Below are positions 1 through 64,000 of a stretch of DNA of 64,000 nt, in pieces. Position numbers and translations under genes: made by a program. This DNA comes from Helicobacter mustelae (GTDB taxonomy: Bacteria; Campylobacterota; Campylobacteria; Campylobacterales; Helicobacteraceae): contig NZ_LS483446.1 in NCBI RefSeq assembly GCF_900476215.1, positions 248,001-312,000 of the forward strand. The letters are read 5' to 3'. The number at the start of each line of letters is the position of its first letter. The stretch's first letter is position 1. The notes below the pieces were generated by a model. It was not told the DNA's origin and did not search any database. It saw nothing but the letters and a program-made list of their open reading frames with translations.

Positions 1-33
1 CCAAATGAATTCAAATCAGTCAAATTAGCCAAA

Positions 34-644
34 TCAAATGCGGGGTTTTTGTTCCTCTGTGGGATGCTCAGCTGCGGGGGTGGATTCCTCTTCAAAAGGA
101 GGGCCTTTTTTGAGAATTTCTGTGAGCATCGCAGCTTTTTGGGGATCCATTTTGGCCAGGATTTTGCCAATCTCACTGGGTTTGAGATAAAAGAGGATCT
201 TGGCTGCTTGTTTGGTGGCAAGATCATTGAGAATTGCTGCAGCTTTGGAATCTTTCATCTTGGCATAGGTTTGAGCGATCTTGCTCTCTGTGGCCTCACG
301 AATTTCTTTGAGCACCTCTTCATTTTTGGTGATGAGTTTTTTGATGGTGCTTTGGCTATCTTTTTGATTTTGTTCTAGCTGTTTTTCTTTGTCTTTGATT
401 TCTTGCAGTTTTAGAGCAAGCTCTTTTTGGAGATTTTTGAGCTTTTGCTCACGCTTTGCAAAGAGCTCATCGCTGGCCTTTTTGAGGATTTCTAGGGATT
501 GTTTTTTTTCTTCGAGCTCTTTGAGTTGGAGTAGAATCTCGTTTTTGCGACTTTCAAAAATTGCATTGCATTGGAGGGTGGCATTTTGGGAGTTTTGCTC
601 AGCATTTAGTATGGCGATAAAAGCAAAAAATAGGATTTTTTTCA

Positions 645-648
<4 letters not shown>
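34..648 (-). CDS. MotE-like periplasmic coiled-coil protein
   Basis: The protein has about 204 residues: an N-terminal hydrophobic segment that looks like a signal peptide (residues 2-16, ending near LNAEQ), a long charged coiled coil (about 30-125), and a C-terminal helical domain with the motif AAKILFYLKPSEIGKILAKM. That ending is typical of MgtE_N/MotE-type PDP proteins, and the tail is rich in Pro and Glu. MotE-like proteins are periplasmic chaperones for the flagellar stator protein MotC/MotB in other bacteria. The Campylobacter counterpart lies in the same place beside purA. The start ATGATG contains the stop codon of the upstream FliJ-like gene. The second ATG (645) has the better spacing from AAGGA. 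Role by family; exact function here is inferred. Confidence 0.7.
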
Positions 649-3140
<2,492 letters not shown>

Positions 3141-3149
3141 AGAAAATCC

Positions 3150-4082
3150 TTAGATAAAGAGGGAGTTTACGCTTTCGTTATAGTGGATCCTGCGGATTAC
3201 CTCAGCAAATAATGGAGCGACACTAAGTACGGTTATTTTGGCACTTTGCTTGCGCAGGGGGATGGAATTGCTCACCACCACTTCATCTAGCACACTCTCT
3301 TCTATACGCTCTAGTGCTGGATGGCTTAGCACTGCATGGGTTCCCAATGCTAGGACCGAAGCAGCGCCTTTGTTTTTTAGCACCTCAGCCGCCTTGCACA
3401 CCGTCCCTGCGGTATCAATCATATCATCCACCAAGATCACATCTTTGCCTTGAACTTCCCCAATGATGTTCATCACCTCGCTGACATTGGCTTTCTCTCT
3501 TTTTTTGTCTACGATAACTAGATCTAATTGCAATTGATCAGCAAAATATCTCGCACGAGAAACGCCTCCGATATCAGGGCTTGCAATGATGGGATTTTTG
3601 AGATTTTTGGAGCGGATGTAATCGCGAAAGATAATCGAACCATAGAGATTGTCTACTGGAATGTCAAAAAACCCTTGAATCTGTCCAGCATGTAAATCCA
3701 TGGTGATGATGCGATTGATGCCAGCGCCCTGAATGAGATTTGCCACAAGTTTGGCAGAGATTGGCACTCTTGGAGCGGCCTTTCTGTCTTGGCGTGCATA
3801 GCCAAAATAGGGGATTACAGCATTGATGGAATTTGCAGAGCTTCTTTTGAGGGCATCTGCCATAATTAATAATTCTATGAGATTGTCATTGGTGGGAGCG
3901 CAGGTGGGCTGGATGATAAAGACATCTTTGCCACGCACGGATTCTGAAATTTGCACAGAAATTTCTCCGTCACTAAATCTGCTGACATTCGCCTTGGAAA
4001 GCACCCCATCAAGGTGTTTGACAACTTCTTTGCTAAATTCCAGATGAGCGGTGCCGCTGAAAACCTTAAAACCTTTTATCAT
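3150..4082 (-). CDS. prs: Ribose-phosphate pyrophosphokinase
   Basis: PRPP synthetase (310 residues) makes 5-phosphoribosyl diphosphate from ribose 5-phosphate and ATP, feeding purine, pyrimidine, NAD and histidine pathways. Seen in the sequence: the N-terminal KVFSGTAH type start, the segment [35 protein letters not shown], and the PRPP-binding loop [12 protein letters not shown]. Length matches class I Prs. It lies 9 bp upstream of the HisZ-like gene and probably heads the hisZ-like/purA run. A TAAAAT element lies about 30 bp before the ATG. Confidence 0.97.
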
Positions 4083-4111
4083 GCTGTTTTCCTAAGATGA
4101 ATGTTTTTGTC

Positions 4112-4117
4112 ATTTTA
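4112..4117 (-). promoter_or_regulatory. Candidate -10 element for prs
   Basis: On the minus strand the sequence TGGTAAAAT reads as an extended -10 box (TAAAAT) about 30 bp before the prs ATG. Helicobacter housekeeping promoters depend mainly on the -10 box and rarely show a clear -35. Assignment is by pattern only. Confidence 0.4.
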
Positions 4118-4126
4118 CCAAAAAAA

Positions 4127-5383
4127 CTATTTTCCAAATAATTTGTCAAAAAGTTTGTGAGTATTTAGAGAAATGGTAAGCATCTGCTGCCAACCTGTGG
4201 TTTTTTGTGTGAAATGTGTGATGAAACTAAAGCGTCCGGTGAAATAGTCATTTTTGTATTCGTAGTAAAGCTCCAAGCGATCATAGAGGGGGGAGCGGTA
4301 AAACGGCAGGCCTGAGTAGAAATTTTCCCCATACTGAGAAAAATACAGCATTTGCGACTTCCCCGCATAAAAGCGATTGTCCACACCAAAGCCCTTGTAC
4401 TGGGTGATGAGCTGCACTTGAGAGCCCCAGAGATTGCTAAAGGGATCATTCCCTCTGGATAATCTTCGTTTGCGTTCAATGGATCCCAGTGCGCTAAGTT
4501 TGAGATTTAGTGCATCCAGCACTTTGGTATAGGATTCTAGATTGATCCCGACATATGCCTCATAATAGAGGCGATCCAGCAAATACGTATCCCCGTGGCT
4601 CCCATCTAGACTCAAAAATTCATCATTTTTGAAGTGATTGAGCAAAAAACTCCCTCCAAGATAAAAAACCTTGTCAAAAAAATTCTTGTTCAAATAGCCC
4701 TGCACCAAAAATTCATCCAGCCTCTTTGCAAGATTTCCTCCATACCAATCAAAGAGCAATTCTGCTTGCAGGTTCTGATCTTTGGGATCATATTGGAAGA
4801 GGATTCCGCTGCTCATGGGATTAAAAAACAAAAAATCCTTGCGATAAAAGAGTTTGGAATATTTCCCAATCCAGTATTTTTTGGGGAAGATTCCAAAATA
4901 TCCCTTCCATGCGTTATGTTCAAAGCTATAAGAAAATGTAATACCACCCTTTGAGGGGAACTTCTCTCCCATGTTTTGGATGAAATACCCACCAAACAGC
5001 AGCTTTTGGTTGTAGAATTCTATGCCAATTTCTGGCTTTATGCTCCCAGCAAAAAGTGTGCGTGTGGGCCAATAGGCTTGGGATTCTTCGGTATTATCCA
5101 AGAAGAAATCAAAATTCATGCCATAGAGAAGGCGATAGGGTCTTTTTGGGTCTTTTCTTAGGATGGATGGGGTGGTGCTACCCTGGCTAATGGATGTGCT
5201 TATCTCTTCTTTTGCTCCCGCATCTTTTTGTGCATTTTTGTTTAAAGATTCCGCCGCCTCTTTTGAGGTGGCAGGAGATGCTAGGATTTCTGGCGCTAGG
5301 GGCAATTGCTTTGCATTGCCAAAGAAGCAAAGCGCAAAAAACAGAAAAATCTGCTTTTTGAAAGGGGATTTTTTATTGTGCAT
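4127..5383 (-). CDS. Predicted outer-membrane beta-barrel protein, unknown family
   Basis: A 418-residue protein with a basic start, a hydrophobic stretch (KQIFLFFALCFFGNA) ending in a likely signal-peptidase site, a Ser/Ala/Glu-rich linker to about residue 75, and then a region of alternating aromatic and polar residues (for example YEYKNDYFTGRFSF) as expected for amphipathic beta strands. I do not recognise the family, but long barrel proteins of this look occur in enteric Helicobacter species. The start overlaps the end of the YceI gene by 11 bp, so the two may be co-transcribed. Outer-membrane location is inferred from composition. Confidence 0.6.
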   Translation of the reverse strand: MHNKKSPFKKQIFLFFALCFFGNAKQLPLAPEILASPATSKEAAESLNKNAQKDAGAKEEISTSISQGSTTPSILRKDPKRPYRLLYGMNFDFFLDNTEESQAYWPTRTLFAGSIKPEIGIEFYNQKLLFGGYFIQNMGEKFPSKGGITFSYSFEHNAWKGYFGIFPKKYWIGKYSKLFYRKDFLFFNPMSSGILFQYDPKDQNLQAELLFDWYGGNLAKRLDEFLVQGYLNKNFFDKVFYLGGSFLLNHFKNDEFLSLDGSHGDTYLLDRLYYEAYVGINLESYTKVLDALNLKLSALGSIERKRRLSRGNDPFSNLWGSQVQLITQYKGFGVDNRFYAGKSQMLYFSQYGENFYSGLPFYRSPLYDRLELYYEYKNDYFTGRFSFITHFTQKTTGWQQMLTISLNTHKLFDKLFGK

Positions 5384-5921
5384 AAGCTTCGATTTTGATA
5401 TCGATTTCTATCTCATCTCCGACGATAGCGTTTTTGGTTTCTTTGCCGATGCCAAAATCCTTACGATTGATTTTGCCCTCAGCCTCAAGCACTACGAATT
5501 CTTTTTTATTCACTGGATGCTTCAATGGAGCTTGGATGTCTACTTTCAATACGATGGGCTTGGTCACACCACGGAAGGTTAAATCTCCATAGATTTTTCC
5601 ATCCTCATACTTTGTCATCTTAAAGCTCCCTTTTGGGTATTTGATCTCATCAAAGAAATCCGTTGCCCTTAGGTGATTGTCTCTTTTTTTGTCCCTGGTG
5701 TTGATGCTTTTGACATCAACGCTACCCTCAAAAACATTGATTTTCTTGGTGTCAGGGTCTACATCAATCTTGCCATCAAAATTATCAAATGTGCCCCTTA
5801 CCTTGCTAAATACAAGGTGTTTGGCCTCAAACCACACGCTAGAATGCGACTTGTCAATCGCATAGGGTTTTGCAAAAATCAAACCCGTGCTAAAAAGTGC
5901 AAATAAAAGTGTTTTCTTCAT
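5373..5921 (-). CDS. YceI family periplasmic lipocalin-like protein
   Basis: The 182-residue protein has a clear signal peptide (MKKTLLFALFSTGLIFAKP) followed by a YceI domain. Landmarks are YAIDKSHSSVWFEAKHL, FDNFDGKIDVD, LRATDFFDEIKYPKGSFK, YGDLTFRGVTKPI and the terminal DEIEIDIKIEAYA. YceI proteins are periplasmic beta-barrels that bind polyisoprenoid or amphiphilic lipids. H. pylori has a member of this family (HP1286). A -10 box (TATAAT) lies on the minus strand about 40 bp before the ATG, so the gene probably starts the yceI-outer-membrane-protein unit. Confidence 0.9.
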   Translation of the reverse strand: MKKTLLFALFSTGLIFAKPYAIDKSHSSVWFEAKHLVFSKVRGTFDNFDGKIDVDPDTKKINVFEGSVDVKSINTRDKKRDNHLRATDFFDEIKYPKGSFKMTKYEDGKIYGDLTFRGVTKPIVLKVDIQAPLKHPVNKKEFVVLEAEGKINRKDFGIGKETKNAIVGDEIEIDIKIEAYAQ

Positions 5922-5958
5922 TTTTTCCTCGCTTAAAATCTTTTAAAATAAAAGCCGA

Positions 5959-5964
5959 ATTATA
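5959..5964 (-). promoter_or_regulatory. Candidate -10 box for the yceI gene
   Basis: The minus strand reads TGTATAATTC, with a perfect TATAAT about 38 bp upstream of the yceI ATG. No convincing -35 is seen, as is usual for the Helicobacter housekeeping sigma factor. Confidence 0.55.
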
Positions 5965-6013
5965 CAACATTCAGCGAAGAATCTCGCATTTTTTTCATCT
6001 TTTTCTACAAGGC

Positions 6014-7393
6014 CTAAGCGATAAAATCCAGCATCTTTTTTATCTTTTCTAGGCTTTTTTCTTTGCCCAGGATGTAGAGTGCCTCCACCACACCAATTCC
6101 CCCTGGTTTGCCAAGCAGTGCAAGGCGTAGGGGTTGGAGGAGCGCTCCAATTTTTAGAGATTTTTTCTTAGCAAACTCTGTGCAAAACTCCTGCAATTCC
6201 TGCAGGGATGCAAAGTCTTTTTGTGCCAAGTCCTCACTGCATTCTTTGAGCATTGCTTTGGTCGCATCATCGCATTTTTGCAGCATTTTGGAGTCATAAT
6301 TTGAAATGGGAGAAAAAATCTCCTCAATTTGTGTACGAAATTCCCTCAAGGTTTGGGAGCGATTTTTTAGCTCCTGGAATAAAACATCTCGCTGAGCAGG
6401 CGTGAGGGGAGAATCCCAATCTAGCAGAGTTTCTAGCTCTTCATTTGGGGTTTGCTTGATGTAGTGTTGATTGAGCCAGAGGAATTTTTCCTGGTTAAAG
6501 ATACTTGGGGATGTGTTGAGATTGTTGACACTAAATTTTTCTAAGAGATCTGGCAGGCTAAAAATTTCCTCATCTCCATAGCTCCATCCAAGCCGAGCAA
6601 GGAAATTGAGCAGAGTTTGGGGGAGATAGCCTGCATTTTTGTATTCCATCACCCCCATGGCCCCATGGCGTTTGCTAAGCTTTGCTCCATCGTTGCCCAA
6701 AATCATGGGTACATGATAGAATTTTGGCACTGCAAAATTGAGCGCATTGTAAATGATAATCTGCTTTGGTGTGTTGCTGAGATGATCATCTCCGCGAATC
6801 ACATCCGTGATTCCCATGAGTGCATCATCAATGACCACGACAAAATTGTAAGTGGGTGTGCCATCGCTGCGCGCGATGATGAAATCATCAATTTCACTTG
6901 CTTGAAATTTCATCGCGCCCTTGATGCCATCATGAAATTCAATGCTTTGGTTGAGTGGAGCTTTGATGCGCACTACAGGCTGCACTCCTTTTGGTGGTGT
7001 GCCTTGGAAATCACGGTAGCGATTGTCATAGCGCGGGGTTTGCTTGTTTTTTTCCTGCTCCTTTCTGAGTGCATCTAGTTCTTCCTTACTCATATAGCAA
7101 TGATATGCCTTGCCTTCTTCTAGAAGTTGATGGATGTATTTTTGATAGATCTCTAGGCGACTAGATTGGTAGATTACTTCTTTGTCATACTGCAGACCCA
7201 CCCAGTCAAATGCCTGCAAAATAGCCTCTGTGGCTTCTTTGGAATTTCTGGCCTGATCGGTATCTTCAATCCTCAATAAAAACTCCCCGCCATTCCCCTT
7301 GGCATGTAGATAGTTAAACAGCGCGGTGCGCAGCCCACCAATATGCAGATGACCCGTGGGAGAGGGGGCAAATCTTGTCACTATTTTCTTCAT
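6014..7393 (-). CDS. gltX: Glutamyl-tRNA synthetase (GltX1 type)
   Basis: Class I aminoacyl-tRNA synthetase of 459 residues that charges tRNA-Glu. It has the HIGH signature in APSPTGHLHIGG near the start and the KMSKS-type loop KLSKRHG near residue 240. Helicobacters carry two GltX paralogues. The internal segments YCYMSKEELDALR, TPRYDNRYRDF and IIARSDGTPTYNFVV agree closely with H. pylori GltX1 (HP0476) as I remember it, so this is probably the discriminating Glu enzyme rather than GltX2, which charges tRNA-Gln. It is divergent from the TRIC gene. Confidence 0.96.
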   Translation of the reverse strand: MKKIVTRFAPSPTGHLHIGGLRTALFNYLHAKGNGGEFLLRIEDTDQARNSKEATEAILQAFDWVGLQYDKEVIYQSSRLEIYQKYIHQLLEEGKAYHCYMSKEELDALRKEQEKNKQTPRYDNRYRDFQGTPPKGVQPVVRIKAPLNQSIEFHDGIKGAMKFQASEIDDFIIARSDGTPTYNFVVVIDDALMGITDVIRGDDHLSNTPKQIIIYNALNFAVPKFYHVPMILGNDGAKLSKRHGAMGVMEYKNAGYLPQTLLNFLARLGWSYGDEEIFSLPDLLEKFSVNNLNTSPSIFNQEKFLWLNQHYIKQTPNEELETLLDWDSPLTPAQRDVLFQELKNRSQTLREFRTQIEEIFSPISNYDSKMLQKCDDATKAMLKECSEDLAQKDFASLQELQEFCTEFAKKKSLKIGALLQPLRLALLGKPGGIGVVEALYILGKEKSLEKIKKMLDFIA

Positions 7394-7444
7394 TTTTTAC
7401 CTCTTTGTGGTGAGATCTCTTGACTTTTTCTTTTTGAATTTTAC

Positions 7445-7450
7445 TAAAAT
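7445..7450 (+). promoter_or_regulatory. Candidate -10 element for the TRIC gene
   Basis: TAAAAT lies 26 bp before the ATG at 7477, in the short divergent spacer between gltX and the TRIC gene. Pattern match only. Confidence 0.3.
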
Positions 7451-7476
7451 ACAAGAAGATTTCAAAGCGAGAAAGC

Positions 7477-8115
7477 ATGGAGCAGGACCTACTCATCTCT
7501 GTATTATTTGTCGTTGGCATCACCGTGGAATCCATGACAGGGGCGCTGGCTGCGGGAAGATATAAGATGGATTTGATGGGGGTGATTTTCATCGCTTTGG
7601 TTACAGCCATTGGCGGGGGTTCAGTTAGAGATATTTTATTCAATCATCATCCCTTGGTGTGGATTAAGCATCCCCAATATATTCTGATTATTGTATTGGC
7701 TGCCCTCCTTGCCACTCGCATTCCAAAATTCATCACAAAATTTGAGAGAGTTTTTTTGCTGCTTGATGCCATAGGACTGGTTGCTTTTAGTGTTATTGGT
7801 ACTGCTGTGGTCATGGAAAAATACCAAAGCATGACCCTAGCAATTTGTGGAGGTGTGATCACAGGTGTTTTTGGCGGCATCCTGCGAGATATTTTTTGCA
7901 ATCAAATTCCCCTGATTTTGCGGAGGGAAATCTATGCGAGCGTGGCGCTTTTTGCCTCTGCATTCTATTATATTTTGTTAGAGTTTTTTGGGCTGAGTGC
8001 AGAGATTGCAAGCGGGGTTACGCTCATTTGCGGGAGTGCTTTGAGGATTTTTGCAATTTATTACAAGCTGGGATTGCCTGTATTTCATTTTGAGGATCAC
8101 AACGAAAAAAAATAA
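7477..8115 (+). CDS. TRIC-type (UPF0126/YadS) membrane channel protein
   Basis: A 212-residue membrane protein with about seven hydrophobic segments and two internally similar halves, each carrying the family signature: GGGSVRDILFN near residue 50 and GGILRDIFCN near residue 130. Bacterial TRIC proteins are homotrimeric cation channels in the inner membrane, with a K+/Na+ selective pore; the physiological role in bacteria is not settled. The gene stands alone between divergent gltX and downstream speA. Confidence 0.9.
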   Translation: MEQDLLISVLFVVGITVESMTGALAAGRYKMDLMGVIFIALVTAIGGGSVRDILFNHHPLVWIKHPQYILIIVLAALLATRIPKFITKFERVFLLLDAIGLVAFSVIGTAVVMEKYQSMTLAICGGVITGVFGGILRDIFCNQIPLILRREIYASVALFASAFYYILLEFFGLSAEIASGVTLICGSALRIFAIYYKLGLPVFHFEDHNEKK

Positions 8116-8317
8116 AGCGCTTTTGCATTTTTAAGTTTCTCGCAGCCTTTAAGTTCTCGCAGTGCTTTTTTGGTTTTTGATTTTCTTGTGGATTTTTATT
8201 AGATCTTCTTTGATGGGCTTAGATTTTAGATCTTTCTTCCCTGCTTTTGCACCACAAAAAATTTCTAAAAGAAGAGAATTTTTATATAATTTTGAACATA
8301 AGCTATGGGAGTGATGG
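8116..8317. other. Intergenic region before speA
   Basis: AT-rich spacer. It holds a 10-bp palindrome AAAGCGCTTT (8114-8123) right at the end of the TRIC gene and two imperfect copies of a short CTCGCAG-containing word about 20 bp apart (8137-8163). A TATAAT promoter for speA is listed separately. No gene seen. Confidence 0.4.
8285..8290 (+). promoter_or_regulatory. -10 box for speA
   Basis: A perfect TATAAT 27 bp before the speA ATG, in an AT-rich context, gives a predicted leader of about 20 nt. Confidence 0.55.
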
Positions 8318-10162
8318 ATGCAAGATTATGGGATTTCGTATTGGTCAAATAATGATTTTTTTATCGAGGATGGGGTGGTGAAGGTTAATCATGGCAACAA
8401 CCCAGCACTCATTGACATCGTCAGAGAGGTACGCGAAAAAGGCTTTCGCGGTCCTTTGCTTTTGCGCTTTCCGCATTTAGCTGCTAAACAAGTGGATAAA
8501 CTTTTTTGCTCTTTTGAGAAGGCGATGCGTGAATATAAATATGAGGGGCATTTTCACGCAGTCTTCCCGCTCAAGGTCAATCAAATGCCTAATTTTGTCT
8601 TGCCATTGATGAAATCCTCTTTAAATCGCAGCTATGGGCTTGAGGCAGGAAGTAAATCAGAGCTCATTATAGCAATGGCCTATACCAACAAACATGCTCC
8701 CATCACAGTCAATGGCTTCAAAGACAAGGAGATGATTCATCTTGGCTTCATTGCTGCAAATATGGGGCATTCGATCACTCTGACCATTGAGGGGCTCAAT
8801 GAACTAGAGACCATCATTGCTGTTGCTAAGGAAATGGGAGAGCCCTATCCTGATATTGGATTGAGAATCCGCTTGCACAGTACGGGCACAGGGGTTTGGG
8901 CAAAAAGTGGAGGGATTCATTCTAAATTTGGACTCACTAGCACCGAGCTTTTGGAGGCAATTTCTCTCTTAGAAAAATCCAAACTTTTGCATAAATTTAG
9001 AATGATTCATTTTCACATTGGCAGTCAAATCAGTGATATTTCCCCGCTAAAAAAAGCCATTCGTGAAGTGGGAAACATCTATGCGGAGTTGCGTAAAATG
9101 GGGGCAAAAAAGCTTACGGCAGTGAATATTGGCGGGGGGTTGGCTGTGGAGTATACACAGCATCAAGGTTGTAATAATTGCAATTACACGCTGAGTGAAT
9201 TTAGTGGGGATGTGGTGTTTTCACTCAAAGAAATCGTGAAAAACAAAAAAGAAAAAGAACCAGATATTTATATTGAATCAGGGCGCTATATCTCTGCAAA
9301 TCACGCGGTGCTAGTGGCTCCAGTGTTAGAGCTTTTTTCCCAAGAATATGATGAAAAGGCCCTAAAACTCAAAGAAAAAAATCCTCCACTTATTGCAGAA
9401 ATGTTTGATCTCTATCAAAGCATCACAGAAAAAAATGCAATCGAATATCTGCATGATAGCTTTGATCATATGGAGTCCTTGCTGACGTTGTTTGACCTGG
9501 GTTATATTGATTTGCAAGATCGCAGCAATACAGAAGTCTTGGTGCATTTGATTATCAAAAAGGTCATCAAGCTTTTGAAGCATAAAAATCACAATGAGAT
9601 TCTTCGGATCCAAGAGCAAGTCCAAGAGCGCTATTTGCTCAATTGCTCTTTTTTCCAGAGCCTGCCAGATTATTGGGGATTGGGGCAGAATTTCCCTGTG
9701 ATGCCACTAGATCGACTCAACAAAAGACCCAATCGAAGTGCCAGCCTTTGGGATATTACTTGTGATAGCGATGGAGAGATTGCTTTTGATTCCAATAAGC
9801 CCTTATTTTTGCATGATGTGGATGTCACAAAGGAGCAGTATTTCTTGGGTTTTTTTCTTGTGGGGGCATATCAAGAAGTTTTGGGAATGCGACATAATCT
9901 TTTCACCCATCCTACAGAATTTAGTGTGATCCTTGGTGAGGATGGATATGAGGTGGATAATTTGCTAGAGGCACAAAATATCTTGGATGTGCTTGATGAT
10001 TTGGATTATGACACCAAAGAAATTGAGCGTATTTTGAAGCAAAAAATCGATGATTCTAGCCTGCTTGATGAGGATAGAAAAAAAGAGATTTTGGGCCAGC
10101 TCTACATCATGATGAGCGAGCATGGATATCTGCGTACCATCATCAATGAGGAGAAAGAGTGA
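8318..10162 (+). CDS. speA: Biosynthetic arginine decarboxylase
   Basis: PLP-dependent fold-III decarboxylase of 614 residues, making agmatine from arginine as the first step of the spermidine route found in Campylobacterota. The PLP lysine is in the motif FPLKVNQ near residue 90. Other family blocks are YGLEAGSKSEL, HFHIGSQI and ESGRYISANHAV, and a Cys-containing motif (WDITCDSDGEI) lies towards the C-terminus. Length is close to the H. pylori enzyme (HP0422). The stop codon overlaps the GTG start of trmA, so the two are translated as a pair. Confidence 0.96.
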   Translation: MQDYGISYWSNNDFFIEDGVVKVNHGNNPALIDIVREVREKGFRGPLLLRFPHLAAKQVDKLFCSFEKAMREYKYEGHFHAVFPLKVNQMPNFVLPLMKSSLNRSYGLEAGSKSELIIAMAYTNKHAPITVNGFKDKEMIHLGFIAANMGHSITLTIEGLNELETIIAVAKEMGEPYPDIGLRIRLHSTGTGVWAKSGGIHSKFGLTSTELLEAISLLEKSKLLHKFRMIHFHIGSQISDISPLKKAIREVGNIYAELRKMGAKKLTAVNIGGGLAVEYTQHQGCNNCNYTLSEFSGDVVFSLKEIVKNKKEKEPDIYIESGRYISANHAVLVAPVLELFSQEYDEKALKLKEKNPPLIAEMFDLYQSITEKNAIEYLHDSFDHMESLLTLFDLGYIDLQDRSNTEVLVHLIIKKVIKLLKHKNHNEILRIQEQVQERYLLNCSFFQSLPDYWGLGQNFPVMPLDRLNKRPNRSASLWDITCDSDGEIAFDSNKPLFLHDVDVTKEQYFLGFFLVGAYQEVLGMRHNLFTHPTEFSVILGEDGYEVDNLLEAQNILDVLDDLDYDTKEIERILKQKIDDSSLLDEDRKKEILGQLYIMMSEHGYLRTIINEEKE

Positions 10163-11364
10163 ATTGTGCGCATTTTGGTGTTTGTGGGGGATGTCAGCTA
10201 GATAAAGATTACTCCACCCAGCTCAGACAAAAATATGAGGATTTTACAAATTTGCTGGGATTTGCGCCAAGTGAGATCTTTGCCTCTCCCTCGCGGGGTT
10301 TTCGCGCTCGCTGCGAGCTAGGCATCCATAAAAAACCAAAATCCCACGCAGCTTTTATTGATCCTCATGATGTCGCGTCTTGCTTAAATCTTTCTGCGCA
10401 GCCCACTCACTTTGATTCTATGCATGTTGCTCTAAAAAATCCCACTCAAGAAATTTTCCTCTCCATGAATTCCCTTGGCAAAAAAGATCACATCCCTATC
10501 CAAAACTGCCCCAATCTCATCCCCAAACTCCAAAAAATCCTGCACCAACTCCCTCCTCTGCTGCAGCCAGAAATCCTAAGCTACAAGCTCTATGCCATCA
10601 ATCTTTTAGGCGTAGGCCAGGGGATTTTGAGCATGATTTATCACAGAAAATTAGAGGATTCTTGGGAGCATGCAGCCAGAAATCTTGCCCATAGTCTTGG
10701 GGTATCCATCATTGGTAGGAGCAAAAATCAAAAAATTCTCATTGGTAGCGATTTGCAAGAAAGTTCGCTCAATGTGGCTGGAAGGAAGCTTATCTATCTG
10801 CACAAAGAGGGGAATTTCTCCCAGCCCAATCCCTTCATCAATGAGAAAATGCTAAATTTCATTCTTGCTTGCTTGCAAGATCATCCCCGCAGGGATTTGC
10901 TTGAGCTTTATTGTGGCAGTGGGAATTTTTCCATCGCGTTAGCAGATTCCTTTGAGAGGGTCTTTGCCACGGAGGTGGTAAAAAGCGCCATCCCCGTTCT
11001 ACTAGAAAATGCCAGAAGAAATGACATCACAAATCTCACGGCTGCACGCCTTAGCGGACTAGAAACCATGCAGGCCCTTAGCTTTGAGCGGGATTTTTTT
11101 CGCTTAAGGGGGGTGGATTTGAGGGATTTTAATTTTTCTCACATCCTAGTGGATCCTCCTCGCAGCGGGATTGGTGACATAAAAATGTTGCATTTTTTGC
11201 AGAAATTTCCCTACATCATCTATGTATCTTGCAACCCCCACAGTCTAAAGCGCGATTTCTTGATCCTATCTCAAAGCCATAAGGTCATTCATTCTGCGCT
11301 ATTTGATCAATTCCCTCACACGCACCATGTCGAAAGCATCATGATTTTGCAAAAAGTTCTTTGA
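10159..11364 (+). CDS. trmA: tRNA (uracil-5-)-methyltransferase
   Basis: A 401-residue SAM-dependent RNA methyltransferase that forms m5U54 in the T-loop of tRNA. The start codon is GTG, overlapping the speA stop as GTGA. Family marks in order: a Cys-rich beginning (CAHFGVCGGCQ), the SAM loop LLELYCGSGNFSIALA near residue 245, DPPRSGI near 330, and the catalytic Cys in YVSCNPHSLKRD near 355. It ends convergently with putP, and a hairpin follows at 11387. Confidence 0.9.
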   Translation: MNCAHFGVCGGCQLDKDYSTQLRQKYEDFTNLLGFAPSEIFASPSRGFRARCELGIHKKPKSHAAFIDPHDVASCLNLSAQPTHFDSMHVALKNPTQEIFLSMNSLGKKDHIPIQNCPNLIPKLQKILHQLPPLLQPEILSYKLYAINLLGVGQGILSMIYHRKLEDSWEHAARNLAHSLGVSIIGRSKNQKILIGSDLQESSLNVAGRKLIYLHKEGNFSQPNPFINEKMLNFILACLQDHPRRDLLELYCGSGNFSIALADSFERVFATEVVKSAIPVLLENARRNDITNLTAARLSGLETMQALSFERDFFRLRGVDLRDFNFSHILVDPPRSGIGDIKMLHFLQKFPYIIYVSCNPHSLKRDFLILSQSHKVIHSALFDQFPHTHHVESIMILQKVL

Positions 11365-11386
11365 ATTTAATGCGATTTTTAAAACT

Positions 11387-11404
11387 ACCTACCCTTGGGT
11401 AGGT
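11387..11404. terminator. Hairpin in the trmA-putP convergent spacer
   Basis: A perfect 8-bp inverted repeat (ACCTACCC, two bases, GGGTAGGT) starts 23 bp after the trmA stop, with a T7 run 9 bp later. It could end trmA transcription. The gap before the T run makes a classic intrinsic terminator uncertain. Confidence 0.45.
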
Positions 11405-11471
11405 GACTGTGATTTTTTTGAATACTCATAGGGATGGGGTGAGATTGCAAAGCACTAGAACGGAGGGCACA

Positions 11472-11543
11472 ATGTTAAAATTACCCATTGCATTAGAAGA
11501 AATCTCTGTGCAAGGAGCTGGTTTGAACTCCCCACGCATTTGA
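11472..11543 (+). CDS. Possible 23-codon small protein
   Basis: A short reading frame (begins MLKLPIALEE, ends LNSPRI) is preceded by a strong Shine-Dalgarno sequence GGAGGG at ideal spacing. It lies in the spacer between the converging trmA and putP genes. I know no homologue, there is no obvious promoter, and nothing downstream is in frame with it. It may be a real small protein or chance. Confidence 0.2.
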   Translation: MLKLPIALEEISVQGAGLNSPRI

Positions 11544-11600
11544 GAGAGTGCCTGGGATGAGGATTGAAGTTTTGCTAGGAGATAGCAGGCTCTCTCAAAG

Positions 11601-13364
11601 TCAATTATTTGGGTTTTTAATCTCTTCAAGCATGGTGTAAAATGCCTTTTTTGTACCCTCTCTTACAGGCTGAAGTAGGCTTACAAAAACAATTACAATG
11701 CTTGCACACACAAATCCAGGGATAATCTCATAAATTGGCAAATAGTCATAAAAGAAATTTTTGTGCAAGACCACTGCTGCTGCGCCTGTGATCATCCCCG
11801 TGATTGCGCCCATTCTGGTCATGCGTGACCAAAAAAGTGAGAATAAGATTACGCTGCCAAAGCTCGCGCCAAATCCTGCCCATGCATAGGCTACGATGGA
11901 GAGGATGCTGGAATTTTTGTCTGCAGAGATGAAAAATGCAATGAGGGATACAGCTAGCACACTGGCCCTTGAGATGTTTATTACAAGTTTTTCTGGGGCT
12001 TCTTTGTGGAAGATTCTGCGATAAAAATCCTCAGCAATCGTGGAGCTAGAGACAAGCAACTGCGAGCTAGCAGTGCTCATGATGGCTGCTAGAATCGCGC
12101 TTAATAAAATCCCTGCCACCCAGGGATTAAAGAGGATTTGGCTCATGACAATAAAGATTTTTTCTGGATCATGGAGGGAGAGATTGAAACGATTGGCATA
12201 GGCAATGCCAAGTAATCCTATCGCGCAGGCCCCAATGAGGCTGATGCTCATCCAAGAAATACCGATAAATGTCGCGTAGGGAACATCTTTGATGGAGCGG
12301 ATGGACATGAAGCGCACCAAGATATGAGGTTGTCCAAAATATCCAAGACCCCATGCCAAGGCTGAGATGATGGCTAGGAAGGAGACTCCGCTAAAGAGGC
12401 TGAGATGTTTGGTGATGATTTTTGTATCTTTGAGTGCAATGAGCTGGGATTTGATGGCATTGAGCGCAGTTTCATTCTTGGGCATTTTTATAAGTGCATT
12501 CAGATTGGTTTGGAGATTTTTTATGTACTCTGGTGCGGGAGTTTTTTGGATATGCAGATCCTTGCTTGATTGCAGCAGGGTAAGAAGGGGAGGGATCTTT
12601 TCTTGTGCAGTCTGTGCATTGAAATCTGCAAGGATGGTGGGGATCTCTTCTTGGTATTTTTGTAGGCTCATGCGACTTTGATCAGAAGTCCTGATGGCAT
12701 CTGTTGCGTTAGAGAGTCCTCCTAGATGATAGAGCATAATGATGGGCACAACAATGAGAGCTAACATCATCAAAATCCCCTGGATCAAATCCGTCCAGCA
12801 GACTGCTTTATAGCCACCAAGAAATGTATAGGACACAATGATGATGGTTCCAATGCTAAGTGCATAGTCATATCTGAGTCCAAAGCTTGCTTCAAAGAGT
12901 TTGGCACCTCCTACAAGCCCGCTAGAAATATAAAAAGTAAAAAAGATCAAAATCACAATCGCACAAAGCAATCGCAGAATGTGTTTATCATCACTAAAGC
13001 GAGTTTCAAAATAATCAGGAATAGTGATACAGTCTGAAATCACGCTGGTATAAACCCTCAGACGCTTTGCGACAAAAATCCAATTGAGTGTCGCGCCAAT
13101 GGTCAATCCAATGGCAATATAAGATTCTATTAAGCCTCCTGCATAGAGTGCACCTGGTAGACCCATGAGCAACCATCCGCTCATATCAGAGGCACCTGCA
13201 GAGAGAGCAGAGACCACAGGGCCCATGGAGCGGCTGCCTAGGAAATAATCTTGCGTAGTGGTGTTTTGTTTGAAAAAATAAAAGCCAATGCCTAGCATCA
13301 CAAGGGAATAGCCCAGAAATGTAACAATGATGGGGATGCTCAGTGTAACAGTCTCAAAATTCAT
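11601..13364 (-). CDS. putP: Sodium/proline symporter with a long inserted loop
   Basis: Member of the sodium-solute symporter family, importing proline with Na+. Typical segments are [44 protein letters not shown] and [20 protein letters not shown], with about 13 membrane helices. At 587 residues it is about 90 longer than usual PutP. The extra length is a hydrophilic, helix-prone insert (about residues 220-330) between [12 protein letters not shown] and the [16 protein letters not shown] helix, where the family has only a short loop. It follows putA, which overlaps it by 4 bp (ATGA), so import and catabolism of proline form one operon. Confidence 0.93.
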
Positions 13365-16300
13365 TTTTTCTCCTTTAAGATGCGCTCTCCTAGATTTCCA
13401 TAGCGATGATAGGAGATGCTGGTAGATTTTTCATTGAAGTAATACAAAAGCTCAAAGCGCCCATTCAAAAGCACGCGCTCCCTGATGATGATTTTTGCGA
13501 TGCGAGCAGCAGCTTGATAAATGGGGTCTTCTTGTGAGGGTGCGGATAGATAACGGATGCGCTCAAATTGATGTATTTTTTCAAGGAAGCTTTGGAGATT
13601 TTCTTCTACAAAATCCACTGCCCAAAACACCTTTTTTGCCTGCGCAATGACGGGGCTGGCATGCTCAAAACTCACGCAGATTGGAACCTTTGCAATGAGA
13701 CTTGCGATAATGATGCCAAAAACATCAATAAGTCTATCTTCTTGGCTGACGCGATAGATGAGATTGCGTATGGGTGTATAGGAAAAGAGGTTATCCTCCC
13801 CGCGTATGGTGATGTATTCTTTGCTCTGGCTAAATTCCTGCTCATAATGATGGGCAAAATTCCCAATCATTTTTTTTAAGATTTCCAATGTCTCTTTAGG
13901 GATTTCTTTGGCGATAGCTGTGAGTGCCTGCTCAAGCGGGTGGGAGGAGTATTGCTCGGGGATTTCTTCTTGGTGGATATGGAGAAATTGAGTGATGTAA
14001 TTATAAATCCCTACTTTGCGCCCAAAACCAATGGCACTTTTTTTGATCCCACCAAAGGGTTGGCGTAGCACAATTGCTCCAGTGGTGGGTTTGTTGATAT
14101 AGAGATTCCCTGCTTGTATATTTGTGCAGTAATACTCCCACTCTCGTTGATCTAGGGACTCCAATGCACTAGTAAGCCCATAGCCCGTGGCATTGGAGAT
14201 CTCTATAGCATCTTTGAGATCTTTTGCACACATCACGCCAAGTATGGGAGCAAATAGCTCGGTTTGATGCATGAAGGAATCTTCTTTCACGCCATATTTG
14301 ATCCCAGGAGTCATCAAATAGGGGTGATTTTCAATAAATCTTGGCTCTAGCGCCCAGGACTCTCCTTCTTCTAGTTCTCTGATTGCGCGCTTGACCTTGT
14401 CATTGATGGAATCTGCTAATGCCCCCAATTTGTTTTTTAGCACAAAGGGATTGCCAACGCTTAGAGATTTGGCAGCATCTACAAGAGTTTTTTTGAAATT
14501 TTCATCATGATAGACTTCCTCCTCTAAAATCAATAAAGAGGTCGCAGAGCATTTTTGCCCAGAATTGCTAAAGGCAGAGTGGATGATGTTCTTGATGGCT
14601 GCATCTCTATCCGCCATTTTGGTGACAATTGTGGCGTTTTTGCCCCCTGTTTCTGCGCTAAGCAACAAAGTGGGATTGCTCTCTAGCATCTTATAAGCAC
14701 TCTCTTCCCCACCAGTGAAGACGCAGAAATCTATCAAGGGATTTTTGAGTAAAAATTTGGAAATATCACTTCCATGTGAGGGGAGATAGAGGAGCGTCTC
14801 TTTGGAAAAGCCAGCATCCCAAAAGCATTCACAGATTTTATAACCTGTGAGTAGGGCAAGGCTTGAGGGCTTGAAGATCACTTTATTCCCCGCTGCGAGT
14901 GGGGCGGCTATGGTGCCTACAGGAATGCCGATGGGGAAATTCCAAGGAGCAATGGTGGCACCTATGCCCTTGGCATGAAATTGTGTGGTGGGATTTTGTG
15001 CCTTGAGCGTGGAGAGGGAATGAGGATAAAATTCCAAAAAATCAATAGCTTCGCTTACTTCTGGATCGATTTCCAAAAATGTCTTTCCCACCTCCAGTGC
15101 TGCGATGCCAATAAGATCTCCACGGCGATCGCGCATGATTTGTGCGGTTTTTGCTAGCAGGCTGTGTAATTCTTCATGAGAGAGAATGGGCGCATTCTTG
15201 GCCACTTGCAGGGCTTTGTGAATGGCTTCTTCATCTGCGAGATATACTTCCGCGATTTCTTTTTGATGAATCTTATCTTTGATGAGAATTTTTTGGCCAG
15301 TTTTTAACTCACTTCCTGCAACGGGGTAGAGCGTGATTTTTTCAAAATTTTCATACTTGGATTTGATTTGCTCTGCCCACTTGCGATTAGAGGGCAAGAT
15401 GAAATCCGTATCTGGCTCGTTGTGAAAAACTTTAGTTTGCAGGGTACTGGGAGTGATTTTGCTCTGCAAGCGGTTTTGGCGTCTTTTGGTGGAGTTGTCT
15501 AGCGTCTTTATGCCTTGGATGGATTGCAAAAAGATGTTTTTCTGTTTTTCCCAATTGTCATCCCCTACTTTGAGGTGGAAAAAATAGCGCATGAAATTAT
15601 CAGAACTTGTGTTTTCATCTAAGCGCCTTACTAGATAAGCAATGGCATTATTGAAATGTGCTTCATCACAAACTGGTGCATAAAGGATGAGTTTGTGCAT
15701 TTGGCTAAGCTCTTGACTTGCCTGCATGCTCATGCCCTCAAGCATTTCAAAAGTGAAGGAATCTAGAGCATCTTTTTCTGTAATGCGTGTATAGGCATAA
15801 GCAATCTCAAAGATATTGTGGCTGGCAATTCCGATGTGAATGTATTTGTGATTATCCCCAGTGAGGATGAAATCTAGCATTTTTTTATAATTGCTATCTG
15901 TCTGTGCTTTTTGTTCAAATGTGGGAAGCTCCCAGCCTCTTTGGCTAGCAATGGTTTCTTCAGATTCCATATTGGCACCCTTGACAAAGCGGATTTTGAT
16001 GGGTTTGCCCCCCTCTAGCACGCGCTTTTTGGAAAATTCATGCAGCACCTGGAGGTAATGGTAGGAATCAGGAATATAGGCTTGCAAAACAATACCTGCC
16101 TCTAAGTCTTTGAAATCACTGATGGCATCCATAAATGCGCTGACAGTAAGCTCTAAATCACGAAATTCCTCCATATCAAGATTGATAAATTTTTGCAGCC
16201 CGCTTTCTTTTTCTTTTTTGGAGGCAAGGGCGTAGAGGTGCTTGAGGCGCTGGATAACCTCTTGTTTAGAAGCTTCAAAATCAATGATGTTAATCTGACT

Positions 16301-16843
16301 AAAAATCGTGGTAATTTTAATCGAAATATAAGTGATATAGGATGAAGCAATGGCTTCTTCATATTTTTGGATGCGATAATGCGCCTCCTCCTCTCCTAGC
16401 ACCTCCTCACCGATGAAATTGATATTAATGGTGATATTTTCTTCTGCTCGCTTGGTGATATGGGATTGCAAAAAATCTGGATTGGCATCTAGTACCATGG
16501 ATTTGGTGTCACTGCGAATCTGAGAGACGAAAAATGGCACACTCAGACTTGGGACGAATTTCCCGACATTGAGAAACAAAAAAAGCAAGGTTTTTTCTGT
16601 GGGGGTGAAAAAATCCGCAATGCCATGCCTCTCAAGGATGTAGTGAATAAGCTCAAAGTTTTTGGAGCGATCTTTTGTGCGAAAACTTTTGTCCAGCAAT
16701 TCGATGAGCATCACCTTGCTTTTGGGATTATTGAGAAGTTTTTGCATCTTATGATGAAATTTTTGTTCTTGCCTAGAGAGTTTTTTTGCAATTGTGTTTT
16801 GCAATTTCTCTGCTAGGGCTAGAGATTTTTCTACAACAGACAT
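13361..16843 (-). CDS. putA: Bifunctional proline dehydrogenase / P5C dehydrogenase
   Basis: Oxidises proline to glutamate in two steps. The N-terminal half holds the FAD-dependent proline dehydrogenase (about residues 130-450, with [11 protein letters not shown]). The second half is an aldehyde dehydrogenase (about 550-980, with [27 protein letters not shown] and the catalytic Cys in NSGQKCSA), followed by a C-terminal extension. There is no ribbon-helix-helix DNA-binding domain, so it should not be an autorepressor. I choose the ATG at 16843 because GGGAGGA precedes it by 5 bp; a longer frame reaches 16879 without such a site. About 1160 residues, close to the H. pylori enzyme. Operon with putP. 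Confidence 0.95.
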
Positions 16844-16938
16844 GGATTCCTCCCTTGTGATTTTTGTGGAACAAAGCAAATTTCTGCCTTTGCCTTAAGG
16901 AATTTCTAACAATACTCATTTCTTGTTAAAATCCTAGT

Positions 16939-16944
16939 ATTATA
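16939..16944 (-). promoter_or_regulatory. -10 box for putA
   Basis: TATAAT on the minus strand, about 96 bp before the chosen putA start, would give a leader of roughly 90 nt. Confidence 0.5.
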
Positions 16945-17123
16945 GACGCATTTTGTGCGCAATTCACACATATTTTCACAACACAGATGGGGAGTGGCTG
17001 CAGACAAAATCCAATGGAATTTTGTTGTAAGAGGCTTGATTGCATCTAGAGATTTTTTGGTTCGCGAGATTTTGGTTTTTGAAGTGTTTGGGCTTTGATT
17101 TTGTATAGGGACTTGAAGCGGCG

Positions 17124-17149
17124 CCCCTGCTGAATTTTGATTCCAGGGG
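17124..17149 (-). terminator. Long hairpin downstream of tRNA-Phe
   Basis: CCCCTG and CAGGGG enclose a second pairing GAAT/ATTC, so the RNA can form a 10-bp stem with a 4-nt loop and a two-base bulge. It begins 16 nt after the end of the tRNA on its transcribed strand. No U run follows, so it may be a processing or partial termination signal rather than a classic intrinsic terminator. Confidence 0.4.
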
Positions 17150-17165
17150 ATATTTGTGCTTTTAG

Positions 17166-17241
17166 TGGTGGCTTGAGGCGGAATCGAACCACCGACACGA
17201 AGATTTTCAGTCTTCTGCTCTACCGACTGAGCTATCAAGCC
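17166..17241 (-). tRNA. tRNA-Phe (anticodon GAA)
   Basis: Read on the minus strand, the 76-nt gene begins GGCTTGATAG and ends GCCACCA, so CCA is encoded. The acceptor stem GGCTTGA pairs with TCAAGCC, the anticodon loop is ACTGAAAAT with GAA at its centre, and the T arm contains GGTTCGATTCC. All four arms fold normally. Confidence 0.97.
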
Positions 17242-17292
17242 AAAGTAAAACCGAATTCTATGGAATAAATCTTAAAATTTAGCTTAAATGGC

Positions 17293-17298
17293 TATAAT
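17293..17298 (+). promoter_or_regulatory. -10 box for xth
   Basis: TGGCTATAAT, a TATAAT element 44 bp before the xth ATG, in the short divergent spacer with tRNA-Phe. Confidence 0.5.
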
Positions 17299-17341
17299 TT
17301 TGCCAAAGTTTTAGTAGAAATTGTGAGAAAAGAGGGTAAAG

Positions 17342-18094
17342 ATGCGATTGATTTCATGGAATGTGAATGGACTGCGTGCTTGTATGAACAAGGGTTTTAT
17401 GGATTTTTTCAGACAAATTGATGCAGATATTTTTTGTATCCAAGAATCCAAAATGCATCCAGATCAGGCAGATTTTGTTTTTGATGGTTATCATGGCTAT
17501 TGGAATAGTGCAGAAAAAAAGGGCTATTCTGGAGTGGTGGTTTTGAGCAAGCAAGAGCCTCTTTGTGTGGAATATGATATGGGTATAGAGCATCATGACA
17601 AAGAGGGGCGCGTGATTTGTGCGGAATATCCAGATTTTTATCTAATCAACGTTTACACACCCAATTCCAAGCGCGAGCTTGAGAGATTGGAATATCGCAT
17701 GCAGTGGGAGGATGATTTTTTGAATTTTCTCAAAAATTTAGAGCGAAAAAAGCCCCTGATTATTTGCGGAGACCTCAATGTCGCGCATAAAGAAATCGAT
17801 CTTAAAAACCCCAAAACAAACCGCAGGAATGCTGGGTTTACTGATGAGGAGCGGGAAAAAATGACCACTCTCTTGGAAAATGGATTTATTGATACCTTTC
17901 GATATTTTTATCCCGATCTAGAGGGGGCTTACAGCTGGTGGAGTTATATGGGCAGGGCGCGCCAAAACAACACGGGATGGAGAATTGATTATTTTTTGTG
18001 CTCAGAGATTTTGCAAAAAAGACTCATTGAGGCCAAGATCTATTCAGAGATTTTGGGGAGCGATCACTGCCCTGTGGGTTTGGTGATTTCATAA
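17342..18094 (+). CDS. xth: Exodeoxyribonuclease III (AP endonuclease)
   Basis: A 250-residue member of the ExoIII/APE family, acting in base excision repair at abasic sites and on blocked 3' ends. Motifs are RLISWNVNGLRA at the N-terminus, IFCIQESK with the metal-binding Glu, GDLNVAHKEIDLKNP, RNAGFTDEER, and the final GSDHCPVGL with the catalytic Asp-His pair. It is likely monocistronic. Confidence 0.95.
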   Translation: MRLISWNVNGLRACMNKGFMDFFRQIDADIFCIQESKMHPDQADFVFDGYHGYWNSAEKKGYSGVVVLSKQEPLCVEYDMGIEHHDKEGRVICAEYPDFYLINVYTPNSKRELERLEYRMQWEDDFLNFLKNLERKKPLIICGDLNVAHKEIDLKNPKTNRRNAGFTDEEREKMTTLLENGFIDTFRYFYPDLEGAYSWWSYMGRARQNNTGWRIDYFLCSEILQKRLIEAKIYSEILGSDHCPVGLVIS

Positions 18095-18141
18095 ATTTTT
18101 TGGGTGGGGTGATTTTGTATGAGTGGTTATAAAACTTTTGT

Positions 18142-18147
18142 TAGAAT
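18142..18147 (+). promoter_or_regulatory. Candidate -10 element for the cheY-ftsH operon
   Basis: TAGAAT, 54 bp before the proposed cheY start and after xth. Single mismatch to TATAAT; no -35 seen. Confidence 0.4.
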
Positions 18148-18200
18148 ACGCTCACAAAAAAAGTGAGATTTATTAGAGACTTTTGCTTGAAGGAGATTGC

Positions 18201-18575
18201 TTGAAGTTACTTGTTGTAGATGATAGCTCCACAATGAGAAGAATTATAAAAAATACTTTGCAGCGTTTGGGCTATGAGGATATTTTGGAGGCAGAGCATG
18301 GTGTTGAGGCCTGGGACATCTTGAATGGAGATAGTAAGATCGATGTTTTGATTACAGATTGGAATATGCCCGAGATGAATGGACTTGAGCTTGTGAAAAA
18401 AACACGAGCGGATGCAAGGTATGAAGATATTCCTATCATTATGGTGACCACAGAGGGAGGCAAGGCAGAAGTGATCACTGCGCTAAAAGCTGGTGTGAAT
18501 AATTACATTGTCAAGCCCTTCACCCCACAGGTACTAAAAGAGAAGTTGGAAGCGGTTTTGGGCCTAAATGACTGA
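18201..18575 (+). CDS. cheY: Chemotaxis response regulator CheY
   Basis: Single-domain receiver protein of 124 residues that is phosphorylated by CheA and binds the flagellar switch. I place the start at a TTG (18201), which lies 5 bp after AAGGAG and gives MKLLVVDDSS, the usual N-terminus and length of Helicobacter CheY1; a TTG further upstream lacks this site. The acidic pocket D7-D8, phospho-acceptor D53 (ITDWNMPEMNG), the switch Thr in VTTEGG and Lys in IVKPFTP are all present. It overlaps prmA by 8 bp. Confidence 0.95.
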   Translation: MKLLVVDDSSTMRRIIKNTLQRLGYEDILEAEHGVEAWDILNGDSKIDVLITDWNMPEMNGLELVKKTRADARYEDIPIIMVTTEGGKAEVITALKAGVNNYIVKPFTPQVLKEKLEAVLGLND

Positions 18576-19467
18576 AGATTTTTTTGAAGTCACGATTCTT
18601 CCGCAATCCCATTGCGATTTATTCATTGATTTCATCATTGATTCTACGGGTGAGGCTATCGAGGAATCCTTAATTTCTCTTGATTTTGTTAAAGACTTTG
18701 AATTTTTTGCCCTCAAGATGGAGCAGCTTTCTGTCCCAATGCTTCCAACTATCATCGTGCGCAGTCAGGAAGACTGTCGAGATCTCATAAAAAGTTTGCG
18801 GTCCTTTGTGCAATTATTGGGAGAGAGAGTGGGGGAGGCTGTTGGTTTTGCATACAAGATTCAAAAAAAGAAAAATGAAGATTGGATTCAAAAATACAAA
18901 GAAGGAGTTGCACCCATTGTCTGTGGGGGGTTTTATATTCGTCCGAGTTGGGTTGCTCCAAAAAAAGATCTAGAAAATCTCATCATCGATCCAGCCCTTG
19001 CTTTTGGATCGGGGCATCATGCAACTACAGCGATGTGCATAGAATTTTTAAACTCTCTAGATCTCAGAGAAAAAAAATGCCTGGATGTTGGCTGCGGGAG
19101 CGGGATTTTGTCACTTGTAGCCAAAAAAAGAGGAGCTAATGTTTTTTTGTGTGACACAGATGCGCTTGCAGTGATAGAGAGCAAGAAAAATTTCGCATTA
19201 AATGGTGAGCAAATCGACCAGATATGGGAGGGCAGCATCAAGGATGAGGAGCGGGTTTATGACGTGATAGTGGCCAATATTTTGGCAGATGTTATTAAAA
19301 TACTATATAATGATTTTTCCAAAGCACTCAAGAGTGGTGCTACCTTGATCCTTTCGGGAATTTTAGAGCAATATAAAGATAGCGTGATTGATAAATTTTC
19401 TGCTTTTGTGTTACAGGAAATTTTGACCAAAGAGGAATGGGTAGCATTAAAAATGATTAAAAAATAG
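18568..19467 (+). CDS. prmA: Ribosomal protein L11 methyltransferase
   Basis: SAM-dependent methyltransferase (299 residues) that trimethylates ribosomal protein L11. The C-terminal half carries the class I SAM fold: DPALAFGSGHHATT, then CLDVGCGSGILSLVA near residue 175, and VIVANILADVI, the NxL-type motif of protein and RNA methyltransferases. It overlaps cheY and precedes ftsH by 19 bp, the same order as in H. pylori. Confidence 0.93.
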   Translation: MTEDFFEVTILPQSHCDLFIDFIIDSTGEAIEESLISLDFVKDFEFFALKMEQLSVPMLPTIIVRSQEDCRDLIKSLRSFVQLLGERVGEAVGFAYKIQKKKNEDWIQKYKEGVAPIVCGGFYIRPSWVAPKKDLENLIIDPALAFGSGHHATTAMCIEFLNSLDLREKKCLDVGCGSGILSLVAKKRGANVFLCDTDALAVIESKKNFALNGEQIDQIWEGSIKDEERVYDVIVANILADVIKILYNDFSKALKSGATLILSGILEQYKDSVIDKFSAFVLQEILTKEEWVALKMIKK

Positions 19468-19486
19468 AACTGACAAAAGGGGAACG

Positions 19487-21382
19487 ATGGCACAAGAGAA
19501 AAAAAATAAAAAACCCAATAAACAAAACCCCATCTTAGTGTTTCTTGTTTTTGCCGTGCTCGCTATTTTGCTTGTGCGCCTCACAAGCTCTGAAGAGGGC
19601 GGCATTTTGGACAAAATTGGCGGCGGTGTAAGCAAGAATATTGATTATTATGAGCTCAAACAATTGATTAAAAACAATGAAGTGAGTTCTGTGAGTATTG
19701 GACAGACCATCATCAAAGCTACAGGAAATCGTGGCGGACAGAAGATTTATTATGTCGCAAAAAAAGTCCAAGACCCTACACTTGTGCCATTGTTGGATGA
19801 GAAAAAGATTAACTATGGTGGTTTTAGCGAAAGCAATTTTTTCACAGAAATGCTAGGCTGGCTACTCCCTTTTTTGATTATCATTTTTATTTGGGTTTTC
19901 ATCACCTCCAGGATGCAAAAAAACATGGGGGGAGGAATTTTTGGCATGGGCAGCTCCAAGAAGCTCGTGAATGCTGAAAAGCCCAAGGTACGTTTTGGTG
20001 ATATGGCAGGGAATGAAGAGGCAAAAGAAGAGGTTGTAGAGATTGTGGACTTTCTCAAATATCCCGAACGATATGCTTCTATTGGTGCCAAAATCCCCAA
20101 GGGAGTTTTATTGGTTGGACCTCCTGGGACTGGCAAAACTCTGCTTGCCAAAGCCGTGGCAGGTGAGGCGAATGTCCCCTTTTTCTCCATGAGCGGGAGT
20201 AGCTTCATTGAGATGTTTGTAGGGCTTGGTGCCAGTCGTGTGAGAGATTTGTTTGAGATGGCAAAGAAAGAGGCTCCGAGCATGATTTTCATCGATGAGA
20301 TTGATGCTATTGGTAAATCTCGTGCAGCTGGTGGGATGATTAGCGGCAATGATGAAAGAGAGCAGACACTCAACCAATTGCTCGCAGAGATGGATGGATT
20401 TGGATCAGAAAATGCCCCTGTGATTGTGCTGGCTGCTACAAATAGACCCGAGGTATTAGATCCTGCACTTTTGCGCCCGGGCAGATTTGATCGGCAGGTG
20501 CTTGTGGATAAACCAGATTTCAATGGCAGGATCGAAATCCTAAAGGTGCACATCAAATCTGTGAAACTTGCCAAAGATGTGGATTTACAAGAGATTGCCA
20601 AGCTCACTGCGGGGCTTGCTGGTGCGGATTTGGCAAACATCATCAATGAAGCTGCACTCCTTGCGGGGCGTGCAAATCAAAAAGAAGTCTCTCAGAAAAA
20701 TCTTAAAGAAGCTGTAGAGCGCGGTATTGCGGGATTGGAGAAAAAATCTCGTAGAATCTCTCCGCAGGAGAAAAAAATCGTGGCTTATCATGAGAGTGGA
20801 CATGCGGTGATCTCAGAGATGACCAAGGGATCAGATCGTGTCAATAAGGTCTCCATCATCCCGCGCGGGATGGCAGCACTTGGCTATACTCTCAATACGC
20901 CTGAGGAAAATAAATACCTCATTCAAAAGCATGAACTCATTGCAAAAATTGACGTGCTCCTAGGCGGTCGCGCAGCAGAAGAAGTGTTCTTGGAGGAGAT
21001 TTCCACAGGGGCAAGTAATGACTTGGAGCGCGCTACAGATATTTTAAAATCGATGGTGAGTTATTATGGCATGACGGATGTGAGTGGGTTAATGGTGTTA
21101 GAAAAATCACGCAATGCTTTTTTGGGCGGGGGAATGGGTTCTTCTAGGGAGTTTAGTGAAAAGATTGCAGAATCCATGGATCATTACATCAAAGAAACCC
21201 TCAATGAGCGCTATAGCGCTGTAAAACAAACTCTGCGTGACTATCGAGATGCTATTGAGAAAATGGTAGCCGAGTTACTCGAAAAAGAGGTGATTGATGG
21301 CAATCGGGTACGCGAGATTTTGGGAGATTATGAAAGAGAAAGGGGGCTAGAAACTCGCTTGGTGCAGAGAGAAGAGCTCTAA
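19487..21382 (+). CDS. ftsH: ATP-dependent zinc metalloprotease FtsH
   Basis: Membrane-anchored AAA+ protease of 631 residues that degrades misfolded membrane proteins and selected cytoplasmic targets. It has two N-terminal membrane segments (about 12-30 and 120-140) around a periplasmic domain, a Walker A loop GPPGTGKT near residue 210, Walker [11 protein letters not shown], the SRH region [18 protein letters not shown], and the zinc motif HESGH near 434. Start ATG follows AAGGGG. The next gene starts two bases after its stop. Confidence 0.97.
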
Positions 21383-21383
21383 A

Positions 21384-21983
21384 ATGGTGCGTACGCAGTT
21401 TTTGGCTAAAGAGGGGTTTAAGGGACTTGGCATAGGCATTTTGATCTTTCTTGTTGCATTTTTATTGGATTTGAGATTCTTGCTTTTTTTTCTGCTAATT
21501 TTTTTAGCCATGTGGATTTTTATTTTTCGCAATCCCGAGCGCTTTGCAAGTGAGCGCGGAGAGGGCGTCGTCCTTGCTCCTAGTGATGGGAAGATTACTG
21601 ATATCTGGTATCAAAGTGGACTTGTGTACATTAGTATTGCCATTGATTGGGTGGATGTTGGATTGCTGCGCGCTCCTTATGATGCGCGCAATATCTCGTT
21701 CAAGATTAGACATGGGCTAAGGGCGTCTTTTGTCCCAGAGGCCACCAAAGAGAAGGTGAATCAAAGGATGTATTATCAAAGTGAGGATTTTGACATGATT
21801 ATCGAGCCTGAAATCTTCCAGGCAAATTTTTATCCGCTTCCAGATGCCCTTACAGGCGATCGCATTGGTTTTTGCAAATTAGGAAGATTGCAGGTAGTTT
21901 TCAAAGAGAATTTCTTGGATTTGAGGGTCAATATCGGCGATGTGCTAAAGGGGGGAGAAACTTTATTGGGATACAAAAAATGA
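21384..21983 (+). CDS. Phosphatidylserine decarboxylase-like protein lacking the cleavage motif
   Basis: A 199-residue protein with two N-terminal hydrophobic segments followed by a short PSD-type domain: FRNPER, APSDGKI, WVDVGLLRAPYDARN. PSD makes phosphatidylethanolamine and needs self-cleavage at Gly-Ser (LGST or FGSR) to form its pyruvoyl cofactor. Here the matching place reads KLGRLQVVF, with no Ser, and the His of the usual DVHVNRAP motif is replaced (DVGLLRAP). It therefore cannot work as a normal PSD. It sits between ftsH and pssA, overlapping pssA by 4 bp, as in H. pylori (HP1070 position). A structural or regulatory role near PssA is a guess. Confidence 0.75.
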   Translation: MVRTQFLAKEGFKGLGIGILIFLVAFLLDLRFLLFFLLIFLAMWIFIFRNPERFASERGEGVVLAPSDGKITDIWYQSGLVYISIAIDWVDVGLLRAPYDARNISFKIRHGLRASFVPEATKEKVNQRMYYQSEDFDMIIEPEIFQANFYPLPDALTGDRIGFCKLGRLQVVFKENFLDLRVNIGDVLKGGETLLGYKK

Positions 21984-22699
21984 ATATCAACCCTTTGTAT
22001 GTGCTCCCCAATCTTTTTACGGCAGGAAGCATTTTTTTGGGCATTGTGAGCATTATTTTTTCTTCACGAGGTTTGTTTGAGGAGGCATGTTGGCTGGTTT
22101 TGATCTCGATGATTTTGGATGGGCTTGATGGTCGTGTAGCCAGACTCACAAATACCACAAGCAAATTTGGCATCGAATTTGACTCTCTTGCTGATGTTGT
22201 GGCATTTGGTGTGGCACCTGCGATGCTTTTGTATTTTTATTCTGGCATCAATTATGGGCGCTATGGGATCTTGATTAGCGCAGTGTTTGTGATTTTTGGT
22301 GCGATTCGACTGGCTCGCTTCAATATTTCTACAGGAAGCACAGAGCCAGGATCCTTTATTGGATTGCCCATACCTGGAGCTGCCATCGCATTGAGTCTTT
22401 GGATTTTATTGGATTTGCAATATCGTTTTTTGGACTTTTTTGGGACTTCTTATTTGCTATTGCCACTGGCTTTATTGCTCGGCATTTTGATGGTGAGTAA
22501 TATCCGATACCCCAGCTTCAAAAAAATGAAATGGAATATCCGAACTTTTGTGTTGATTATCCTATTGCTTGGTGCCATCTATCTCAGACCTCAGGAAGTT
22601 GTTGGTGGCATTATCACGCTCTATATTCTCTATGGAATTGTGCGCTGGATTTTTGTGGTGATTATCAAGATTTTGTTCACAAAAATGACTAAGGGTTAG
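21980..22699 (+). CDS. pssA: CDP-diacylglycerol-serine O-phosphatidyltransferase
   Basis: Integral membrane enzyme (239 residues) that makes phosphatidylserine from CDP-diacylglycerol and serine. The CDP-alcohol phosphotransferase signature D-G-x2-A-R-x8-G-x3-D-x3-D is seen as LDGLDGRVARLTNTTSKFGIEFDSLADV. I start it at 21980 (MNINPLYVLPN), where ATGA overlaps the preceding stop; this matches the length of H. pylori PssA, while a longer frame runs back into the previous gene. Several membrane helices follow. Confidence 0.94.
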   Translation: MNINPLYVLPNLFTAGSIFLGIVSIIFSSRGLFEEACWLVLISMILDGLDGRVARLTNTTSKFGIEFDSLADVVAFGVAPAMLLYFYSGINYGRYGILISAVFVIFGAIRLARFNISTGSTEPGSFIGLPIPGAAIALSLWILLDLQYRFLDFFGTSYLLLPLALLLGILMVSNIRYPSFKKMKWNIRTFVLIILLLGAIYLRPQEVVGGIITLYILYGIVRWIFVVIIKILFTKMTKG

Positions 22700-22735
22700 C
22701 ACAAGGGGTTTTACCCTCTATTTGATTTGTTACCA

Positions 22736-22741
22736 TAGAAT
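22736..22741 (+). promoter_or_regulatory. Candidate -10 element for copA
   Basis: TAGAAT lies 24 bp before the copA ATG, in the 66-bp gap after pssA. A weak GGGT/ACCC hairpin (around 22707-22717) precedes it and may separate the two units. Confidence 0.35.
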
Positions 22742-22765
22742 CGCCCCAAAACACGAAGGAGACCC

Positions 22766-24955
22766 ATGAAAGAAGCCTATTTCAAGATTAAGGGGATGAG
22801 TTGCTCTTCTTGCTCTTCTGGTATAGAGCGCTCCCTTGGTCGCAAAAGCGGAGTGCAAAAAATTGAAGTTAATCTAGTGGGGGAGTCTGCGCATGTGCAG
22901 TATGATGAGTCAAAGATTACGCTGGAGGCTATTTTTTCCCAGATTAGCAAGATGGGTTATGAACCCAGCGACAAAGAAGAAAAAAAGCTAAGCTGGATCC
23001 AGAAATTTGATGAACTTTTTCTCACTCCTCAATCCCGCGTGATTTTGGCCATGATACTGAGTGCCATGGTGCTTACCCTCTCCATGCTGCCCCTAGTCAT
23101 CCCGATGCAAGAACCCCTCTTTGGCCTGCATGTCAATGTCACCTTGCAGTTGATTCTCACATTGATTGTCATGCATCTTGGGAGACATTTTTATATCCGT
23201 GGTTTTGGGGCATTGCTGCATTCCACCCCCAATATGGATACGCTTGTGGCCCTTGGCAGTGGAGTTTCCTTCCTCTATAGCCTCTTTATTTATGTCAAGA
23301 TTATGTTTGATCATGTGGAATATCCTTTGTATTTTGAGAGCGTGTGCGTGATTTTGGCATTTATCCTACTTGGAAAATATTTAGAGAGCTATGCCAAAAA
23401 TAAATCCCTAGAGCAGCTCAATTTATTATTTAATTTCTACCAAAAAACCACTTTGCGCTTACAGGAGGATAATAGCTATCAAGAGGTGCCGGTCAAAGAT
23501 GTCGTAGCAGGGGATGTGCTCAAGGTCTTGCCAGGGGGTACGATTCCCGTGGACTCCCTCATTATAGAGGGGGGTGGGAATGTCGATGAATCCATGCTTA
23601 GTGGAGAGAGCGTGCCCGTGTACAAAAAGGTTGATGACCAAGTTTTTGCTGGAAGCGTGATGTTGGATCAGGGTTGTATTCTGCGTGCTCAAAAAGATTC
23701 TAGACATAGCACCATTGCGGAGGTGCTCAAGCTTGTACGCAAAGCCCAGGATTCCAAGGCTCCAGTGGCACGTTTGGCAGATGTGGTTTCAGGATATTTT
23801 GTGCCTTTTGTTTTGCTTATTGGCCTCATTTTCTTTGTGTTTTGGTGGGTGTATCGCGGGGATTTTGCTTTTGCATTAGAGGTGTTTGTGAGTATTTTAG
23901 TGGTGAGTTGTCCTTGCGCCCTAGGACTTGCCACGCCCATGGCGATTCTTATTGCCAGTACCAGGGGTGCGAAAAATTCTCTGCTTTTTAAAAATGCCAA
24001 AGCTTTGGAAAACACGCACAAAGTCCAAAAAGTCCTATTTGACAAAACAGGTACCCTGACAGAGGGAAGGCTAGAGATTAGTGAGATTAAAAGCTATCAC
24101 AAGGATTTCAGTGCGCGAATGCTGCTGCAAATTGCCAGCAGTCTAGAAGATCGCAGCGAGCATCCTATCGCTAAAGCAATTTTGAAATTTGCAGAGGAGA
24201 AGGGGGTGCAAAAAAGCGAAGTGATGGACTTTGAAAATACCGCGGGTATGGGGGTGGCAGGAAGATTGGAGGGTGTGATGTATAAAATTGGAAAGAAGGA
24301 TTTTTTTGATGCAAGCATTGCTGAGGAAGCCCATCTTACAAGTGTATTTGTTGCCAGGGTCATAGATGGCAAAGAAGAGCTTTTGGGTGTTTTATTTTTG
24401 GAGGACAAGATTCGTGAAGATGCAAGGGGTGTCATTGATTTTCTCAAATCTCAAAATATCGGTGTGATGATGCTAAGCGGTGATCAAGAAGGTGTGGTGC
24501 AAAGTGTTGCGCAAAAGCTTGGTATTACGGAGTATTTTGGGAATCTCAAGCCCCATCAAAAATATGAAATTATTGAAAATCTCAAGTCTTCTGGTCAGAG
24601 GGTCATGATGGTGGGTGATGGCCTCAATGACGCACCAGCACTGGCCCTAGCAGATATTTCTCTGGCAATGGGCGGGGGCAATGATCTCTCTCAAGAGAGA
24701 GCAGATGTCGTGGTGCTAAATAATCAAATCAAAGGTGTGGTAAATGCCATCAAACTTTCTCACCAGACCCTGCGGAATATCAAACAAAATCTCTTCTGGG
24801 CATTTTTTTATAATATAATCGCCATCAGCATTGCAGGAGGGATTTTGTATCATCTGGGATTTATGTTAAACCCCATGGTCGCTGCGTTTGCGATGTCTCT
24901 GAGCAGCCTGAGTGTGATCTTAAATGCGCAGAGACTTCGATTTTTTAAATTTTAA
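22766..24955 (+). CDS. copA: Copper-exporting P1B-type ATPase
   Basis: A 729-residue inner-membrane pump exporting Cu(I). One N-terminal heavy-metal domain carries GMSCSSCSSG (CxxC). Eight membrane helices are expected, with the intramembrane CPC motif in VSCPCALGLATP near residue 385. The phosphorylation site DKTGTLT is near 425, followed by SEHPIAKA (HP motif) and GDGLNDAPALALAD. Length and order before copP match H. pylori HP1072-HP1073. A good AAGGAG site precedes the ATG. Confidence 0.96.
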   Translation: MKEAYFKIKGMSCSSCSSGIERSLGRKSGVQKIEVNLVGESAHVQYDESKITLEAIFSQISKMGYEPSDKEEKKLSWIQKFDELFLTPQSRVILAMILSAMVLTLSMLPLVIPMQEPLFGLHVNVTLQLILTLIVMHLGRHFYIRGFGALLHSTPNMDTLVALGSGVSFLYSLFIYVKIMFDHVEYPLYFESVCVILAFILLGKYLESYAKNKSLEQLNLLFNFYQKTTLRLQEDNSYQEVPVKDVVAGDVLKVLPGGTIPVDSLIIEGGGNVDESMLSGESVPVYKKVDDQVFAGSVMLDQGCILRAQKDSRHSTIAEVLKLVRKAQDSKAPVARLADVVSGYFVPFVLLIGLIFFVFWWVYRGDFAFALEVFVSILVVSCPCALGLATPMAILIASTRGAKNSLLFKNAKALENTHKVQKVLFDKTGTLTEGRLEISEIKSYHKDFSARMLLQIASSLEDRSEHPIAKAILKFAEEKGVQKSEVMDFENTAGMGVAGRLEGVMYKIGKKDFFDASIAEEAHLTSVFVARVIDGKEELLGVLFLEDKIREDARGVIDFLKSQNIGVMMLSGDQEGVVQSVAQKLGITEYFGNLKPHQKYEIIENLKSSGQRVMMVGDGLNDAPALALADISLAMGGGNDLSQERADVVVLNNQIKGVVNAIKLSHQTLRNIKQNLFWAFFYNIIAISIAGGILYHLGFMLNPMVAAFAMSLSSLSVILNAQRLRFFKF

Positions 24956-24964
24956 GGAGTAAAT

Positions 24965-25168
24965 ATGGAAAAGATTTTTTTGGTAGATGGTATGCGTTGC
25001 AATCATTGTGTCGACAAGATCGAGAAATTTGTCGGCGAGATTGATGGGGTGGAGTTGGTGGATGTGGATTTGCAAAATCAAAAAGTCAAGGTGGTGTTTG
25101 AGCCTGCAGCGCTAGAAACCCAAATCAAGGATGCGATTTTAGATAGTGGCTATGAAGTGCGGGAATGA
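24965..25168 (+). CDS. copP: Copper chaperone, heavy-metal-associated domain protein
   Basis: A 67-residue single HMA domain with the copper-binding motif GMRCNHC near the N-terminus. It probably delivers Cu(I) to CopA, 9 bp upstream. The stop overlaps the ATG of the next ABC transporter by 4 bp, so transporter, chaperone and exporter are likely translated together. Confidence 0.95.
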   Translation: MEKIFLVDGMRCNHCVDKIEKFVGEIDGVELVDVDLQNQKVKVVFEPAALETQIKDAILDSGYEVRE

Positions 25169-26847
25169 GAAGATTTTATCAGCGCTTTTGGCCTTATATC
25201 AAAGAATATAAGCTTTATTTCCTCATTGCCATCCTCGCCACTGCTCTGACAGGAGCTTGTACGGCTTGGGGGGCTTATCTCATCAAGCCTGCATTGGATG
25301 ATATTTTTATCAAAAAAGATCTTCAAATGCTTGTAATCCTGCCATTTTTGGTCATTTTTTGCTATGTGGGCAAGGGGGTGGGAATCTTGGCACAGACATA
25401 TTTTATGAATTACATTGGTCTAGATATTGTTAAAAAAATTCGTAACAAGATGCTAGAAAAAATGCTAGAAATGGAAATGGGTTTTTTTAACAATATGCGC
25501 AAGGGCGAGTTGATTGCTAGAATCACCAATGATATTGGGATGATACGATCTAGTGTGTCGCATTATTTTGCCCAAGCTGCCCAGGAGATTTTTACGGCTT
25601 TGGGGCTCGTTGGCGTGGTGATCTATCAGAGTCCGCGTTTAGCAGTAATTGGCCTTATTATCATGCCACTGGCGGCCTATCCCATGAGCCGTATTATCAA
25701 AAAGATCAAAAAAATCGCCCGCCAAAACCAAGAAAAAAATTCTGACATCACCGCAAAGCTCGCAGAAATTTTCAATAATATTGAAATTATCAAAGCAAAC
25801 AATGGCGAGAAAATCGAGGCAAAAAATTTCACTCTGCAAAATGAGCATTTTTTCAAATTGGGGTTAAAGAGTGCATTTTGGGGGCAGATCAATGCGCCTA
25901 TTATGGAGTTTTTGGGCGCGGTTGCCATTGGCCTCATCATTTATCTTGGGGGCAATGAAGTCATCCATGGCAATCTCACCACAGGGGCGTTTTTCTCTTT
26001 TCTCACTGCGCTTTTTATGCTTTATACCCCCATCAAAAGGCTTGTAAACATGGCCACCTCCTATCAGGAGGCAATTGTTGCAAGTGATAGGATTTTTGAG
26101 ATTTTAGATCGCCAGCCACTGGTCCAAGATGGCGATTTTGTGCTAAAAGATCCCATTGAGAGCCTTGAAATCAAGCAAGTGGGTCTCTCTTATGGTAGAC
26201 ATCATGCACTCTCTAATGTGAATATGAAGCTCTGTCTCAATGAGATTGTAGCTTTTGTGGGGAAGAGTGGCAGCGGCAAGAGCTCGATGGTGAGCATGAT
26301 TTTGCGTCTTTATGATTGCACAGAGGGGCAGATTTGCATTAATGGACAGGACATCAAACATTTCACCCAGCACAGCATCCGCGAGCAGATGGCGATTGTG
26401 ACGCAGAGAATTTTTATTTTCCATGATAGTGTTTTGGCAAATGTGGCTTATGGAAGCCCGGTGGATGAGGATCGTGTGATTGAGGCGCTCAAGCAGGCGG
26501 ATGCCATGGATTTTATCCAAAAACTCCCCCAGGGGATTCATAGCATCTTGGATGAAACGGGTACGAATCTCAGCGGTGGGCAGCGTCAGCGCATCGCGAT
26601 TGCAAGGGCAATCTATAAGAATCCTCGGGTGTTGATTTTAGATGAAGCCACCTCAGCCCTTGATGGCAAAACAGAAGAATCCATCAAAAATACCATTGCC
26701 AAAATCGCACATGACAAAATCGTCATCCTTATCGCCCATCGCCCCAGCACCATCGAGCTTGCCAATAGGATTTATTCTTTTGAAAATGGTAGGGTGAGTG
26801 AAAGGTATTCCAAAGAGCTAAGCAGAGACATTCTGACTCCTTTATAA
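25165..26847 (+). CDS. msbA: MsbA-like lipid A/multidrug ABC exporter
   Basis: Half-size ABC exporter of 560 residues. Residues 1-320 form a six-helix membrane domain, and the nucleotide-binding domain follows, with Walker A VGKSGSGKSSM near 368, the signature LSGGQRQRIAIARAI, Walker B VLILDEATSALD and the switch His in LIAHRPST. MsbA flips lipid A-core across the inner membrane. It closely resembles H. pylori HP1082 in size and N-terminal sequence. Here it overlaps copP, which is unusual company for MsbA, so a metal- or drug-related substrate cannot be excluded. Confidence 0.85.
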   Translation: MRRFYQRFWPYIKEYKLYFLIAILATALTGACTAWGAYLIKPALDDIFIKKDLQMLVILPFLVIFCYVGKGVGILAQTYFMNYIGLDIVKKIRNKMLEKMLEMEMGFFNNMRKGELIARITNDIGMIRSSVSHYFAQAAQEIFTALGLVGVVIYQSPRLAVIGLIIMPLAAYPMSRIIKKIKKIARQNQEKNSDITAKLAEIFNNIEIIKANNGEKIEAKNFTLQNEHFFKLGLKSAFWGQINAPIMEFLGAVAIGLIIYLGGNEVIHGNLTTGAFFSFLTALFMLYTPIKRLVNMATSYQEAIVASDRIFEILDRQPLVQDGDFVLKDPIESLEIKQVGLSYGRHHALSNVNMKLCLNEIVAFVGKSGSGKSSMVSMILRLYDCTEGQICINGQDIKHFTQHSIREQMAIVTQRIFIFHDSVLANVAYGSPVDEDRVIEALKQADAMDFIQKLPQGIHSILDETGTNLSGGQRQRIAIARAIYKNPRVLILDEATSALDGKTEESIKNTIAKIAHDKIVILIAHRPSTIELANRIYSFENGRVSERYSKELSRDILTPL

Positions 26848-27250
26848 TCTCTCTAAAAATTTCTAGAAAGGAGTCTGGGGATGAGTTGGGGTCTTTGGCA
26901 TTTTGCATTCTCTAAATTTTCCCATAAAGAGCAAGACCTTTGATGTTTTTGCCCCCAAATTTTCTCAATTGAGATTGGCCTGGATCTTTGATGTGCTAGT
27001 TCCTCTCTGTTTTGCCATTGAGTCTATACCATCGATGCATCAAGTGCTCTAAATTTTGATTCTAGCACGGTTGTTGCCATCACTTTTATCTCAATCCCCG
27101 CCAACCCATAACTGCGCAAGCCAAATCTAGCTACCCCTGGCCTGCTTCAAAGATTGTGAAATTTTCATATTTTTATGACATTGGTGTTTTGTTTGTTGTT
27201 CATTACTTAGATTTTATTTTGATTTTGTTATCAAAGCATGAAGGATTTAC
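26848..27250. other. Intergenic region with a possible gene remnant
   Basis: About 400 bp without an intact gene. Short stretches read like protein on the plus strand but in shifting frames: one from 26881 (begins MSWGLWHFAFSKF, stops after 20 codons), then FDVFAPKFSQLRLAWIFDVLV from about 26940, and FDSSTVVAITFISIPANP up to about 27106. They may be pieces of a decayed membrane-protein gene. The last 100 bp are AT-rich and probably hold the promoter of the decarboxylase gene. Confidence 0.35.
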
Positions 27251-28897
27251 ATGAAGATTAGCATTGGACAATATCTTTTGAATCGATTGAAAGACTATGG
27301 TATTGAGCATATTTTTGGTGTGCCCGGAGATTATAATCTAGGCTTTTTGGATCTGATAGAAGATGATGAGGATTTGGAATGGATAGGAAATTGTAATGAA
27401 CTCAATGCCTCATATGCTGCAGATGGCTATGCTCGTATTCGACCAATGGGTGCCTTGGTGAGCACCTTTGGTGTGGGTGAGCTGAGTGCTATCAATGGCA
27501 TTGCTGGGGCATATGCAGAAAATGTGCCTGTTGTCAAAATTGTTGGCATGCCATCAAGAAATATTTCTCTAAATAAGCGTCTTGTGCATCACACGCTGGG
27601 AGATGGAGAATTTTTGAAGTTTTATCGCATGTATGAGGAGGTTACAGTTGCTCAAACCATCTTAAACAAGCAAAATGCAAAAGAAGAGATTGATCGTGTG
27701 TTGCGAGAATGTCATCTACAAAAAAAGCCAGTCTACATTGGCATACCAGTGGATGTGCCAGGCCTGCAGATCGAAGCCTCTAAGAGTGTGGACTATCACC
27801 CACAAAGTGATAAAAAAATCCTAGATGCATTCATTGCTGGCGTGAAGAAAGAGCTCTTAGGCTCAAAAGCTCAAATCGTATTAGCAGACTATGAAGTCAA
27901 TCGCTATGGGCTCAATTCTGCACTCCATGAATTTATTCAAAAGACCAATCTCCCTATAGCCTCGCTGTCTATGGGGAAGGGCGTGTTCAAAGAGAGTCAC
28001 CCCAATTTTGTGGGTATCTACAATGGAATTCTAAGTGATGAGGCTGTAACCTCAGCCATCAAGCAAGCAGATTGCAGTATTCTTATTGGCGTCAAACTCA
28101 CTGACTCGCTTACTGCTGGGTTTAATTACATCTCCAAGGATCCTCCGACAATTGAAATCCATCCCTTCCACAGTCGCATCGGAGATAAAATTTATAGTGA
28201 CATCCTGATGCAAGATGTGCTAAAAAAACTCTCCGCTCTAAAATTTCATCCCCATCGCTCCACTCATACCTCCTTGCCCAAGCAAAAACCTCATCCCTCA
28301 GATACCCTCACTCAAGAGAGATTTTTTGGGCTCATAGAAAAGCACTTAGAGCCCAATGATGTTTTGATCGCTGAGCAGGGAACTTCGTTTTTTGGCTCTG
28401 TGGATGTCAGACTGCCTGAGGGTGTGACATTTGTCTGCCAGCCTTTGTGGGGCTCAATTGGCTATACTTTTGGTGCAGTGCTAGGCACTTGTCTGGCAAA
28501 CAAAGATCGCAGAAATATTTTGCTCATTGGTGATGGTTCCTTGCAGCTAACCGCCCAAGAGCTCTCAACCATGCTAAGAGAGAATATCAACCCAATTATC
28601 ATTGTAATCAATAATGATGGCTATACAGTGGAGCGATGTATCCATGGCCCAAATCGCAAATACAATGACATTAATATGTGGCATTACACAAAGCTGATTG
28701 ATACATTTGATGTCACGCTAAAGCGCGAGGCTTTGATCTTTAGAGCTTCTTGTGTCAAAGAATTAGAGGAGGCTTTTGAAAGCGCAAGGGTGCATGCAAA
28801 GCAACTCGCTCTTATAGAGGTTGTGATGGATAGAGATGATGCACCAGCACTCCTCAAAAAACTAGGAGGGCTTTTCTCCGCGCAAAATAGCTATTAA
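27251..28897 (+). CDS. Thiamine-diphosphate-dependent alpha-keto-acid (pyruvate/indolepyruvate) decarboxylase
   Basis: A 548-residue enzyme of the pyruvate decarboxylase/IpdC/KdcA group, which turns 2-keto acids into aldehydes. Seen: the catalytic Glu in NCNELNASYAADGYAR, the double His motif VHHTLGDGEF near residue 113 that separates decarboxylases from acetolactate synthases, EQGTSFFG, and the ThDP motif starting GDGSLQLTAQE near 428 and ending in INNDGYTVE. Substrate cannot be told from sequence; indolepyruvate, phenylpyruvate or pyruvate are all possible. No alcohol dehydrogenase is adjacent. The gene stands alone, next to decayed sequence, and such enzymes are not part of the H. pylori core as I know it, so acquisition by transfer is possible. 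Confidence 0.9.
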   Translation: MKISIGQYLLNRLKDYGIEHIFGVPGDYNLGFLDLIEDDEDLEWIGNCNELNASYAADGYARIRPMGALVSTFGVGELSAINGIAGAYAENVPVVKIVGMPSRNISLNKRLVHHTLGDGEFLKFYRMYEEVTVAQTILNKQNAKEEIDRVLRECHLQKKPVYIGIPVDVPGLQIEASKSVDYHPQSDKKILDAFIAGVKKELLGSKAQIVLADYEVNRYGLNSALHEFIQKTNLPIASLSMGKGVFKESHPNFVGIYNGILSDEAVTSAIKQADCSILIGVKLTDSLTAGFNYISKDPPTIEIHPFHSRIGDKIYSDILMQDVLKKLSALKFHPHRSTHTSLPKQKPHPSDTLTQERFFGLIEKHLEPNDVLIAEQGTSFFGSVDVRLPEGVTFVCQPLWGSIGYTFGAVLGTCLANKDRRNILLIGDGSLQLTAQELSTMLRENINPIIIVINNDGYTVERCIHGPNRKYNDINMWHYTKLIDTFDVTLKREALIFRASCVKELEEAFESARVHAKQLALIEVVMDRDDAPALLKKLGGLFSAQNSY

Positions 28898-29111
28898 ACT
28901 TCATGCTAATTTTTGTTTTTGCTTATGGTGCCAAATCCTGCATGAGCGATTGTGTGGGGGGTGTTAGTTTGTGATTTGGTTTTTGAGGATGAGGAAGTGA
29001 TTTTAGTAAGCTAGGGGCATGATGAGGGGGTTAGCTTTAATTGGGATTTTGGAGGCAAGATGCCCGGGGATTACCCCAGGAGTTTGTGAGTTGGCATCAT
29101 CCAAAAAAGAA
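28898..29111. other. Convergent spacer between decarboxylase gene and nixA
   Basis: G-rich spacer with no convincing gene. A GGGG-ATTA-CCCC inverted repeat (about 29067-29078) could be the core of a weak terminator for nixA, but no U run follows. Confidence 0.35.
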
Positions 29112-30104
29112 CTACTTTTGTGCGCTCCATCTTTGCTCGATTTTGCCAAAGCGCCAGATGCCATAAGATAACAGCCATACAAAGATAAACAAGAAAACAA
29201 GATAAAAACCCAAGTCTCCAAAATCTAGCTCCGCCACATAGCCCAAAAATCCACTAAGCTCCCAGTGCAGCTTTTGTGCGAGCACTTGGAAGAGCTCAAT
29301 AAGACCAATGACTAAGGCCACAAGTACGCTTAGCAATGTGATTGTAATATTGTAGTAAATCTTGCGAAGAGGAGTTCTAAAAGCCCAGTCATAGGCCTTA
29401 ATCATAAATGCCCCATCGCAGGTGTCAAATAGGCTCATGCCAGCAGCAAAGAGAATAGGTAGGGAGAGCATGCCTAGAATGCTGATTTGAATGGTGCCAG
29501 CTGAGAGGGAGAGAAGCGCCACTTCACTAGCTGTGTCAAAACCAAGACCAAACAAAAAGCCAATGGGATAGATGTGCCAACTCTTTGATACAAAGGCAAA
29601 GAGGGGTTTAAAAAAGCGATTCATAAAACCCCTGTTTTGTAGCATTTCCTCCAGGTTTTCTTCGCTATAAGATCCGCTTTTGCTGCGCGCAAAAACCTTG
29701 AATAGATCTATGAGAATAAACACATTAAAAAGGCCCAGCAAGAGCAGAAAGGAACCAGATACAATGGTGCCTATGACACCCCCTAGCTCTTTCATGGCGG
29801 GCATGTTGCTATCCATCCAATTTAGCGCAAACACACTCGCTACCGTGGCTAAAATCACGACGCTAGAATGCCCCATGGAGAAATAAAAGCCAACCCCCAT
29901 GGCATTTTGCTTCTGCTCTAAAAGTTTACGGATGGTGTTATCAATGCAGGCGATGTGATCTGCATCAAAGGCATGTCGCGATCCTAGAGCATAAGCTGTG
30001 GCCGCTAGGGCATAAAATCTAGCATCATTGGATAAAAATAGCAAAGTCAATCCCAAAGCATGTAAGAAAACAATGGCAAGGGTATAGGGTAGAAATTCGC
30101 GCAT
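29112..30104 (-). CDS. nixA: High-affinity nickel transporter NixA
   Basis: Inner-membrane nickel permease of the NiCoT family, about 330 residues with eight helices. The Ni-binding signature is RHAFDADHIACIDN in helix II near residue 43, followed by the family motifs GHSSVVI and LGFDTASEVALLS. It supplies Ni for urease and hydrogenase in Helicobacter; neither is in this window. I start it at 30104 (MREFLPYT), with AAAGG 6 bp upstream; an in-frame ATG at 30197 gives a longer, unlikely N-terminus and lacks a good ribosome site. Confidence 0.95.
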   Translation of the reverse strand: MREFLPYTLAIVFLHALGLTLLFLSNDARFYALAATAYALGSRHAFDADHIACIDNTIRKLLEQKQNAMGVGFYFSMGHSSVVILATVASVFALNWMDSNMPAMKELGGVIGTIVSGSFLLLLGLFNVFILIDLFKVFARSKSGSYSEENLEEMLQNRGFMNRFFKPLFAFVSKSWHIYPIGFLFGLGFDTASEVALLSLSAGTIQISILGMLSLPILFAAGMSLFDTCDGAFMIKAYDWAFRTPLRKIYYNITITLLSVLVALVIGLIELFQVLAQKLHWELSGFLGYVAELDFGDLGFYLVFLFIFVWLLSYGIWRFGKIEQRWSAQK

Positions 30105-30374
30105 GAAAAACCTTTGATTTTTGTAATATTTTATCAAAAATCTTGCACGGCACTGCAGAATTATGGATGCTTTGTGAGCTTTTGTGGAGTTTTTCATAGT
30201 TTTTCTATCCCCAATCCATCCCCACTAAAAAAATATTTTGCGGTATTTTTTAGATTTTCTACAAGATTATGTGTGAATTATTGCTTATAATCAAAAAGCG
30301 TAATACCATAAAATAGAGGATTTGGAGGTTATCTTATAATATTAAGTAAGAGAGAATTTAGGAAGTTTATGCAA
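30105..30374. other. Upstream region of nixA
   Basis: AT-rich non-coding DNA between nixA and tRNA-Pro. On the nixA strand a TAAAAT element lies about 20 bp before the start. On the opposite strand two TATAAT words (30286-30291 and 30332-30337) occur with no gene to serve. A NikR or Fur operator could be here, but I cannot define one. Confidence 0.3.
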
Positions 30375-30452
30375 TGGTCGGAGTAGCGGGATTCAAACCC
30401 ACGACCTCACCCACCCCAAGGGTGCGCGCTAATCAGGCTGCGCTATACTCCG
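30375..30452 (-). tRNA. tRNA-Pro (anticodon TGG)
   Basis: Minus-strand gene of 78 nt starting CGGAGTATAGCGCAG and ending TCCGACCA with encoded CCA. The acceptor stem CGGAGTA pairs with TACTCCG, the anticodon loop CCTTGGGGT has TGG in the centre, and the T loop is GGTTTGAATCC. It precedes argS on the same strand? No: argS lies on the other side, upstream in the minus direction, so the tRNA follows argS by about 30 bp and could share its transcript. Confidence 0.97.
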
Positions 30453-30483
30453 ATGAATTGCAATTGTAGCACAAAAGCTTAAA

Positions 30484-32097
30484 TTACATTTTTGTTTTGA
30501 TGCAAATTCCCAAAAGTCCCAGTCCCAGTGTCAGAGTATGGCTCACGATATGGAATACCTTGAGTAGCTCAGCCTCTTCCTCAGAACCTAGGATTCTGTA
30601 ATTGTTGTAGAAAGTATGGAAACTTACCGCGATGCCTCTGAGATATTCACAGACTTTTTGGAGTGCATATTCCTCAAAGGCATTCTCCAACACCCTCTGC
30701 AGCTGCAGAGCTTGAAAAAGCAGATCATAGGCATCTTGATTTTCTAGATTTCGTAGGGAAATGTTTGCAAAATTATAGTGTTTTTCACATTTTTCAAAAA
30801 GTGTGTGAATGCGCGCATTGGCATAATTGATATAGAAAATGGGATTACTAGAATCTTGTTTTTTGAGATCTTTAATATCAAATTCCAGCGCGGTATCAAG
30901 CTTCTTTGAGAGGAAGGTGAAGCGTAGCGCATCCACCCCAATATCTGCCACAACATCCTTCATCAAGATAAAATTTCCTGCACGCTTGCTCATTTTATAG
31001 GGCTGACCATCTTTGAGCAAACTCACCATTTGAGCTAAAATAATTTTTAGTTTCTTGCTATCAAATCCCAGATGTTCCAAACTCGCCAAAACCCGATTGA
31101 TATAGCCGTGGTGATCGGCCCCCCAGATATTGATATAAGAATCATAGCCTCGTGCAAATTTATCATTGTGATAGATGATGTCTCCTGCTAAATAGGTGGG
31201 CTCGCCATCATCTCGAATAATCACTCGATCTTTTTCATCCCCAAATTGCTGGGATTTGAGCCAAAATTTCTGGTCTTTTTCATAGATGGCATCATTTTTT
31301 TGCAGCAAGGAAAGTGTGGAATCCCATTCCTCATACAATTCCTTTTCGCTGACAAAAAAATCAAAAGTAATGCCAACTTCTTCTAGATTACTCTTGATTT
31401 CTTCTAGCATCAAATCTTTGCCAAAGTTGCTTAACTCTGGAATATGCTGCGCGCTAAAAACATCATTCCCAAAGCGCTCCTGTGCGAGTTTTGCTAGATC
31501 GATGATGTATTCCCCTTTATAGGAATTTTCAGGATATTCCACTGTTTGCTTGAGCAGATGTTCCTGCCCTGCCAACATGATGGAAAGTCCCAGCATCTGG
31601 ATTTGTGCGCCAGCATCATTGATGTAATACTCTGTCTTGATGTCATAGCCCAAAAATTTGCCAATCTTGGCCAGACTGTCACCAAATATCGCTCCTCTGG
31701 CATGTCCAATATGCAAGGGACCGGTGGGATTGGCGCTCACATACTCCAATAGGATGCGCTTTTTTTTTGGTTCTCTTCGTGGAGCTTTGAGTGTTTTGTT
31801 TGCCATGGATTCCAAAAATGCATGGCAAAGTGTGAGATTGATGTATCCCCCAATCACCTCTACTTTTTCAAAAACCTCGATATCTCGCTCAAGGATTTCA
31901 GTATCCTGGATTCTGATATCCTCGCATTTTTTTGCGAGCTCTTCTGCAATGAGGGCAGGGGATTTTTTATAGGTTTTTGCCAAAGTAAAGGCGATGGGCG
32001 TGGCATAATGCCCAAAATCTTTGTTTTTGGGCATCTCAAGGGTGATGTCTCTGACATCCAGCGCGTCTTCTAAAAGTTTTTTGATCGTCTGATGCAT
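30484..32097 (-). CDS. argS: Arginyl-tRNA synthetase
   Basis: Class I synthetase of 537 residues charging tRNA-Arg. The HIGH motif is in [20 protein letters not shown] near residue 130, and the KMSKS loop is [10 protein letters not shown] near 370; the C-terminal DALR domain ([13 protein letters not shown] onwards) binds the anticodon. The order argS-tatA-gmk-poly-acidic gene, all on one strand, is the same as HP0319-HP0322 in H. pylori. tatA lies 16 bp upstream. Confidence 0.96.
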
Positions 32098-32113
32098 CCA
32101 GATTCCTTGATGA

Positions 32114-32368
32114 TTACTGTGGTTTTTGTGATGTTTCTTGTTTATTGACAGAACTCTTTTTCTTGCTGCTTTCTACTTTTTTGGGTTTGGGTTTTTCTTC
32201 CTCTTCTTCTTGAATGGGCTCTTCCTCATCATCCTTCACTGCTTTTTTGAAATTCTTGATCCCGCTGCCTAGCCCTTTGGCAAGCTCTGGAATTTTCTTG
32301 GCTCCAAATAACAGCACGATCACCAACAAAACAATTACCCAATGCCAAATGCTTCCAAATCCGCCCAT
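32114..32368 (-). CDS. tatA: Sec-independent protein translocase subunit TatA
   Basis: An 84-residue protein with one N-terminal membrane helix ([15 protein letters not shown]), the hinge [20 protein letters not shown] and a charged, Glu/Lys-rich tail. TatA forms the variable pore element of the twin-arginine pathway that exports folded proteins such as hydrogenase subunits. A GAAGGAG site precedes the ATG, and a TATAAT box lies just upstream. Confidence 0.95.
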
Positions 32369-32401
32369 AAAATAAGCTCCTTCATCTTAAAATTTGGCGA
32401 A

Positions 32402-32407
32402 ATTATA
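32402..32407 (-). promoter_or_regulatory. -10 box for tatA-argS
   Basis: TATAAT on the minus strand about 35 bp before the tatA start, in the 53-bp gap after gmk. Confidence 0.5.
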
Positions 32408-32421
32408 CAAAAAAATATGAG

Positions 32422-33021
32422 TTAATTTGTTTTCCAAGTACGCATTAGCTCTAGTGCATCAAAATTGCAGCAATCCATCCCATGCGCAATTCCCAAAATT
32501 TGCTTGGAGGCTTTTTTAATGTCATCATTGATGATTAAAAAATCAAATTCCCCCACAGCTTCCATTTCTTTGTAGGCATGTCCCAATCGATGCTCCAAGT
32601 CTTGCTTGCTTTCGCTCTGGCGCTGCTGCAATCGTTGTTTTAAAATTAAATCCGTGGGGGTGGTGATGAATACAGATTTTGCGAAGGGATAGTATTTTTT
32701 GATATTGCGATGCCCTTGAACATCCACATCAAAAACAATTAATCTCCCCTCTAAGAGAGCTTGTTCTATGGGTTTTTTTGAGGTTCCATAATAGTTTTGA
32801 TGCACCTGTGCCCATTCCAAAAATCTATCATTTTTGACATCTTGCAGAAAATCTTCTTTGGTGACAAAAAAGTACTCCCTGCCATGCTGCTCGCCTTCTC
32901 TTGGTATCCTTGTTGTAGTTGAGATAGAAAAATAAAGATGGGGAAATTCTTTTTTTAAAACCTGATACAGCGTACTTTTTCCGCTGCCACTAGGCCCTGA
33001 GAGGATGAGCATTTTTTGCAT
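32422..33021 (-). CDS. gmk: Guanylate kinase
   Basis: Cytoplasmic kinase (199 residues) phosphorylating GMP to GDP. The P-loop is LSGPSGSGKSTL at the N-terminus; the GMP-binding region has SISTTTRIPREGEQHGREYFFV, and the dynamic lid contains RLQQRQ. It starts 3 bp after the stop of the poly-acidic gene, so both are probably on one transcript. Confidence 0.96.
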   Translation of the reverse strand: MQKMLILSGPSGSGKSTLYQVLKKEFPHLYFSISTTTRIPREGEQHGREYFFVTKEDFLQDVKNDRFLEWAQVHQNYYGTSKKPIEQALLEGRLIVFDVDVQGHRNIKKYYPFAKSVFITTPTDLILKQRLQQRQSESKQDLEHRLGHAYKEMEAVGEFDFLIINDDIKKASKQILGIAHGMDCCNFDALELMRTWKTN

Positions 33022-33024
33022 GGA

Positions 33025-34785
33025 TTATTCCTCTTTTGTTTTCAAAAGGAGATCTAGCTCTTTTTGAAGTTCTTTTAGATCTTCTTTGGAGGTGGATTTG
33101 AGAAGTTCAAGGAATTCTTGATTCTTCTTTGATGATTTTTCTGAGACCCTTATATGCTCTAGAGTTTTTTGTCCATCCTTGCTGGCTTTAGTGTCTTTAT
33201 CTTTGAGCGCGCTGCGCATTTCTTCTTCTGAAATGGCTGCCTTTTCCAATGCCTTGAGGCCTTGTTGTTTGTTTTGCAAAAACTCATGAATGGATGGAAT
33301 CCTCTCCATCTCAATAATGCCATCTTCAATTTCATCTTCTCTATCATGCGCTCCTGAATCACAGGAGGCTTTCTCATAGGGTGGGAATAATTCTTCCAAA
33401 TCGCTTTTTTGAATCATTTCTAGGTGGATTATAGAATCTGCAGAATTTACATATTCTTCTGTGGATTCTGCTTGATCTGCTGATTTCTCTGCTGAATCGT
33501 TGGGTCCTTGGGCTTTATGAGATCCCCTAGAGTCTAGCGCCTCTTGCAATTCCATGCCATCTAGAAGGTCTAGCTCTTCTAGGTCTTTTGTGGGATTTTG
33601 ATGTGCTTTTTTGGGTGTGGAGCTTTTTGGTTTATTTATTTCTGAGGCGGAGGCTTCTTCCTGGATTTCGATATTTTCCCCAGGCTTTAGTGCCTCTTGC
33701 AATTCTGTGTCATCTAGGAGATCTAGCTCTTTTAAACTATCATTTTGGTTTTTGGGGTCTGTGTGCCCCTCTGTGAAATCTGCTAGGGGATTGGTTCCTT
33801 CATTATGTGTCAGATTCTCTGGTTCTTCTGGGATTTCTTCCTGCGCGGGATTTTCAAGTCCTCCGCCATTTGCTCGAGTTTTTTGTGTGGCATCTGGCTC
33901 GGTATCTAGCAGCAAGCGTTTAACCTCATCAATCTCAGAGGGATTGAGTATGCCAGATTTCCCTCCCACATCCTCTCCATCTTGTCCGTTGTTTTGTGGA
34001 TTCAAAAATTCATCCCCCCCACTCAATGGTTCTTGTGGCTTAGAAGAAGGATTTGATTCTTGTTCTGTGTCAGTTTGCTTGGCTTCTAGGGTATCCCAAA
34101 AATCCTCACCTAGATTAGCTTCTTTGCTTTGTTCATCTTGCTCCTTCTCTTGGGTGGTGAGAAGATGGGCCTCAGGGACACTGGTTTCAGGAACATTGGC
34201 AGCAGGAGTGTCAAAAGAAAGATCCTGCGCATCCAAGGGGGTTTCTGGCTTTGTGAATTCTTTATAAATTCCCTCTGTGAGTTGCTTGGGATCAAAACCT
34301 TGGAATTCCTCTTGAGGGGAATCCCTGCCAGAGAAGATCTCACCAAAGCTCTTGGAAATATCTTCATCCAAATCTTTTTGTTTTTGCTCTCTAGATTTGA
34401 AAAAATCCAGCTCCTCCTCCATGGGAGTAATGGTCTCATTTTCTGGTTTTTCTTGCGGGCTAGATTTGGTGGAGGCATTGTTGTGTGCATGGATGATTTC
34501 AATGACCTGTGATGGTAAAAATGGCTTTTTTAAAGAATAGTCAAAGTCCTTTGAGGGTTTAGCGGATTTTTCATGGATGAAGACCTTGGCAAAGTCTGTC
34601 TGACCGATGTTTGCGACATCTCCAATGCCATCATCAAAGAAGACCAAAGTATCTGAGGGATCCTTGGAGATATCAGGGAGGTTAATGAGATTTTCATGTA
34701 CTTCTATGGGGAGCTGTAGGGATTTTACACTGCTTTCAACGATTTTAATCACCATGGTATTTTTGCTAAACAAGAAAACCTTCAC
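33025..34785 (-). CDS. Poly-acidic (Glu/Asp-rich) protein with degenerate receiver-like N-terminus
   Basis: A 586-residue very acidic protein in the place of the poly-E-rich protein HP0322 of H. pylori. Residues 1-110 look like a receiver fold without full chemistry: strand-like KVFLFSKNT, the acidic turn LVFFDDGIGD, and SLKKPFLPSQVIEIIHAH, which recalls the K-P-F end of receiver domains. The remainder is low-complexity (Glu, Asp, Ser, Pro, Gln), with a repeated unit ELDLLDxxELQEAL near residues 350 and 400, and ends in a Lys/Glu helix. No catalytic motif, signal peptide or membrane segment is seen. In H. pylori the locus has been linked to flagellar placement, but I hold that as memory rather than evidence. 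Confidence 0.7.
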   Translation of the reverse strand: MKVFLFSKNTMVIKIVESSVKSLQLPIEVHENLINLPDISKDPSDTLVFFDDGIGDVANIGQTDFAKVFIHEKSAKPSKDFDYSLKKPFLPSQVIEIIHAHNNASTKSSPQEKPENETITPMEEELDFFKSREQKQKDLDEDISKSFGEIFSGRDSPQEEFQGFDPKQLTEGIYKEFTKPETPLDAQDLSFDTPAANVPETSVPEAHLLTTQEKEQDEQSKEANLGEDFWDTLEAKQTDTEQESNPSSKPQEPLSGGDEFLNPQNNGQDGEDVGGKSGILNPSEIDEVKRLLLDTEPDATQKTRANGGGLENPAQEEIPEEPENLTHNEGTNPLADFTEGHTDPKNQNDSLKELDLLDDTELQEALKPGENIEIQEEASASEINKPKSSTPKKAHQNPTKDLEELDLLDGMELQEALDSRGSHKAQGPNDSAEKSADQAESTEEYVNSADSIIHLEMIQKSDLEELFPPYEKASCDSGAHDREDEIEDGIIEMERIPSIHEFLQNKQQGLKALEKAAISEEEMRSALKDKDTKASKDGQKTLEHIRVSEKSSKKNQEFLELLKSTSKEDLKELQKELDLLLKTKEE

Positions 34786-34860
34786 AACATCACCCTGCTA
34801 AAATTCCAAATATAATTGTAAGATTATAACACAAATTTGTAAGACGAGGATTTTTGGAAG
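34786..34860. promoter_or_regulatory. Divergent promoters for the poly-acidic gene and nucT
   Basis: The minus strand has GTTATAATC (TATAAT, at 34823-34828) about 38 bp before the poly-acidic gene. On the plus strand, overlapping elements TATAAT (34811-34816) and TATAAC (34825-34830) precede nucT by 30-45 bp. The two promoters overlap. Confidence 0.45.
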
Positions 34861-35388
34861 ATGCGCAAAATCATGCTACTACTTTGTTGCCTGTGTTTTC
34901 TCATGGGTCAGGATAGGATTTATTTCATGCCTTATGAAAATAAGGAGGCCTTACACGCGCTAAAAGCAGTGCTTTCCAGTGCGCAAAAAAGCATTCATAT
35001 TGCTATTTACAGCTTCACAAACAAGGAGATTGCGAAGGTCTTGCGCGATCAAGCAAAAAAAGGGGTGAAGATTTCCATCATCTATGATCAAGAATCCAAT
35101 CTTAAAGACAGCTTTTCTACCATCGGATATTTGGGGGCACTACGCAATATTGATGTATGTCTTTTGCAGGGTTTGCAGGCTCATGGCGGGAAGAGGGTGC
35201 ATTATGGCATCATGCATCAAAAACTCGTGATTGTGGATGATAGGATTGTGGTGCTTGGCTCGGCCAATTGGAGCAAAAGCGCCTTTGCCAACAATTATGA
35301 GAATCTCTTCATCACTCAGCAGCCAAACATTGTGCAAAAATCCCAATTTTATTTCCAAGAAATGCGCGGGTCCTGTAAGCCTTATTAA
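34861..35388 (+). CDS. nucT: PLD-family membrane/periplasmic nuclease
   Basis: A 175-residue phospholipase-D-superfamily nuclease with one HKD motif, HQKLVIVDDRIVVLGSANWS (near residues 119-138), as in Nuc/NucT that work as dimers. The N-terminus MLLLCCLCFLMG is a signal peptide or anchor. H. pylori NucT (HP0323) is an exported endonuclease involved in use of external DNA and purine salvage. The gene occupies the same position next to the HP0322-type gene. It converges on dcd. Confidence 0.88.
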   Translation: MRKIMLLLCCLCFLMGQDRIYFMPYENKEALHALKAVLSSAQKSIHIAIYSFTNKEIAKVLRDQAKKGVKISIIYDQESNLKDSFSTIGYLGALRNIDVCLLQGLQAHGGKRVHYGIMHQKLVIVDDRIVVLGSANWSKSAFANNYENLFITQQPNIVQKSQFYFQEMRGSCKPY

Positions 35389-35537
35389 GCTCATATCTCC
35401 GCTGGAGTCTCTGGCTAAAGCTGGCAGTGGAGTGATCGCGCATAAATCTAGCTGCTAAGATTCCCCTCATGCTCTCAATTCATATGGTATAGAGCCGCAT
35501 ATCAAATGAAAAACTATACGAAAAACGCGCGCAAAAA

Positions 35538-36113
35538 TTAAGATTGACCCAGGATTTTTGGCAGGGTGATGCCTCTTTGGCCTTGGTACTTGCCATTTTT
35601 GTCTTTGTAGCTGAGCTCACAGGGTTCATCCCCTTGCAAAAAGAGCACTTGCGCAATCCCTTCATTGGCATAGATCTTGGCGGGAAGGGTGGTGGTGTTG
35701 CTAATTTCAATGGTGATGTGACCCTCAAATTCTGGCTCAAATGGAGTGACATTCACAATGATGCCGCAGCGTGCATAGGTGCTTTTCCCTAGGCAAATGG
35801 CTAGCACGTCTCTTGGCATGCGAAAATATTCCACTGTGTGAGCGAGGGCGAAGGAATTGGCAGGGATGGTGCAGAAGCCATCCTTTTTGGCATCAAAATC
35901 AACCACATTTTTTTTGTCAAAGGATTTTGGGTCGATGATGGTGGAGTTGACATTGGTGAAAATCTTGAATTGATCGCCTACGCGGATATCATAGCCATAA
36001 CTGCTCAAGCCATAGCTTACGACGCTGTGCCCTATTTGTTTTTCACAAAATGGCTCAATCATTCTATGTTTTTGGCTCATTTCTCTAATCCATCGGTCGG
36101 ATTTCAGTCCCAT
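35538..36113 (-). CDS. dcd: dCTP deaminase
   Basis: Homotrimeric enzyme of 191 residues making dUTP from dCTP for thymidylate synthesis. Typical sequence: [10 protein letters not shown] start, [47 protein letters not shown] with the catalytic Glu and Arg, and [18 protein letters not shown]. Divergent from accB across about 110 bp. Confidence 0.96.
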
Positions 36114-36162
36114 GCATTACCCCTTGAGATTTTCAAATTTTTCATTTTTCCGTTATTTCTGG

Positions 36163-36169
36163 TATTATA
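36163..36169. promoter_or_regulatory. Overlapping divergent -10 elements, dcd and accB
   Basis: The minus strand reads GCTATAATACC, with TATAAT at 36164-36169, about 50 bp before dcd. On the plus strand the same bases give GGTATTAT (36163-36168), about 56 bp before accB. The two promoters share sequence. Confidence 0.45.
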
Positions 36170-36224
36170 GCGAAACTAAAAGCACGATGCTTCATTGCTT
36201 ACAAAGTCACTTCAAGGAAAGATT

Positions 36225-36677
36225 ATGAATCTAAAAGAAATTAAAGAAATCGTAGAAATTTTTAATGAGAGCAGTATCACAAAGCTTCAGATTAAAAGAG
36301 AGGGTTTTGAGATTCGTCTAGACAAAATTTCTAGCACCCCAACCCTGCTCACCCACACTCCCGCTCCCATCCATGCCCCCCAGCTCCCCGCTACCCCCGA
36401 TATTTCTGATGATCTTCCTAGCTGCAGTGTGGGTGGGGATTTTATCACCTCTCCCATGGTGGGGACTTTTTATCGCGCACCAAGTCCTGGGGCCGATCCC
36501 TTTGTCAAGGTGGGAGATACTGTCAGAAAGGGACAGATTATTGGAATCGTGGAAGCCATGAAGATTATGAATGAGATTGAGGCGGAATATGATTGCAAGA
36601 TTTTGAACATTGAGGCAAATGACGGCCAACCTGTGGAGTTTGACTCAAAATTGGTGAAAATAGAGAAGCTACAATGA
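36225..36677 (+). CDS. accB: Biotin carboxyl carrier protein of acetyl-CoA carboxylase
   Basis: A 150-residue protein carrying the biotin that accepts CO2 from AccC. The C-terminal biotinyl domain has the attachment Lys in EAMKIMNE near residue 113; a Pro/Thr-rich linker (about 35-60) separates it from the N-terminal helix. I start at 36225 (MNLKEIKEIV), preceded by AAGGAAAG; a frame extending to 36195 has a TTG start and no site. It overlaps accC by 4 bp. Confidence 0.96.
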   Translation: MNLKEIKEIVEIFNESSITKLQIKREGFEIRLDKISSTPTLLTHTPAPIHAPQLPATPDISDDLPSCSVGGDFITSPMVGTFYRAPSPGADPFVKVGDTVRKGQIIGIVEAMKIMNEIEAEYDCKILNIEANDGQPVEFDSKLVKIEKLQ

Positions 36678-38032
36678 AGAAGGCAGAAAAAAAAGAAATC
36701 AAGAGGATCTTGATTGCCAATCGTGGAGAGATCGCTCTGCGTGCAATTCGCACGATCAAAGAAATGGGAAAGGAAGTGATTGCGATTTATTCCACAGCTG
36801 ATAAGGATACCAATTATCTGGATTTGGCTGATACCAAGATTTGTATCGGTGGTCCAAAATCTAGCCAGAGCTATCTTAATGTGTCTGCAATTATGAGTGC
36901 AGCGGAGTTATTTGAGGCAGATGCGATTTTCCCTGGGTATGGATTTTTGAGCGAGAATCAAAATTTTGCAGAAATTTGTGCACATCATGATATTGAGTTC
37001 ATCGGCCCTAGTGCAGAAGTAATGATGCTCATGAGCGACAAAAGCAAGGCAAAAGATGTGATGAAAGAGGCTGGGGTGCCTGTGATTATGGGAAGTGATG
37101 GCGCACTAAAGAGCTATCAAGAAGCCCAGAGTGTCGCTGAACAAATCGGATACCCCATCATTATCAAAGCTGCAGCGGGTGGTGGAGGACGAGGTATGAG
37201 GGTGGTGGAGGATAAGAGTCTTTTGAAAAATCTCTATCTTGCTGCAGAATCTGAGGCGCTAAGCGCATTTGGGGATGGCACCATCTACATGGAAAAATTT
37301 ATCCGAAATCCCAAACATATTGAGGTGCAGATTCTTGGAGATAAGCATGGGAATGTGATCCATGTGGGCGAGAGGGATTGCTCTGTGCAGCGCCGTAATC
37401 AAAAGCTCATCGAAGAGACCCCAGCAGTGGTGCTAAATCCAGCTGTGCGCCAAAAGCTTTTGGACACGGCCCTGCGGGCAGCAAAGCACATTGGTTATGT
37501 GGGTGCTGGGACTTTTGAATTTTTGCTAGATTCCAATAATGAAGATTTTTATTTTATGGAGATGAATACCCGCCTCCAAGTAGAGCATACCATCAGCGAG
37601 ATGGTGAGTGGACTGGACATGGTGGAGTGGATGATTAGGATTGCCCAGGGAGAGGTCTTGCCACCTCAAGAAGAAATCACCTTCCATGGGCATGCCATTG
37701 AGTGCAGGATTACTGCAGAGGATCCTAAAAAATTCCATCCTTGCCCTGGGAAGATTACCAAATGGATTGTGCCAGGGGGTGCGAATGTGAGATTGGATAC
37801 TCATGTATATGCGGGATACACCGTGCCCATGTTTTATGATTCCATGATTGGCAAGCTCATTGTCTGGGCAGAAAATCGCCAAAAGGCTATCATTCGCACC
37901 AGGCGCGCTCTTAAGGAGTTTTGTGTGGAAGGGATTAAGACCACCATTCCCTTTCATATTGACATGATGAATGACTCTGTTTTCCAGGATGCAAAGGTGC
38001 ATACGAAGTATTTAGAGCAGAAAATGGAATAA
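36674..38032 (+). CDS. accC: Biotin carboxylase subunit of acetyl-CoA carboxylase
   Basis: ATP-grasp enzyme of 452 residues that carboxylates biotin on AccB, starting fatty-acid synthesis. Landmarks are KRILIANRGEIALRAIRT, FPGYGFLSEN, the glycine-rich loop KAAAGGGGRGMR, CSVQRRNQKLIEE and FMEMNTRLQVEHTISEMV. Its ATG overlaps the accB stop. The first gene after it is an unrelated small protein, 39 bp on. Confidence 0.97.
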   Translation: MKKAEKKEIKRILIANRGEIALRAIRTIKEMGKEVIAIYSTADKDTNYLDLADTKICIGGPKSSQSYLNVSAIMSAAELFEADAIFPGYGFLSENQNFAEICAHHDIEFIGPSAEVMMLMSDKSKAKDVMKEAGVPVIMGSDGALKSYQEAQSVAEQIGYPIIIKAAAGGGGRGMRVVEDKSLLKNLYLAAESEALSAFGDGTIYMEKFIRNPKHIEVQILGDKHGNVIHVGERDCSVQRRNQKLIEETPAVVLNPAVRQKLLDTALRAAKHIGYVGAGTFEFLLDSNNEDFYFMEMNTRLQVEHTISEMVSGLDMVEWMIRIAQGEVLPPQEEITFHGHAIECRITAEDPKKFHPCPGKITKWIVPGGANVRLDTHVYAGYTVPMFYDSMIGKLIVWAENRQKAIIRTRRALKEFCVEGIKTTIPFHIDMMNDSVFQDAKVHTKYLEQKME

Positions 38033-38071
38033 AATTTGCTTCATATGGGGTAATTTTATCAAGGAAGGATC

Positions 38072-38689
38072 ATGAAAATTACACCCCATACTTCAAGTCG
38101 TACCCCAAGTAATTTGTCACTTTTGCAAAAAAATGAGAGGGAAAACAAAACAAAAACCCAGGAAGGTTCAAGAAATTTCAAAGATTCCCTCACGCTTTCT
38201 CAAAATGCAAGTGCCGTGCGCATCAAAGAGATTAACAAATCCATCGGCGAGCTCCAAGTCCTTGGTAAGGCCCTGAATAAGATTGAGGGAAGGGCTCAGC
38301 ATCTGCTAAACAACGCCAAAGACAACGCTTCCAAAAAAGAAATCCAAGACGCTATCACACACAGCACTTTTAGGGGAAGGAAGGTTTTTGATGAGGATTT
38401 TGGAAAGCTTGCTAAAAACATCAAGCTAGATTCTCGATCGCTCAAGAGGCAGGCAAATCATCTTGATACCACAGAAGAGATCCAGAAATTTAATCAAAAT
38501 ATCAAGGCCCAAAAAGAATATGCCAAGCAGGCTGTGAAGATCTTGCAAAATGATCTAGAAAAAACACTAAAGACTGATGGGAGGGATTATGAGAAGCTGG
38601 ATGCAAAAATGCTGAAATCTCCTGCATTTGGCGATGCACATAGGCTTGAGAATCTCTCCTCGCATAAAGTTTCCAAACTCCTTGCCTGA
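38072..38689 (+). CDS. Small flagellin-like protein of unknown function, coupled to pseC
   Basis: A 205-residue, strongly helical cytoplasmic-looking protein with no signal peptide. Two features recall flagellins: the N-terminal helical stretch SLTLSQNASAVRIKEINKSIGELQVLGKAL and, after it, an ITHSTFRGRKVFDEDF segment that resembles the flagellin ISNTTFNGKKLLDG type turn. It is too short to be a filament subunit and lacks the conserved C-terminal helix. The stop overlaps the pseC start (TGATG), and PseC serves flagellin glycosylation, so a flagellar role is plausible. A hypothetical gene occupies the same place before pseC in H. pylori (HP0367). A good AAGGA site precedes the ATG. Confidence 0.65.
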   Translation: MKITPHTSSRTPSNLSLLQKNERENKTKTQEGSRNFKDSLTLSQNASAVRIKEINKSIGELQVLGKALNKIEGRAQHLLNNAKDNASKKEIQDAITHSTFRGRKVFDEDFGKLAKNIKLDSRSLKRQANHLDTTEEIQKFNQNIKAQKEYAKQAVKILQNDLEKTLKTDGRDYEKLDAKMLKSPAFGDAHRLENLSSHKVSKLLA

Positions 38690-39795
38690 TGTATCCCTAT
38701 AGCACGCAGCTCATCCAAGAGGATGATGTCCTTGCCATATCTGAGGCACTGCGTTCCCCCCTGCTTACTCAGGGGAATCTGACTCCCGCATTTGAGCGCG
38801 CGCTCTGTGATTTTTGCCATGCCAAATATGCTTTGGTATTTAATTCTGCCACCTCTGCACTTTACTCTGCTTATAAGGCCTTAGGGCTTGAAGATTCTGA
38901 GGTCATCACCACTCCCATTAGTTTTGTAGCCACAAGTAATATGCTCTTGCAAGTTGGGGCAAGGCCGGTTTTTTGTGATGTCAAAGAGGATGGGAATATC
39001 GATGAGGGCAAGATCATTCCACTCATCACCCCTCGCACCAAAGCCATTGTGAGCATAGATTTTGGCGGCAAAAGTGTGGAGGTGGATTCTTTGGTGCAAA
39101 TTGCCAGGGAGTATGGATTGAGATTCATTTCTGATAGTTCTCATGCAATTGGGGGATATTACAAAGACTCTCCCATTGGTGGCCTGGCAGATGCGAGTAT
39201 TTTTAGCTTTCATCCCCTCAAACCCATGACCACGCTTGAGGGTGGTGCACTGCTTACCAATGATGAGGAGATTTATGAGTATGCAAAGCTCATTGGTTCC
39301 CATGGCGTGGTGAGGGAGGAATTGTGGCATTATGATGTGGTGCAAAATGGATTTAATTTCCGCATGAATGAAGCGCAGGCTTCCCTTGGCATTTCTCAGC
39401 TCAAAAAACTTCCCTCCTTTCTCCAAAGGCGTGAGCAAATCGCAGTATTTTATGATGGAATTTTTGCAGACAATCCCTATTTTACCACGCTGCATCAGCA
39501 CCACCTCTACCCCTCAAGCAACCACCTCTATCCCATTTTGCTCTTCCCTTATCTGCGCGCCAAAAAACCTCAGATTTTTGCTGCGCTGAGGGATGCTGGA
39601 CTTGGCGTGCAGGTGCATTATCGCCCTATCTATCAATTTTCTTATTATCGCAAGCATTATGCAGGACTTAGCTGCCCTAGTGCAGAGGAGTTTTATGATG
39701 CAGAGATTTCTATCCCCTGCCATCAAAAAATGAGTCTAGGGGACGCGGATTTGGTTGCGCAAAAAATTTTTGAAGTTTTTGAAAAATTTTCTTGA
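38689..39795 (+). CDS. pseC: UDP-4-amino-4,6-dideoxy-N-acetyl-beta-L-altrosamine transaminase
   Basis: PLP-dependent aminotransferase of the DegT/DnrJ/EryC1 family, 368 residues, second step of pseudaminic acid synthesis for flagellin glycosylation. Seen: the N-terminus PYSTQLIQEDDVLAI, PISFVATSNMLLQVGARPVFCDV, DSSHAIGGYY, and the PLP lysine in SFHPLKPMTTLEGG near residue 178. Length and sequence match H. pylori HP0366. No other pse gene is in the window. The next gene starts with a sigma-54 promoter right after its stop. Confidence 0.95.
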   Translation: MYPYSTQLIQEDDVLAISEALRSPLLTQGNLTPAFERALCDFCHAKYALVFNSATSALYSAYKALGLEDSEVITTPISFVATSNMLLQVGARPVFCDVKEDGNIDEGKIIPLITPRTKAIVSIDFGGKSVEVDSLVQIAREYGLRFISDSSHAIGGYYKDSPIGGLADASIFSFHPLKPMTTLEGGALLTNDEEIYEYAKLIGSHGVVREELWHYDVVQNGFNFRMNEAQASLGISQLKKLPSFLQRREQIAVFYDGIFADNPYFTTLHQHHLYPSSNHLYPILLFPYLRAKKPQIFAALRDAGLGVQVHYRPIYQFSYYRKHYAGLSCPSAEEFYDAEISIPCHQKMSLGDADLVAQKIFEVFEKFS

Positions 39796-39816
39796 TTTTT
39801 TTCCATTCTTCTTTAA

Positions 39817-39834
39817 TTGGAATTATTTTTGCTT
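39817..39834 (+). promoter_or_regulatory. Sigma-54 (RpoN) promoter
   Basis: TTGGAAT-N4-TTTTGCTT: the invariant GG (39819-39820) and GC (39831-39832) are exactly 10 bp apart, and the flanking bases fit the Campylobacterota RpoN consensus TTGGAAC-N5-TTGCTT. It lies about 33 bp before the ATG at 39865. RpoN controls hook and rod genes in this group. Confidence 0.75.
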
Positions 39835-39864
39835 GTATACTCCAAAGATCTTATGGAGTGTAAT

Positions 39865-40296
39865 ATGCAAGTTCATTCAAATAATTCAAATAATATGCTC
39901 AAAGAATTACTTAATGCCAGAGCAGAGTTGCAAAACTCTTCTGTACAAAATGTGCCAAATTCCGCAGAAACTTCCAAGACAAAAATCAATGCTCAAGAGG
40001 TTTCTCCAAATCCAAATCAAGATCGCCAGACCTATGGGCTTTTGGTGCTAGAACTTATGAGCGATCCGGAGTACAAAGCATTCCAGCGCGCTACCGCGGG
40101 AATGAGTGAGGGGGAGAAGATTATTGCTGCCCAGTCCCTTTATTCGCTCACAAGCTTTTATGGTGGTAAGATTTCTGATGATCAAATCAAGGTGAAGGAT
40201 AATTATGGAAGCACTCTTGGCGTGTTGAATCGAGATTTTGTTGAGCGCTACAAAAATGCCTTTGTAGCACAGAGGGGAATTGACATCAGTTCTTAA
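39865..40296 (+). CDS. Hypothetical protein behind a sigma-54 promoter, probably flagellar
   Basis: A 144-residue protein with a Asn/Ser/Gln-rich, disordered N-terminal third (MQVHSNNSNN) and an ordered second part containing YGLLVLELMSDPEYKAFQ, MSEGEKIIAAQSLYSLTS and a final LNRDFVERYKNAFVAQ. No signal peptide or membrane segment. I do not recognise the family. I choose ATG 39865, preceded by GGAG, because it lies correctly downstream of the RpoN promoter; a TTG further upstream falls within that promoter. Location between pseC and fliP and the promoter class point to a flagellar or export-related protein. Confidence 0.65.
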   Translation: MQVHSNNSNNMLKELLNARAELQNSSVQNVPNSAETSKTKINAQEVSPNPNQDRQTYGLLVLELMSDPEYKAFQRATAGMSEGEKIIAAQSLYSLTSFYGGKISDDQIKVKDNYGSTLGVLNRDFVERYKNAFVAQRGIDISS

Positions 40297-40320
40297 GCTA
40301 TTTTTTATCATTTTTTCCAT

Positions 40321-40348
40321 AGAATTGCTCTTTTATTTTTGCAATTCT
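40321..40348 (+). terminator. Inverted repeat before tRNA-Met
   Basis: AGAATTGC and GCAATTCT form a perfect 8-bp stem around a 12-nt T-rich loop, 25 bp after the preceding stop codon and 2 bp before tRNA-Met. It may end the RpoN-driven transcript or help process the tRNA. Confidence 0.4.
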
Positions 40349-40350
40349 AG

Positions 40351-40427
40351 GTCAAGGTAGCTCAGCTGGTTAGAGCGCTGGTCTCATAAGCCGGAGGTCG
40401 AGAGTTCAAGTCTCTCTCTTGACACCA
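40351..40427 (+). tRNA. tRNA-Met (anticodon CAT, elongator type)
   Basis: 77-nt gene starting GTCAAGGTAGCTCAG and ending TTGACACCA with encoded CCA. The anticodon loop GTCTCATAAG carries CAT. The acceptor stem is fully paired at position 1 (G-C), unlike initiator tRNA, so this is an elongator Met tRNA, or an Ile tRNA if the C is modified to lysidine. Confidence 0.93.
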
Positions 40428-40729
40428 TTTCTTTTCTTCAAAAAACTCCATCGCCCTATGCCAAAGCCGCACGAAAATCAAATATTCGCGCCATCTTGCA
40501 CAGAATCCCAAAACCCCAATCCCCATTCAAAAAATCTTAGCATCAAGTATCTTGCTCTAGAAAATTCCTCAAAAAATCGTGTTGCTGCGCATCAAAAAAG
40601 CAAAAAAATCCCAATTTCAAAGCCCTTCAAAGAGTCAAAAAGTGTTTGAAAAAAATCTAAAATTCCCCTGCTTTATGAAAATTTAACACAAAAAATTTTA
40701 TACTTAACAAAAAATAAAAAGGAGTATTT
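40428..40729. other. Non-coding region between tRNA-Met and fliP
   Basis: A/C-rich stretch of 300 bp with no convincing gene. A 76-codon frame crosses it but starts inside the tRNA, is rich in Lys, Ser and Pro and has no ribosome site, so I reject it. The fliP promoter lies at its end. Confidence 0.45.
40699..40704 (+). promoter_or_regulatory. -10 box for fliP
   Basis: TATACT, one mismatch to TATAAT, 26 bp before the TTG start of fliP. Confidence 0.45.
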
Positions 40730-41473
40730 TTGAAGTTAAGCAGGGTGATTGGGCTATTTTTTTGCATAGGTTTTGCGTATTCCATCGCTGCAGCGCCAAC
40801 CATCCCCACGGTCAATCTATCCCTCACCGCCCCTGATACTCCCAAGCAGCTTGTCACCACGCTCAATGTCATCATCGTATTGACACTCTTAGTGCTTGCT
40901 CCCTCTCTGGTGCTTGTTATGACAAGTTTTACGCGGCTGGTTATTGTATTTTCTTTTTTGCGCACGGCCCTAGGCACGCAGCAATCCCCTCCTACTCAGA
41001 TTTTGGTGTCTTTGGCTATGGTGTTGACTTTTTTTATTATGGAGCCTGTGGTGAGGGAATCTTATCAAAAAGCCATTGTGCCCTATTTGGATGCGAAAAT
41101 CTCCTATGAAACTGCGTTTGATAGGGGTGTGCAGCCCTTTAAGGATTTCATGCTCAAAAACACAAGAGAGAAGGATTTAGCACTTTTTTATCGGATTCGC
41201 AAACTTGAAAATCCCAAAACCTCAGCAGATGTATCTCTCACCACGCTCATCCCTGCTTTTATGATTAGTGAGCTAAAGACAGCATTTCAGATTGGCTTTT
41301 TGCTCTACTTACCATTTTTGGTCATTGATATGGTCGTAAGCTCTATCTTAATGGCGATGGGGATGATGATGCTACCCCCAGTGATGATTTCTCTGCCCTT
41401 TAAGATCTTGATTTTTGTGCTTGTGGATGGATTTAATCTTTTAATTGGAAATTTAGTGGAGAGTTTTAAATGA
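40730..41473 (+). CDS. fliP: Flagellar type III export protein FliP
   Basis: A 247-residue core subunit of the flagellar export gate. It begins at a TTG codon preceded by AAAAAGGAG; a cleavable signal (VIGLFFCIGFAYSIAAA) follows. Family motifs are SFTRLVIVFSFLRTALGTQQ-PP, the segment PAFMISELKTAFQIGFLLYLPFLVIDMVVSSILMAMGMMMLPP, and a final helix. It overlaps ppk by 4 bp. In H. pylori 26695 fliP is split by a frameshift; here it is intact. Confidence 0.96.
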   Translation: MKLSRVIGLFFCIGFAYSIAAAPTIPTVNLSLTAPDTPKQLVTTLNVIIVLTLLVLAPSLVLVMTSFTRLVIVFSFLRTALGTQQSPPTQILVSLAMVLTFFIMEPVVRESYQKAIVPYLDAKISYETAFDRGVQPFKDFMLKNTREKDLALFYRIRKLENPKTSADVSLTTLIPAFMISELKTAFQIGFLLYLPFLVIDMVVSSILMAMGMMMLPPVMISLPFKILIFVLVDGFNLLIGNLVESFK

Positions 41474-43494
41474 TAACTTTTTTCAATCGCGAATTATCCT
41501 GGCTGGAATTCAATACCCGAGTGCTTGATCAGGCAAAGGATCGTAGTTTGCCTCTTTTGGAGCGTTTAAAATTTTTGGCAATTTATGGGACGAATTTGGA
41601 TGAGTTTTATATGATTCGCATTGCAGGCCTCAAGCATCTCTATACTGATGGGGTATTTAGGGTGGGGGATGATGGATTGAGTGTCAAGGAGCAGCTCCAT
41701 ACTATTAATCAATATTTGCGCGCTCAAAAAAAAGAGCTCGAAGAGCTTTATGAAGAGATTATTTTTGCACTCAGGGAAAAGGGTCTGCATATCTATAGCT
41801 TCCATGAGCTCTCTGATGATTTGCAAAAGACTGCAAGAGAGTATTTTCACAAATACCTCTATCCCATCGTGACTCCCATCGTGATGGATGCCAAAAATCC
41901 CCTGCCAAGCATCCATGGACTTAATGTCAATATCGCAGTGGAGCTCATCGACCAGAGGGATGATCAGACGGTATTTGGCATTGTGCGCATCCCGCAATCC
42001 TCAAAGCGTTTTATTTCTTTGGGAAAAGATATTTTTGTGAATATCGAAAGCATTATTGCTGCCTGTGCGCAGGAGCTTTTCAAGGGGTTCAAGGTGCAAA
42101 AAACACATTTTTTTCGCATCACTAGAAATGCAGACATAGAGATCCAAGAACAAGAGGCTGATGATTTTATCGCATTGATGAATGAGGGGTTAAAAGAGCG
42201 CAAGAAGGGCAAGGTAGTGCGGCTGGAGCTGGGGGGAGATCAAGAAGATCTCTTACTAAAGACCTTTATACAAAATCAGGTGGATTTGCAAGAAAGTGAT
42301 ACATTTTCCTACAAGATTTTGCTAAATGTCGGCGCTCTCTGGGAGATTGTGAATAAAAAAGAATTTGCCCATTTGCTGCTGCCCTCTTTTGCTCCAAAAG
42401 TTCTTGCTCCGCTTCATGCTAAGGAATGTATGTTCAAGCTCATCAATAAGCAGGATGTCATTCTCTTTCATCCTTATGAGAGCTTTGATCCTGTGGCTAA
42501 TTTTATTCATCAAGCAAGCATTGATCCCAGTGTAGTTTCCATTCGCATGACGCTGTATCGTGTGGGCAAGGATTCTCCCATCGTGGAGGCCTTGATCCAT
42601 GCTGCAGAAAGCAAGCAGGTGACGGTTTTGGTGGAATTAAAAGCAAGATTTGATGAGGAGAATAATTTGCACTGGGCTAGGGCATTGGAAAAAGCAGGGG
42701 CGCATGTGATGTATGGAGTCCCTCATCTCAAAGTGCATGCCAAGCTTGCTCTAGTCATTCGTCAGGAAGGAAATAAATTGAGGGGCTATGTGCATTTAAG
42801 CAGTGGGAATTACAACCCCATCACTGCAAAGATTTATTCAGACATCAGCTATTTTAGTGCCAACCCAAAGATCACAGAAGATGCAATAGCACTATTTCAT
42901 TCCCTCTCTACTGGCACTGCACACAAAACTAGTCTAGAATATCTCAAAATCGCCCCCACCCAGATCAAAAATCAAATTCTTGCTTTGATCGAAAAAGAAA
43001 TGAGCTACAAAAAAGAGGGAAAGATTATCCTAAAAGCCAATGCATTGGTGGATAGCGAGGTGATTGCTAAGCTTTATGAGGCTTCTAATGCTGGGGTGCA
43101 GATCTTTTTAATCATTCGGGGGATTTGCTGCCTGGTGCCCCATGTTCCCGGTATGAGTGAGAATATCAAGGTGATTTCTCTTGTGGGAAAATATCTAGAG
43201 CATGCAAGAATTTATTATTTTGCCCACGAGGAGCCTATTTATTTTTCTAGTGCGGATTTGATGCCGCGCAATCTGGAGCGTCGCATCGAGATCCTAGTCC
43301 CGATCTTTCAAAAATCTTTGTATCAAAAGATCCTAGATATCTTGCTCATTCAATTGCGTGATGATGTGAATACATATGAACTGCAGAGTTCTGGACATTA
43401 TTTCTCCAGGGCCAAAAGCGAGGGAATTGATAGCCAGCTGCTTTATGAGGAATATGTCCAGAAATTGTTTTTGGATTATCACAATGCTTACTAA
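41470..43494 (+). CDS. ppk: Polyphosphate kinase 1
   Basis: A 674-residue enzyme forming long-chain polyphosphate from ATP. Domain order is the N-terminal helical bundle (FFNRELSWLEFNTRVLDQA), a head domain, and two PLD-like C-terminal domains with the autophosphorylated His in HLKVHAKLALVI near residue 425, the following HLSSGNYNPITAKIY, and RNLERRIEI. Its ATG overlaps the fliP stop. Confidence 0.97.
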   Translation: MITFFNRELSWLEFNTRVLDQAKDRSLPLLERLKFLAIYGTNLDEFYMIRIAGLKHLYTDGVFRVGDDGLSVKEQLHTINQYLRAQKKELEELYEEIIFALREKGLHIYSFHELSDDLQKTAREYFHKYLYPIVTPIVMDAKNPLPSIHGLNVNIAVELIDQRDDQTVFGIVRIPQSSKRFISLGKDIFVNIESIIAACAQELFKGFKVQKTHFFRITRNADIEIQEQEADDFIALMNEGLKERKKGKVVRLELGGDQEDLLLKTFIQNQVDLQESDTFSYKILLNVGALWEIVNKKEFAHLLLPSFAPKVLAPLHAKECMFKLINKQDVILFHPYESFDPVANFIHQASIDPSVVSIRMTLYRVGKDSPIVEALIHAAESKQVTVLVELKARFDEENNLHWARALEKAGAHVMYGVPHLKVHAKLALVIRQEGNKLRGYVHLSSGNYNPITAKIYSDISYFSANPKITEDAIALFHSLSTGTAHKTSLEYLKIAPTQIKNQILALIEKEMSYKKEGKIILKANALVDSEVIAKLYEASNAGVQIFLIIRGICCLVPHVPGMSENIKVISLVGKYLEHARIYYFAHEEPIYFSSADLMPRNLERRIEILVPIFQKSLYQKILDILLIQLRDDVNTYELQSSGHYFSRAKSEGIDSQLLYEEYVQKLFLDYHNAY

Positions 43495-43504
43495 GGAGAG
43501 AGAT

Positions 43505-44818
43505 ATGAAGACATCCATCATTATTATGGCAGCAGGCAAGGGCACGCGCATGCACTCAGTCCTACCAAAGGTGTTGCACAAGATTTGTGGTAAGCCTATG
43601 ATTTCTTATATCATCCAAGAGGCCCTGGCCTATAGCGATGATGTGCATGTAATTTTGGGACATGAGGCCCAGAGTATTCACGCATTTTTAAGAGAGCATT
43701 TTCCTTCAGTCAAAGAGCATCTCCAAGATCTTATACATTGCGCTGGGACTGGGGGAGCATTGATGCAGGGGGTAAGCAAAAAAGCCATTGCTGTGTGCTA
43801 TGATCGTGTGTTGATTTTGAATGGGGATATGCCCTTAATTCATGGGGGGATGATAGAAAAGATTTTGGGGCAGAGGGAGGATGTGGTCATTGGTGCCATG
43901 GAGTTGGAAAATCCTAGTGGCTATGGCAGGATTGTCTTGAAGGATGATTGTGTGCAATCAATCATCGAAGAGAAAGACTGCAGCCAAGAAGAGAGAAAAA
44001 TCAAAACTGTAAATGCTGGGATTTATGCGGTAAATCGGTTGTTGTTAGAGGAGTTCATCCCAAGACTCAATCAACAAAATGCACAAAAAGAATATTATCT
44101 CACAGACATTGTGCAAATGGCAGTGGAGCAGGGCGTGCGCATCGGGGTGGCCATGGGGGATGCAGAGAGCCTTATGGGTGTGAATAATAAGATTGAGCAG
44201 AGTAGGGCAGAGGAGATTTTGCTAGATCGTTTGCGCAAAAAAGCCATGCTAAATGGTGTGATCATGCATCTGCCTCATACAATTTATCTTGAAGAAGATG
44301 TAGAATTTGTCGGAGAATGCGAGATCTATGAGAGCGTGCGTCTTTGTGGCAAAACAAAGATTATTAATTCTGTCATATTCTCTCACAGCGTGATTGAATC
44401 TAGCGTGATTGAATCTAGTGATGTGGGGCCCTTGGCACACATCCGTCCAAAAAGCCAGATTAAAAACACACATATTGGGAATTTTGTGGAAGTCAAGGCT
44501 AGCAGCTTGGATGGGGTGAAGGCGGGGCATCTGAGCTATCTGGGAGATTGTGAGATCCATGAGGGAAGCAATGTGGGCGCAGGTGTGATTACTTGCAATT
44601 ATGATGGCTTGAAAAAACATCCAACCAAAATTGGAAAAAATGTCTTCATCGGCAGTGATTGCCAGCTCATCGCGCCTCTAGTGGTGGAGTCAGAGGTGCT
44701 TATTGGTGCTGGGACTACGGTGAGCAAAAACTGCACAAAGGGCGATCTTGTGTTATCTCGCACTGCCCAAAAAAACATTCCCAATGGTTATTATAAATTT
44801 TTCAAAAAGCAAAACTAG
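43505..44818 (+). CDS. glmU: Bifunctional UDP-GlcNAc pyrophosphorylase / glucosamine-1-phosphate acetyltransferase
   Basis: Makes UDP-GlcNAc for peptidoglycan and LPS. The N-terminal half has the nucleotidyltransferase loop MAAGKGTRMHSVLPKVLH; the C-terminal half is a left-handed beta-helix of hexapeptide repeats with GNFVEVKASSLDG, KAGHLSYLGD and GAGVITCNYDG. I start at 43505, where AAGGAGAGAG precedes the ATG and the N-terminus matches the family; a longer frame reaches back into ppk. 437 residues. Residues VIESS occur twice in tandem near 300, from a 15-bp duplication (44389-44418). Confidence 0.96.
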   Translation: MKTSIIIMAAGKGTRMHSVLPKVLHKICGKPMISYIIQEALAYSDDVHVILGHEAQSIHAFLREHFPSVKEHLQDLIHCAGTGGALMQGVSKKAIAVCYDRVLILNGDMPLIHGGMIEKILGQREDVVIGAMELENPSGYGRIVLKDDCVQSIIEEKDCSQEERKIKTVNAGIYAVNRLLLEEFIPRLNQQNAQKEYYLTDIVQMAVEQGVRIGVAMGDAESLMGVNNKIEQSRAEEILLDRLRKKAMLNGVIMHLPHTIYLEEDVEFVGECEIYESVRLCGKTKIINSVIFSHSVIESSVIESSDVGPLAHIRPKSQIKNTHIGNFVEVKASSLDGVKAGHLSYLGDCEIHEGSNVGAGVITCNYDGLKKHPTKIGKNVFIGSDCQLIAPLVVESEVLIGAGTTVSKNCTKGDLVLSRTAQKNIPNGYYKFFKKQN

Positions 44819-44844
44819 GATTTTTCTTTTTGCATACATTAGGA

Positions 44845-44850
44845 TATAAT
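44845..44850 (+). promoter_or_regulatory. -10 box for the HP0268-like gene and miaB
   Basis: AGGATATAAT contains a perfect TATAAT 22 bp before the ATG at 44872, which itself follows AAGGAG. Confidence 0.55.
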
Positions 44851-44871
44851 CACAGAATTTAAGGAGTTTTT

Positions 44872-45108
44872 ATGGAGTTGAAATTAGCAAAAACAGATCA
44901 GGAAGTAGAGTCAAAGATAATCACGCTTCAAGAGATTTATGAGCAAGCAAGCCAAGAGAGGTTTTTTTATTTTTCTAGAGACAATAAAGAAAAAGATTTG
45001 CAAAAAGTATTGCAATCCTTTGTGGATAAAAAGCGCTCTGCAAAGCTTGATAAAATATCCTACGGGCTAGATGAAAAAGATTTTATCTATGAGTTGCACA
45101 TCATTTAA
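44872..45108 (+). CDS. HP0268-like small nuclease family protein
   Basis: A 78-residue protein whose C-terminal DEKDFIYELHII is almost the same as that of H. pylori HP0268, as I remember it, and it stands in the same place before miaB. HP0268 has been reported to have Smr-like fold and nicking DNase and RNase activity. The N-terminus (MELKLAKTD) is likewise similar. Function here is by homology and order. Confidence 0.8.
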   Translation: MELKLAKTDQEVESKIITLQEIYEQASQERFFYFSRDNKEKDLQKVLQSFVDKKRSAKLDKISYGLDEKDFIYELHII

Positions 45109-45120
45109 GTATTAAAATCA

Positions 45121-46431
45121 ATGAAACTTTATATTGAAACATTGGGCTGTGCAATGAATACGCGCGATAGCGAGCACATGATTTCTGAGTTGCAGAAAAA
45201 AGAAGGCTATGAATTGACTCAAGATGCCAAAGAGGCGGATTTGATTTTAATCAATACCTGCTCTGTGCGCGAGAAGCCTGAGCGCAAGCTTTTTTCTGAA
45301 ATCGGGCAGTTTACTAAAATCAAAAAAAATGGCGCAAAGATTGGGGTGTGTGGCTGCACAGCAAGCCATATGGGAGAGCAAATTATCAAAAGAGCTCCAA
45401 GTGTGGATTTTGTATTGGGTGCGCGCAATGTTTCTAAGATTACTGAGGTGTTGCACAGGCCAAAGGCTGTGGAAGTGGCAGTGGATTATGATGATAGTAC
45501 TTATGTATATGATATCCCCCATCAAGCAGGCATCAAGGCGTTGCTAAATATTTCTATTGGCTGTGATAAAAAATGTGCGTATTGCATCGTGCCTCATACT
45601 CGAGGAAAGGAGATTTCTATCCCTCTAGATCTTTTGCTCACAGAGGCTAATAAATTAGTATCTCGCGGCACCAAGGAAATTTTGCTGCTTGGACAAAATG
45701 TCAATAATTATGGAGCGCGGTTCTCTGTCCCTCACGCACCCATTAATTTCACGGGATTGCTCCACGAGCTTGGGAAGATTGATGGTTTGGAGCGCATCCG
45801 CTTCACCTCTCCTCATCCCCTGCATATGAATGATGAATTTTTAGAGGAGTTTGCACAGAATCCCAAAGTTTGCAAATCCATTCACATTCCACTGCAGAGT
45901 GGATCAAGTGCCATCCTCAAAGCCATGCGCCGTGGATATACCAAGGAATGGTATCTTAATCGCATAGAGAAACTTCGTGCATTGGTCCCAGAAGTGGGCA
46001 TTAGTACCGATATCATCGTGGGGTTCCCAGGAGAGAGTGATGCGGATTTCCAAGACACTCTAGATGTACTCGAAGCAGTGCGTTTTGATACGATGTATAG
46101 CTTTGTGTATTCTCCGCGCCCATATACCGAATCTGCAAGTTGGGGAGCGGAGCGCGAAGTCCCCAAAGAAGTGGCGGCAAGACGTCTAGCGATGTTGCAA
46201 AATCGCCACAAAGAGATCTTGGTAGAAGATGCCAAGAAAGAAATTGGGAAAGTCTATACCATTCTTGTAGAAAACAACAAACAAAGCCCAGTAGAGACCT
46301 TTAGTGAGGGGCGAAGCGATAATGCCAAATTAATCAGAGTGTATGATTGCTTCCTTGATATGGGGAGTTTTGTTCCTGTGGAAGTGATTGCTAATGATGG
46401 AGGTAGTTTGATTGGAATATCTCTCCTTTAA
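45121..46431 (+). CDS. miaB: tRNA-2-methylthio-N6-dimethylallyladenosine synthase
   Basis: Radical-SAM methylthiotransferase (436 residues) modifying A37 in tRNAs that read codons starting with U. The N-terminal UPF0004 domain holds [13 protein letters not shown] and [12 protein letters not shown] with the cluster cysteines, the radical-SAM motif is CDKKCAYC near residue 150, and a TRAM domain ends the protein. The next gene starts inside its 3' end. Confidence 0.95.
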
Positions 46432-47050
46432 GCGCAGGGTATTGTTATTGCTTTTGCCACGCCTGGTTTGGCTATTGATGTGGCTGCTCTATCTTACATG
46501 CAGGAATCGCTTTCATATCTCTGAGGAGCTCAAAAATACCAATTGCATCGCGACATTTTGGCATGGGGAGTTTTTGATGCTTCCTTTTGCTTATCTAAAA
46601 CTACGAAAAAAACCTAAGGTTTTTGTCATCTCTAGTCGTCATTTTGATGGCGAGCTGATGGTGCGCCTTTATAGTTATTTTGGCTTTAAGACCATTCGAG
46701 GCTCTACAAACTACAATGGCATAGATCGCGGAGGAATCAAGGTATTGATGGAGTCTTTTCGCTATTTGAGAGAGGGATGGGATACGGGGATCACTCCTGA
46801 TGGACCAAGAGGGCCTTATCATAGCATTGCAGACGGGGTGGTAGCTATGGGCCAAAAGACCAAAACCCCTTTGAGTGTTTTTCGCGTGAAACCCCAGTGC
46901 TATTGGGAGCTAAGGACTTGGGATAAATTTCAGATTCCTAAGCCATTTAGCAGGGTGGATTATTATTTGATGGATCCCTTTGTCTTGGAAAAAGACTGGG
47001 ATGTGGATTTTGCTAAGGCAAGAATTTATGAAAAAATGCAGGCTTTATGA
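46412..47050 (+). CDS. DUF374 lysophospholipid acyltransferase-family membrane protein
   Basis: A 212-residue protein with an N-terminal membrane helix ([22 protein letters not shown]), an acyltransferase His motif in [12 protein letters not shown] near residue 47, and the DUF374 hallmark [18 protein letters not shown] near 125. Enzymes of this group transfer acyl chains in lipid or LPS synthesis; the substrate here is unknown. The start is a TTG (46412) behind GGAGG, overlapping miaB by 20 bp. Same order as HP0269-HP0270. Confidence 0.85.
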
Positions 47051-47090
47051 TAGAATCTAGGGTTAGGAAGTTTGGAAAGAAGAGAGAGAG

Positions 47091-48050
47091 ATGTTTGGAC
47101 TAGACAAATCCCTGCGCCCATTATTTTCCAATGTTTTTATTTTGATTAATATTGATGCATTTATCTGTAGTGTAAAAGTCTTGCGCATCAAAGAAAATAA
47201 AACAGTGGAACATCTTGATAAAGAGTTTAAAATCCTAGAGGGGCAATTGCCCATGGATGTAATTAAATTTGTCAAGAATTACAAGCGGCGTTATCCCTTC
47301 TCTTATCTGGGCGTGATGGCAAAGACCTATAATCAGGGTGTCTATCATCCCAAAAAGCTAGAGATTTTGGAGAGCAGTGGGGTGGATATCAAAGACTGCC
47401 AAACCCTCAAGGTGGACACATGGGGGGTCTACATCAAAAAAAGTGAAATCCAAAGCATCCAGAAAGAATTTGAGCGTTTTGGCGGAGTGGATTATATTTT
47501 TTCTCCCTTTATTGTGTCTTGGCTCTTTCTCAAAAAAGAGCTAGATACCTCCTTGCGCCTGTATATTTTGTATGAAAAGAGCAATATTGCCATCATGATT
47601 GCTGATTGCAAAGAGGCCTATTTTGCAGGGTATTTTATGATTGGCAGTGAGATTTCCCAGGCCCAAGAGCATCTCAAATATGCTCACAATCCTCTAGAAA
47701 ATACCTTTGATATGATGGAGGAATTGGAGGAGCTGGGGGATTTTGAAGATTTTCATTTTTTGGATGAGGAAAATGAAGAAGAAGAAAAAAAACATGTCGA
47801 GCAGACTATTTATGACATTACACAGGTCTCTGTGGTATCAGACATCATCAAAAATTCTTTGAATGAATTTTATTCTAATGATTTGTATGAGGAGAGATTT
47901 GTTGAGGAGATTGTGATTTTGGATAGCGTGGGCATCATGGAAGAAAATCTCAAAACCATTTCAGATGCCATCTTGCTAGATATCAAAAAAAAGCGTATTG
48001 ACCTTAATGCAGAATTGCTTAATGTCATGCGCTTGGAATTTGGAGCATAG
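47091..48050 (+). CDS. Cytoplasmic protein, first of a PilM/N/O-like trio
   Basis: A 319-residue soluble protein without signal or membrane segment. Two halves, FILINIDAFICSVKVLRI and LYILYEKSNIAIMIADCKEAYFAGYFMIG, look like the repeated strands of an actin/PilM-like fold, with an acidic linker (EENEEEEKKH) near residue 230. The next two genes have the topology of PilN and PilO. No motif proves ATP binding. In H. pylori the matching genes (HP0271 onwards) are hypothetical. The start has GAGAGAG just upstream. Confidence 0.6.
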   Translation: MFGLDKSLRPLFSNVFILINIDAFICSVKVLRIKENKTVEHLDKEFKILEGQLPMDVIKFVKNYKRRYPFSYLGVMAKTYNQGVYHPKKLEILESSGVDIKDCQTLKVDTWGVYIKKSEIQSIQKEFERFGGVDYIFSPFIVSWLFLKKELDTSLRLYILYEKSNIAIMIADCKEAYFAGYFMIGSEISQAQEHLKYAHNPLENTFDMMEELEELGDFEDFHFLDEENEEEEKKHVEQTIYDITQVSVVSDIIKNSLNEFYSNDLYEERFVEEIVILDSVGIMEENLKTISDAILLDIKKKRIDLNAELLNVMRLEFGA

Positions 48051-48570
48051 AGAAATGAAATATAGCTTTATTGAAGCCCAACCAAAGCGGATTTTTAGCA
48101 GGATTGTGGAGATTTGGTGGCTGTATATTTTTCTAGCCCTTGGTGTGATTGGAGTGTTTTATATCGTGCTTAATATCCAAGTAGAGATCGCAGATCATGA
48201 GATGGATGGCTATGGCAAGAGATTGAGTTTTTTTGAAGAAGAGATCCAAAAAATCACTGCCAAGCATAAGAGAGCGGAGCTTGAGCTCAATATCATCAAA
48301 TCCGATGATATTGATAACTACATCATCAAAGATGGAATTATCAATTTTTTAAATCTCATTCCCGATCAAATCACCATCAACTACATCCAGATTGATAGCG
48401 ATGCGTTGGTGATAAAGGGCATCACCCCCTCAAAAGAGGTTTTCAAATATCTTTTGCAAAACCCCCTCAAAGCAATCTTTGATCAGAGTGAAGTGACATT
48501 TTATATGCTCTCTAATGGCTGGTATAAATTCGTCTCAGAAAGCCACTCCCAAAATGCATTGCTGCAATGA
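47998..48570 (+). CDS. Bitopic membrane protein, PilN-like
   Basis: The protein should start at ATG 48055 (MKYSFIEAQPKRIF), where the reading frame no longer depends on the overlapped upstream gene; the frame itself is open from 47998. It has a short cytoplasmic tail, one membrane helix (WWLYIFLALGVIGVFYIVLNI), a coiled coil, and a small domain with NFLNLIPDQITINYIQIDSDALVIKGITPS, which matches the style of PilN/GspL periplasmic domains. The gene order M-N-O like supports this. Family identity is inferred. Confidence 0.6.
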   Translation: MTLMQNCLMSCAWNLEHREMKYSFIEAQPKRIFSRIVEIWWLYIFLALGVIGVFYIVLNIQVEIADHEMDGYGKRLSFFEEEIQKITAKHKRAELELNIIKSDDIDNYIIKDGIINFLNLIPDQITINYIQIDSDALVIKGITPSKEVFKYLLQNPLKAIFDQSEVTFYMLSNGWYKFVSESHSQNALLQ

Positions 48571-48599
48571 GAAAAGAAACTGAGTAACTTAGGAGAGGT

Positions 48600-49154
48600 A
48601 TGGAAGAAAAAGATCCCCAAAAAAACTGGCTTTCCAATCTGGACTCTGAGCTTGTCATTAAAAACATGCTGTTTTGTCTTCTGTTTTTGTGTTTAGTTGG
48701 CATGGGGGTGAGCTATCTGCTCTTTCCTATGATAAAAAAATACAAATTCACTGCGGAGAAGCAAAGCAGGAATCATGTCGTGCTAGAGGTGACAACAAAG
48801 AAATTCAATGATGTGCAGGGGGCCTACATGCTTTTCTCTCGTGAGAACAAAAGATTGCTAGATTCGCTGCATCGCGAGATTAGCACAAAGGATCTCAAGG
48901 ATTTTTTGGAGCGTTTTTTCTCACAAGTGAGCATCTCCAAGGGCGAAGAGCGCAGCGATGAGAAGACAGGATTTTATGAGAGGGAGTTTCGCGCTGAGGT
49001 GGTGGCAAAAAATTTGCAGGCCATTCGGGATTTTTTTGATGGAGTCAAAAATGCTTCAATGAATTTACGCGTACTCGTTCCCTTTGTCATCAAAACTAAA
49101 GAGGATCAATTGTCTGTGCGTTTCATCATCCAAAGCAAACGCACTATTAGATAG
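48600..49154 (+). CDS. Bitopic membrane protein, PilO-like
   Basis: A 184-residue protein with one membrane helix near 22-42 (MLFCLLFLCLVGMGVSYLLF), a coiled coil, and a C-terminal domain with EFRAEVVAKNLQAIRDFFDGV, the ferredoxin-like pattern common in PilO/GspM. It follows the PilN-like gene by 29 bp. No type IV pilin, secretin or ATPase gene is found in this window, so its machine, if any, is unknown. Confidence 0.6.
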   Translation: MEEKDPQKNWLSNLDSELVIKNMLFCLLFLCLVGMGVSYLLFPMIKKYKFTAEKQSRNHVVLEVTTKKFNDVQGAYMLFSRENKRLLDSLHREISTKDLKDFLERFFSQVSISKGEERSDEKTGFYEREFRAEVVAKNLQAIRDFFDGVKNASMNLRVLVPFVIKTKEDQLSVRFIIQSKRTIR

Positions 49155-49433
49155 GGCGCTAGATCCAAGTCTCTGGATAAAACCCTGATGCCAGCTAGGA
49201 AAATCTCCCTTGGGGTCAAAAACATTCGTATGCCAAGATTTTCAGGTATTTTGAAAGATGCAAGATCTGATGCAAACCTTTTTCTTTCTCTTGCAAGCCT
49301 CATTTCCTACATCAAAGAACAATAAACAAATAACAACAAAATAAAAAATAGGGATTTTTTTCAGTTGATTTTCATGAAAAATCATGATAATGGGGACGGG
49401 TAAGTCAGCTTATCAAAACAAAAAGGAAAGAGG
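49155..49433. other. Upstream region of the major porin gene
   Basis: No gene seen. The last 70 bp hold palindromic elements and the promoter (listed next). The first part has no clear terminator. Confidence 0.4.
49369..49391 (+). promoter_or_regulatory. Palindromic operator overlapping the porin promoter
   Basis: TTTTCATGAAAA (49369-49380) is a perfect 12-bp palindrome and is followed at once by ATCATGAT (49381-49388), a second palindrome that overlaps a -10-like GATAAT (49386-49391). The gene starts 43 bp further on. Such AT-rich dyads across a promoter suggest a repressor site; Fur is one candidate. Confidence 0.4.
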
Positions 49434-50843
49434 ATGAAAAAAGTATTGTTAATGATGGTTGGGCTTGGACTCATGGGAGTGCAGGCAGGTAAACTCAAAG
49501 ATTTGGTAGAGAATGCAAGCATCGATGGTTATGCAAGGGTGAAATATACTGTGACTGGGGGGCCAGATGGTAGAGGCAGGGGTTATCAGATTTTCTTCAA
49601 GCCCAATTTTACTTCTGGTGAAGTTAATGGATATAGCTTCACGACTGGGATCTTCTTTGCCGCAGGTTCTTCGGCACCACAAAGCAATACCTCAGATGAT
49701 TTCATCGGCTCTAGCAGATCGTTTCGTTACAATAACCAACTGGATTTTTTCAATATATCCAATCTCTTTGTAAACAAAAAATTTGACAAGGCAAAAACAG
49801 ATGTCAGGCTGGGCGTCATGCAGATCAATTCTCCGCTAAACTTCACCACTATTTATGGCGATAGAGGGATAGGAGTGGCACTAGAAAACCGATCTATCCA
49901 GGCCATGGATTTTCGAATTGCTATTTATGATTCTTGGATGACAGATAATCTCATGCTACAAACTGCGACAAGAGCATTTGGCCTAGATACCAATCCCAAT
50001 GGCAAAAATGACGGGTTCAAGGGAATTGGTAACAATCTCGTGATTGCAGGTTGGGCAGGGAGTTTTGATTCTGTGGGGGTCAGTAATTTGCGCGGGACAT
50101 TTTATTATGCCTATGCAAATAAATTATTTGATGCCATGGTGTTTGCTGACGTGGGCTATACCTTTGATTTTGGTGATTTTAAACTGGATTTGATGGGGCA
50201 AATTGGCTATCTGCAGATGTATGAAAATCCTCATTTTTTCTCTAAAGCCGGCGCCCTCAAAGATTATTTCACCACAAAGATGAGTGCACTTGGGAAGGGT
50301 GTGACTTACGCTAGAGATAGAGGGGCATATAATCTCAGAATGGCCTTTAAATACAAGGGCTATCTAGGGGATATTGGATATATGGGTAGCTTTGGGCAGG
50401 GCTATGGCGTCATGCTAGATAACAAAGGGGGCTTCAAATATGGAGGACAGCTCTGGAACCAAATCATTGCCGGTGGAGTGCTAGGATTTGGTTGGACTGG
50501 TACGGGTGGCTTTAGGGATACAGATATCATTCTTGCCTATACCACCCACAGCTACCAAATCAACAAAGTGCGCGTAGGGATTGATTTCGCCTTTGTGGGA
50601 GGGCATAATAGAATGGCGTTCATGCTAAGCGCAAGCCCCAAGATTGCCGGGACACCTGGGGATAGGGGAGGGGCTGTAGTGGGTAAGCCAAACAATCTCA
50701 CAAAAAATATCAATGTATATGAGATTTCCCCACAGATTCTTTACCAAGCGACCAAGGATTTTAGTGTAGGTTTTGTGCTCTCTCAATTGCTTGGAGGCAT
50801 GGAAATTACAAGAGGTCAAGTCACTTTCTTGTATAATTTTTAG
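49434..50843 (+). CDS. Major outer membrane protein (Campylobacter MOMP-type porin)
   Basis: A 469-residue outer-membrane porin. After a signal peptide (MKKVLLMMVGLGLMGVQAG) it opens with KLKDLVENASIDGYARVKYT, typical of the Campylobacter MOMP/PorA family, and then alternating beta strands with Gly and aromatic residues, ending in the C-terminal aromatic GQVTFLYNF. It should form a trimeric 16- to 18-strand barrel. H. pylori lacks this family; other Helicobacter and Campylobacter species have it. A strong GGAAAGAGG site precedes the ATG. Confidence 0.9.
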   Translation: MKKVLLMMVGLGLMGVQAGKLKDLVENASIDGYARVKYTVTGGPDGRGRGYQIFFKPNFTSGEVNGYSFTTGIFFAAGSSAPQSNTSDDFIGSSRSFRYNNQLDFFNISNLFVNKKFDKAKTDVRLGVMQINSPLNFTTIYGDRGIGVALENRSIQAMDFRIAIYDSWMTDNLMLQTATRAFGLDTNPNGKNDGFKGIGNNLVIAGWAGSFDSVGVSNLRGTFYYAYANKLFDAMVFADVGYTFDFGDFKLDLMGQIGYLQMYENPHFFSKAGALKDYFTTKMSALGKGVTYARDRGAYNLRMAFKYKGYLGDIGYMGSFGQGYGVMLDNKGGFKYGGQLWNQIIAGGVLGFGWTGTGGFRDTDIILAYTTHSYQINKVRVGIDFAFVGGHNRMAFMLSASPKIAGTPGDRGGAVVGKPNNLTKNINVYEISPQILYQATKDFSVGFVLSQLLGGMEITRGQVTFLYNF

Positions 50844-50852
50844 GAGGAGATG

Positions 50853-51239
50853 ATGAGTTTGCAGGATTTTAAATTTAGCTTTGATGGATCTGCTTGTAAT
50901 GCTTGTGGAGGGAAGTGCTGCGTGGGTGAGAGTGGTTATATCTTTTGCACGATCAAGGAAATGCAAGAGATCGCGCTGCACTTGGGGATTTTGTTTGATG
51001 AATTTACGAAAAAATATGTTAAAAAGGTAGGCTATAAGTTTTCCTTAATCGAAAGGGCATCCAGCCTGGGGCACGCGTGTGTGTTTTTTGATCCTGACTC
51101 CAAAAAATGTCAGATCTATGAAGTGCGTCCCAAGCAGTGTCGCACCTTTCCTTTTTGGGATATCTACAGAGATGGGAAACATCTTGATGAACTAAAAAAA
51201 GAATGCATGGGGATCGGTTTTGATAAGACGCATCACTAA
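50853..51239 (+). CDS. YkgJ-family Cys-cluster protein
   Basis: A 128-residue protein with the YkgJ (putative zinc- or iron-chelating) pattern: CNACGGKCCVGESGYIFC at the N-terminus and the C-terminal CQIYEVRPKQCRTFPFW. The cysteines are spaced to bind a metal or Fe-S cluster. Function is unknown in the family. Two ATGs are adjacent; the second (50853) fits AGGAGGAG better. It matches HP0274 by position. It overlaps the next gene by 20 bp. Confidence 0.85.
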   Translation: MSLQDFKFSFDGSACNACGGKCCVGESGYIFCTIKEMQEIALHLGILFDEFTKKYVKKVGYKFSLIERASSLGHACVFFDPDSKKCQIYEVRPKQCRTFPFWDIYRDGKHLDELKKECMGIGFDKTHH

Positions 51240-52482
51240 AATATTTTTTCTATTACTGCTGCCATTGTTTGGCGATGCCAAAGAGGATTTGCAGATTTTT
51301 TTGGGTGTTGATGCCCTTGTTAACGGAGATTTCAAGCGGGCCAAAGAGATTTATACAAAACTCTATGAAGAGACCAAGCAGATTGCATATGCACGGCAGC
51401 TGAGCATCGTGTATGCCAGCAGCGGAGATCTTGGCGATGCGCTCAAATATGCCCTGCTCTATCAGAATGTCTCCAAAGATACAAAGGATCTGCCAACTAG
51501 CAAAATTATCGTGGATAGCTATATCAAAAAAGGCGAGCTCAAAAAGGCTATTGTGCTTCTTGAGGCCATCAAACAGCAAGAAGATACCCCCATGCTGGAT
51601 AATATTTTGGGCACCCTCTATCTCAATCAAAAGCAATTCAACAAGGCTCTGCCACTGCTAGAGGAGTATTATCGAGTCTCCAAAGAAGAAGAGGCGCTAA
51701 AAAAAATCCTTGCAATTTATTTTGCTAAAAATGAAAACGAAAAGGCAGTGGAAAAGCTAGAGGATTTTTTGAAAAATAGTTGGTGTTCTGAGGATCTCTG
51801 CATCAAGGCCATTAGTGTATTTAATCAATTCAACAAAAACGCCATTGCGCTAAAAATCTTCAAAGAGCATTATGAACACCATCCCAACATCCAGAATGCT
51901 AGATATTATCTCCAAGTTCTCATCAACCAAAAGAAATTCGACAAGGCTGAAGAGATCGCCAAAGAATTCCCCTTTGATGATGCTCTGCTTTTGGATTTGC
52001 TTGTAGCCCAAAACAAATGGAAGGAGGCCTCCCTGCAGGCAAAAAAGATCTATGATAGCAAGAAGGAGGCAAAATACTTGGCTTGGAGTGCGATTTATTA
52101 TTACCAATCTCAAAACAAAATCAAAAAACCGCAGCTAAAAAAAATCATCGCTGAATTGGAGCAGGCCATTGAATATCGCAATGTCCAACGCGAAGTCAAC
52201 AAGGAAAATCCCAATAATGAAGATGCCTATTTTTATAACTTTTTGGGCTATATGTTAATCGAGCATGATCTTGGCATTCGCAAGGGGATTGCACTAATCA
52301 AAAAAGCTCTGCAGGTCGCACCTAACTCCATTGCCTATATTGATTCTTTGGCCTGGGGATATTATAAGCTGGGAGATTGTGCACAGGCACAGGGGATTTT
52401 TGCTAATATTCCGCGTCAGCAAGTCGAACAGGATGGGGAGTTAAAAAAACATTTCGATTTGATTAAGAAATGTGCGCATTAG
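51220..52482 (+). CDS. Periplasmic tetratricopeptide-repeat protein
   Basis: A 420-residue protein with a signal peptide (IRRITKIFFLLLLPLFGDAK) followed by repeated helical pairs of TPR type, for example NGDFKRAKEIYTKLYEE, LDNILGTLYLNQKQFNKALPLL and a last unit YIDSLAWGYYKLGDCAQAQGIF. TPR arrays hold partner proteins. The start is a TTG inside the end of the YkgJ gene. I find no catalytic domain and cannot name a partner. Confidence 0.75.
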   Translation: MIRRITKIFFLLLLPLFGDAKEDLQIFLGVDALVNGDFKRAKEIYTKLYEETKQIAYARQLSIVYASSGDLGDALKYALLYQNVSKDTKDLPTSKIIVDSYIKKGELKKAIVLLEAIKQQEDTPMLDNILGTLYLNQKQFNKALPLLEEYYRVSKEEEALKKILAIYFAKNENEKAVEKLEDFLKNSWCSEDLCIKAISVFNQFNKNAIALKIFKEHYEHHPNIQNARYYLQVLINQKKFDKAEEIAKEFPFDDALLLDLLVAQNKWKEASLQAKKIYDSKKEAKYLAWSAIYYYQSQNKIKKPQLKKIIAELEQAIEYRNVQREVNKENPNNEDAYFYNFLGYMLIEHDLGIRKGIALIKKALQVAPNSIAYIDSLAWGYYKLGDCAQAQGIFANIPRQQVEQDGELKKHFDLIKKCAH

Positions 52483-52557
52483 TGATATTTTTTCAATTTT
52501 TAATTAGAATTAAATCTTTTTTGTTAGAAGTAGACAATTTAAATTTGGAGTTATGAG

Positions 52558-52809
52558 ATGTCTTTGTTGATTGATGAAGAATGTATAGCCTGTGATGCGT
52601 GTAGAGAAGAGTGTCCCAATAGCGCCATTGAGGAGGGCGATCCCATCTACATGATAGATCCCGATCTTTGTACAGAGTGTGTTGGCTTTTATGATGAGCC
52701 AAGCTGTGTGGCAGTGTGCCCCGTGGATGCTATTATCCCAGATCCTGATAATGCAGAGAGCATGGAGGAGTTGCGCTATAAATTCGAACGATTGAGCCAT
52801 GGTGAATAA
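52558..52809 (+). CDS. 2[4Fe-4S] ferredoxin
   Basis: An 83-residue small electron carrier. Cluster one is held by CIACDACREECP and cluster two by CTECVGFYDEPSCVAVCP, with the longer loop seen in Chromatium-type (Alvin) ferredoxins. It corresponds to HP0277 by order before ppx. In Helicobacter a related ferredoxin carries electrons for pyruvate:ferredoxin oxidoreductase type enzymes, an inference here. Confidence 0.93.
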   Translation: MSLLIDEECIACDACREECPNSAIEEGDPIYMIDPDLCTECVGFYDEPSCVAVCPVDAIIPDPDNAESMEELRYKFERLSHGE

Positions 52810-52817
52810 TAAAAAGA

Positions 52818-54272
52818 ATGGCAAAAATCACCACCGTCATTGATATTGGCTCCAATTCCGTCAGAATGGCGGTTTTCCAAAAAACTAGTCGTTTTGGCTT
52901 TTCTCTAATCCGTGAGATCAAATCCAAGGTGCGAATCTCAGAGGGTAGCTATGAGATGGGCGGGATGCTTCAAGAAATCCCCATGCGATCGGCCATTAGT
53001 GTGCTTAGCGATTTTGCTAAGATTGCCAAACTTTATAAAAGTCGCAAGATTTTGTGTGTGGCTACGAGTGCGGTAAGAGATGCGCCAAATAGACAGGAAT
53101 TCATCAAGCGTGTGTGGCAGCAGTGTGGCATCAAAGTCAAGGTCATTGATGGGAGCAAAGAGGCGTTTTTTGGAGCAGTGGCAAGTGCCAATCTCTCCCA
53201 TAATCGCAGCGGAGTAATGATTGATATCGGAGGCGGGAGCACGGAATGTGCGCTCATTGAAAATGGAAAGATCAAGGGGTTGATGTCTTTAGATATTGGC
53301 ACCATTCGTATTAAAGAGTTGTTTCTTGACAAGCAGCTTGATCTCAAAGAGGCGAGAGCCTTTATCCAAAAGCAGATAATCCATCTGCCTGCACATTTTG
53401 TGCATGAAAATATTTTTGGCATTGGAGGCACCATTCGTGCACTTGCCAAAATGATTTCCAAGCAGGATTCTCACTGTATCACCGCACTCCATGGATATGA
53501 GATTGATGTCAGAAAAAATCTCGATTTCTTTCATAAAATCATCAAGTCAAAGCAAGAAAAGTTATCAGATCTTGGCGTGAGTGAAGATCGTCAGGATAAT
53601 ATCCAGAGCGGGGTGCTAATCTTGTGCATGTTGTTAGAGCGCTTCAAAAGCAAGAGAATCACTACTTGTGGTGTGGGTGTGCGCGAGGGGGTGTTTTTGG
53701 CAGATTTACTACGCAGTCATCACCACACCTTCCCCAATGGCATCAACCCATCATTGCAGTATCTCAAAGATAAATTTGTCCCTCCAAATGGTGCAAAAAT
53801 CAAAGAAATCAGCAATAAGCTTTTTGAACTTTTTAAGATTTCCTACAAACTCAAAGATTCCCATAAGTATCTATTAGGTATTGCTGCGCTTGCCTCAAGG
53901 ATTGGGATGTTCGTGGATTTTTATCACATGCATCATCATGGTTCTTATATGGTTATGCAAATCTTAAGTTATGGATTTTCTTATAGAGAGCGGAGTATCA
54001 TTTCTTTGCTTGTTGAATTCTCAGAGAAAAAAACCCCCAAGGATGTGGATTTATTGCGCTACAACATTGATCCTAAAGAGCTTCCAGCCATCCAGATTCT
54101 AAGCTACATTCTAAGTCTTGCTAAGATCTTGGAGGGCACCCTGCATGACAAGATAGATTTTGAGGCCAGTCAGGAAGTGCTCAAAATCTATGGGGCTAAA
54201 AATGACTTCTTGCTCAAAGAAAAGGTCAGCAAGCTTTCGCGTCCCAAAAACCTCTCTTTGCTATTTTTGTGA
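52818..54272 (+). CDS. ppx: Exopolyphosphatase / guanosine pentaphosphate phosphohydrolase
   Basis: A 484-residue Ppx/GppA enzyme hydrolysing polyphosphate or pppGpp. The ASKHA phosphate-1 motif is DIGSNSVRMAVF at the N-terminus, phosphate-2 is MIDIGGGSTECALI near 140, and GIGGTIRALA follows. The C-terminal part is HD-like. The matching H. pylori gene is HP0278. The stop overlaps the waaC start. Confidence 0.93.
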   Translation: MAKITTVIDIGSNSVRMAVFQKTSRFGFSLIREIKSKVRISEGSYEMGGMLQEIPMRSAISVLSDFAKIAKLYKSRKILCVATSAVRDAPNRQEFIKRVWQQCGIKVKVIDGSKEAFFGAVASANLSHNRSGVMIDIGGGSTECALIENGKIKGLMSLDIGTIRIKELFLDKQLDLKEARAFIQKQIIHLPAHFVHENIFGIGGTIRALAKMISKQDSHCITALHGYEIDVRKNLDFFHKIIKSKQEKLSDLGVSEDRQDNIQSGVLILCMLLERFKSKRITTCGVGVREGVFLADLLRSHHHTFPNGINPSLQYLKDKFVPPNGAKIKEISNKLFELFKISYKLKDSHKYLLGIAALASRIGMFVDFYHMHHHGSYMVMQILSYGFSYRERSIISLLVEFSEKKTPKDVDLLRYNIDPKELPAIQILSYILSLAKILEGTLHDKIDFEASQEVLKIYGAKNDFLLKEKVSKLSRPKNLSLLFL

Positions 54273-55282
54273 TGAAGATAGCAATTATCCGACTTTCTGC
54301 ACTGGGGGATGTGATTGTTAGCGCGGCCGTGCTTGGTGCGCTCTATGAGAGGCTTAGATGTGAGATCCATTGGTATGTGGATGAGCGCTTTGCTGAGATT
54401 TTGCAGCACTCCCCATGCCTGCAAGTCCATCCCATTGCCCTAAAGCGCCTAGTCAAAAGCCTTGCAATCAAAGAGCTCTATGCCCTTGCGCGCACTTTGC
54501 ATGGCCAAGAATATGACTGTGTCATTGACATGCAAGGACTTTTTAAGTCTGCAATCATTGGCAAGCTTTTGCAAAGCAAAAAATTTGTGGGATTTGATAG
54601 AAATTCCATTCGTGAATCTTTGGCGAGTTATTTCTATGATCAAAAAGTCCAAATCCCCTATGATGCGCCAATTTTACAGCGCAATGCCAAAGTGATTTGT
54701 GATGCATTGGGACTAGATTTGCAATCCTTGTTAGAGCAGAATTTTGCTAAGCGCAGGCAAATTTTTGGCTTTGGCCAAAGTGCTCTTGCTTTTATCAAGG
54801 CCCATCTTTTTCCCAATAGAGCCAATATCTTGCTGCTTTTAGAGGCATCCATTCCCTCCAAGACTTATAGCACGCAGAATTTCTGTTTATTGGTGGAATT
54901 GCTGCAAAAAAGAGAGTTTGGGATTTTGCTATTGCGACATCAAGATGAGACAAAGGCCTATGAGATTTTTGCTCGTGCGCAAAACTATCCCTTTATCAAG
55001 ATTTTGCCAAAGATGAATCTGGATTGCATCAAGGCACTAGTAGCAAGCGTGGATCTTGTCATCGGCGGGGATACGGGCATCACGCATCTATCCTGGGCGC
55101 TAGAAAATGCTAGCATCACCTTATATGGCAACACACCCATGCAGCGCTTTGCGCTTGGAGGTGTGCGAAATATCGCGCTAAGCGGCAATGTCTGTGCAAA
55201 TTATGACAAAAAAGATTTTTCTATCAATAACATCCCTCCCCAAGAAATTTTTGAACAAGCAGAGAGGATCCTATGCCTTTAG
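54272..55282 (+). CDS. waaC: LPS heptosyltransferase I
   Basis: GT9-family glycosyltransferase (336 residues) adding the first heptose to Kdo in the LPS core. N-terminal motif IAIIRLSALGDVIVSAAVL, then MQGLFKSAI and the nucleotide-sugar region VIGGDTGITHLSWAL, with LYGNTPMQRFALGG. I choose ATG 54272, where TGATG overlaps the ppx stop, over a GTG one codon earlier. It overlaps waaM by 10 bp. Confidence 0.93.
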   Translation: MKIAIIRLSALGDVIVSAAVLGALYERLRCEIHWYVDERFAEILQHSPCLQVHPIALKRLVKSLAIKELYALARTLHGQEYDCVIDMQGLFKSAIIGKLLQSKKFVGFDRNSIRESLASYFYDQKVQIPYDAPILQRNAKVICDALGLDLQSLLEQNFAKRRQIFGFGQSALAFIKAHLFPNRANILLLLEASIPSKTYSTQNFCLLVELLQKREFGILLLRHQDETKAYEIFARAQNYPFIKILPKMNLDCIKALVASVDLVIGGDTGITHLSWALENASITLYGNTPMQRFALGGVRNIALSGNVCANYDKKDFSINNIPPQEIFEQAERILCL

Positions 55283-56214
55283 TTTCTTTGATTTTCAAGG
55301 CCATGATTGCATTATTTGGATTTGTGCTAGCCAAGATCCCTCACTGCATGTTTTATGCCATGATTTGTGCGCTTGGCTTTTTGGCTAGGATGCTAGATAA
55401 AAGGCGCTACCAGGATGCTATGAAGAATCTAGATTTCATCTATGGAGAGGAATATAGCAGGGAGCAAAAGAGGGCAATCATCAAGCGATGTTATAGAAAT
55501 TTTGTATTTGTATTGCTAGAGAGCATCCGTCTACCTTATTTGAATGTAGAGAAATATTTCGCGCGTTTTGAATTTCATGGCAAAGAAAATTTTTTCTCCC
55601 TCCTGCGCCAAAACAAAAATGTGGTGCTAATTTCTGCGCATTATGGCTATTGGGAATCCTTTGGTACCGCTGTGCCACTGGCAATCAACAAAGATGTGGA
55701 AAATCACAAAGACTATCAATTCTACTCGCTGGGGAGACTTACGGATTTTGCTTTTGTCAATGAGATGATCATAAAAAGGCGTGAGATTTTTGGGGTGAAG
55801 TTGATTGACAAAAAGGGCGCATTCAAGAAATTGCTAAAAATCTATCAGACCAAAAATATCGGCACAGGGATCTTGGTGGATCAAAATATCTCCATTAATG
55901 AGGGTGTGGAGGTGGAATTTATGGGGAAGAGGGCCACGCATACCACGATTGCCTCAGTGATTTCTCGGCGCTTTGGTGTGAATATGGTGCCCATTCTCAT
56001 TGATTTCAATGAAGATTATTCCCATTTTGTAGTCCATGTTTTGCCCGCTTTTTGCTGCGAAAATACCCAGGATATGCAACAAGACATCCTCTCTTGCACC
56101 CAAAAACAAGCCCAAATCATCGAATCCATGATCCGCAAAAATCCCGCAAGTTGGTTTTGGTTTCACAAACGATGGAAGAGCTTTTATCCTGAGCTCTATG
56201 CGCGTGAATCTTGA
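55273..56214 (+). CDS. waaM: Lipid A acyltransferase (HtrB/WaaM family)
   Basis: A 313-residue membrane-associated acyltransferase that adds a secondary acyl chain to lipid A. It has an N-terminal membrane anchor and the catalytic H-x4-D/E motif in ISAHYGYWES near residue 118, then LVDQNISINEGVEVEFMG and WFWFHKRWKS at the end, which is typical. Order after waaC agrees with HP0280. The gene overlaps waaC. Confidence 0.92.
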   Translation: MPLVSLIFKAMIALFGFVLAKIPHCMFYAMICALGFLARMLDKRRYQDAMKNLDFIYGEEYSREQKRAIIKRCYRNFVFVLLESIRLPYLNVEKYFARFEFHGKENFFSLLRQNKNVVLISAHYGYWESFGTAVPLAINKDVENHKDYQFYSLGRLTDFAFVNEMIIKRREIFGVKLIDKKGAFKKLLKIYQTKNIGTGILVDQNISINEGVEVEFMGKRATHTTIASVISRRFGVNMVPILIDFNEDYSHFVVHVLPAFCCENTQDMQQDILSCTQKQAQIIESMIRKNPASWFWFHKRWKSFYPELYARES

Positions 56215-56589
56215 GTTTTTGCTTGGATTTGTCTATGCGCGATTGCTTTGTAGCCCGTGGGATTTTTGGCATCCCAACTTCATTGGCATGCTGCTTGTGA
56301 GTTGGGATAAAACTACTTGCTTTCTTTGCGTGGTTCTCTCTTTTGTTTTCTGTGATTTTTGTAGAGATTCTTCTAGTGATTTTGCTAGCCTGCTTGTGGG
56401 ATTTTCAAGCTCACAGCTCTGCTCTGTATTGCAGAGATTTTTTGTAGTACCCCAGTTTTTGGCCTGTTTGCGGCCTGCTTTTTATGGAATTTTCATATGT
56501 GAGATTTTTTCCTTTTTGCTAAATTTTATTTACTGCCATGTGTTTTGGGAAATAAAAAAATGTTATAATGCTCATTTTTTAAGGTATGC
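56215..56589. other. Spacer before trkH, with a doubtful open frame
   Basis: A 131-codon frame (56198-56593) is open through this region but is rich in Phe and Cys, overlaps both neighbours, has no ribosome site and resembles no protein I know, so I do not call it a gene. The only clear element is the trkH promoter near the end. Confidence 0.4.
56564..56569 (+). promoter_or_regulatory. -10 box for trkH
   Basis: TGTTATAATG gives a perfect TATAAT 20 bp before the trkH ATG, so the leader is very short (about 12-14 nt), with AAGG as ribosome site. Confidence 0.55.
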
Positions 56590-57933
56590 ATGAATCTTAA
56601 AAGTATTAAATTTTTGTTATTGTCTTATTTTGGCATCGCATTAATTGGCTCATTCCTCCTCTCCCTGCCTTTTTCTCACAAGGGTCACATCAGCTTCATT
56701 GATGCATTTTTCACTGCCACAAGCGCGCTTACCTGCACAGGACTCATCATCAAAGACACAGCCCTAGATTTTACCTCCACAGGACATGTCATCATTTTGT
56801 TTTTGATTCAGCTTGGGGGATTTGGTTATATGACGATGCTAGGACTCATTTATCTGCTCTTTCGCAGACGCATGGGAAATGCTGAGAGAAACATCCTCAA
56901 AGAGGCGCTCAATCACGCAAATTACGACGATCTCACCGACTTCATCAAAAAGATTCTTATTTATGTATTTTTTGTAGAGCTCATTGGAGCCATTTTATTA
57001 AGCATTGATTTTAGCCTGCGCTTTGGTCTTGCTGATGGCATCTGGTATGGGGTTTTTCATGCCATCTCTGCTTTTAATAATGGTGGTTTTTCTGTCTTTC
57101 CCAATAGTCTGATTGATTTTCGTACCGATGTGTTGGTCAACACTGTGATTTGCGTGCTGATTTTTTTGGGTGGAATTGGCTATATTTGCCTAGTAGAGCT
57201 GCGTTTTTTTCTGCTTAACAGAGTCACAAAACAAAGAAAACATCGCTTCTCTTTGCATTTTAAAATTGTCTTTAGCGTGAGTATTTTGCTCATTGTGCTC
57301 TGTGCGATGATGTTGCTTGTTTTAGAATGGGATAATCCTGAGACCTTTGGGAGTTTTGGATTTTTTGAGAGGATTATTGCTGCGGTTTTTAGCTCTGTGA
57401 ATTATCGCACCGCTGGCTTTGTGTCCTATGATATGTCTGGCTTGAGGGATTCCTCGCTGTTTTTTTCCATCATTTTCATGCTCATTGGTGGCGCTCCTGG
57501 TGGGACTGCCACAGGCATCAAGGTCACTACCATTGCCGTGCTCTATGCTTTTGCTCGCAGTGTATTTACCCGCAGTGAAGTGAGGCTTTTTAATCGTGCA
57601 GTCAGTGAGGAGAGCATCCAGCGGGCATTGATGGTGTTTATCATTTCTGGTGTTTATTTTCTGGGGCTTTCTTTGCTATTGACGCTCATTGAGCCTAAGA
57701 CGAATTTTTTTGCCCTGGTGTATGAGGTCAATGCAGCTTTTTCCAATGTAGGGATCTCTACTGGCGATGGTGGAATCTTGTCTTTGAGTGCGAGCTTTCA
57801 TGATGCGGGAAAATCCTTGATTATTTTGTCCATGATCCTTGGCAAGGCTGGGGTGATGATCTTTACCTTGGCGTTGTTTGGGAGTGCTCAAGAAAGTCGT
57901 ATCAAATACCAAAAAGAAAAAATTATTTTATAA
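56590..57933 (+). CDS. trkH: Potassium uptake protein TrkH/KtrB
   Basis: A 447-residue K+ channel-like subunit with four M-P-M units. The selectivity-filter glycines are in TSALTCTGL, SAFNNGGFSVF, NYRTAGFVSYD and AFSNVGISTGD. It imports K+ under control of the cytoplasmic nucleotide-binding ring encoded 11 bp downstream. Confidence 0.94.
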   Translation: MNLKSIKFLLLSYFGIALIGSFLLSLPFSHKGHISFIDAFFTATSALTCTGLIIKDTALDFTSTGHVIILFLIQLGGFGYMTMLGLIYLLFRRRMGNAERNILKEALNHANYDDLTDFIKKILIYVFFVELIGAILLSIDFSLRFGLADGIWYGVFHAISAFNNGGFSVFPNSLIDFRTDVLVNTVICVLIFLGGIGYICLVELRFFLLNRVTKQRKHRFSLHFKIVFSVSILLIVLCAMMLLVLEWDNPETFGSFGFFERIIAAVFSSVNYRTAGFVSYDMSGLRDSSLFFSIIFMLIGGAPGGTATGIKVTTIAVLYAFARSVFTRSEVRLFNRAVSEESIQRALMVFIISGVYFLGLSLLLTLIEPKTNFFALVYEVNAAFSNVGISTGDGGILSLSASFHDAGKSLIILSMILGKAGVMIFTLALFGSAQESRIKYQKEKIIL

Positions 57934-57944
57934 AAGAGGATGGA

Positions 57945-58628
57945 ATGAAGAAAACCTATGCAGTGATTGGGCTTGGGAAATTTGGTGCTTATATCGCAAG
58001 AGGATTGGTGGAGCAGGGGGAGAGTTTGATTATTTGCGATAATTCTCAAGAAAATTTCAGGGATTTTCGCGAGGATGTGGAGGATTTGTATGTGCTGGAT
58101 TCTACAGATGCCAGCGCGCTCAAAGAAGCGGGCGTGAGTGAGCTTGACATCACCATCGTTTCCATCGGTGAGATTGAGGCCTCTATCCTCACGGTGATGG
58201 CGCTAAGGGAGCTTAGCAATCGCAAGATCATTGCCATGGCTACCAACAAAACCCATGGGCACATCCTAAGCAAAATTGGCGCAGATCAGGTCATTTATCC
58301 TGAGCGAGAATCTGCTAGCCGCCTGCTTACAGAATTGCTCACTTCAAAAGCGGATGTTTCGCTCATTAGCGGAAATTTCAAAATGTGCAAAGTCCTTGCA
58401 AGCGATATTTTTGGCAAAAGAAAAATCAAAGAGATTGAGGAATCTAGCATCAAAAAAGATGAGAGTGGCAAGGTAATCCAAGAAATCAAGATTATTGCCA
58501 TCAAGCGCAGGGATTATTGGGACATGCACCTCGATCCCAATTATGAAGTTTCTAATGAGGATTTTGTGGTATTTGTAGGAAATGATAGGGCTATTGATTT
58601 TTATGTCGCCAAATTTGAAAAATTATAA
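57945..58628 (+). CDS. trkA: TrkA/KtrA-type potassium channel regulatory subunit
   Basis: A 227-residue RCK protein: a Rossmann fold (YAVIGLGKFGAYIARGL) binding NAD(H) or ATP and ADP, followed by a short C-terminal RCK_C-like domain (DPNYEVSNEDFVVFVGND). One RCK unit, as in KtrA, not two as in E. coli TrkA. It gates the TrkH channel. Confidence 0.93.
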   Translation: MKKTYAVIGLGKFGAYIARGLVEQGESLIICDNSQENFRDFREDVEDLYVLDSTDASALKEAGVSELDITIVSIGEIEASILTVMALRELSNRKIIAMATNKTHGHILSKIGADQVIYPERESASRLLTELLTSKADVSLISGNFKMCKVLASDIFGKRKIKEIEESSIKKDESGKVIQEIKIIAIKRRDYWDMHLDPNYEVSNEDFVVFVGNDRAIDFYVAKFEKL

Positions 58629-58925
58629 CCCATTGCATCCGTATTTGATTGAGTTTTAGCGCGAGTTTTCACAGGGTTTGTTAGCTTTTTGGCTAGTGTC
58701 TGGCTGGTTTTTATGTGTGAGATACTGCGCCACTCCTGAGCATCAAGGGTTTTGGCGGCATTGATAGGGAATTGGAGAATTTTGTAAAGAGAGTTTGGGA
58801 TTTCCTTCTTTTTTGTAGCAAAAATGAGGATGAGATTTTGTAAAAATTCACAGGTTTGGCCTTTTTGAAAAACTCTTTGGTATAATGGCGAAAAATTGAG
58901 AATTTTTTTCCAGAAGGGGTGAAAT
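58629..58925. other. Intergenic region before the two-component operon
   Basis: About 300 bp without a gene. It contains the promoter at 58881. A weak TAGC/GCTA hairpin lies near 58680-58696. Nothing else seen. Confidence 0.4.
58881..58886 (+). promoter_or_regulatory. -10 box for the response regulator operon
   Basis: TTTGGTATAATGG is an extended -10 (TGGTATAAT) 40 bp before the ATG at 58926. Confidence 0.6.
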
Positions 58926-59591
58926 ATGGGTAATTTGCTTCTTGTAGAAGATGATTTAGAAATTCAGAGGTTGATTGTCACTTATCTTAAGCAAGCCAAT
59001 TTTGAGGTCATTGCCACTGCTTCTTCCTCAGAGGCGTTGGAGATTTTGGAAAAGCAGAAAAACATTGATTTATTGATCTTGGATTTGACTCTGCCAGAGA
59101 TGAATGGCCTTGAGTTGTGTAAAAAAATACGAACTTTTTCTAGCATCCCCATCATCATTTCCAGTGCGCACGCAGATCTTTACAACAAAATCCAAGGATT
59201 TGAGAGGGGGGCAGATGATTATCTCTCCAAGCCCTATGAGCCTGCAGAGTTGATTGCTAGGATTCATGCGCTCTTGCGTCGTTTCAAGCCCAAGGAGTTA
59301 GAATTTGACAATCTTAGCATTAATATCCAAAAGCGCGAGGCTTTGCTTGATGGCAAGAGAGTTAATCTCACCAACATCGAGTTTGAAATTTTGATTCTTC
59401 TCATTGAAAATCGGCTCTATCCTGTCTCTAGAGAAGCCATCGTTAGTGCCATTAGTGCTATTCGTGAGGAAAGTTCTTTGCGCAGCATTGACACTCATGT
59501 GCGCAACCTTCGCACCAAGCTTGGCGATTCTGCCAAGGTGCCTAAATTCATCCAATCTGTATGGGCGATCGGATATAAGTTTTGTCTCTGA
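58926..59591 (+). CDS. OmpR/PhoB-family response regulator
   Basis: A 221-residue regulator with an N-terminal receiver (LLVEDDLE with acidic pocket, phospho-Asp in LLILDLTLPEMNG, Lys in YLSKPYEP) and a C-terminal winged helix (RSIDTHVRNLRTKLG and SVWAIGYKF). It resembles the ArsR (HP0166) and CprR types of Helicobacter and Campylobacter but I cannot assign an orthologue. It overlaps the kinase gene by 10 bp. Confidence 0.9.
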   Translation: MGNLLLVEDDLEIQRLIVTYLKQANFEVIATASSSEALEILEKQKNIDLLILDLTLPEMNGLELCKKIRTFSSIPIIISSAHADLYNKIQGFERGADDYLSKPYEPAELIARIHALLRRFKPKELEFDNLSINIQKREALLDGKRVNLTNIEFEILILLIENRLYPVSREAIVSAISAIREESSLRSIDTHVRNLRTKLGDSAKVPKFIQSVWAIGYKFCL

Positions 59592-60835
59592 GAAGCTTAC
59601 GCCTTAATTTTGTTTTTTTTTTTTTGGTGGCCTGCCTTTTTATCTTCATTCTCTGGTTTGAGATGGGGAAGTTTGTCGAGAATCATCAAAATGAACGACT
59701 AAAAAACGATACCTTTCTCTTCATCCATAGCATCACATTTCTCCATGGCAAAAGAGATTTCACAGGCATGGATGATGTGATTAGAGAGTTTGACTACAGG
59801 CTTATTTCAGAGGTCCCAGATGATGTCGCCACCCTTTTTTTCAACGAAAATGCAAATCCTAGGGTTACGATTTTTAAAAATGCTAGTTATGTAGGATTTT
59901 TGCTGGAGTATCCCAATAGGAATTTTGTAGCCATCAAACAAATCAATCGGATGTTTTGGGAGGAGTATTTCCTGCAGATATTGTTGCTTCCCATAGCACT
60001 TATACTCATCATCTTTCTTGTTATGTTTTATGCGACCCTAAATCCCATAGAGCGCTTGATTCAGGCGCTCAAGGCTTCTAGGGATGGAAATTTTAATTTT
60101 CCCATCTCCGCTAAACCAAAAGGTGAGATTGGTAATCTCATCCAGCTATTTTCAGAAGAGCAGCGCACAGTCTCTAGGATTCTCAAGACTCGAGAACTAA
60201 TGCTCTATGGCATCGGGCATGAATTGCGCACCCCCCTTGCAAAAATGAAGCTTTTACTTGGGATTAAGTCTCATTTGGATGGCAATGACAAAAAATTGCA
60301 AAAATACATCATGGATCTGCAAAAAATTTGTGACAATCTTTTGGAATTTGAAAGCATCCACAGCGGCAATCTCACGGTGAATAAAAAAGATTTTTGTTGC
60401 ACGGATTTGTTGCTAGAGGCGCTTAGTGGTTTTGAAGAGGAGGAGAGCAAAATCTCTGTGGATATAAAAGAGAGATTCCCTATAAGGAGTGATTTGCACC
60501 TACTTTCTATAGTGGTCAAAAATCTCGTTGAAAATGCGCTAAAATACTCCAGCGATGGGAAGATTGCCATTGGTGTGCAGGATTTCAAAATCCGTGTTAG
60601 CAACAAAGGCTCGCCCCTAGAGCATGAAATTGAATATTATCTCAAGCCCTTTTATCGCGATGTCAAATATGACCAAATCGATGGATATGGTTTAGGGCTT
60701 TCTATTGTTAGTGAAATTGTTGAGGTTTTGGGGATTGAATTTGAATATTTTTATGCTGATGGGATGCATCACTTTCAATTAAATTTTAATAAAAATATGG
60801 ATGGAGATAAGAAGAAGCTTAATGCGGGTATGTAA
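59582..60835 (+). CDS. Sensor histidine kinase with a poly-T tract near its start
   Basis: A 417-residue membrane kinase: transmembrane helix 1 (about 8-25, encoded across the T13 run at 59613-59625), periplasmic sensor (about 26-130), helix 2 (about 133-155), HAMP, DHp box with phospho-His in GHELRTPLAKM near 215, N box NLVENALKYS, and G2 box GYGLGLSIV. The usual G1 box D-x-G-x-G is not obvious (IRVSNKGSPLEHE in its place). Start is a TTG inside the regulator gene, without a clear Shine-Dalgarno. The reading frame is open with 13 Ts. It is presumably the partner of the adjacent regulator; the signal is unknown. Confidence 0.85.
   Translation: MSLRSLRLNFVFFFLVACLFIFILWFEMGKFVENHQNERLKNDTFLFIHSITFLHGKRDFTGMDDVIREFDYRLISEVPDDVATLFFNENANPRVTIFKNASYVGFLLEYPNRNFVAIKQINRMFWEEYFLQILLLPIALILIIFLVMFYATLNPIERLIQALKASRDGNFNFPISAKPKGEIGNLIQLFSEEQRTVSRILKTRELMLYGIGHELRTPLAKMKLLLGIKSHLDGNDKKLQKYIMDLQKICDNLLEFESIHSGNLTVNKKDFCCTDLLLEALSGFEEEESKISVDIKERFPIRSDLHLLSIVVKNLVENALKYSSDGKIAIGVQDFKIRVSNKGSPLEHEIEYYLKPFYRDVKYDQIDGYGLGLSIVSEIVEVLGIEFEYFYADGMHHFQLNFNKNMDGDKKKLNAGM
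59613..59625 (+). repeat. Poly-T tract (T13) inside the kinase gene
   Basis: Thirteen consecutive T (59613-59625) about 31 bp after the kinase start. Loss or gain of one T would shift the frame into a stop within roughly 40 codons, so this is a candidate phase switch. Confidence 0.7.
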
Positions 60836-63608
60836 TATTATTTTCAAAGATTTTGATCAATTGCGTAGAGAGTTGATTGCACATAATGTGCAGAAAGTTA
60901 GCAAGGAGCAGTTTTTTGTGCAGATTTTCATGGGGGTTGCAGACAAAAACATCGCTAAAGAACTCCTAGATTTTTTTGATACTGCGCTAGATTGTAGGGT
61001 TTTGCTCGTCCAGAGTGGGAGGGAAACCATCGTATCTGGTAATATTTTCTCATCACAAATCCTCATTAGCATCAGCTGCTTTTCGCATTCTACCTTGAAG
61101 CGGGCTTATTATCCCGCAGATAGGGATATTGATGAGATTGCTAGAGACATCCGAGAAAATCTTGCGAGTGAGAAAACAAAGCTTTTAGTGGTATTTATTG
61201 CCTGTGGGAGTTTTTATCATCAGGATTTGCTAGGGGCGATCAAAAAAGAACTCCCTAGTTTACTGCTTTGTGGAGGGAGATCCCACCCCTATGACATGGG
61301 CACTATGCAGGGTCTTATCGGGGATAATGATGGGATTTATGATCATGGCATGATTTGCCTTAGCATTGATTCTGAGATTCTTTCTGTGCAAAGTGATTTT
61401 GTTTTTGGCTGGGAAGACATCGGCCTTCCGCTAAAAATCACCAAAAGCCAGCACAACATCGTTTATGAAATCAATCACAAAAAAGCTATCGAGGTTTTTG
61501 AACATTATCTGGGCAAAACCGCATTGGAGAATCTGCATGCTACCACCTACATTTTTCCGCTCATTTATAGGGTCAATGGCGTTCCCATTGCGCGTGTAGC
61601 CATGAAAATTTGCCAGGATGGCTCTGTGGTATTTAATGACAATATCCCTGAAGGAACTGAGGTAAAATTTGGCTTTGGATTGATGGAGAATATCTCGCGC
61701 AATACCGAGCTTGCCTATGCCAAGATCCCCAAAAATGTCGAGGGCATTTATATGTATTCTTGCATTGGTCACTTGATGTTTTCTGGCAAGGAGGGTATGG
61801 AGAGTATTTTAAAAATCTTTCGTGACGAGCCCGCACTCTGTGGATTTTTTACATTTGGTGAGATTTATTCTTGCAGAGATCAAAATGTATTTTTGGGCTT
61901 GACTAACACCTTTTATTGTTTGTGTGAGGGGGATTTTGAAGAGAGTCAAAAGCCCTCTCTCCAAAAAGCTAGAGCAAATCTAGATAAGGGTACTCTTGTG
62001 ATGAGCACATTGGCCAATCTCATGCATAGGGTCAATCAGGAAGTGATGGAGGTGACGAAAAATTTTGAGACCTATTATGAATTTGTGGATGAATTGATGT
62101 TTCATATCATCGCAGATGCGGAATTAAACATCCTTTATAGCAACAAAAGGATTAGCCAGGTTTCCCTTTATGACTTCAGTCAGGTGCAGGGCAAAAACTG
62201 CCTGGAATTTGTCGATGCACAGACGCGTGAAGAAATCACTCATCGCATTCTTCCTATCTTGGCAGAGAAGGGGCAGTGGAGTGGGAAGATTTACCAATAT
62301 CGCAAAGACGGCACGCCCTATTATGTCAAAATGATCATCAAAGCCATCAAGGATAGAGAGGGAAATGTGATGCGCTACATCATCGGGCAGATGGATGACA
62401 CTGCTGATGAGCTCAAGCGCATGGCATTGGAGAGTGAATCGATATTTCTCAAGCGCAGTGATGAGGAGCGCCGATATTTGCTCGATCAATATCAAAGCAT
62501 TCTTGATAAAAATCAAAGCTTTTTTCGATTGGATCTCAATCGTAATTTTATTTATGGCAATGAGATTTTTTTAAAAATCACGGGATTGAAGTTAGAAGAG
62601 ATTTTGGGAAAGAATATTTATGATTTTATTCCCGTGAATGAGCAAAGGCAATTTGATAAAATCAGCAAAGATCTGGTAGAGAAGGGGTATTATGAAGGAG
62701 TGTTGGAGTATACACGTAAGGATGGTAAGAAAGTTTATATACAAAGCGCGGCTTATTTTATCAAGGACTTAAATGATATTCCCTTTGAGATTATCGCTGT
62801 AGGCGTGGAGATTACGCAAATTATTGAGGGTGTGAAGGAAATTGAATCCATCCAAAAAGATGTGATTTATTCGATGGGGGCAATTTGTGAGGGGAAAAGC
62901 CGCGAGACAGGAAATCACATTATCCGAGTAGCAGAGTATTCTGCCCTGCTAGCAGAGCTATGTGGCTGCTCTAAAGAAGATCAAGAACTCCTGCGCATTG
63001 CCTCTCCCATGCATGACATCGGAAAGGTGGGGATCTCTGATGCCATTCTCAATAAATCTGGGAAGCTCACCCCTGAGGAATTTGAGATTATGAAAACCCA
63101 TACTACAATTGGAGAGGAAATTTTCAAAAATTCCAATCGCCTGATCTTAAGGGCTGCAGGGGAGATTGCGGGAAGCCATCATGAATGGTGGAATGGGGAG
63201 GGGTATCCTAGAGGGATCCAAGGAGAGGAAATCCCATTATTTGGCCGCATCACTGCACTTGCTGATGTTTTTGATGCGCTAAGTAATGATCGCTGCTACA
63301 AAAAAGCCTGGCCGCTGCCAAAGGTGTTAGAGTATGTAAAATCCCTGCGGGGCAAGCAATTCCAGCCAGAACTCTTAGATTTGTTTTTGGAAAATCTTGA
63401 TCGTTTCTTAGAAATTGGCAAGAAATACCAGGACAAAAATTCATCCTCCCTTTTTGCTCAAAAAGAAGAGAGTTGCGGGGGGGGGGGCACTAAACACTCT
63501 AGTCGCTCTAACCACCGCCTCTCTAACTCTGCTATAAAAAATCAGCTACAACCCCTTTGTGGGATGGTTTCTATCAGTGATTGGCAGAGAATATCAGTGG
63601 AAGAATAG
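60801..63608 (+). CDS. FIST sensor - PAS - PAS - HD-GYP (predicted c-di-GMP phosphodiesterase)
   Basis: A 935-residue cytoplasmic protein. Domains: FIST_N (about 20-240, with LLLCGGRSHPYDMG), FIST_C (about 240-385, with IYMYSCIGHLMFSGKEG and CGFFTFGEIYS), a linker helix, PAS (about 430-545), PAS (about 565-680), and HD-GYP (about 690-880) with MHDIGKVGISDAILNKSGKLTPEE, HHEWWNGEGYPRGI and ALADVFDALSNDR. All HD and GYP signature residues are present, so it should hydrolyse c-di-GMP. FIST domains bind small ligands. The first ATG (60801) overlaps the kinase; ATG 60822 is an alternative. After the HD-GYP domain a G11 run precedes a non-conserved 43-residue tail. No GGDEF gene is in the window. 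Confidence 0.9.
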   Translation: MEIRRSLMRVCNIIFKDFDQLRRELIAHNVQKVSKEQFFVQIFMGVADKNIAKELLDFFDTALDCRVLLVQSGRETIVSGNIFSSQILISISCFSHSTLKRAYYPADRDIDEIARDIRENLASEKTKLLVVFIACGSFYHQDLLGAIKKELPSLLLCGGRSHPYDMGTMQGLIGDNDGIYDHGMICLSIDSEILSVQSDFVFGWEDIGLPLKITKSQHNIVYEINHKKAIEVFEHYLGKTALENLHATTYIFPLIYRVNGVPIARVAMKICQDGSVVFNDNIPEGTEVKFGFGLMENISRNTELAYAKIPKNVEGIYMYSCIGHLMFSGKEGMESILKIFRDEPALCGFFTFGEIYSCRDQNVFLGLTNTFYCLCEGDFEESQKPSLQKARANLDKGTLVMSTLANLMHRVNQEVMEVTKNFETYYEFVDELMFHIIADAELNILYSNKRISQVSLYDFSQVQGKNCLEFVDAQTREEITHRILPILAEKGQWSGKIYQYRKDGTPYYVKMIIKAIKDREGNVMRYIIGQMDDTADELKRMALESESIFLKRSDEERRYLLDQYQSILDKNQSFFRLDLNRNFIYGNEIFLKITGLKLEEILGKNIYDFIPVNEQRQFDKISKDLVEKGYYEGVLEYTRKDGKKVYIQSAAYFIKDLNDIPFEIIAVGVEITQIIEGVKEIESIQKDVIYSMGAICEGKSRETGNHIIRVAEYSALLAELCGCSKEDQELLRIASPMHDIGKVGISDAILNKSGKLTPEEFEIMKTHTTIGEEIFKNSNRLILRAAGEIAGSHHEWWNGEGYPRGIQGEEIPLFGRITALADVFDALSNDRCYKKAWPLPKVLEYVKSLRGKQFQPELLDLFLENLDRFLEIGKKYQDKNSSSLFAQKEESCGGGGTKHSSRSNHRLSNSAIKNQLQPLCGMVSISDWQRISVEE
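63477..63487 (+). repeat. Poly-G tract (G11) near the end of the HD-GYP gene
   Basis: Eleven G at codon 893-896. With 11 G the frame runs to 63608. With 12 G the frame stops two codons later (CAC TAA). With 10 G it gives a hydrophobic tail (ALNTLVALTTASLTLL) and stops. Poly-G of this length is a usual phase-variation element in Helicobacter and Campylobacter. Confidence 0.75.
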
Positions 63609-63638
63609 CCAAAATAAATCGCCTATAGAATGGCTATT
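63604..63638. terminator. Inverted repeat between the HD-GYP gene and the glycosyltransferase
   Basis: AATAGCCA (63604-63611) and TGGCTATT (63631-63638) form an 8-bp stem around a 19-nt loop at the end of the convergent pair. Could end transcription; no clear T run follows. Confidence 0.35.
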
Positions 63639-63692
63639 ATTTGCGAGGCCTGTAGGCAGTCAAACTCATTTACAAAATCAGGGGGTGTTTTG

Positions 63693-64000
63693 TTAAGCAT
63701 CTAAGCTTGCTTTAGGATTTTTGGCATTTTTGTTTTTTTCATAAATTTTTGCATATTTAGTAAAAGAACCCAGCGCATGGAACCACGCGATTACAAAGCC
63801 CTTGTAGCCATATTTCCACCCAAAACGCAAAAAATAATCCTTGAAAAATACCCAGAAAAATCGAAAAACCGCCTTTTGCATGGAGGAATTTTTGCTGCTT
63901 TCCTGTGCGCCAAGATCGGTGTAGTTTTGGAGTTTAGAGATGAGGTCAGAGATGTTCTGTGCTGTGTAGTGTTTGAGATGGATGGGGAGTTTTTCACGCT
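63693..64000 (-). CDS. Glycosyltransferase family 2 (WaaE/KdtX-like), C-terminal part only
   Basis: The minus-strand frame stays open to the window edge; 102 residues are visible. It reads LPIHLKHYTAQNISDLISKLQNYTDLGAQ, then FFKDYFLRFGWKYGYKGFVIAWFHALGSFTKYAKIYE, the usual C-terminal end of GT2 enzymes of LPS core synthesis: an aromatic and basic membrane-associated helix pair. An in-frame ATG at 63881 exists but conservation extends beyond it, so the gene continues to the right. Product sugar unknown. Confidence 0.75.
   Translation of the reverse strand, partial: REKLPIHLKHYTAQNISDLISKLQNYTDLGAQESSKNSSMQKAVFRFFWVFFKDYFLRFGWKYGYKGFVIAWFHALGSFTKYAKIYEKNKNAKNPKASLDA

Follow-up and report, generated by a model that had tools for sequence, protein, structure and literature searches.

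A FIST-PAS-PAS-HD-GYP protein of Helicobacter mustelae as predicted phosphodiesterase of a proposed minimal c-di-GMP circuit

To our knowledge, c-di-GMP signalling is generally held to be absent from Helicobacter. Among the proteins that read this messenger, the I-site receptors are of the PelD and PopA type. CbrR of C. jejuni is a further I-site receptor (PMC8779298). A survey of signalling in the Campylobacterota reported no active cyclase in Helicobacter except in one species and found inhibitory sites to be degenerate in Campylobacter subgroup II (PMC9239204). For PmGH, the HD-GYP protein of Persephonella marina, the roles of individual residues have been assigned; an alanine change of D183 abolished activity, and D183 is not among the features given there as defining the HD-GYP family (PMC4159591). 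FIST domains in turn occur in NosP proteins, which bind heme and sense NO. In NosP operons, a kinase is encoded alongside a regulator of c-di-GMP output, and NosR, the HD-GYP protein of one such operon, was described as degenerate (PMC12570481). Here we compare these systems with a locus of H. mustelae found in a stretch of 64,000 nucleotides, which is called the window throughout and stems from a genome that consists of one contig of 1,576,607 bases.

Gene, operon and sensor region

The open reading frame at 60801-63608 (+) was confirmed as real. However, ATG 60822 is a likelier start than 60801, since the N-termini of the orthologs align there. The start was moved accordingly; the protein then has 928 aa, and its gene overlaps that of the upstream kinase by 14 nt. 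The preliminary description of this DNA had noted a protein that combines FIST and HD-GYP domains and carries the motifs HDIGK, HHE, GYP and GFFTFGEI. All of these were located (Table 1), and Pfam returned FIST_N (59.6 bits, cut-off 23.2), FIST_C (75.9 bits, cut-off 28.5), two PAS domains and HD_5/HD, all far above cut-off. The last ~55 residues (from about residue 873), which include the stretch encoded by a G11 run, have no counterpart in relatives.

Table 1. Features of the operon in window coordinates
Feature	Position	Strand	Basis
OmpR-family response regulator, first operon gene	58926-59591	+	PF00072, PF00486
ArsS-like sensor histidine kinase, paralog of true ArsS	59582-60835	+	NF038389, 197 bits (cut-off 250)
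T13 homopolymer near kinase 5' end	59613-59625	+	
FIST-PAS-PAS-HD-GYP protein, 928 aa	60822-63608	+	ORF, Pfam, ortholog N-termini
FIST_N and FIST_C sensor region	60915-61868	+	PF08495, PF10442; AlphaFold pTM 0.87; Foldseek match to human FBXO22
GFFTFGEI motif (FIST region)	61842-61865	+	
PAS domain 1	62109-62396	+	PF13426
PAS domain 2	62550-62801	+	PF08447
HD-GYP domain, predicted catalytic, with HDIGK, HHE, GYP and E-T-G signature	62892-63437	+	8/8 PmGH metal ligands
HDIGK motif	63012-63026	+	
HHE motif	63177-63185	+	
GYP motif	63201-63209	+	
Species-specific C-terminal tail, not in orthologs	63438-63605	+	Ortholog alignment
G11 homopolymer, HD-GYP gene 3' end	63477-63487	+	

The gene closes a row of three that overlap end to end, in the order OmpR-type regulator, ArsS-like kinase, HD-GYP. 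This order is conserved in 18 genomes from three Helicobacter clades (six in g1, seven in g2 and five in g3). The OmpR-type regulators of other Helicobacter that share the arrangement have 63-80% identity to the one described here. Judged from gene order, the HD-GYP gene would be co-transcribed with regulator and kinase, which probably set its amount. That the two-component pair represents the true ArsRS was ruled out, because a much better ArsS is encoded elsewhere in the genome (G000:C1:1059228): it reaches 418 bits against the ArsS equivalog, while the kinase of the window stays below the cut-off.

Both long homopolymers of the window lie within this operon. G11 is the only G/C run of at least 9 and T13 the only A/T run of at least 10, while first-order expectations are 0.01 and 0.08 such runs per window, respectively. 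Changes in the length of G11 would make the HD-GYP protein end at 890, 905 or 928 aa, and the kinase frame is open only at T13 lengths of 3n+1. Across 18 Helicobacter loci, six of the 12 G/C runs of at least 10 are located within 135 nt of an HD-GYP gene end, while such zones account for 3.5% of the sequence. A post hoc binomial test gave p of about 1e-6; in its count, G002/G003 and two g2 cases may share ancestry. In a published analysis of H. mustelae, 12 genes with intragenic tracts were listed, of which few were seen varying (PMC2846917). Given the post hoc test, the possibly shared ancestry and the few tracts that vary, we propose phase variation of the operon through its homopolymers as a hypothesis.

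On the input side, the FIST and PAS domains would read a cytosolic cue and thereby set the activity of the HD-GYP domain. The FIST fold is backed by the structural match to FBXO22, and a profile search of the region against PDB sequences gave nothing useful. PAS domain 1 contains a cysteine in the motif GKNC; a LOV photoreceptor was nevertheless ruled out, as this residue is not conserved in the orthologs. One might speculate about a special case in which the protein is a fused NosP/NosR unit, whose FIST domain binds heme, senses NO and directly switches c-di-GMP hydrolysis. The NosP precedent of a heme-binding, NO-sensing FIST protein encoded with a kinase and a regulator of c-di-GMP output (PMC12570481) makes this idea attractive, and the same modules are found here in another order. 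However, the NosP equivalog model matches weakly, at 25 bits where 450 are required, no histidine of the FIST region is conserved across the 19 orthologs, where Cys314 (18/19) is the best-kept candidate residue, and the response regulator of this operon is DNA-binding. We thus regard a fused NO sensor as possible, yet rather unlikely.

Predicted catalytic site and partner cyclase

A complete c-di-GMP phosphodiesterase of the HD-GYP type had been claimed from the first reading of this DNA, and the predicted catalytic site is indeed complete. Over 200 residues, the domain can be aligned with PmGH (PDB 4mcw/4mdz/4me4) with no gap (E = 3e-59). In this alignment, the PmGH metal ligands E185, H189, H221 and D222 correspond to E695, H699, H731 and D732, while H250, H276, H277 and D305 correspond to H760, H786, H787 and D815. 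All eight are conserved in the 12/12 orthologs compared, as are the equivalents of K225, D308, the GYP of the HHExxxGxGYP loop, R314 and K317. The E/D-T-G signature is present as RETGNH in all Helicobacter orthologs and as KETGLH in G051, a genome from another family of the order, and therefore a member of the tri-metal subgroup is predicted. By analogy to PmGH, such an enzyme would cut c-di-GMP to GMP. With a mean column identity of 80% and 71 invariant columns, compared to 52-55% in the FIST and PAS sensor domains, the HD-GYP domain is strongly constrained. The position of PmGH D183 is occupied by serine in 19/19 orthologs.

Two GGDEF proteins are encoded in the genome itself. A canonical diguanylate cyclase (129 bits) lies between lptE and folC and comprises the metal site FFDID, the motif GHSAGD (GHxxGD), GGDEF and, five residues upstream of the latter, RTSD as RxxD inhibitory site; the lptE-folC locus holds a cyclase in 9/9 g1 and g2 genomes checked. 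The preliminary description had proposed a search for GGDEF, EAL, HD-GYP and PilZ domains and would have abandoned a c-di-GMP role for a protein inactive on c-di-GMP and cGAMP in a genome without any GGDEF or PilZ protein. The search does not refute this role: one canonical GGDEF protein with an RxxD site accompanies the HD-GYP protein, whereas neither PilZ and EAL nor MshEN domains were found above cut-off in the own genome. Furthermore, in G051 the full-length HD-GYP ortholog is preceded, at a distance of 17 bp, by the gene of an intact REC-REC-GGEEF cyclase, and this neighbourhood ties the FIST-HD-GYP family to c-di-GMP.

Another cyclic dinucleotide such as 3'3'-cGAMP is improbable as the main substrate. 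The second-best solved match is PDE 3 (5z7c), an enzyme specific for 3'3'-cGAMP that also has serine at the position aligned with D183; however, both the E-T-G signature and the best match point to PmGH, which acts on c-di-GMP. Moreover, the GGDEF search found a single intact synthase-like gene, a canonical GGDEF whose motifs are unchanged, and the HD-GYP gene is found together with cyclases and is the neighbour of one in G051. Degenerate HD-GYP domains usually lose metal ligands, and this loss is absent here. Consequently, a non-catalytic regulatory or c-di-GMP-binding module, as the exchange of D183 for serine in all orthologs and the degenerate NosR of a NosP operon (PMC12570481) might suggest, appears just as improbable, since none of the compared orthologs deviates at a metal ligand or at the remaining essential residues.

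Distribution and a candidate receptor

Strong HD-GYP matches were obtained in 19/121 Helicobacteraceae genomes (6/6 in g1, 7/7 in g2, 5/5 in g3 and 1/1 in g8), besides one weak partial match in g4. A canonical cyclase gene accompanies the HD-GYP gene in 19/19 cases; the cyclase gene of G138 carries a frameshift. Conversely, cyclases occur without HD-GYP in genus g9, so that the pairing is not strict. No strong GGDEF match was detected in the remaining Helicobacteraceae genomes of the 121, and the four second GGDEF copies of g4 that were read are degenerate. In g7, the presumed H. pylori-type genus, neither HD-GYP nor canonical cyclase was found, which agrees with the contrast to H. pylori drawn earlier. 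The earlier idea of a second-messenger system in a Helicobacter has gained substance as well: a cyclase is encoded in the genome, and the HD-GYP gene is present throughout the genus (6/6 genomes) as well as in two other clades of Helicobacter. Thus, H. mustelae is no outlier.

A protein encoded between clpP and def is a strong candidate for a c-di-GMP receptor. Its GGDEF motif is replaced by SNGIF and thus dead, RRSD is kept at the right spacing (RRSD-ILAYF-SNGIF), and the AlphaFold model shows a GGDEF fold in the C-terminal half. In 66/66 loci examined, the protein adjoins clpP and def. Its candidacy is based on the fate of the RxxD motif. With one non-orthologous row (L187) left out, all 24 proteins from genomes that have a cyclase retain the motif, and 41 of the 42 from genomes that lack one have lost it. 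The exception, G101, lacks a cyclase and still has RSSD. According to a ClpP+Def tree, the cyclase was lost about four times independently, and loss of RxxD parallels loss of the cyclase in 4/4 independent pairs under most pairings and in 3/4 under the rest. With four events, a sign test gives p = 0.125 at best, so that the coupling is a strong pattern, not proof. The set with a cyclase has 31 conserved columns, and those of the inhibitory-site block count among the ones that are lost most frequently. Residue Q71 was considered as part of the pocket too; it tracked the cyclase in Helicobacteraceae, varies elsewhere and was dropped.

The clpP-def protein is widespread. Across the order, 142/150 genomes match the family profile, although weak matches can be ordinary cyclases, and the orthologs read from outside the Helicobacteraceae, 25 in number, all retain SRRSD but have no GGDEF. 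It was not found in the genera g5, g6 and g7. A broader reading has about even odds in our view: the protein would act as a general c-di-GMP receptor of Campylobacterales that retains RxxD alongside cyclases and lost it with each cyclase loss, and in some Helicobacter the sole phosphodiesterase found against the cyclase would stem from the three-gene operon with its possibly phase-variable tracts.

Taken together, the HD-GYP protein is likely an active c-di-GMP phosphodiesterase within a minimal circuit that makes, breaks and reads the signal. It would oppose the sole canonical cyclase, that of the lptE-folC locus, and the signal would probably be read by the dead GGDEF protein through its retained RxxD pocket. 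Because HD-GYP, cyclase and RxxD co-occur, such a circuit seems to be present in three Helicobacter clades, while H. pylori seems to have lost it. A genus-wide circuit of one cyclase, one phosphodiesterase and one receptor candidate could be dissected by single deletions in relatives of H. pylori. Besides, the clpP-def protein, which occurs in the majority of the Campylobacterales families sampled, would gain a testable function, and repeated RxxD loss coupled to cyclase loss would exemplify the decay of a second-messenger system.

Comparison with described systems

Judged by its sequence, the HD-GYP protein is another member of a known enzyme family, while novelty lies in the receptor candidate and the operon. 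With PmGH it shares the ungapped match, the eight metal ligands and the equivalents of K225, R314 and K317; it differs in its FIST-PAS-PAS sensor, where PmGH employs a GAF domain, and in the serine at the position of D183. The NosP-NosK-NosR nitric oxide systems resemble the H. mustelae locus in that a single operon supplies the FIST, histidine kinase, response regulator and HD-GYP modules (PMC12570481). However, FIST and HD-GYP are fused in a single protein in H. mustelae, its regulator is of the OmpR type, its FIST region lacks a conserved histidine and its score falls short of the NosP cut-off. Compared to ArsRS/RacRS, the kinase of the window aligns with the ArsS family model over its length, yet with a score under the cut-off, and is separate from the true ArsS of the genome.

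Like PelD, PopA and CbrR, the clpP-def protein combines a dead GGDEF motif with an RxxD motif five residues upstream. In contrast to these I-site receptors, the candidate resides at another locus, possesses an N-terminal helical region and is spread across Campylobacterales. The main text of the Campylobacterota survey (PMC9239204) contains no description of the FIST-HD-GYP operon, of the other Helicobacter clades or of the clpP-def family. The present work thus extends its report of a cyclase in one species to whole clades and adds a phosphodiesterase operon and a receptor candidate.

Genes and homopolymeric tracts of the operon

The HD-GYP operon is preceded by genes for a TrkH-type (KtrB-like) potassium transporter and a TrkA-N (KtrA-like) protein in all six genomes of its own genus (g1) and in several genomes of the Helicobacter clade g2. 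Within the operon, the reading frame of the ArsS-like kinase is open only at T-run lengths of 3n+1, and this run was absent from the kinase orthologs read. In two g2 genomes a C10 or C11 run immediately precedes the ribosome-binding site of the HD-GYP gene; the 3' runs of g1 are placed differently.

Positions of the features discussed
Feature	Position	Placement
TrkH-type and TrkA-N genes	window 56590-58628	5' of operon
T13 homopolymer	window 59613-59625	close to 5' end of kinase gene
C10/C11 runs, g2	L111 oriented 7476; L205 oriented 4811	directly upstream of HD-GYP ribosome-binding site
Frameshifted cyclase gene	L203, G138:C5:64500-69500	
FIST region	window 60822-62015	
Weak HD_5 match	L211, G118:C8:4000-7500	

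Frameshifted and degenerate GGDEF proteins

In genome G138 the diguanylate cyclase gene is frameshifted just ahead of the GGDEF motif, which may reflect a recent loss or else a sequencing error. Despite this, both the HD-GYP gene and the RxxD motif of the candidate c-di-GMP receptor are intact. Genus g4 possesses a second degenerate GGDEF protein (loci L130, L159, L161, L187), in which neither the active nor the inhibitory site survives; it is possibly a relic of a cyclase.

Separately, genome G118 gave a single weak HD_5 match, lying in a reading frame of 237 aa; its genus otherwise lacks HD-GYP.

The FIST region

The model of the bacterial FIST region matches the human ubiquitin-ligase subunit FBXO22. 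Thus, this solved human protein may serve as a guide for work on the FIST ligand.
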